IMG/VR virus record: IMGVR_UViG_3300030098_002565
Location: 1-22,522 of that record
DNA length: 22,522 nt
Direction: 5' to 3' (one strand)
Origin: a virus
Position 1 is the first letter of the stretch, and every line of letters begins with the position of its first letter. The notes under the pieces are model-generated. The model had not been told where the DNA came from. It did not search any database and was given only the letters and a program-made list of their open reading frames with translations. Positions 1-22,522 of the stretch are shown here, piece after piece. The position numbers and the translations under genes were made by a program.

Positions 1-138
1 ATTAGAGTAAAGTTTACTGATGATGAAAGATTATGGTTTGTACCACTAGACCCAGCAAACACACACTACGCAGAAATAATGCGACAAGTAGAAGCAGGGA
101 AACTGACGATAGAACCAGCAGATACTGAGGGAGAATGA
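1..138 (+). CDS. 3' end of a small conserved phage protein (partial)
   Basis: The frame is open from base 1 and ends at TGA 136-138, giving 45 residues of a C-terminus. It contains the stretch LWFVPLDPANTHYAEI and ends in acidic EPADTEGE. A 'DPANxxYxxY...G...EPAD' tail is, as I recall, common in short phage proteins lying between tail-fibre and lysis genes, but I cannot name a function. Its stop overlaps the next start as ATGA (135-138), so the two genes are probably translationally coupled. The N-terminus lies outside the window, so total length and any upstream domain are unknown. Confidence 0.75.
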   Translation: MRVKFTDDERLWFVPLDPANTHYAEIMRQVEAGKLTIEPADTEGE

Positions 139-467
139 GTGGACATCATCCAAACCCAGCGGATCAATATTATAACTATCCCACAACACAAGCAACAGAA
201 GTTATGCCAGAAGTAAGTACATTATATCAGATGGTTATGGACTTAGGCATACCTGCCTGTGTCATCATAGCTGCATTTTGGTTTATTAAATATACAACAG
301 ACCAATCGAGAAAAGAACGTGAAGAGTTTTGGCGAAAAGATGCAGAAAACGATACAAAGATTATGACAATGGTGGAAAAATCTAGTGATGCTATTCTTTC
401 TATTAAACTAGCACTTGAAGCTAACACTCAAGCAATTAAAGAGCTAACAAAGAATGGTAGTAAATAA
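135..467 (+). CDS. putative holin, one membrane helix plus coiled coil
   Basis: A 110-residue protein with one hydrophobic segment at about residues 36-53 (MDLGIPACVIIAAFWFIKY), then a highly charged helical region (DQSRKEREEFWRKDAEN) that looks like a coiled coil. This layout resembles the BhlA/UviB type of phage holin, in which a single N-terminal helix is followed by a charged tail. It lies a few genes upstream of the M15 endolysin and of a second membrane protein at 1201-1539, as expected in a lysis cassette. The start overlaps the upstream stop as ATGA, and the gene ends at 467, which is the first base of the Fe-S carrier gene. The role comes from topology and position, not from a recognised signature. 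Confidence 0.55.
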   Translation: MSGHHPNPADQYYNYPTTQATEVMPEVSTLYQMVMDLGIPACVIIAAFWFIKYTTDQSRKEREEFWRKDAENDTKIMTMVEKSSDAILSIKLALEANTQAIKELTKNGSK

Positions 468-823
468 TGATTACTCTTACTTCAATAGCTGAAAAAAACT
501 TTAAAAGAATGAGGTCTGATGAAGGCTTAGATAATTCTCCTCTTAGAGTCTCAGTAAAAGGAGGAGGATGTGCAGGATATGAGTATGTACTTAACTTTGG
601 TGCTCCTAATAACCGTGATCTTGTTTTTAATACTGATGGATTACCTGTGGTTATCGATAGGAAGAGTTATGTAGTAGTAAAAGGTCTTGAGATAGATTGG
701 TCAAAAGATCTTTCTGCCCCAGGACCAAGATTTCATAATCCTAAAGCTGTATCTACTTGTGGTTGTTCTACAAGTTTTTCAATAAAAAAGGAATTAACTG
801 ATAAACCTATCTGGATGAATTAA
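467..823 (+). CDS. A-type Fe-S cluster carrier (IscA/HesB-like)
   Basis: A 118-residue protein of the HesB/IscA/ErpA family, whose members bind a [2Fe-2S] or [4Fe-4S] cluster and pass it to target apoproteins in the cytoplasm. The three conserved cysteines are present at 35 (GGGCAGYEY), 98 and 100 (STCGCSTSFSI), almost exactly the IscA spacing (35, 99, 101). Length is normal for the family and nothing is missing. The stop and the iscU-like start overlap as TAATG at 821-825, so carrier and scaffold are probably made together. It sits between holin candidates in the late region, where a housekeeping gene would not be expected. A-type carriers are known as auxiliary genes in marine phages. Which protein it serves here cannot be told. 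Confidence 0.93.
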   Translation: MITLTSIAEKNFKRMRSDEGLDNSPLRVSVKGGGCAGYEYVLNFGAPNNRDLVFNTDGLPVVIDRKSYVVVKGLEIDWSKDLSAPGPRFHNPKAVSTCGCSTSFSIKKELTDKPIWMN

Positions 824-1200
824 TGTCATACTCACCTCAAGTTTTGGATCATTATGAAAGACCACGTAATATTGGTAGTTTGGATACTGGGAGTCCTAAT
901 GTCGGCACTGGTCTTGTGGGTGCTCCAGAATGTGGTGATGTAATGAAACTACAGATTAAAGTAGAGCAGGACCAGATAGTAGAAGCCAAGTTTAAAACCT
1001 TTGGCTGTGGTTCAGCTATAGCCAGTTCAAGTCTTGCTACTGAGTGGATAAAGGGAAAAAGTATTACTGAAGCAAGTACCATTAGTAACACAGATATAGT
1101 TAAGGAACTATCGTTACCTCCAGTTAAGATACATTGTTCAGTATTAGCTGAAGATGCTATTAAATCAGCAATTAATGATTACAAATCAAAGCAAATGTAA
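823..1200 (+). CDS. iscU: IscU-type Fe-S cluster scaffold protein
   Basis: A 125-residue IscU/NifU N-terminal scaffold, on which [2Fe-2S] clusters are built from sulfur supplied by a cysteine desulfurase. All ligand positions are kept: Cys37 and Asp39 in GAPECGD, Cys62 in KTFGCGSAIASSS, His104 and Cys105 in KIHCSVLAEDAI. LPPVK at 98-102 is the motif recognised by the chaperone HscA in bacterial IscU. The protein therefore looks functional and close to proteobacterial IscU over its whole length. No IscS, HscA, HscB or ferredoxin gene is in the window, so it would have to use the host machinery. It overlaps the carrier gene upstream, and the next gene starts on the base after its stop. Confidence 0.95.
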   Translation: MSYSPQVLDHYERPRNIGSLDTGSPNVGTGLVGAPECGDVMKLQIKVEQDQIVEAKFKTFGCGSAIASSSLATEWIKGKSITEASTISNTDIVKELSLPPVKIHCSVLAEDAIKSAINDYKSKQM

Positions 1201-1539
1201 ATGGAAGAAATAACTGAAAAGAAAACTATAAAAAATGGTGGAAAACCAAAGGATGACCCACATATACAACTTATGAAACTAAGATTTTGGGCAAGGTTTC
1301 TTATTAGTCTGCTTGCCTTTGGTCTTTTTGGTTGGCTTGTATTTACTATGGTCAATAAACCAGACGAATTAGCTCAATCAAGTAAAGATCTTATAAACTT
1401 AGCATTTGGTGCATTTTTACCGATCATCGGAATGTTAGGTAAACACTGGTTTGAAGTATCTCATGACGAACCAGCACATAACCCTGAACCTGATAAACCT
1501 AAAGAAGAAGAAAAAGATGGTAGCATCGTTACTCCTTAA
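1201..1539 (+). CDS. putative two-helix holin or antiholin membrane protein
   Basis: A 112-residue protein with a charged N-terminus, two hydrophobic segments at about residues 30-51 (FWARFLISLLAFGLFGWLVF) and 65-80 (LINLAFGAFLPIIGML), and a charged, proline-rich tail (EPDKPKEEEKDG). Short size, two helices, charged ends and a place three genes upstream of the endolysin fit a class II holin or an antiholin. The ATG directly follows the iscU stop with no gap. The 3' end overlaps the next small ORF by 23 bases. No family signature was recognised, so the role is inferred from topology and context. Confidence 0.55.
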   Translation: MEEITEKKTIKNGGKPKDDPHIQLMKLRFWARFLISLLAFGLFGWLVFTMVNKPDELAQSSKDLINLAFGAFLPIIGMLGKHWFEVSHDEPAHNPEPDKPKEEEKDGSIVTP

Positions 1540-1705
1540 TGTAATTCAATCCTTAGTGGTAGACCAAGCACAGTCTTTAGCTAAAGAACACGTAGCAAAA
1601 GTAATGGAAGATAATCTTAGTGAAGATCAACTTAAAATGGTTGATGCAGTAGTAGATCAAATGCCTGAAAACTCATTCAAAAGTGTAAAGGAGTTTCTTG
1701 GATAA
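1517..1705 (+). CDS. small helical protein of unknown function
   Basis: A 62-residue ORF starting MVASLLLNVIQSLVVDQAQ and ending SFKSVKEFLG. I chose ATG 1517 over an in-frame ATG at 1451: it is preceded by the purine-rich AAAGAAGAAGAAAAAG, and the extra 22 residues read from the upstream gene's C-terminal frame are a lysine-rich artefact. It looks all-helical, with an amphipathic N-terminus and an acidic middle. No motif was recognised. It lies between the two-helix membrane protein and the endolysin, so a role in lysis or virion assembly is possible but unsupported. Confidence 0.6.
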   Translation: MVASLLLNVIQSLVVDQAQSLAKEHVAKVMEDNLSEDQLKMVDAVVDQMPENSFKSVKEFLG

Positions 1706-1784
1706 AATTGACTCACAAGTAGAAGAAACTGAGATGTGTCCTCATTGCCTTTCTGACCCATGTGCATGTGACGATAATATATGA
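1698..1784 (+). CDS. 28-residue zinc-knuckle-like peptide, TTG start
   Basis: A tiny ORF with CPHCLSDPCAC near its C-terminus, a cluster of four cysteines and one histidine that could hold one zinc. A strong Shine-Dalgarno AAAGGAG (1687-1693) ends four bases before the TTG at 1698, and the stop TGA (1782-1784) overlaps the endolysin ATG at 1781 as ATGA. These signals on both sides argue that it is translated despite its size and rare start. An internal ATG at 1734 would leave only 16 residues. Function unknown. Confidence 0.55.
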   Translation: MDKIDSQVEETEMCPHCLSDPCACDDNI

Positions 1785-2245
1785 AACTAAGTAAGAACTT
1801 CTCATTGAAGGAACTTACTAGGTCACAGACAGCTATTCGCCACGGTATTGATAACTCTCCCGATCTCTCACAACTCATACGTTTAACAGCACTAACGACT
1901 GCTGTATTACAACCCATAAGAGAAGTGCATGGGAGAGTTACCATTAATTCTGCTCTGAGAGTCTTGGAGCTTAACCGCAAGATTGGAAGTGGCGATTCGA
2001 GCCAGCATATTTTGGGAATGGCAGCGGACCTAGAAGCACCCTCAATCGACAACCTACAACTAGCAAAATGGATTGAGCAAAATCTTACGTTTGATCAGCT
2101 TATATTGGAATTCTACGAGCAGGGAGAACCTACGAGTGGATGGATTCATGTCTCATACAATAACGAAGGAGAGAACCGTGGCAGAGTACTTACTGCTTCA
2201 CGGGTAGACGGTAAAACACAGTACACTGAAGGTATACATGAGTAA
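1781..2245 (+). CDS. M15-family peptidase endolysin
   Basis: A 154-residue protein of the peptidase M15 (D-Ala-D-Ala carboxypeptidase-like, M15_3) family, which cleaves peptide bonds in the peptidoglycan stem. The zinc ligands are visible: His76 and Asp83 in SSQHILGMAADLE and His123 in GWIHVSY. The N-terminus (KLSKNFSLKELTRSQTA) is the usual opening of this family and the length is typical, so no wall-binding domain is attached. There is no signal peptide, so export depends on a holin, and candidates lie at 135-467 and 1201-1539. It would release progeny by degrading the wall. The start overlaps the preceding stop (ATGA) and the end overlaps the next gene by eight bases. Confidence 0.92.
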   Translation: MKLSKNFSLKELTRSQTAIRHGIDNSPDLSQLIRLTALTTAVLQPIREVHGRVTINSALRVLELNRKIGSGDSSQHILGMAADLEAPSIDNLQLAKWIEQNLTFDQLILEFYEQGEPTSGWIHVSYNNEGENRGRVLTASRVDGKTQYTEGIHE

Positions 2246-2597
2246 ACTTATAAAAAGTGCTCTAAAAATAAAGAAAGGTGCTGAAGAAGCTGCTAGAAAA
2301 GAACTTGTAAAAAAGGGAAAACATCCTCAATTAAAAATAGGTAGAAAAAGACCTAAAAGAGATTGGCAGGATGTTAAATTAAAAGATAGAAAAGAGAAAC
2401 AACAATTAACAGAAAAGTTTCTCGAAAATCACGGATATAGAAGATCAGATACTCCTGGTAAACCTAACACATACGTAGAATCAAGTGACGGAAAAATAAG
2501 GGCATATACACCTTTTGACGGTAATAAATCAGGTGTAGAAGTAAAAACCTTTAACAATCCTACACTGAAACAATTACGAACTTGGATGCAGTATTAA
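2238..2597 (+). CDS. basic protein of unknown function
   Basis: A 119-residue, strongly basic protein. The first 60 residues are rich in lysine and arginine (KIGRKRPKRDWQDVKLKDRKEKQQ) and may bind nucleic acid or act as a charged linker. The second half (FLENHGYRRSDTPGKPNTYVESSDGKIRAYTPFDG) looks like a compact alpha-beta fold. I recognise no family. It overlaps the endolysin gene by eight bases, and is followed by the CTCACATGTGAG palindrome and the terminase genes. The position between lysis and packaging suggests late expression. Confidence 0.7.
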   Translation: MSKLIKSALKIKKGAEEAARKELVKKGKHPQLKIGRKRPKRDWQDVKLKDRKEKQQLTEKFLENHGYRRSDTPGKPNTYVESSDGKIRAYTPFDGNKSGVEVKTFNNPTLKQLRTWMQY

Positions 2598-2598
2598 A

Positions 2599-2610
2599 CT
2601 CACATGTGAG
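2599..2610. promoter_or_regulatory. perfect 12-base palindrome upstream of the small terminase gene
   Basis: CTCACATGTGAG is a perfect palindrome in the 18-base gap between the basic-protein gene and the ATG at 2616. Its right half runs into TGTGAGATATT, nearly the TGTGAGATAAT extended -10 of the early promoters, and the ATG follows at once. No -35 box is visible at the right distance. It may be an operator of the same type as the dyads at the early promoters, or GTGAG may simply act as a weak ribosome binding site. Confidence 0.45.
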
Positions 2611-2615
2611 ATATT

Positions 2616-2840
2616 ATGAATGACGAACTGAAACAACTCCATAGCGAGGTAGCAAAAGAGTTATTACTTCGCATTAAAAGTGGTGATGCAAAACCAGCAG
2701 ACCTAGCAGTGGCAGTGAAGTTCCTCAAAGACAACGAGATCACTGCATTGCCAGTGAATGACAACCCTTTACAACAACTAATGACTAATATGCCTTTTCC
2801 AACCCAGATGGAGTTAGATGAAGCAAGAAGAGGAAACTGA
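2616..2840 (+). CDS. putative terminase small subunit
   Basis: A 74-residue protein starting MNDELKQLHSEVAKELLLRIKSGDAKPADLAVAVKFLKDNEI, predicted helical, with a hydrophilic tail. Size, the pattern 'E..AK.LL.RI.SG.A...DL..A.KFLKDN.I' and position shortly upstream of the large terminase fit the gp18-like (DNA maturase A) small subunit of T7-like phages. That subunit recognises concatemeric genome ends and loads the large subunit. Two very small ORFs separate it from the large terminase. The ATG follows the palindrome described at 2599-2610. The family assignment rests on pattern and synteny. Confidence 0.7.
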   Translation: MNDELKQLHSEVAKELLLRIKSGDAKPADLAVAVKFLKDNEITALPVNDNPLQQLMTNMPFPTQMELDEARRGN

Positions 2841-2844
2841 GATC

Positions 2845-2988
2845 ATGAAGAAAGAGTCACAGAAGCAACGTGAACACAGGATCAGTTACCAGGAAACAAT
2901 GGGAATGCGTGGTATGCACTACGACAGGTTTTCTCAGGAGGAAATAGAAAAGGAAAAAGAACTAACTAAGATTCGAGGAGGACAGTAA
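2845..2988 (+). CDS. 47-residue charged protein of unknown function
   Basis: An ATG ORF with many charged residues (MKKESQKQREHRISYQET ... EKEKELTKIRGGQ). It starts four bases after the small terminase stop, downstream of AGAGGAAACTGAG, which offers a purine-rich ribosome binding site. It ends as TAATG over the next start at 2988. Tiny charged ORFs inside the terminase operon are common in marine T7-like phages. It is probably helical and its function is unknown. Confidence 0.55.
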   Translation: MKKESQKQREHRISYQETMGMRGMHYDRFSQEEIEKEKELTKIRGGQ

Positions 2989-3122
2989 TGCCACAGTTAG
3001 ACGGTAAGGAATATTCTTACGATAAAAAGGGTATGAATGAGTACAAGAAGGCGATGAAAAAGAAGAGAAAAAAGAAGATGACTCCAAAGGATAATTTGAA
3101 GATACAAAACAGCTACACATGA
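2988..3122 (+). CDS. 44-residue lysine-rich protein of unknown function
   Basis: An ATG ORF preceded by CGAGGAGGACAGTA, a very strong Shine-Dalgarno, and ending as ATGA over the large terminase start at 3119. The middle is extremely basic (KKAMKKKRKKKMTPKDN), suggesting DNA or RNA contact. Overlaps on both sides with packaging genes suggest coupled translation. No family was recognised. Confidence 0.6.
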   Translation: MPQLDGKEYSYDKKGMNEYKKAMKKKRKKKMTPKDNLKIQNSYT

Positions 3123-4780
3123 ACCAACTGGAAGACTTCAGGAACTACCTATTCTTATGCTGGAAACACCTGAATCTTCCAGATCCTACACCAGTACAGT
3201 ATGACATAGCTGACTATCTACAAAACTGCCCTAAACGTGCAGTGATAGAAGCATTTAGAGGAGTGGGTAAATCCTACATCACCAGTGCTTATGTCACATG
3301 GAGACTTCTCAAAGATCCTGAAGCAAAAGTGCTGGTGGTATCTGCAAGTAAGATCAGAGCAGACGACTTTAGTACATTTACCCAGAGATTGATCTCAGAA
3401 CTGCCTGTGCTGCATCATTTACGATCACGGGAGGGACAGAGGCAGTCTAAAGTTTCTTTCGATGTCGGCCCTTCTAAGGCTTCTCACAGCCCTTCTGTAA
3501 AAAGTGTAGGAATTACAGGTCAACTTTCAGGGTCCAGAGCAGACCTGATCGTAGCAGACGATGTGGAAGTACCTAATAACAGTATGACTCAGACCATGAG
3601 AGACAAGCTCAGTGAGTCTGTGAAGGAGTTTGATGCTGTACTGAAACCAGATGGAACCATAGTATACTTAGGTACACCACAAACTGAAATGTCCCTTTAT
3701 GAAACATTACCAGAAAGAGGGTACGAGACACGTATCTGGCCTAGTAGATACCCCACACACCAGCAGCTTCTTAGGTATAATAATCGTCTAGCACCTTTTA
3801 TACAGGAGAAACTGGAAAAGGAAAACAAAGAAGGGGAACCTACAGATCCACTTAGGTTTGATGATGAGGATCTTCTTGAACGTGAACTCTCGTATGGTCG
3901 TTCTGGGTTTAACCTACAGTTTCAACTGGACACCTCACTGTCAGATGCAGATCGATACCCATTGAAACTAAGTGATCTCATTATTATGGCTTGTGATGAC
4001 ACAACAGCACCTGAAAAACCTGTGTGGAGTCGTGATGGTAATAATAAGATTACAGACCTGCCGAATGTAGGACTTCCTGGGGATTCATATTACGGTCCTG
4101 AGACAAAGTTAGGAGATTGGCTACCGTATAGTGGCAGTGTCATGGCAGTAGACCCTAGTGGGCGAGGAAAAGACGAATGTGGGTATGCTGTGGTTAAAAT
4201 GTTGAACGGATACCTCTATGTCACAGAATGCGGTGGGATACAGGGGGGATACAATGAAAGTAATCTCAGGGCATTGTCAGTCATAGCAAAACGTAATGCT
4301 GTCAATATGATTGTTATTGAAAGTAACTTTGGAGATGGAATGTTCATGGAACTGTGGAAACCAGTTCTCTTGAAAATCTATCAGGTGACAATGGAAGAGA
4401 TACGTTCTAATGTACAAAAAGAAAGACGTATATGTGACACAATTGAACCTGTGATGAATTCTCATAGGTTGGTGATTGATCCTAAAGTTATTGAAAATGA
4501 CTATAAGACTGTGCAACATTATCCTGCTGAGTTGCAGTGTAAATACATGCTGATGCACCAGATGACTAGGATCACCAGGGATAAAGGTGCTTTGACACAT
4601 GATGATAGGTTAGATGCACTGGCTATGGCAGTAAAATACTGGGTAGACCAAATGGCAGCAGATGCTGACGTTAAAATACAGGACAGGAGAGATGAACTGT
4701 TTGATATGGAGATAGAAAAGTTTGTAGCAGGTGTAATGGGCAAGGAACACGTTGAAAATAAACAGCTTACGTGGTTTTAG
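3119..4780 (+). CDS. terminase large subunit (T7 gp19-like)
   Basis: A 553-residue packaging motor that threads concatemeric DNA into the prohead using ATP and cuts it to length. The ATPase Walker A is AFRGVGKS (45-52) and the Walker B LIVADDVE (143-150). The C-terminal RNase H-like nuclease shows VMAVDPSGRGKDE with Asp345, MIVIESNFGDG with Glu401, and HDDRLDALAMAVKYW near residue 495, supplying the acidic metal ligands. Length and motif order match T7 gp19-like terminases. It is the last gene before a non-coding region with a terminator candidate, the usual place in T7-like genomes. The ATG overlaps the preceding stop. Confidence 0.96.
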   Translation: MNQLEDFRNYLFLCWKHLNLPDPTPVQYDIADYLQNCPKRAVIEAFRGVGKSYITSAYVTWRLLKDPEAKVLVVSASKIRADDFSTFTQRLISELPVLHHLRSREGQRQSKVSFDVGPSKASHSPSVKSVGITGQLSGSRADLIVADDVEVPNNSMTQTMRDKLSESVKEFDAVLKPDGTIVYLGTPQTEMSLYETLPERGYETRIWPSRYPTHQQLLRYNNRLAPFIQEKLEKENKEGEPTDPLRFDDEDLLERELSYGRSGFNLQFQLDTSLSDADRYPLKLSDLIIMACDDTTAPEKPVWSRDGNNKITDLPNVGLPGDSYYGPETKLGDWLPYSGSVMAVDPSGRGKDECGYAVVKMLNGYLYVTECGGIQGGYNESNLRALSVIAKRNAVNMIVIESNFGDGMFMELWKPVLLKIYQVTMEEIRSNVQKERRICDTIEPVMNSHRLVIDPKVIENDYKTVQHYPAELQCKYMLMHQMTRITRDKGALTHDDRLDALAMAVKYWVDQMAADADVKIQDRRDELFDMEIEKFVAGVMGKEHVENKQLTWF

Positions 4781-4782
4781 GT

Positions 4783-4805
4783 ATGAAAGGGCCATTATTA
4801 ACTAT
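4783..4805 (+). repeat. 23-base direct repeat, copy 1 (candidate phage RNA polymerase promoter)
   Basis: These 23 bases (starting ATGAAAGGGCC and ending TTAACTAT) are identical to 15252-15274, and neither flank is conserved. Copy 1 starts two bases after the terminase stop, where T7 has the phiOR promoter. Copy 2 lies just after the RNA polymerase gene, where T7 has class II promoters. T7-family promoters are of similar length and also contain ACTAT near the start site. It can also be read as a short hydrophobic ORF to 4857, but the identity at DNA level favours a non-coding site. Confidence 0.55.
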
Positions 4806-4953
4806 GGCTAGGTTACACTTATATATTATAATACCCTTACTCTGCCTATCCGGCTAGTTTCTATACACCACTGAGTCCGGCTGTGTACGACATAGACTCT
4901 TCACCACAAATATTTAAAGAAAAAATATGAGGGGGTATAGCGATGTGTGGGTC

Positions 4954-4986
4954 GGAGAGTGTCCCCCATCTCCTTTTTTTTATTTT
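4954..4986 (+). terminator. Rho-independent terminator candidate after the packaging genes
   Basis: A short stem GGAGA (4954-4958) pairs with TCTCC (4969-4973) around a ten-base loop. It is followed by seven T at 4974-4980, then A-T-rich sequence. The stem is only five base pairs, and alternative pairings with the upstream GGGGG and the CCCCC at 4963-4967 are possible. The place at the end of the late operon is where a terminator is expected. Confidence 0.5.
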
Positions 4987-5141
4987 TTCGCCATTTTTCC
5001 GCATTTTATTGCGTATATCCTTGATTTTATTGAGGATTTAATAGATGTGGGATCTATTTTTGCTGTTTTGGCTATACATTTTATCTTTTAGCTTGATTTT
5101 TTGTCTGTTTTTGTGTTATTTTATCTGTGTATTTTTTTTCT

Positions 5142-5191
5142 TTATCAATAATTTCAGTGGTTTACAGCTAACACACTGATATTGTTGATAA
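5142..5191. repeat. large imperfect inverted repeat upstream of the early promoters
   Basis: Arms 5142-5159 (TTATCAATAATTTCAGTG) and 5174-5191 (CACTGATATTGTTGATAA) are complementary at 16 of 18 positions around a 14-base loop. It ends nine bases before the -35 box of the first early promoter, and TCTTTTTTC follows the right arm. It could be a terminator shielding the early genes from late read-through, a two-half operator, or a processing site at a genome end. The length and near-perfection make chance unlikely. Confidence 0.65.
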
Positions 5192-5200
5192 TCTTTTTTC

Positions 5201-5229
5201 TTGACCATTCACTGCACTTGTGAGATCAT
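5201..5229 (+). promoter_or_regulatory. early host-type promoter 1
   Basis: TTGACC (5201-5206), 17 bases, GATCAT (5224-5229), with the extended -10 TGTGA just before the -10. It is the first of six promoters of one pattern. No gene of credible size follows before promoter 2, so it may simply add to transcription of the early block. The spacer holds the dyad GCAC-TT-GTGA. Confidence 0.75.
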
Positions 5230-5280
5230 CTTCCTAGTTCAATTGATATGAATCATTTTTAATTCATTTTAATTTTTTAC

Positions 5281-5309
5281 TTGACATATTAAATCATTTG
5301 TGAGATCAT
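5281..5309 (+). promoter_or_regulatory. early host-type promoter 2
   Basis: TTGACA (5281-5286), 17 bases, GATCAT (5304-5309), with TGTGA before the -10. The expected transcription start is about base 5316, at or next to the ATG at 5317, so the transcript could be leaderless. Confidence 0.8.
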
Positions 5310-5316
5310 ATTAAAC

Positions 5317-5400
5317 ATGAAACGAAAGCACGGCGAGCTACTGATCGATTTCAGACCGACCGAGAAAGTTTCTTCTATATATAATATGAATAAACAGTGA
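5317..5400 (+). CDS. 27-residue early peptide candidate
   Basis: The ORF from ATG 5317 to TGA 5398-5400 encodes MKRKHGELLIDFRPTEKVSS and seven more residues. Its ATG lies eight bases after the -10 of promoter 2, so translation would be from a leaderless or nearly leaderless message. There is no Shine-Dalgarno. It has no recognised motif, and the only support is position between two strong promoters in a region where each promoter precedes a small gene. Confidence 0.35.
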   Translation: MKRKHGELLIDFRPTEKVSSIYNMNKQ

Positions 5401-5413
5401 TTGAAAAAAAGTC

Positions 5414-5442
5414 TTGACAAATTAAATCGAATGTGAGATAAT
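5414..5442 (+). promoter_or_regulatory. early host-type promoter 3
   Basis: TTGACA (5414-5419), exactly 17 bases, GATAAT (5437-5442), with the TGTGA extended -10. It drives the ORF at 5481-5669 with a leader of about 30 bases. Confidence 0.85.
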
Positions 5443-5480
5443 TCAATCAGTGAGTTAAAACAGTAACATTGAGAAAGCGT

Positions 5481-5669
5481 ATGAATCTCAAAGATAGGTT
5501 CTCTGCTTTAATAGATGCTAAAGAGCATTTATTAATAGCTAAAAGAACAATTCAAAAACACAGATTCAATTTCAACAAAGAAGAAGAAGAAGAGCTTTGT
5601 ATGAAAGTTGAAGAGTGCTTGAAATTGTTCAATCAGTACACAGTGAAAACTGTAAAAGAAAACGCTTGA
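5481..5669 (+). CDS. small helical early protein of unknown function
   Basis: A 62-residue, basic, probably helical protein (MNLKDRFSALIDAKEHLLIAKRTIQKHRFNFNKEEEEELCMKVEECL...). I chose ATG 5481, preceded by GAGAAAG three bases upstream; a TTG at 5469 would add four residues. The stop TGA (5667-5669) lies inside the TTGACA -35 box of promoter 4. Small proteins in this place in T7-like phages often act on host enzymes or defences, but nothing in this sequence identifies a target. Confidence 0.7.
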   Translation: MNLKDRFSALIDAKEHLLIAKRTIQKHRFNFNKEEEEELCMKVEECLKLFNQYTVKTVKENA

Positions 5670-5694
5670 CAATTAATCCTAGATATGAGATAAT
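5666..5694 (+). promoter_or_regulatory. early host-type promoter 4
   Basis: TTGACA (5666-5671), 17 bases, GATAAT (5689-5694), preceded by TATGA. The -35 contains the stop codon of the preceding gene. Only six bases separate the -10 from ATG 5701, so the transcript should begin at or beside the start codon. Confidence 0.85.
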
Positions 5695-5700
5695 CTTATC

Positions 5701-5871
5701 ATGGACAATAAAGAAATAAGACTTGCAAAGCTCAAAAGAGCTTTCAAGACTTGGAAAGCAAAAGAAGATAGGATCAATGAGTCCTATATTATTGACTATG
5801 AATCACTTCCAACGGATTTGATTCAAGATAATCAAGATGATTTGATTGACTATCTGCCAAATTTTGCTTGA
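5701..5871 (+). CDS. 56-residue early protein, probably from a leaderless message
   Basis: The ORF MDNKEIRLAKLKRAFKTWKA...PTDLIQDNQDDLIDYLPNFA has a basic helical N-terminus and an acidic C-terminus. ATG 5701 is six bases after the -10 of promoter 4, which leaves no room for a ribosome binding site, so a leaderless transcript is the likely reading. Its stop TGA (5869-5871) falls inside the -35 box of promoter 5, as with its neighbours. No family recognised. Confidence 0.65.
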   Translation: MDNKEIRLAKLKRAFKTWKAKEDRINESYIIDYESLPTDLIQDNQDDLIDYLPNFA

Positions 5872-5896
5872 CATTTCAACCTGGATGTGAGATAAT
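5868..5896 (+). promoter_or_regulatory. early host-type promoter 5
   Basis: TTGACA (5868-5873), 17 bases, GATAAT (5891-5896), with ATGTGA before the -10. The upstream gene's TGA is part of the -35. It drives 5926-6276 with a leader of about 23 bases containing AGAGACAGA. Confidence 0.85.
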
Positions 5897-5925
5897 ATCA
5901 CATACAGTTAAAACAGAGACAGAAC

Positions 5926-6276
5926 ATGACAGAACAAACTTATAATGTTCTGCCTGTTCCAAGCTCAAAAGGTGTGATTAAAACACAGACATTCCGTGAT
6001 ACTAGGATTGAACCTGTGTTGAATGTGAAAGCATTCATGAATTTTAATCACAATGAGGAATGGAAAAAAGCCATTGATCGTAATGGTAAGAAGTCCAGAG
6101 CAAAAGGAACAGAGCAGAAAAAACCTAGATCCATTCGCAGGAATGGTGAAACTATTGTGATCCAAGCGGTCACAGTAGAAAATGACAAGACTGTGCCTAA
6201 ATGGGAACGTGAAGGATACGAGTCTTATAATGACTATATCAGATGTCGAGTCCATAGAGGAAAATATAAGTCTTGA
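5926..6276 (+). CDS. basic early protein of unknown function
   Basis: A 116-residue protein starting MTEQTYNVLPVPSSKGVIKT. The centre is strongly basic (NGKKSRAKGTEQKKPRSIRRNG) and the C-terminus ends PKWEREGYESYNDYIRCRVHRGKYKS. The basic patch suggests contact with nucleic acid. The stop TGA (6274-6276) lies within the TTGACA of promoter 6. With its own strong host-type promoter it should be among the first and most abundant phage products. I recognise no family. Confidence 0.75.
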   Translation: MTEQTYNVLPVPSSKGVIKTQTFRDTRIEPVLNVKAFMNFNHNEEWKKAIDRNGKKSRAKGTEQKKPRSIRRNGETIVIQAVTVENDKTVPKWEREGYESYNDYIRCRVHRGKYKS

Positions 6277-6301
6277 CATATTGCATCACTTGTGAGATAA
6301 T
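6273..6301 (+). promoter_or_regulatory. early host-type promoter 6
   Basis: TTGACA (6273-6278), 17 bases, GATAAT (6296-6301), with TTGTGA before the -10 and the dyad TCAC-TT-GTGA over the spacer. It is the last full promoter of the array and would drive the long run of small genes starting at 6342. Confidence 0.85.
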
Positions 6302-6341
6302 CTTCTCATAGTGATGATAACATTCAAATCTGAAAGGTTCT

Positions 6342-6533
6342 ATGAATTATATTCATAAGCTCCAAGAAGAGAATAAAGAGCTTAAATCTAAGCTCAATGA
6401 AGCTCTTCATCACACAGAACATTTATGGGATTACGCTAATTCCGATAAGTTCATGGGTGAAATTGAAGATCAATATATCAATAAGAAAGATATATTCCTG
6501 AGAGTTGAACCTATATTGAGAGAGTTAAGATGA
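6342..6533 (+). CDS. small coiled-coil protein
   Basis: A 63-residue protein whose first 27 residues (MNYIHKLQEENKELKSKLNE...) have the heptad pattern of a coiled coil, followed by a short domain ending FLRVEPILRELR. A 'MNYI.KLQEEN..LK' start is, as I recall, common in small proteins of cyanophages and other marine phages, function unknown. It is the first gene after promoter 6 and its 3' end overlaps the next start by four bases (ATGA). Confidence 0.75.
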   Translation: MNYIHKLQEENKELKSKLNEALHHTEHLWDYANSDKFMGEIEDQYINKKDIFLRVEPILRELR

Positions 6534-6856
6534 ACCATAAAGAATACAATGGTTGGTACAACTATGAGACATGGTGTTTCAATGTCCATCATTGCGGTGA
6601 TGACTTCAATGAAACTATCCAAAGTATCATAGACAACTATGAGAGAGAATTGGGTGATCCTCTCACAGATGAAGAACGGCATGTAATACAATTAAGTGTT
6701 CATCTAAAGGATTATCTTAATGAGTTTTATCATGAACACACTGAAACTCAATGGACATTACTAGATGATCTCTTGATGGGTGCAATCCAGGAAATTAATT
6801 GGCATGAACTTGCTAAGAATTACTATCAATCATACTTAGAAGATTATGGAAAATAG
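6530..6856 (+). CDS. conserved phage protein with NGWYNYETW motif
   Basis: A 108-residue acidic protein. The N-terminal NGWYNYETWCFNVHH belongs to a family of small proteins found in many phages and plasmids that begin 'NGWxNYETW', of unknown function. The rest is helical and acidic (DPLTDEERHVIQLSVHLKDYL; LLMGAIQEINWHELAKNYYQ). It overlaps both neighbours, by 4 and 11 bases, so it is part of one translation-coupled run. Confidence 0.8.
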   Translation: MNHKEYNGWYNYETWCFNVHHCGDDFNETIQSIIDNYERELGDPLTDEERHVIQLSVHLKDYLNEFYHEHTETQWTLLDDLLMGAIQEINWHELAKNYYQSYLEDYGK

Positions 6857-7064
6857 ACCAATTCCAAAAAGGGTCACAATCCATGATCCTAAGAAGGACA
6901 CAACTAAAGAGTATGAGGTTTATGGTACTTATGAATCTGGATCAAGAGGACATGAACTAAAGTATGGCACAAATGGACTCATACATGGTCTATGTCATTG
7001 GCCTGAAAGAAGAGTAAAAAAAGCTCATACAAGCGGTAGATTTTACACCTATCATTGGGAGTAA
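6846..7064 (+). CDS. small protein of unknown function
   Basis: A 72-residue basic protein (MENRPIPKRVTIHDPKKDTT... ending HTSGRFYTYHWE), probably beta-rich and rich in histidine, tyrosine and tryptophan. It overlaps the preceding gene by 11 bases and stops one base before the next ATG. No family recognised; the coding call rests on tight packing and on reading through without gaps. Confidence 0.65.
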   Translation: MENRPIPKRVTIHDPKKDTTKEYEVYGTYESGSRGHELKYGTNGLIHGLCHWPERRVKKAHTSGRFYTYHWE

Positions 7065-7065
7065 T

Positions 7066-7365
7066 ATGGAAAGAAAACAGCTCTTAGTAAGAATGGACAA
7101 CATACCAGATGGTCTAAATGGTTTTGTCTATGAATTAACAGAATCACAGATCAAGTATGTTAAAAACATAGGTGAATACCGTGGCAGATACTATGTTGAA
7201 CTAATGAGTGATGGGGAAATGTTGATTTATGAGACTTTCATCACTTATCAGAAAGCAGTAAATCAGGTTATAAACTTTGTATCCTGTACTGCATGGAAAA
7301 GAGATAAAACTGAACTAGCATGGGACATACTTAGAAACAAACTTGTCCCTACACTAACTTCGTGA
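7066..7365 (+). CDS. small protein of unknown function
   Basis: A 99-residue protein (MERKQLLVRMDNIPDGLNGF...) with mixed beta and helical character. GGGAG (7057-7061) lies four bases upstream of the ATG. It has no cysteine cluster or membrane segment and I recognise no family. It is in the same operon as its neighbours. Confidence 0.7.
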   Translation: MERKQLLVRMDNIPDGLNGFVYELTESQIKYVKNIGEYRGRYYVELMSDGEMLIYETFITYQKAVNQVINFVSCTAWKRDKTELAWDILRNKLVPTLTS

Positions 7366-7371
7366 AAAAGC

Positions 7372-7632
7372 ATGATTGATAAATCCTACACGTGCAATCA
7401 ATGCAGTCGTAGAACGGTAAGACCTGACCGTATCTGCCAGGAATGCAGTGATTACAATGAAAAGTATTATGACCTTAGATCAATAGAAGTCGCATTGATT
7501 CAAGGTGATAGTAAAAGTGAAAAGTATCTAAATCAATTTAGTAGTCGGTTTGGTGTAGGTTCTGGGCATAGTACCAGAAAACGTAATGGAAACAAGTATG
7601 TGAAATTCTATGAAAACTTTAATCCATGTTAA
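7372..7632 (+). CDS. small protein with N-terminal zinc ribbon
   Basis: An 86-residue protein with two CxxC pairs, YTCNQCSRRT and RICQECSDYN, a probable zinc-binding knuckle over residues 8-26. The basic C-terminal part (SGHSTRKRNGNKYVKFYENF) suggests nucleic acid contact. The 3' end overlaps the next gene by 23 bases. Small zinc proteins are frequent among early phage genes, and a regulatory or host-takeover role is possible but not shown. Confidence 0.7.
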   Translation: MIDKSYTCNQCSRRTVRPDRICQECSDYNEKYYDLRSIEVALIQGDSKSEKYLNQFSSRFGVGSGHSTRKRNGNKYVKFYENFNPC

Positions 7633-7828
7633 TCAGCATCATGTAAAGCATAATAAAAAGCATGGTACTGATTTACCACCAATCACAGTGAAAACCTACA
7701 AATCGAACATTAAATGTTCAGAAGTAGCTTTCACTTGTGGAAGGGTTGTCTATCAACCCGATAAACCTCTGTCCTGTGGTGCAACCCTATGGATAGAAAC
7801 TGATCAACCTGTAACTATTTTAAGATGA
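7610..7828 (+). CDS. conserved small marine phage protein
   Basis: A 72-residue protein with NQHHVKHNKKHG near the N-terminus and VVYQPDKPLSCGATLWIETDQPVTI near the C-terminus. I recall a small phage protein family of this pattern ('NQHVI..N.K.G......KT......VVY.PDKPLSCGA.VWIET'), without known function. It is beta-rich, with no membrane segment. It overlaps the gene upstream by 23 bases and its stop overlaps the next start as ATGATG. Confidence 0.75.
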   Translation: MKTLIHVNQHHVKHNKKHGTDLPPITVKTYKSNIKCSEVAFTCGRVVYQPDKPLSCGATLWIETDQPVTILR

Positions 7829-8052
7829 TGCAAATAGTTTCAACTGAGTATAAAGGTGACCTGACTTTTCTTTTTGAACCAAGAGATACTGGTTGGAAAA
7901 GAACACTACATTATCCTATTAATGAACGTGCTCAAGCACTTTGTTCATTACTAAAAGTAGATTCACTTTCTGAAGAGAAAGCACAGTTTATTCATAAGCA
8001 TTTGTTCCCATTACAATTTAAAACTGAGGAGAAATGGTATGAAACAGCCTAA
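7825..8052 (+). CDS. small protein of unknown function
   Basis: A 75-residue protein (MMQIVSTEYKGDLTFLFEPRDTG...) with a beta-rich first half and a helical second half (ALCSLLKVDSLSEEKAQFIHKHLF). It starts at tandem ATG codons overlapping the preceding TGA and overlaps the next gene by 14 bases. No family recognised. Confidence 0.65.
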   Translation: MMQIVSTEYKGDLTFLFEPRDTGWKRTLHYPINERAQALCSLLKVDSLSEEKAQFIHKHLFPLQFKTEEKWYETA

Positions 8053-8293
8053 TCCTTATCAAGTATCAATAGATGGTGAACCTATTGGACCATTTGAAGT
8101 AGTGTCAACGGATGGGAATCCGATTACCAAAGAGTACATTCTTGATTACTTCAAACGTAAAGGTAGAAATGCAAAGAGTTGGGGAGGTGCATTATTGAGA
8201 CAGTCTTATATGGAAAAGTTAGAAAGTTTTGGTGCTATGACTGAATTCAATAATCTTGTCGAATCAGGAGAAATAAAAAATGAAACAACTTAA
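8039..8293 (+). CDS. small protein of unknown function
   Basis: An 84-residue protein (MKQPNPYQVSIDGEPIGPFEVVS...). GAGGAGAAATGGT upstream provides a good ribosome binding site for ATG 8039. It contains a short basic segment (DYFKRKGRNAKSWGGALLRQ) and ends in the acidic VESGEIKNETT. Overlaps of 14 bases on both sides tie it to its neighbours. No family recognised. Confidence 0.7.
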   Translation: MKQPNPYQVSIDGEPIGPFEVVSTDGNPITKEYILDYFKRKGRNAKSWGGALLRQSYMEKLESFGAMTEFNNLVESGEIKNETT

Positions 8294-8435
8294 ATATAAG
8301 TTAATCGGATGTACTGGATGTAATAAAAGCAGATACAGTACTTCATTCTATGAAGAAGAATTGGAAACAGAATACACATGTTACCAATGCCAAGGATTAA
8401 TCAAATCAAAAAACCCTTATGCAAAATCAAACTAA
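8280..8435 (+). CDS. 51-residue zinc-ribbon-like protein
   Basis: The ORF MKQLKYKLIGCTGCNKSRYS... carries two CxxC pairs (CTGC and CYQC) separated by 24 residues, the pattern of a single zinc ribbon. CAGGAG lies nine bases upstream of ATG 8280 inside the previous gene. It overlaps both neighbours by 14-17 bases, like the rest of this operon. Function unknown; zinc ribbons of this size often bind nucleic acid or a polymerase. Confidence 0.65.
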   Translation: MKQLKYKLIGCTGCNKSRYSTSFYEEELETEYTCYQCQGLIKSKNPYAKSN

Positions 8436-8631
8436 ACTAACACCAGGAATGGCATTAAGATACTGCAATACTCAAGATAAGTATATTAAGCAGTTAGGAC
8501 AGTTAAACGATTGGGCAAGTGAGCCTGATAACACAACTAAGTGTGATTCAATATTAAAACTATTAGAGCAAATGACTCACACTCAAAGTTTAATAAGACT
8601 ATGGGAAAATCGAATAGAACAAAAGGCATAG
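8419..8631 (+). CDS. small helical protein of unknown function
   Basis: A 70-residue protein (MQNQTKLTPGMALRYCNTQD...), predicted mostly helical, with no recognised motif. It begins within the previous gene and its 3' end overlaps the next ORF by 31 bases. Coding is supported by close packing in the operon. Confidence 0.6.
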   Translation: MQNQTKLTPGMALRYCNTQDKYIKQLGQLNDWASEPDNTTKCDSILKLLEQMTHTQSLIRLWENRIEQKA

Positions 8632-8807
8632 AGAATAGAGGATCACAGATCCATAAAAACAAGAAGAGACATTATTATTTATATCCGAAATTTGATGAAT
8701 GGTATGAACAGTTAACCAAAAATGAGGAGGAACATGATGTACCTCGTAGGAATCCTGGTAACGCTATTGATTTCAGTAGCGATAGGGATGCTTTGGATAA
8801 CGCTTAA
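8601..8807 (+). CDS. small basic protein candidate
   Basis: A 68-residue ORF (MGKSNRTKGIENRGSQIHKNKKRHYYLYPKFDEWYEQ...) with a basic first half and an acidic second half. It overlaps the upstream gene by 31 bases and the downstream membrane-protein gene by 71, more than usual here, and no clear ribosome binding site is seen. Without it 8632-8736 would be empty, so it is kept at lower confidence. Confidence 0.45.
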   Translation: MGKSNRTKGIENRGSQIHKNKKRHYYLYPKFDEWYEQLTKNEEEHDVPRRNPGNAIDFSSDRDALDNA

Positions 8808-8934
8808 TTACTATGTTGAGATTAAGTTAACTCCAAAGTGTTTATGGTGTGGTGAAGAAAAATCAGATCACTTTCTCAATAAGGAGGATATTGATCAATG
8901 TATAGAGAACACAATCCCCAGTGCCGTGAGATAA
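8737..8934 (+). CDS. small membrane protein with cysteine-rich tail
   Basis: A 65-residue protein with one N-terminal membrane helix (MYLVGILVTLLISVAIGMLW) followed by a soluble tail containing CLWC and, later, H and C in DHFLNKEDIDQC, a possible zinc site. AGGAGG (8725-8730) is six bases from ATG 8737; ATG 8734 is the alternative. The helix needs no cleavage site, so the tail is probably either cytoplasmic or periplasmic and anchored. An early, membrane-anchored phage protein could act in superinfection exclusion or host takeover, but this is inference. Confidence 0.65.
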   Translation: MYLVGILVTLLISVAIGMLWITLNYYVEIKLTPKCLWCGEEKSDHFLNKEDIDQCIENTIPSAVR

Positions 8935-9518
8935 TGCAGGGTTCGGTTGAAGGTATGATGCAGGGATATGCTTTAGCAAGCATAAGTATGCGTACCAGAA
9001 CCGATAGACTCTGTATTGAAATGCAAGAGTATAGGGATCAAGGATTTGCTTGTAAGCCTATCCAAAAGATGCCTAATAAGAGAAACGGTGCAAAGTATGT
9101 CTATGAGAATAGATATGAATTGTACGCTGACTCTATGAAGATCATAAAATCCAAGAAAAAGGATTCAGATAGAGACTTCATTATGAGGTGGCTTGAAGTT
9201 CCTGGTCTTGGTATTCCTAAAGCTGCATTTGTAGCTCAATTGATGAATGGGTGGGCAGGTTGTTTTGATGTCCATAACATTAAAAAGTATATGCCAGATG
9301 TGGATGCCAAAAAAGGTACTCCGAATAGGTGGCAAACCAGTGGTAATAGTCAAGAGACTAAGAATAGAAAGACTCTTGATTACCTGGACTTCTGCCGTAA
9401 GATCGGTGGATGTGGGCATCTATGGGATCAATGGTGTAATGCCAGACCCTTGGAAATGCCTAAACTCATTGATGGTGAACACTTGTCTAGTCTTCATCCT
9501 CAATGGCTAACTACGTAG
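8898..9518 (+). CDS. conserved phage protein with helix-hairpin-helix-like segment
   Basis: A 206-residue protein, the largest of the early unknown genes. AAGGAGG (8881-8887) lies ten bases before the ATG. Its middle contains WLEVPGLGIPKAAFVAQLM followed by NGWAGCFDVHNI. The PGLGIPKAAFV part resembles the GxGxxxA hairpin of helix-hairpin-helix DNA-binding motifs, and several residues around it are aromatic or glycine as in a conserved core. The first 90 residues are helical and basic (KPIQKMPNKRNGAKYVYENRYELY). I recall similar unnamed proteins in marine podoviruses. A DNA-binding role is suggested, not shown. The stop codon lies in a hairpin (9513-9532). Confidence 0.75.
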   Translation: MYREHNPQCREIMQGSVEGMMQGYALASISMRTRTDRLCIEMQEYRDQGFACKPIQKMPNKRNGAKYVYENRYELYADSMKIIKSKKKDSDRDFIMRWLEVPGLGIPKAAFVAQLMNGWAGCFDVHNIKKYMPDVDAKKGTPNRWQTSGNSQETKNRKTLDYLDFCRKIGGCGHLWDQWCNARPLEMPKLIDGEHLSSLHPQWLTT

Positions 9519-9532
9519 AAATTCATCTACGT
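9513..9532. terminator. hairpin over the stop codon, possible weak terminator
   Basis: ACGTAGA (9513-9519) and TCTACGT (9526-9532) form a perfect seven-base-pair stem with loop AATTCA, followed by GTAATTTTAAT. The stem is stable enough to matter but the T-tract is short. It could attenuate transcription in the middle of the early operon or mark an RNA processing site. Confidence 0.4.
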
Positions 9533-9544
9533 GTAATTTTAATC

Positions 9545-9573
9545 TTGACATAGGATAGACTATGCAATACATT
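9545..9573 (+). promoter_or_regulatory. weak promoter candidate
   Basis: TTGACA (9545-9550) lies 17 bases from TACATT (9568-9573), a poor -10, and without the TGTGA element of the early promoters. The -10 falls inside the gene at 9562. It may be a relic or a weak promoter after the hairpin at 9513. Confidence 0.25.
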
Positions 9574-9807
9574 AATCAAATCAGTGCAGATAATCGTAAT
9601 GCACGTAGCATGTTAATGATTCTTGAACATGCTCAACGTGGTAATTGGCTCAATTATAAGGGCCGACAAGGACGGTACATAGGCAAGGACCATACAGGTT
9701 GGCATCACATTGTCTGGAAGGACAGATGTTGGGATGCAATCGACATGGCAAAGCAAGTGTCAGAAGCGACACAGAACTTAATACAACTCCTTGAGAGGAA
9801 TAAGTGA
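9562..9807 (+). CDS. small basic protein of unknown function
   Basis: An 81-residue protein (MQYINQISADNRNARSMLMIL...) with a central strand-rich part (YKGRQGRYIGKDHTGWHHIVWKD) that looks like a small barrel or RNA-binding fold, between two helices. It starts a new run of genes after the 43-base gap at 9519-9561. Its stop overlaps the next start as GTGA. Confidence 0.65.
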   Translation: MQYINQISADNRNARSMLMILEHAQRGNWLNYKGRQGRYIGKDHTGWHHIVWKDRCWDAIDMAKQVSEATQNLIQLLERNK

Positions 9808-10046
9808 GTAAAAGTCTCTATGAAATGGGTAGATCAGAGTCCTTTAAAATTATTTCAGAAAAGAAGGACAACTTCGGTTTCACATTTGAACAGTTTGAAA
9901 AAGCAGGTGAGAACTATGCTAACCAACTCTCACAGAAAGAGTTGATAGCTAATGTCGCTCAAGATGAAGCAATGTTCTTGTGGGACTGTGATGATCAAGA
10001 AGAAGTTGAACGCTGTATGGAACTTTATGGAGAAATCAATGCCTAG
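9804..10046 (+). CDS. small acidic protein of unknown function, GTG start
   Basis: An 80-residue acidic helical protein (MSKSLYEMGRSESFKIISEKKD...). The start is GTG 9804, preceded by GAGAGG at a good distance and overlapping the upstream TGA. The end (MELYGEINA) overlaps the next gene by eight bases. No family recognised. Confidence 0.65.
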   Translation: MSKSLYEMGRSESFKIISEKKDNFGFTFEQFEKAGENYANQLSQKELIANVAQDEAMFLWDCDDQEEVERCMELYGEINA

Positions 10047-10215
10047 TGTAGAATTTGTGTTTCCAGGCCAGGATAAGCCTGTAGTAGTTCCTGAAAAGAT
10101 AGTTTCAGGTTTATGCGATAACCCCAAGATCCTAGCTAATTTTATTAAAACTAATTTGAAAGGAAAAGAAAATGCCAGTAAGTCTAGTAAAATGGACAGA
10201 TCAGACTCGAAATGA
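10039..10215 (+). CDS. small basic protein of unknown function
   Basis: A 58-residue protein (MPSVEFVFPGQDKPVVVPEK...) with a beta-rich first half and a lysine-serine-rich tail. I chose ATG 10039, six bases after GGAG (10029-10032). An in-frame ATG at 10027 and a longer ORF from 9952 exist but read through the preceding gene. It overlaps both neighbours. Confidence 0.6.
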   Translation: MPSVEFVFPGQDKPVVVPEKIVSGLCDNPKILANFIKTNLKGKENASKSSKMDRSDSK

Positions 10216-10432
10216 GCAAATGCCTCACTCACATAAAAATGTTGCACGTGAGGTAATGTATTATAGCGAGTCTCGTAAGGAATGGATGAGTTTAGACGAT
10301 ATGAACATTGAGCATATCAAGAATCTACTCATCAAAGTCTTAGCCAAAGACTACAACGGACGTTTTCGTGTAGTTACTTCTGAAACTACTCGCAATGTAG
10401 ATGAATATGCAGTCACAGGACACGTTCAGTAG
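10172..10432 (+). CDS. small protein of unknown function
   Basis: An 86-residue protein. ATG 10172 is preceded by AAAGGAAAAGAA, a clear ribosome binding site, although the start lies 44 bases inside the preceding gene. The sequence has mixed helix and strand (KNVAREVMYYSESRKEWMSL; NGRFRVVTSETTRNVDEYAV). No family recognised. Confidence 0.6.
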   Translation: MPVSLVKWTDQTRNEQMPHSHKNVAREVMYYSESRKEWMSLDDMNIEHIKNLLIKVLAKDYNGRFRVVTSETTRNVDEYAVTGHVQ

Positions 10433-10658
10433 TTTGTTTGAGAAATTAGATGATGAGTCTAAGACTAGGCTTGCATCTCATTTTTTCAATCTCATGCAGA
10501 TTTTTGTAGGTCAGACTCACGCTATCTTGAATGATCAGGATCTGACTGCAATGCAAGCATATCAGTTTATGCAGAAAGAACTGCATGATTTCCTAGAAGC
10601 TACACAGGATGTTATTGCTTCTGAGTATGATAGTGTTGAACCACAAGTGCTTAATTGA
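10401..10658 (+). CDS. small helical protein of unknown function
   Basis: An 85-residue acidic, all-helical protein (MNMQSQDTFSSLFEKLDDES...). ATG 10407 is a possible alternative start. The start lies 32 bases inside the preceding gene and the next start is two bases downstream of its stop. No motif was recognised. Confidence 0.65.
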   Translation: MNMQSQDTFSSLFEKLDDESKTRLASHFFNLMQIFVGQTHAILNDQDLTAMQAYQFMQKELHDFLEATQDVIASEYDSVEPQVLN

Positions 10659-10659
10659 T

Positions 10660-10806
10660 ATGAGAGAATTATTCTTTTATTTAGTTGCAATGTGTATCTT
10701 AGGATACTTTCTTTCTTTTCAGTGGACACGTGTGATTGTAAATATGAAACAGGATGTGCCGTATGTTGCTGAAAATCGGAGAATACGAGATCTTTTTGAC
10801 TCGTAA
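10660..10806 (+). CDS. 48-residue membrane protein
   Basis: The ORF MRELFFYLVAMCILGYFLSF... has one N-terminal membrane helix at residues 3-20 and a basic tail (NMKQDVPYVAENRRIRDLFDS). The start is ATG 10660, just after the TGA of the previous gene; a longer in-frame reading from 10609 lies within that gene. By size and layout it could be an early membrane effector. No family recognised. Confidence 0.6.
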   Translation: MRELFFYLVAMCILGYFLSFQWTRVIVNMKQDVPYVAENRRIRDLFDS

Positions 10807-10919
10807 TAAAGCGATATGTGACACTAAATTACCCTTGATTTATTTTAAGCGGTATGATAATGTTACGTATGTTAGTTTATTTGGAATTAGATTAACTTTA
10901 TCATAAAGAAAGGCGGATT
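10807..10919 (+). promoter_or_regulatory. intergenic stretch with a weak promoter candidate
   Basis: This 113-base gap separates the early gene run from the lysogeny side. TTGATT (10835-10840) and TATGATAAT (10853-10861) could form a promoter with a short 15-base spacer and TATGA in place of the TGTGA of the early array. AAAGAAAGGCGG just before ATG 10920 is a good ribosome binding site. A separate promoter here would fit control of the regulator and integrase, but the spacing is poor. Confidence 0.3.
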
Positions 10920-11027
10920 ATGCAAACTCAAAAAATTAGGAAGTCAAAAATTTGGCAACGACCATCCCGTAACAGCAGAAGAGCTTGGATATTCAGGCAT
11001 CCACCCAATCGAGGAGGTACTGGATGA
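10920..11027 (+). CDS. 35-residue arginine-rich peptide candidate
   Basis: The ORF MQTQKIRKSKIWQRPSRNSR... is very basic, with eight arginines. AAAGAAAGGCGG upstream supports the ATG, and the stop overlaps the next start as ATGA (11024-11027). It could bind nucleic acid. Its size leaves room for doubt. Confidence 0.45.
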   Translation: MQTQKIRKSKIWQRPSRNSRRAWIFRHPPNRGGTG

Positions 11028-11140
11028 TAAGACTCAATAAAATTGCAACCAATTGGAAAAATAAATGGTTTTCCAAAATGGAACGGGAATCTTCATTTAT
11101 TATGAAATGGATAATCTATAAAACAGATCCACCTGAATGA
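11024..11140 (+). CDS. 38-residue basic peptide candidate
   Basis: The ORF MIRLNKIATNWKNKWFSKME... has an excellent Shine-Dalgarno, GAGGAGG (11011-11017), six bases from ATG 11024. It is basic and amphipathic, without a cysteine cluster. After it, 11141-11223 holds no gene; AGTTG and CAACT near 11189-11214 give only a weak stem. Function unknown. Confidence 0.5.
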   Translation: MIRLNKIATNWKNKWFSKMERESSFIMKWIIYKTDPPE

Positions 11141-11223
11141 CTCAAGAAAGGCTAAGTCCCGATAAACAGGCCAAAAAATTGAGTCGGAGTTGTTGGTGGT
11201 GTTGTCAACTTTAAAAAAGCACT

Positions 11224-11571
11224 ATGGAACAGTACAATGAACTTAAAAAGCTTAAGCGTGTGCTTAACCGTTTTCAAGAGCTTGATATGGAAATGCAGAT
11301 TCCTACGATACTTATATTGTTAGAAGCTGCTATGCAAGACCCTAAGTATCCTAAGTCTGTTAAGGCTTTAGGTGCATTAGCAGGTCAAAAGTCTGGTAGT
11401 GCATCACGTAATGTGATGGCATACTGTGAACGTAACCGTGTTAAAGATAACGGTCATGGTCTTCTCAAGACTGAGGAGAATCCAGAGTTCAGAGTAGAGA
11501 AGTTAGTCAGTATGACACCAAAAGGTGACTTATTCGTTCAATCTCTTGTGGATATATTGAATGAGCATTAG
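11224..11571 (+). CDS. putative winged-helix DNA-binding regulator
   Basis: A 115-residue protein with the order expected of a MarR-like winged helix: helices (MQIPTILILLEAAMQ), a likely recognition part (KSVKALGALAGQKSGSASRNVMAYCERN), and a wing-like turn (GHGLLKTEENPEFRVEKLVSMTPKGDLFVQ). The final 'V.MTPKG..' resembles the 'L T.KG' end of MarR wings. It overlaps the integrase start by 11 bases, so regulator and integrase are co-transcribed, a common arrangement when the regulator controls integration or the lysogenic state. The CTCAC-NN-GTGAG dyads at several promoters are possible targets, but that link is untested. The fold call is from pattern only. Confidence 0.55.
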   Translation: MEQYNELKKLKRVLNRFQELDMEMQIPTILILLEAAMQDPKYPKSVKALGALAGQKSGSASRNVMAYCERNRVKDNGHGLLKTEENPEFRVEKLVSMTPKGDLFVQSLVDILNEH

Positions 11572-12613
11572 AAAGCGTGGTAACTCATTTAGAGCAGAGA
11601 TCACATTCAAAGGTCAGCGTTATAATGCTTCCTTTCCCAATCATAGTGAAGCACAGTTTTGGGAACAGGACATGCTCTTTAAATTACGAAACGGTGTAGA
11701 CGTTACACTGAAGAAGGATGTATGGACTCTTAGTGAGGGTTTCAGTAAAACCTATCAACTTGAGTGGGCCAATACACGTGGAGAAAAAACTCAACGTATC
11801 AATGGCAAGCAGTTGATGGATTACTTCGGGCCGAATACCCTTCTTGACTCAATCGACACTGAAAGTGTTCTTGAGTTTAAACTGTATTGTAAATCAGAAA
11901 AGAAAAACTCTGATGCAACAGTCAATAGAAAGTACTCTTGTCTTAGTAAGATATTTTCTATTGCTGAACAATATAAGAAATGTAACCAGAAACCATCGTT
12001 TATCTGGGAATCAGAACCTGATGGAAAGATCCGTTGGTTAACCTGGGAAGAGGAGGATCAGTACCTTCTTTACTTTGAGGATAACCAACAGATCAAAGAC
12101 ATCATAATGTTGGGATGTGATACTGGTATGAGAGCAGGTGAAATGTTAAGTGTACCTTTCACTGATTATCAGAATGGAAAAGTTAACATTTGGGTTAATA
12201 AAAATGATAAACCTAGATCAGTACCTCTAACACCTAGAGTCCTTGAGATGATAGGTAGAAGACAGATGCAAGATCCTTATGCTACTACTCCATTTAGTTA
12301 TTCGTATTCATGGATTCGTAAATTGATCAAAAAAGCATCTGAAGATCTACAGTATCCAGATGTTACTATTCACACTTTACGTCACACTTTTGCTTCACGT
12401 TTAGTGCAAGCAGGAAGACCTATTTCCAACATCCAAGAATTGATGGGACACAAAACTTCTGCCATGACACAGAGGTATGCTCACCTTGCACCTGATCACG
12501 GTACAGAAGACATAAGTGTACTGGTAAATCGTGGCGTTGAAATGGCGAAATCAGGCGTAAAAATGGCGGAAAATTACGCCAACATTCAAAAAGCTGAATA
12601 CGTAACCCATTGA
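11561..12613 (+). CDS. int: tyrosine integrase
   Basis: A 350-residue tyrosine recombinase that would insert the phage at a tRNA gene and help excise it. Catalytic residues are in order: Arg191 (DTGMRAGEM), Lys214 (WVNKNDKPRSVPL), His271 and Arg274 (HTLRHTFASRLV), His297 (LMGHKTSAMTQ) and the nucleophile Tyr306 (RYAHLAP). The N-terminal part holds an AP2-like arm-binding region (RKRGNSFRAEITFKGQRYNAS) and a core-binding SAM-like domain at about 60-140. The ATG lies 11 bases inside the regulator gene. The tRNA-like attP follows ten bases after its stop, the usual place next to int. All active residues are present, so it should be functional. Confidence 0.95.
   Translation: MSIRKRGNSFRAEITFKGQRYNASFPNHSEAQFWEQDMLFKLRNGVDVTLKKDVWTLSEGFSKTYQLEWANTRGEKTQRINGKQLMDYFGPNTLLDSIDTESVLEFKLYCKSEKKNSDATVNRKYSCLSKIFSIAEQYKKCNQKPSFIWESEPDGKIRWLTWEEEDQYLLYFEDNQQIKDIIMLGCDTGMRAGEMLSVPFTDYQNGKVNIWVNKNDKPRSVPLTPRVLEMIGRRQMQDPYATTPFSYSYSWIRKLIKKASEDLQYPDVTIHTLRHTFASRLVQAGRPISNIQELMGHKTSAMTQRYAHLAPDHGTEDISVLVNRGVEMAKSGVKMAENYANIQKAEYVTH
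12541..12580. repeat. repeats flanking attP, candidate integrase arm sites
   Basis: Inside the 3' end of int, GGCGTAA (12554-12560) and its inverse TTACGCC (12574-12580) form a 13-base-spaced inverted repeat, and AATGGCG(A/G)AAA occurs twice (12541, 12563). On the other side of the tRNA-like core, GGCGTAAAATGGCG recurs at 12768-12781. Repeats on both sides of a core site are what arm-type integrase sites or excisionase sites look like. They may also be chance in an AT-rich coding end. Confidence 0.4.
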
Positions 12614-12622
12614 TATTACTAA

Positions 12623-12666
12623 GGAGAGATGGCCGAGTGGTCGAAGGCGGTAGACTCGAAATCTAC
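12623..12666 (+). other. attP core: 5' half of a tRNA-Ser(CGA) gene
   Basis: 44 bases read as the 5' half of a serine tRNA: acceptor strand GGAGAGA, D-arm with GCCGAGTGG, then anticodon stem GTAGA/TCTAC around loop CTCGAAA, giving anticodon CGA. Sequence then departs into AT-rich DNA; no variable arm, T-arm or acceptor 3' strand follows, so it is not a working tRNA. Its place ten bases after int marks it as the phage attachment site, with the host tRNA-Ser(CGA) gene as the likely attB. After integration the phage would supply the 5' half of the rebuilt tRNA gene. Confidence 0.85.
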
Positions 12667-12740
12667 ACTTATTAATTCCACACATAAGATTATAGCTAAA
12701 TGATTGAATCTATTAAAGGTACTGAAGACATAAATCTATT

Positions 12741-12757
12741 CTCACACGTGAGATAAT
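12741..12757 (+). promoter_or_regulatory. promoter-like extended -10 and dyad before the RNA polymerase gene
   Basis: CTCAC-AC-GTGAG (12741-12752) is a near palindrome whose right half runs into GTGAGATAAT, the -10 pattern of the early array (GATAAT 12752-12757). No -35 box is present at 17 bases. It lies 19 bases before ATG 12776. It could be a host-type promoter that is activated or repressed through the dyad and controls the phage RNA polymerase. Confidence 0.5.
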
Positions 12758-12775
12758 AATTGACCCTGGCGTAAA

Positions 12776-15226
12776 ATGGCGAAATTGGAAACTCTTGAAG
12801 AAAAGCAGTTAAGCCTTGAAGAAGGCATGGTAAACTATGGGATTAAGAAGTACAGAAAGCAGGTAAGAGAAGCTCAACAGAAGGGTACTGAAAGTACATC
12901 TTTGCACGGCATTATGCTCATGAAACATAGTGTAGATGCAGTGGAAAAGAAACTCGGAAAGTTTCTCAAAGAATCGTTTTCTGGTGAAGTAGGAAAGAAA
13001 CATCATGTAGCATCTTTTTTAGTGCAATTAGACACTGATGTAGCATCCTACATAGCACTTAAATTATCTATTGATGGTATTAGCTATAGGAAAAATTTTA
13101 CTGCTGTGGCATCTAAAATAGGACAGGCAATTGAGGATCAGATTAAGTTTAAAATATGGGAAGATCACGATAGAAAGACCTTTAACTTTCTAAAAGAAAC
13201 TTTATCCAAAAAGACATCATCAAGACACTTTAAAAGGTACGGACTAATAAGAAAATGTAAGTCCCTTATTGAAGTAGAAAACTTAGATTTCTGGAGTGTC
13301 AAAGAAAGAACTCATGTTGGATCTAAGATGCTTGATTTAGTAGTTCTTGCTACTGGTTTATTGAAAATCCAGGTAATGACGAGAGCAAGAAATAAAAGAG
13401 AGTTATGGATATTACCAACAGAAAAATGTGTAGAATGGATTAATCTAGTAAACCAAAGAGGAGAAGTACTTGGTCCTGCATATAAACCTATGATTACACC
13501 ACCTAAGTACTGGACTAATTTCAGTAATGGTGGTTACTTGAGTCACAGAATACCTTTTGTGAAGGTGCGTAACAAAGTAGTGATGGAGGATCTTGAGAAG
13601 TTAGATTATGGAGTTGAGTACCAGTGTGTAAATGCTTTACAAAACACAAAATGGAAAATTAATAAGCCTGTCTATGATGCACAGGTTTATGCATGGGAAA
13701 ATAGAATTGAGCTAGGTTCACTTCCTACTAAAGAATCAGTTGTGATACCTCCTGCACCAGTTCCACGTGACATGAAAAAGTCGGATATGGGTCAGGAAAC
13801 TTTTGAGAAATTTATTGATTGGAAGGTAGCAGCATCTGAGATTTATGCAGAGAACGTAAGGAGAACCAGTAAGGTTATCCAGTTCATGAGGACAATAAAA
13901 ATTGCAGAAGAATATTCAAAGTATAACGAATTTTACTTTCCATATAACTGCGATTTTAGAGGACGTAAATATACAATTCCTGCTTTCCTATCTCCACAAG
14001 GTCCAGAGTACAGTAAAGCATTACTTACATTTTCAGAAGGTAAACCTATAGAGACACAGGAGCAGGAAGATTGGCTTGCTATACACGGAGCAAACTGTGC
14101 AGGAGTGGATAAGGTATCCTTTTATGATCGCATCAAATTTGTAAGGGATAACAATGATGCAATCATACAGTCGGCCCAGAACGGACTTAATTGCGAGTTT
14201 TGGCAGAAAATGGATGATCCTTGGTTGTTTTACGCATTTTGCCATGAATGGGCAGAGTACAAAAGACATGGAAAAGGATACCTATCTTCACTTCCTATAG
14301 CCCTGGATGGATCTAACAATGGACTTCAACATTATAGTGCAATGTTACGTTGTCCAGTTGGAGGTAAAGCTACAAACTTAACTTCAGAAAACATTCCACA
14401 AGATATTTATCAAGATGTTGCGGATGAAACTCTTATTGAAGTAAAGAAACTAGCTGATCAAGGAGATCCTACAGCAAAACTATGGGTAGACTCAGGACTT
14501 ATCAACAGGAAAATGACAAAACGTCCTGTGATGGTAGTTCCGTATGGTGGAACTCTTTACAGTTGTCGAAACTACATAGAAGACTATGTACGAGACATGT
14601 TTTATAAGGGATATAAAAACCCTTGGCAGGGTCAGCCCTTGTACAAACCTATAAATTGGTTATCTCAACATGTCTGGGAAGCAATTGGAAAAGTTGTAGT
14701 TTCAGCAAGAGAAGCAATGGGATGGATAAGAGGAGTAGCAAGAGATCTATCTAATAATAACACTCCTTTAATATGGAAAACCCCTACTGATTTTGTAGTT
14801 TATCAACAGTACCCAAACATAAAAAAACATAGGATAAAGACTACTATTGATGGAAACCTAGTCAGACCAACATTAAACACAGAAGACGATAGAACTATAG
14901 ACAGGACACGTGCGGTAAATGGGTCAGCCCCAAACTTTGTACACGCATTAGATGCTTCTGCCTTGACAAATACCGTCTACATGTGCAATAATGACGGAAT
15001 TGATTCATTTTGCATGATTCACGACTCCTATGGAACTCATGCAACCAACACTCCTCTACTTGCAAAACGCTTGAGAGAAGCATTTGTAAATCTCTACAAG
15101 CAGTATGATGTATTGGAGGATTTTCGCCAATCGGCCCTTGAGGTATTAGATGAAGTTCCAGATCCTCCGAAGAAGGGAAATTTGGATCTTGATCAGATCA
15201 TGGAGTCTAAGTATTTTTTTGCATAA
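12776..15226 (+). CDS. single-subunit T7-like DNA-directed RNA polymerase
   Basis: An 816-residue T7-type RNA polymerase that transcribes phage genes from its own promoters. Catalytic landmarks: Asp511 in IALDGSNNGLQHYSAM (motif A), Arg578, Lys582 and Tyr590 in NRKMTKRPVMVVPYGG (motif B, matching T7 Arg627, Lys631 and Tyr639 in spacing), and Asp750 in MIHDSYGTH (motif C). CDFRGRKYTIPAFLSPQG and SAPNFVHALDASAL are further family blocks. Length is slightly below T7's 883 residues, the difference lying mainly in the N-terminal third. It follows attP, so integration would separate it from int. The ATG lies behind the GTGAGATAAT element. Confidence 0.96.
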   Translation: MAKLETLEEKQLSLEEGMVNYGIKKYRKQVREAQQKGTESTSLHGIMLMKHSVDAVEKKLGKFLKESFSGEVGKKHHVASFLVQLDTDVASYIALKLSIDGISYRKNFTAVASKIGQAIEDQIKFKIWEDHDRKTFNFLKETLSKKTSSRHFKRYGLIRKCKSLIEVENLDFWSVKERTHVGSKMLDLVVLATGLLKIQVMTRARNKRELWILPTEKCVEWINLVNQRGEVLGPAYKPMITPPKYWTNFSNGGYLSHRIPFVKVRNKVVMEDLEKLDYGVEYQCVNALQNTKWKINKPVYDAQVYAWENRIELGSLPTKESVVIPPAPVPRDMKKSDMGQETFEKFIDWKVAASEIYAENVRRTSKVIQFMRTIKIAEEYSKYNEFYFPYNCDFRGRKYTIPAFLSPQGPEYSKALLTFSEGKPIETQEQEDWLAIHGANCAGVDKVSFYDRIKFVRDNNDAIIQSAQNGLNCEFWQKMDDPWLFYAFCHEWAEYKRHGKGYLSSLPIALDGSNNGLQHYSAMLRCPVGGKATNLTSENIPQDIYQDVADETLIEVKKLADQGDPTAKLWVDSGLINRKMTKRPVMVVPYGGTLYSCRNYIEDYVRDMFYKGYKNPWQGQPLYKPINWLSQHVWEAIGKVVVSAREAMGWIRGVARDLSNNNTPLIWKTPTDFVVYQQYPNIKKHRIKTTIDGNLVRPTLNTEDDRTIDRTRAVNGSAPNFVHALDASALTNTVYMCNNDGIDSFCMIHDSYGTHATNTPLLAKRLREAFVNLYKQYDVLEDFRQSALEVLDEVPDPPKKGNLDLDQIMESKYFFA

Positions 15227-15237
15227 ATTCAATCACT

Positions 15238-15248
15238 TGTGAGATAAT
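15238..15248 (+). promoter_or_regulatory. extended -10 element after the RNA polymerase gene
   Basis: TGTGAGATAAT is identical to the extended -10 of early promoters 3, 5 and 6, with TCAC-TT-GTGA over it. The -35 position (TGCATA) is not recognisable. It is directly followed by the 23-base repeat, so two kinds of signal are stacked in the 53-base gap. Confidence 0.45.
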
Positions 15249-15251
15249 ACC

Positions 15252-15274
15252 ATGAAAGGGCCATTATTAACTAT
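15252..15274 (+). repeat. 23-base direct repeat, copy 2 (candidate phage RNA polymerase promoter)
   Basis: Identical over 23 bases to 4783-4805. It lies between the RNA polymerase gene and the replication genes, where T7 has its first class II promoters. A reading from its ATG gives only 14 residues and shares just seven with the reading from copy 1, so a non-coding role is favoured. Confidence 0.55.
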
Positions 15275-15279
15275 CTATC

Positions 15280-15420
15280 ATGTCAAACCTAATTAAAACA
15301 GTTAAACGGTTGATCCGTGAAGATCAGCCTATTCCAGTTGATGTTGAAGCCAAGCTCTTGGAGCACGGTGTAGATGTCAACTACTTAATCAACCATTTCT
15401 CAAGGAAGATATGGCAGTAA
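15280..15420 (+). CDS. 46-residue basic protein of unknown function
   Basis: The ORF MSNLIKTVKRLIREDQPIPV... is helical. It starts six bases after the 23-base repeat and its end overlaps the SSB gene by ten bases. In place it corresponds to the small class II genes between gene 1 and gene 2.5 of T7, some of which bind host RNA polymerase or nucleotides. The sequence itself shows no motif. There is no clear ribosome binding site; an AT-rich leader precedes the ATG. Confidence 0.6.
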   Translation: MSNLIKTVKRLIREDQPIPVDVEAKLLEHGVDVNYLINHFSRKIWQ

Positions 15421-15998
15421 AACGAGAGGTATCTCCGAAAGGAGTTGGGAGGTTTGTGATGATCGACAAACCATCAACCAAGTTTAAGGAAGATGGTGAG
15501 TATATTGTCAAACTTGCTCTCCCTGCTTCATCTAAACAAGCAAAATCCTTCATGAAGAAGATTGATTCATGGTTGGAGGAATGTTGGGAGGTACATGAAT
15601 CCAAAAGGAAAGCACAGCCACCTTATGTTGAGGATGGAGATGAGATTATCTTTGTCTTCAAGCAAAACGGAGTGTTCCGCAGTAAGAAAGATAAGTCCAC
15701 TCGCAAAGTGACTATTAATGTGGTCGATTCCAAGCTCAGTCCTATCAAAGTTAATGTAGGAGCAGGTAGCGAACTGAAGGTGTCTTTCCGTCCTTCTTAT
15801 TACAAATCACCAGGAGGTGATGGTGTGAAGATGTATATGGATGCAGTGCAAGTACTTAATTTGGTGGAATATGTACCACAGTCGGAACTTGGGTTCAGTG
15901 AAGAAGAAGGATTTGAAGCCTCAGAAGAAGAGATCACAGACGGATTCAAAGAGGAGGATGGGTACGAAGCAGACACAGAAGACGAAGAAGACTTCTGA
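15411..15998 (+). CDS. single-stranded DNA-binding protein (T7 gp2.5-like)
   Basis: A 195-residue protein with a beta-rich OB-fold-like body (GVGRFVMIDKPSTKFKEDGEYIVKLAL; STRKVTINVVDSKLSPIK; GVKMYMDAVQVLNLVEY) and a long acidic tail ending DTEDEEDF. An acidic tail with a terminal aromatic residue is the defining feature of gp2.5, where it contacts DNA polymerase and helicase. It coats single-stranded DNA at the fork and helps annealing. CAAGGAAGAT upstream gives a good ribosome binding site. The endonuclease I gene starts inside its acidic tail. Confidence 0.88.
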   Translation: MAVKREVSPKGVGRFVMIDKPSTKFKEDGEYIVKLALPASSKQAKSFMKKIDSWLEECWEVHESKRKAQPPYVEDGDEIIFVFKQNGVFRSKKDKSTRKVTINVVDSKLSPIKVNVGAGSELKVSFRPSYYKSPGGDGVKMYMDAVQVLNLVEYVPQSELGFSEEEGFEASEEEITDGFKEEDGYEADTEDEEDF

Positions 15999-16386
15999 AA
16001 ATAAGTACCGTTCAAAACTTGAAGAGTCTGTTGCGGAAGATTTAGAGAACAAGAAAGTCAGCTACATGTATGAATGGGATTGGATCGATTACACAGTCAC
16101 ACGTAAGTACAAACCTGACTTTCTATTACCTAACCAGATCCATGTAGAGGTGAAAGGTTACTTTAGATCTGCTGACCAAAGAAAACATAAAGCAATTAAG
16201 AAACAGCATCCTGAGATTGATCTTAGGTTTGTGTTTCAAAATGTAAATTCGAGAGTGCAAGGAAGTCAAATGACATGTGCCGAATGGTGCAACAAATACG
16301 GCTTCCTGTACGCAGAATCAGTCATTCCTAAACAATGGATCAAGGAAAGAAAAAAACAAAATGCTATACGAAGAAAAAGAGGATGA
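15958..16386 (+). CDS. endonuclease I, Holliday junction resolvase (T7 gp3-like)
   Basis: A 142-residue nuclease that resolves branched DNA and helps degrade host DNA. The motif PDFLLPNQIHVEVKGYF gives Asp54, Glu64 and Lys66, matching T7 Asp55, Glu65 and Lys67; the N-terminal catalytic glutamate is probably Glu22 or Glu23 (KLEESVAEDLE). T7 endonuclease I has 149 residues. I chose ATG 15958, in the SSB tail. AGGAGG directly touches that ATG, too close for an ideal Shine-Dalgarno, but upstream in-frame starts would add a lysine-rich shadow of the SSB tail. The end overlaps the next gene by 26 bases. Confidence 0.93.
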   Translation: MGTKQTQKTKKTSENKYRSKLEESVAEDLENKKVSYMYEWDWIDYTVTRKYKPDFLLPNQIHVEVKGYFRSADQRKHKAIKKQHPEIDLRFVFQNVNSRVQGSQMTCAEWCNKYGFLYAESVIPKQWIKERKKQNAIRRKRG

Positions 16387-16696
16387 AAACGATGGTACTG
16401 ATGAGGACATGGAAGTGAGATCAACAGTACAAGAAGAACAGTATGAGGACGACACTGAATACACAGAACGATTTAGCCTAAAGATGGAAGCAGGATGGAA
16501 TCCTATGGGTGAACGTCTGTGGAGAGGTGCTCATGATTGGGACCGCACAGTTGAAATGAAGTTTGAAGGTGAGTATTTGGGAGAAATACTTGACCAGTTT
16601 AAAACCTTTATGAAGGCATGTGGTTTCAGCTATGTGACAAAGCTAACTGCAACCTCAATCAGTGGTGAAGAGTACGAGTCAGAAGAAGACATGTAA
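16361..16696 (+). CDS. acidic protein of unknown function
   Basis: A 111-residue protein with an acidic start (MLYEEKEDENDGTDEDMEVR) and acidic end (GEEYESEEDM) around a core (FSLKMEAGWNPMGERLWRGAHDWDRTVEMKFEGEYLGEILDQFKTFM) that looks alpha-beta. I chose ATG 16361, with CAAGGAAAG about 11 bases upstream; an in-frame reading from 16277 runs through endonuclease I. It lies between endonuclease I and primase, where T7 encodes lysozyme, but it has no amidase motif. Its stop and the primase start share one base. Confidence 0.65.
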   Translation: MLYEEKEDENDGTDEDMEVRSTVQEEQYEDDTEYTERFSLKMEAGWNPMGERLWRGAHDWDRTVEMKFEGEYLGEILDQFKTFMKACGFSYVTKLTATSISGEEYESEEDM

Positions 16697-18312
16697 TGGA
16701 AGAGGAATCTAGGTGTGTGGATCATGTTCCTTGCCCTTCTTGTGGGTCACAGGACAACCTTGCGTTATATGATGACGGACATGCTTGGTGCTTCACTCCA
16801 GGGTGTGGCTATCGTGTTTCTAAACATAATTCACAGGATGATAAGGTGGAATTCGTAGACGGTGTGTGTGAAGAACTCAGAAAACGTAAGGTTAATTCTG
16901 AGACAGTAGAAAAGTGGGGCTATGAGACAGGTACTTTTAAAGGTAAGAAGGTACAGATTGCCAACTATAAAAGTGCAGGTCGAGTGGTTGCACAGAAACT
17001 TAGATTCCCTAATAAAGACTTCCTCTTTGTAGGAGACATAAAAAACGCTGGCCTATACGGTCAGCACCTATGGAGAGATGGTGGGAAAATGGTGACAGTA
17101 GTTGAAGGTGAAGTGGATGCACTTTCAATGTCACAAGCACTTGGAAATAAATGGCCTGTGGTCAGTATTCCTAATGGTGCTGCTGGAGCTAGGAAAGCAA
17201 TGGCACGTGAACTTGAGTGGCTTGAGAAGTTTGAAACTGTAGTACTCATGTTTGATCAAGACGATGCAGGTGCAAAGGCAGTAGAAGAGTGTGTCCCACT
17301 ATTCTCTCCTGGGAAGGTAAAAGTCGCATCTCTACCTCTGAAAGATCCTTCGGAGATGCTGATGCAAGGGAGAGAAAAGGAACTGGTTAATGCTATCTGG
17401 GATGCAAAAGTCCATCGCCCAGATGGGATTATAGATGGAAAAGATCTTTGGAATCTTGTTGCGACACAGGAAACAGCAGAATCTGCTCCATATCCTTTTG
17501 GTTCCCTGAACTCTATGACTCAAGGCATTAGGAAGGGGGAGATTGTTACACTCACGGCAGGTTCGGGAGTAGGTAAGTCTCAAGTCTGTCGTGAGATTGC
17601 TAATCATCTTCTTCTTATGGGCCATAAGGTTGGTTATCTAGCCCTTGAAGAGAATAACAGAAGGACTGCATTAGGATTCATAGGACTGTATTTAAACAAG
17701 CCCATACACCTTCAGAATGTTGAAGTGGAGGATGAGGATCTAAAACAGGGGTTTGACCAGACACTTGGTACAGGAAACATTTACCTGTATGACCATTGGG
17801 GTTCAGTTGATCCTGACAATCTGATCAACAAGATCAGGTATATGGTAAAAGGTCTGGGGTGCGAGTACATCATACTCGATCACATAAGCATTGTTATCTC
17901 AGGACTCGACAGAGGAGATGAAAGACGGTTACTTGACTTTGTTATGACCAAATTACGCTCACTTGTAGAAGAAGTGCAGTGTGGACTTATTTTAGTATCA
18001 CACTTACGCAGACCAAGTGGTGATAAGGGTCATGAAGATGGAGCAAGAACTTCTCTTAGTCAACTTAGAGGCAGTCATGGTATAGCACAACTTAGTGACA
18101 TCGTTGTGGGCTGTGAAAGAGATCAACAAGGTGAGAATCCTAACCTGACTACAGTTCGAGTATTAAAGAACAGATGGACGGGTGAAACAGGGAAAGCGTG
18201 TAAATTGGAATATTCAAAGGATACAGGTCGCATGACTGAAGTAGACTTTGGACATGACAATGATGACGATCCCTATGGATTTAATAAAAACAATGAAACC
18301 TCGGATTTTTAA
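16696..18312 (+). CDS. primase-helicase (T7 gp4-like)
   Basis: A 538-residue bifunctional replication protein. The zinc-binding domain uses Cys13, Cys16, Cys32 and Cys37 (CPSC ... CFTPGC). The TOPRIM primase core shows Glu137 (VVEGEVDALSM) and Asp187 (MFDQDDAG). The DnaB-type helicase has Walker A GSGVGKS with Lys294 and Walker B YIILDHIS with Asp395, then ILVSHLRRPSG and LRGSHGIAQLSDIVVG. The C-terminus is acidic and ends in phenylalanine (DDDDPYGF ... TSDF), as in T7 gp4 where it contacts the polymerase. Size is close to T7 gp4 (566). It unwinds the fork and makes primers. Confidence 0.96.
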   Translation: MEEESRCVDHVPCPSCGSQDNLALYDDGHAWCFTPGCGYRVSKHNSQDDKVEFVDGVCEELRKRKVNSETVEKWGYETGTFKGKKVQIANYKSAGRVVAQKLRFPNKDFLFVGDIKNAGLYGQHLWRDGGKMVTVVEGEVDALSMSQALGNKWPVVSIPNGAAGARKAMARELEWLEKFETVVLMFDQDDAGAKAVEECVPLFSPGKVKVASLPLKDPSEMLMQGREKELVNAIWDAKVHRPDGIIDGKDLWNLVATQETAESAPYPFGSLNSMTQGIRKGEIVTLTAGSGVGKSQVCREIANHLLLMGHKVGYLALEENNRRTALGFIGLYLNKPIHLQNVEVEDEDLKQGFDQTLGTGNIYLYDHWGSVDPDNLINKIRYMVKGLGCEYIILDHISIVISGLDRGDERRLLDFVMTKLRSLVEEVQCGLILVSHLRRPSGDKGHEDGARTSLSQLRGSHGIAQLSDIVVGCERDQQGENPNLTTVRVLKNRWTGETGKACKLEYSKDTGRMTEVDFGHDNDDDPYGFNKNNETSDF

Positions 18313-18650
18313 TGAAAAAAATTAGAGCAATTTTAATAAATGCGTTTTGCATATTATTCCTGAATACGTGCTTTCAGCCAGCGTATGGGAAAGGGCAAAA
18401 GTTTAAAGGTGATTACAGTAGCCAGATGATAAGAACATTATGGATGGCATGTAACAATGCGTTACACATGAACGATCCAACTACTCCAGCTATGGTAAAG
18501 GCAGTATTGTGTGACTGTGTAACAGATTCTCTTAGAAAGAAAGTCAGTTATGATGAGTTTTTAACTATGGACTCTCCTACAAGACAAGATTTATCTGGAA
18601 ATCTTACAAATCAGTGCATGATGGAACTTAGAGGAGAAAAACCAGTATAA
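18312..18650 (+). CDS. secreted four-cysteine protein of unknown function
   Basis: A 112-residue protein with a clear signal peptide: MKK, then the hydrophobic AILINAFCILFLNTCF and a likely cleavage after AYG (residue 26). A lipoprotein reading is not favoured because Cys20 is not in a lipobox. The mature part is about 86 residues with four cysteines (47, 67, 69, 102), including a CDC pair, suggesting disulfides in the periplasm. It sits between helicase and DNA polymerase, where all neighbours act in the cytoplasm, and shares base 18312 with the helicase stop. Superinfection exclusion or envelope modification would fit an exported early or middle phage protein, but this is inference. Confidence 0.75.
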   Translation: MKKIRAILINAFCILFLNTCFQPAYGKGQKFKGDYSSQMIRTLWMACNNALHMNDPTTPAMVKAVLCDCVTDSLRKKVSYDEFLTMDSPTRQDLSGNLTNQCMMELRGEKPV

Positions 18651-18679
18651 ATTCAAAGCAACTCCAGCGAGAGAGCAAA

Positions 18680-20413
18680 ATGAATAGATACATTCTTGAT
18701 TTAGAAGCAGATGGTTTGCTTGCCACTGTAAGTAAAGTCTTTGTCATCGTGATTAAGAACATTGATTCAGGTGAACGATGGGTCTTAACAGGTGACAAAG
18801 AAATCAAAGAAGGTCTTGCAAGAGTACAGGATCAGCATCTCATTGGACACAACTTGATTGGGTATGATCTTGAGGTACTAAAGAGATTGTACGGTTACAC
18901 GATGGACATTGAGAACGTCACAGACACACTTGTACTTTCACGTTTAATTTATTCAGACATGAGAGCACGTGATTCAAAGTCTAAGGTGATGTCCACACGT
19001 TATTGGGGTAGTCATTCCCTGGAAGCATGGGGTCACAGACTACAGAAGCTCAAAGGCGATTACGGTAATGGTGATAATGCATTCACAGAACTATCAGAAG
19101 AGATGGTTGATTACTGTATCCAAGATGTTGAGGTTACAGAAGAACTGTACACGAAACTGCACAACAAGACTTCTGAATCAGCATCTGATCTTGAGCACAA
19201 GGTAGCAGACATTTGTTACAAGCAGGAACACTACGGTTTCCCATTTGACGTACCTAAAGCTGCTTCTCTTTATGCAACTTTGTCAGAAAGACGGTCTATT
19301 CTTTTCAAAGAATTACGATCTGCATTTGGATCGTGGATTTTAGATGAGGGAGAACGGAAGAAAGGATTGTACCACAAGATCAAGATCGTGGACTTCAATC
19401 CTAACTCAAGACAGCACATTGCAAAGAGACTAAAAGAGTTACGAGGATGGAAACCGATAGAGTTTACACCGTCAGGTGAAGCAAAGGTGGATGAGAAAGT
19501 TCTCCTAGCATTGGACTTTCCTGAAGCTCAGTTGATGGCAGAGTACTTTATGTTGAACAAAAGGATTGGTCAACTTGCAGAAGGTGATCAAGCATGGCTT
19601 AAACTCGAAAGAAATGGAAGGTTACATGGTAGGGTCAACACAATGGGGTCAGTCACAAGTCGTTGCTCTCATTCGCATCCGAACCTCGCTCAAGTTCCGA
19701 GCGTTAAAGCACCCTATGGGAAGCAGTGCAGAACGCTTTTTAAATCAGATGAAGGCTTTTCCCTTTTGGGAACTGATATTTCTGGTCTTGAACTGCGGTG
19801 CTTGGCTCACTATATGGGCAGGTTTGACGGTGGTTCATACGGTAAGATCCTTCTTGAAGACGATATTCATACTGCCAATCAAGAAGCTGCTGGATTATCT
19901 ACAAGGGACCAAGCGAAAACTTTCATATACGGTTTCCTGTATGGTGCAGGAGACAACAAAATCGGTCAAATCGTTGGTAAGGGGGCAAAGGAAGGAAAGA
20001 AACTAAAGGATAAATTTCTTACACAATTACCTGCATTAAAGAACCTCAAACAAGCAGTGCAAAAACGTGCTAAACAGGGTTGGGTCTTAGGTCTGGATGG
20101 TCGAAAAGTACCGATCAGATCTGAACATGCTGCTCTAAACACTCTACTGCAATCCGCAGGTGCAATCATCTGTAAAAGATGGGTGGTCGAACTGGATCGA
20201 ATGCTCCAAGAGTCCAAGTATGAATACGGTAAGGACTACGCACAGGTAGCATTCGTTCATGATGAAATACAAATGTTAGTTCGTGAAGGGATTGAAGATG
20301 AAATCGGAAAAATTGCGGTCAGAGCAATTGGAGTTGCAGGGGATACTTACAAATTTAGAATCCCCCTTACAGGTGAATTTAGGTACGGAGCCAATTGGTC
20401 GGCTACCCACTAG
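18680..20413 (+). CDS. family A DNA polymerase (T7 gp5-like)
   Basis: A 577-residue replicative polymerase with proofreading. The exonuclease domain begins DLEADGL (Asp7, Glu9) and includes LIGHNLIGYDLEVL and DYCIQDVEVTEELY. Polymerase motif A is GTDISGLELR (Asp366), motif B DQAKTFIYGFLYGAG (Lys413, Tyr417) and motif C VHDEIQ (Asp528). Tyr417 corresponds to T7 Tyr526 and E. coli Phe762. T7 gp5 has 704 residues; the missing length falls mainly in the exonuclease-thumb part, and the thioredoxin-binding loop looks short. It would work with the gp2.5-like and gp4-like proteins. GCGAGAGAGC precedes the ATG. The nuclease gene overlaps its end. Confidence 0.96.
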   Translation: MNRYILDLEADGLLATVSKVFVIVIKNIDSGERWVLTGDKEIKEGLARVQDQHLIGHNLIGYDLEVLKRLYGYTMDIENVTDTLVLSRLIYSDMRARDSKSKVMSTRYWGSHSLEAWGHRLQKLKGDYGNGDNAFTELSEEMVDYCIQDVEVTEELYTKLHNKTSESASDLEHKVADICYKQEHYGFPFDVPKAASLYATLSERRSILFKELRSAFGSWILDEGERKKGLYHKIKIVDFNPNSRQHIAKRLKELRGWKPIEFTPSGEAKVDEKVLLALDFPEAQLMAEYFMLNKRIGQLAEGDQAWLKLERNGRLHGRVNTMGSVTSRCSHSHPNLAQVPSVKAPYGKQCRTLFKSDEGFSLLGTDISGLELRCLAHYMGRFDGGSYGKILLEDDIHTANQEAAGLSTRDQAKTFIYGFLYGAGDNKIGQIVGKGAKEGKKLKDKFLTQLPALKNLKQAVQKRAKQGWVLGLDGRKVPIRSEHAALNTLLQSAGAIICKRWVVELDRMLQESKYEYGKDYAQVAFVHDEIQMLVREGIEDEIGKIAVRAIGVAGDTYKFRIPLTGEFRYGANWSATH

Positions 20414-20780
20414 CAGGATAGGACAAGCAGGTGAACATCTTGTATGTTATTTGTTCCACATGTGGAATTACAATATACATCAGACATTGGACCCTACTTG
20501 TGTTTATGATTTTGCTGTAGAGAGAAACGGAGTGTGGAAAACTTTACAGGTAAAACACACTACAACTAAGTGGGCAAGGATTAAGAAACACGATGATGCA
20601 AAGAACTATGTAGAAGGTGATTTTGATTACCTTTGTGCGTGTACTTTTCCTTACGTTTATATAGTTCCATTTAAAAAATTAGAATGTAAAACATCATTCG
20701 CATTTTCTAAGTATCCAGAATACAAATGGGATTTAAACGATCCAGATACTTATAACATTCGCCCAGATATAGTCCAATGA
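20373..20780 (+). CDS. PD-(D/E)XK nuclease candidate, start uncertain
   Basis: The core reads IGQAGEHLVCYLFHMWNYNI, then CVYDFAVERNGVWKTLQVKHTT. A conserved Glu near the start, then Asp, then Q-V-K fit a PD-(D/E)XK nuclease fold of the kind seen in small phage and resolvase-like enzymes. The frame is open from 20283, inside the polymerase gene. GTG 20373 is the nearest standard start that leaves the whole core (135 residues); ATG 20298 would give 160. No ribosome binding site is clear, so translation may depend on ribosomes ending at the polymerase stop (20411-20413). It lies between polymerase and exonuclease, suiting a role in DNA processing. The end overlaps the next gene by four bases. 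Confidence 0.65.
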   Translation: MNLGTEPIGRLPTSRIGQAGEHLVCYLFHMWNYNIHQTLDPTCVYDFAVERNGVWKTLQVKHTTTKWARIKKHDDAKNYVEGDFDYLCACTFPYVYIVPFKKLECKTSFAFSKYPEYKWDLNDPDTYNIRPDIVQ

Positions 20781-21541
20781 AGAAAGTACCTGACCAAGTG
20801 ATTGCATTTATTGATGCAGATATATGGGTCTACAGAATCACATCTTCCTGTGAAGAAGCTATCAATTGGAAGAATGATTTGTGGACCATGCACTGTGATT
20901 TAGCACAGGTAAAAACATTAATAGATGATGCAGTAGTTGACCTTAAAGAACGCATGGAAGCTACAAGTGTAGTTATGTGTTTTAGTGGTCCAAATAATTT
21001 CAGGAAAAAATTAAATCCAGAATACAAGTTTCATCGTGCTACTACACGGAAACCTATGTGCTACGTTCCTGCAATTAATTACTGCAAGGAGAACTACTCC
21101 TGTATCATCGAACCTACATTAGAAGCTGATGATGTTATCGGTATTCATACATCAAAAATTGATGACGAGGTTCAACGTGTGGTTGTAAGTGAAGACAAAG
21201 ATCTTTTCACAATCCCAGGGTTTCACTGGGATGATGATCTCAGTATGACCTACTACCACACAGAGGAAATGGCAGACTACCAGTTCCTTACTCAAACTCT
21301 CACTGGAGACACCGCAGACAATTACAAAGGATGTCCTAAGATCGGTCCCAAGTCAGCAGAGAAAGTACTGGACCTAAATACAAATGACTTCTCAATCCTT
21401 TGGGAAGCAGTGAAACAGACCTACATTAAGGCTGGTCTGACTGAAGACGATGCGATTATGAACGCACGTATGGCACGTATCCTCAGACATGGAGAGTACG
21501 TTAATAATAAACCTGTATTATGGAGTCCTTATGTCAGCTAA
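20777..21541 (+). CDS. 5'-3' exonuclease (T7 gp6-like)
   Basis: A 254-residue member of the FEN/5'-3' exonuclease family. Metal-binding acidic motifs are VIAFIDADIWVYR near the N-terminus, LEADDVIGIH and VVVSEDKDLFTI in the middle, and TGDTADNYKGCPKIGPKSAEKVL, the helix-hairpin-helix that grips DNA. FSGPNNFRKKLNPEYKFHR is the family's arch-region block. In T7 this enzyme removes primers, takes part in recombination and degrades host DNA for nucleotide recycling, which fits the ribonucleotide reductase downstream. ATG overlaps the preceding stop (ATGA). The 3' end overlaps the next gene by 11 bases. Confidence 0.94.
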   Translation: MKKVPDQVIAFIDADIWVYRITSSCEEAINWKNDLWTMHCDLAQVKTLIDDAVVDLKERMEATSVVMCFSGPNNFRKKLNPEYKFHRATTRKPMCYVPAINYCKENYSCIIEPTLEADDVIGIHTSKIDDEVQRVVVSEDKDLFTIPGFHWDDDLSMTYYHTEEMADYQFLTQTLTGDTADNYKGCPKIGPKSAEKVLDLNTNDFSILWEAVKQTYIKAGLTEDDAIMNARMARILRHGEYVNNKPVLWSPYVS

Positions 21542-21770
21542 CTATGTGAAGTACTCAGAAGAGTATGACGAGTTTCAGAATCCTAAACATTATACAGATA
21601 ACTTTGGTATTGAACCTATAGATTTTATAAAGGCAAACGAAATGGACTTTCTCGAAGGTAATATTATAAAGTACGTATCAAGATACCCACATAAAGGTGG
21701 TGTAAGGGATCTTAGAAAGGCACAAGTATATCTTAATTGGTTAATCGAAAGGGAGGAAGCAAATGTATGA
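21531..21770 (+). CDS. DUF3310-like phage protein
   Basis: A 79-residue protein with FQNPKHYTDNFGIEPIDFIKANEMDFLEGNIIKYVSRYPHKGGVRDLRKAQVYLN in overall pattern, of which the blocks IEPIDFI, GNIIKYVSRY and GG..DL.KA..YL are the signature of DUF3310, common in phages near nucleotide metabolism genes. The molecular function is not established, as far as I know. I chose ATG 21531 at the exonuclease 3' end; the longer in-frame reading from 21489 lies within that gene. Its stop overlaps the ribonucleotide reductase start (ATG 21763). Confidence 0.85.
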   Translation: MSANYVKYSEEYDEFQNPKHYTDNFGIEPIDFIKANEMDFLEGNIIKYVSRYPHKGGVRDLRKAQVYLNWLIEREEANV

Positions 21771-22522
21771 ACTACCTACAGATTACCAGAAGTACATTCA
21801 CCTCTCACGTTACTCACGATGGAACTATGAAAAAGAATCCAGAGAAACGTGGGATCAGACTGTAGGTAGATACTTTAGTTTCTTTAGAAAACACTTAGAA
21901 AAACAATGTGGATACATCATCACATCAGATGAGTATTCAGAACTTAGTCAAGCAGTATTAATGCTAGATGTAATGCCCTCAATGCGATGCTTGATGACCG
22001 CAGGACCAGCGTTAGAGAAAGAGAATGTAGCAGGGTACAACTGTTCATACATTCCCATAGACTCCATGCGTAGTTTTGATGAACTCCTTTATGTTCTTAT
22101 GAACGGAACTGGAGTGGGATTTTCAGTAGAAGATAAGTACACATCACAGTTACCTATGGTTCCCAATGAACTACACCCTACTGACACATGCATCATGGTG
22201 CGTGATAGTAAACTTGGATGGGCAAAGGCATTCAGGGAACTAATGAGTCTACTTTACGCTGGTCTCATACCAACTTGGGACTTATCAAAAGTAAGACCAG
22301 CAGGATCAGTACTAAAAACATTTGGAGGTAGGGCAAGTGGTCCTGTCCCATTGAATAAACTATTCCTCTTTACTTGTAAGCTATTTGAAAATGCAAAAGG
22401 AAGAAGACTTAGACCCATCGAGTGTCATGACATCGTTACAAAAACGGCAGAAGTTGTGGTCGTTGGTGGGGTTCGTAGGTCTGCTCTTATCTCTCTCAGT
22501 GATCTTGGCGATGAGCAAATGC
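21763..22522 (+). CDS. class II (B12-dependent) ribonucleotide reductase, N-terminal part
   Basis: The frame is open from ATG 21763 to the window end, 253 codons, so the C-terminus is outside. GGGAGGAAGC precedes the ATG. Visible blocks are MRCLMTAGPALEKENVAGYNCSYIPID, with the first redox cysteine in NCS, MNGTGVGFSVE, and VVVGGVRRSALISLSDL, characteristic of the monomeric adenosylcobalamin-dependent class II enzymes. It reduces ribonucleotides to deoxyribonucleotides for phage DNA synthesis without needing oxygen or a second subunit. No second subunit gene is needed. The radical-site and second redox cysteines would lie downstream. Class II enzymes are known in cyanopodoviruses and podoviruses of SAR11. 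Confidence 0.92.
   Translation, partial: MYELPTDYQKYIHLSRYSRWNYEKESRETWDQTVGRYFSFFRKHLEKQCGYIITSDEYSELSQAVLMLDVMPSMRCLMTAGPALEKENVAGYNCSYIPIDSMRSFDELLYVLMNGTGVGFSVEDKYTSQLPMVPNELHPTDTCIMVRDSKLGWAKAFRELMSLLYAGLIPTWDLSKVRPAGSVLKTFGGRASGPVPLNKLFLFTCKLFENAKGRRLRPIECHDIVTKTAEVVVVGGVRRSALISLSDLGDEQM

Follow-up and report, generated by a model that had tools for sequence, protein, structure and literature searches.

What is the first half of a transfer RNA gene doing between the integrase and RNA polymerase genes of a phage? The window analyzed here, the first 22,522 bases of an IMG/VR virus record of 47.6 kb, contains such a fragment at 12623-12666, and a sequence-only reading had taken it for the phage attachment site (attP). 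We find that the fragment is real and conserved and very probably is such a site, one whose design is already known but whose target, tRNA-Ser(CGA), is new.

The Half-tRNA and Its Neighboring Genes

The fragment lies in a four-part module, with a MarR-like gene before a tyrosine integrase gene (int), which stands directly upstream of the 44-bp tRNA 5' half, and a T7-like RNA polymerase (RNAP) gene downstream, all on one strand:

11224..11571, plus strand: MarR-like winged-helix regulator and candidate repressor whose gene overlaps the beginning of int (transcriptional regulator family phrog_9665, E = 5.9e-15)
11561..12613, plus strand: tyrosine integrase, 350 aa (PF00589, E = 9.5e-22; PF13102; phrog_1, E = 1.8e-53)
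12623..12666, plus strand: very probable attP common core, the 5' half of tRNA-Ser(CGA) (44/44 match to host-type tRNA genes; 41-43 bases kept in two relatives)
12776..15226, plus strand: T7-like single-subunit RNAP, 816 aa (PF00940, E = 2.1e-101; phrog_414, E = 1.2e-240)

The half-tRNA, GGAGAGATGGCCGAGTGGTCGAAGGCGGTAGACTCGAAATCTAC, consists of the acceptor 5' strand, the D arm and the complete anticodon arm. It begins 9 bp past the int stop, and some 110 nt separate it from the RNAP start. A single copy occurs in the window, on the plus strand, with none expected or seen in shuffled sequences. All 44 bases are identical to tRNA-Ser(CGA) genes of two bacterial metagenome-assembled genomes (MAGs), one on a Geobacteraceae contig (L001) and the other on a contig labelled "Proteobacteria" (L002). 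The identity ends with the anticodon stem and is already lost at the base that opens the variable arm. The match, its stopping point and the order and strand of the flanking genes are thus just as the sequence-only reading had described them, and its interpretation as an attP, at which the phage would contribute the 5' half and the host the 3' half of a rebuilt tRNA, is very probable.

A complete tRNA was detected neither in the window by ARAGORN nor elsewhere in the 47.6-kb record, and cmscan gave a tRNA match from 12623 that remained below threshold (26.6 bits versus a cut-off of 29). These results bear on tRNA-dependent lysogeny, where a short core suffices and the phage's own tRNA gene replaces the destroyed host tRNA. 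Such lysogeny has been described for mycobacteriophages (PMC10865867), replacement of a lost host tRNA has already been noted for a T7-like Fonsibacter prophage with its own tRNA-Leu (PMC6811365), and candidates occur among the relatives of the present phage. However, the core here is 44 bp long instead of about 10 bp, the modelled attR rebuilds the tRNA, and a record that holds no complete tRNA gene already contradicts this explanation, which we regard as extremely improbable.

Conservation in Related Phages

Two related phages, L003 (IMGVR 3300021197_000969) and L004 (3300030376_002881), hold the same half-tRNA in the same place. Their integrases are 66% and 75% identical, respectively, to that of the window and keep the R..HTLRH..RY motifs, and their surrounding DNA is about 71-75% identical to the window. 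The half-tRNA itself is kept over 43 contiguous bases in L003 and 41 in L004, and past the half the identity drops to background. Conservation also covers a short leader:

12603..12620, plus strand: 18-bp leader TAACCCATTGATATTACT, just before the half-tRNA and shared without a mismatch by the window, L003 and L004 (by alignment)

The leader is the same in all three phages although the neighboring int 3' ends differ widely. L003 additionally contains a gene fragment of a Na+/phosphate cotransporter (PF02690) at L003:11135-11569.

Putative Integrase Arm Sites

The core is flanked on both sides by repeats with the placement of arm-type binding sites:

12532..12581, plus strand: putative P-arm integrase-binding repeats, inside the int 3' end (from unit positions; same-phage arm match score of 22)
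12767..12786, plus strand: putative P'-arm integrase-binding repeats, TGGCGTAAAATGGCGAAATT, extending over the start codon of RNAP (from unit positions and arm matching)

The P-arm units comprise four GGCG at 12533, 12544, 12554 and 12565 and an inverted CGCC at 12577, with a spacing of about 11 bp. The repeat type differs from phage to phage, being GGCGTAAAAATGGCG in the window, TGGTGTGATTTGGTGTAA in L004 and TGGGACAGATTTGGGACAGA in L003. Local alignment of the upstream against the downstream flank within each of the three phages gave scores of 22 (window), 21 and 16, while flanks compared between phages scored 11-14; shuffled flanks had means of about 10 (10.2 for the window) and maxima of 12-14 (14 for the window). 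A longest-shared-word test was significant for L003 and the window (0 and 3 of 1000 shuffles), whereas the L004 repeat was not significant by this test and stood above the null by local alignment. Such a pattern, in which the two flanks of one phage carry matching repeats and different phages carry different ones, is expected of integrase arm-type sites. In a fourth relative, L005, the whole site is gone (4600-4720), and int continues from a GGGACAGAT repeat without interruption into the sequence found beyond the downstream repeat of the relatives, as if the DNA between the two arm repeats had been lost by recombination between them.

The edge of the half and its flanking repeats also allow an assessment of whether the fragment is merely the relic of a complete phage tRNA-Ser gene without a role in integration. 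tRNA genes are frequent in phages, and a complete tRNA-Leu stands beside int in several T7-like relatives; those complete tRNAs, however, are on the opposite strand and mostly upstream of int. A relic would also be hard to reconcile with three diverged phages whose halves are strongly conserved and then break off at nearly the same base (41, 43 and 44), and with repeats on either side that match within each phage. We therefore consider a relic very unlikely.

Proposed Integration Reaction

It is highly probable that the 44 bases are the attP common core of a T7-like (Autographiviridae) phage whose integrase uses the flanking arms and recombines the site with a host tRNA-Ser(CGA) gene, the tRNA being rebuilt at the int end. 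The tyrosine integrase would bind the arm repeats on both sides, at 12532-12581 in the int 3' end and at 12767-12786 over the RNAP start, and would recombine attP with the host tRNA-Ser(CGA) gene. Strand exchange would probably occur in the anticodon loop, where we place the crossover because the identity common to all three phages ends just past the loop. The RNAP side of the prophage would then consist of the host flank, the displaced host 5' half and phage DNA, and the int side of the phage flank and phage 5' half followed by the host 3' half, which would restore tRNA-Ser. As had been predicted, int and the RNAP gene would come to lie at opposite prophage ends, which follows from the gene order. 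When junctions were constructed in silico with the tRNA of either MAG, ARAGORN recognized an intact tRNA-Ser(CGA) only at the int side (attR) and none in attL or attP. What can be read directly from the sequence is the exact half with its boundary and conservation, the covariation of the arms, the lack of a complete phage tRNA and the gene order; integration itself, the exact crossover and expression of the rebuilt tRNA are inferred, as would be any formation of stable lysogens.

Transcription around the Site

The earlier proposal that the rebuilt tRNA would be transcribed from phage DNA after int holds for its position, since in the modelled int-side junction ARAGORN places the tRNA directly downstream of int sequence; the phage promoter that it calls for was not found, and promoter-like sites near the int 3' end occur at chance level. 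A candidate promoter was identified on the other side of the core:

12740..12757, plus strand: candidate early RNAP promoter with an extended -10, TGAGATAAT, at 12748-12757, the -10 motif being as in the phage's TTGAC-N17-TGTGAGATAAT promoters

The latter are a family of repeated host-type promoters, TTGAC-N17-TGTGAGATAAT, at window positions 5194-6304 (5.2-6.3 kb), and the -10 part of the family also appears at 12748, before RNAP, and at 15238, before the gene at 15252. The candidate RNAP promoter is present in L004 and degenerate in L003. A palindrome, TCTCA-CACG-TGAGA, covers its -10 at window positions 12740-12753 and has the form TCTCA-CTAA-TGAGA in L003; it is a possible operator for the MarR-like repressor. 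Separately, an exact 23-nt repeat, ATGAAAGGGCCATTATTAACTAT, occurs at window positions 4783-4805 and 15252-15274. No intrinsic terminator was found between the half-tRNA and RNAP. As the candidate promoter lies between these two, RNAP would keep its own promoter in the prophage.

The half-tRNA might instead act at the RNA level within the transcript of int and RNAP, serving as a leader, a terminator or a decoy and, for example, controlling RNAP, with integration being secondary. Its location some 110 nt before RNAP would allow this, and it would be transcribed if int reads through. However, the RNA of the int-RNAP spacer folds no better than shuffled sequences (z = +1.39), and conservation tracks exact tRNA identity up to the anticodon arm, as in the attP of the cyanophages P-SSP7 and S-TIP37, making such a role exceedingly improbable.

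A further possibility accepts the attachment site and concerns its consequences. Since the 5' half comes from the phage, integration would bring the promoter and leader of the host tRNA-Ser gene to a position immediately before RNAP (about 110 nt away), and the rebuilt tRNA would rely on int-side transcription. The polymerase would be wired to host growth-rate control and the supply of tRNA-Ser(CGA) tied to int transcription. If true, this wiring might be part of the reason that T7-like phages, although they integrate, seldom persist as lysogens. We hold it to be doubtful and keep it as a minor reading, given the candidate RNAP promoter between attP and RNAP and the apparent terminators, seen by eye or annotation, in the attP-RNAP gap of P-SSP7, P-SSP3, S-TIP37 and LUZ100.

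Search for the Host

In order to identify host genes with this half, the GTDB species genomes (about 85,000) were scanned for an exact match to 39 of the 44 bases. The scan returned only two genes, the tRNA-Ser(CGA) genes of L001 and L002, so that matching host-type genes do exist; neither genome is labelled as SAR11, and the SAR11 host suggested earlier found no support. Near-matching halves with up to three mismatches were present in 21 of 379 genomes sampled from the phylum of L002, all 21 in its class list, and exact halves in the phylum and class samples were those of L002 and L001 only. An integrase search of the two exact-match MAGs gave distant generic integrases only, and an RNAP search of 71 genomes of the L002 host's class, run without a positive control, gave no match. 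The proposed search for prophage junctions yielded none, nor did we find a host with both tRNA-Ser(CGA) and the phage. The relevance of the two MAGs as hosts is uncertain. In 2013, tRNA fragments of 39-46 bp beside the integrases of pelagiphages and cyanophages served for host assignment (PMC3861242), and a lone tRNA half supports a broad host guess only, a caution also voiced in that work.

The large terminase of the phage is closest, at 60-63%, to those of Roseobacter phages. The window also contains adjacent genes for an A-type Fe-S carrier (467-823, PF01521) and an IscU/NifU-type scaffold (823-1200, PF01592), types reported from marine phages (PMC5332604), and a tree of IscU might point to the host.

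Comparison with Known Systems

Phages that target tRNA genes mostly carry the tRNA 3' half. The sequence-only reading had set the present phage against this rule, which is correct in general; the 5' half is not exceptional here, being common within the T7-like int-RNAP module. Like canonical temperate phages of this type, the window phage has a tyrosine integrase and a common core inside a tRNA gene that would be rebuilt on integration. Canonical phages carry the 3' half and leave the host promoter driving the tRNA, whereas the core of the window is the 5' half only.

The closest analogues are T7-like cyanophages, whose 39-bp attP motifs equal the first half of tRNA-Leu and for which integration was demonstrated by PCR (PMC8776855). 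Integration occurs with the P-SSP7/S-TIP37 layout and, in S-TIP37, requires both int and attP (PMC8776855); these close analogues integrate without forming stable lysogens. We confirmed the same layout in the sequences of P-SSP7 and S-TIP37, namely a MarR-like or small DNA-binding gene, a tyrosine int, a tRNA 5' half of about 40 bp and a T7-like RNAP gene on one strand. Their core is the exact first half of the host tRNA-Leu, whereas that of the window is tRNA-Ser(CGA), which likewise sets it apart from cyanophage attP groups I-IV, with cores identical to cyanobacterial tRNA-Leu. The window integrase is only distantly related to theirs, and P-SSP7, when put through the same alignment test, did not show strong direct repeats like those around the window core.

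Altogether, tRNA 5' halves were found in eight database T7-like phages (P-SSP7, S-TIP37, P-SSP3, S-CBP1, S-SRP01, HTVC109P, HTVC120P and HTVC121P). The three pelagiphages among them share a tRNA 5' half within the int-RNAP gap but differ in their targets, which, read from sequence, are Leu(TAA) in HTVC109P, Arg(TCT) in HTVC120P and Cys(GCA) in HTVC121P. In HTVC121P (L043:2398-2668) the tRNA-Cys half is on the strand opposite int, which would reverse the orientation of the rebuilt tRNA.

A second group, HTVC200P (L013), HTVC119P (L014), LUZ100 (L016), YIMV22061 (L025) and S28C10 (L044), shares the regulator-int-core-RNAP module with a core at the tRNA anticodon loop; the MarR gene of HTVC200P matches phrog_9665 too, at 1.2e-27. 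These phages differ in having a core of 8-11 bp and no half-tRNA, together with a complete tRNA-Leu(TAA) near int on the other strand, and on these sequence features they are candidates for tRNA-dependent lysogeny. For LUZ100, its authors proposed imprecise excision. Pasto resembles the phages with 8-11 nt cores, and RHEph01 and RHEph21 carry a tRNA-Leu(TAG) with a less clear core. Two ways of preserving the function of the host tRNA thus occur among relatives, a half-tRNA core and a short core with a complete spare tRNA.

The 5'-half design is already known; new are tRNA-Ser(CGA) as its target, of which we found no report in the accessible literature, and the covariation of the arms. With this locus, the 5'-half attachment strategy known from T7-like phages now includes a serine tRNA and a group that has no cultured members, and the arms that match within each phage are evidence of integrase arm sites varying in concert. 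The locus also raises a question of design, namely why such a phage would give up the host tRNA promoter and set it before its own RNAP.
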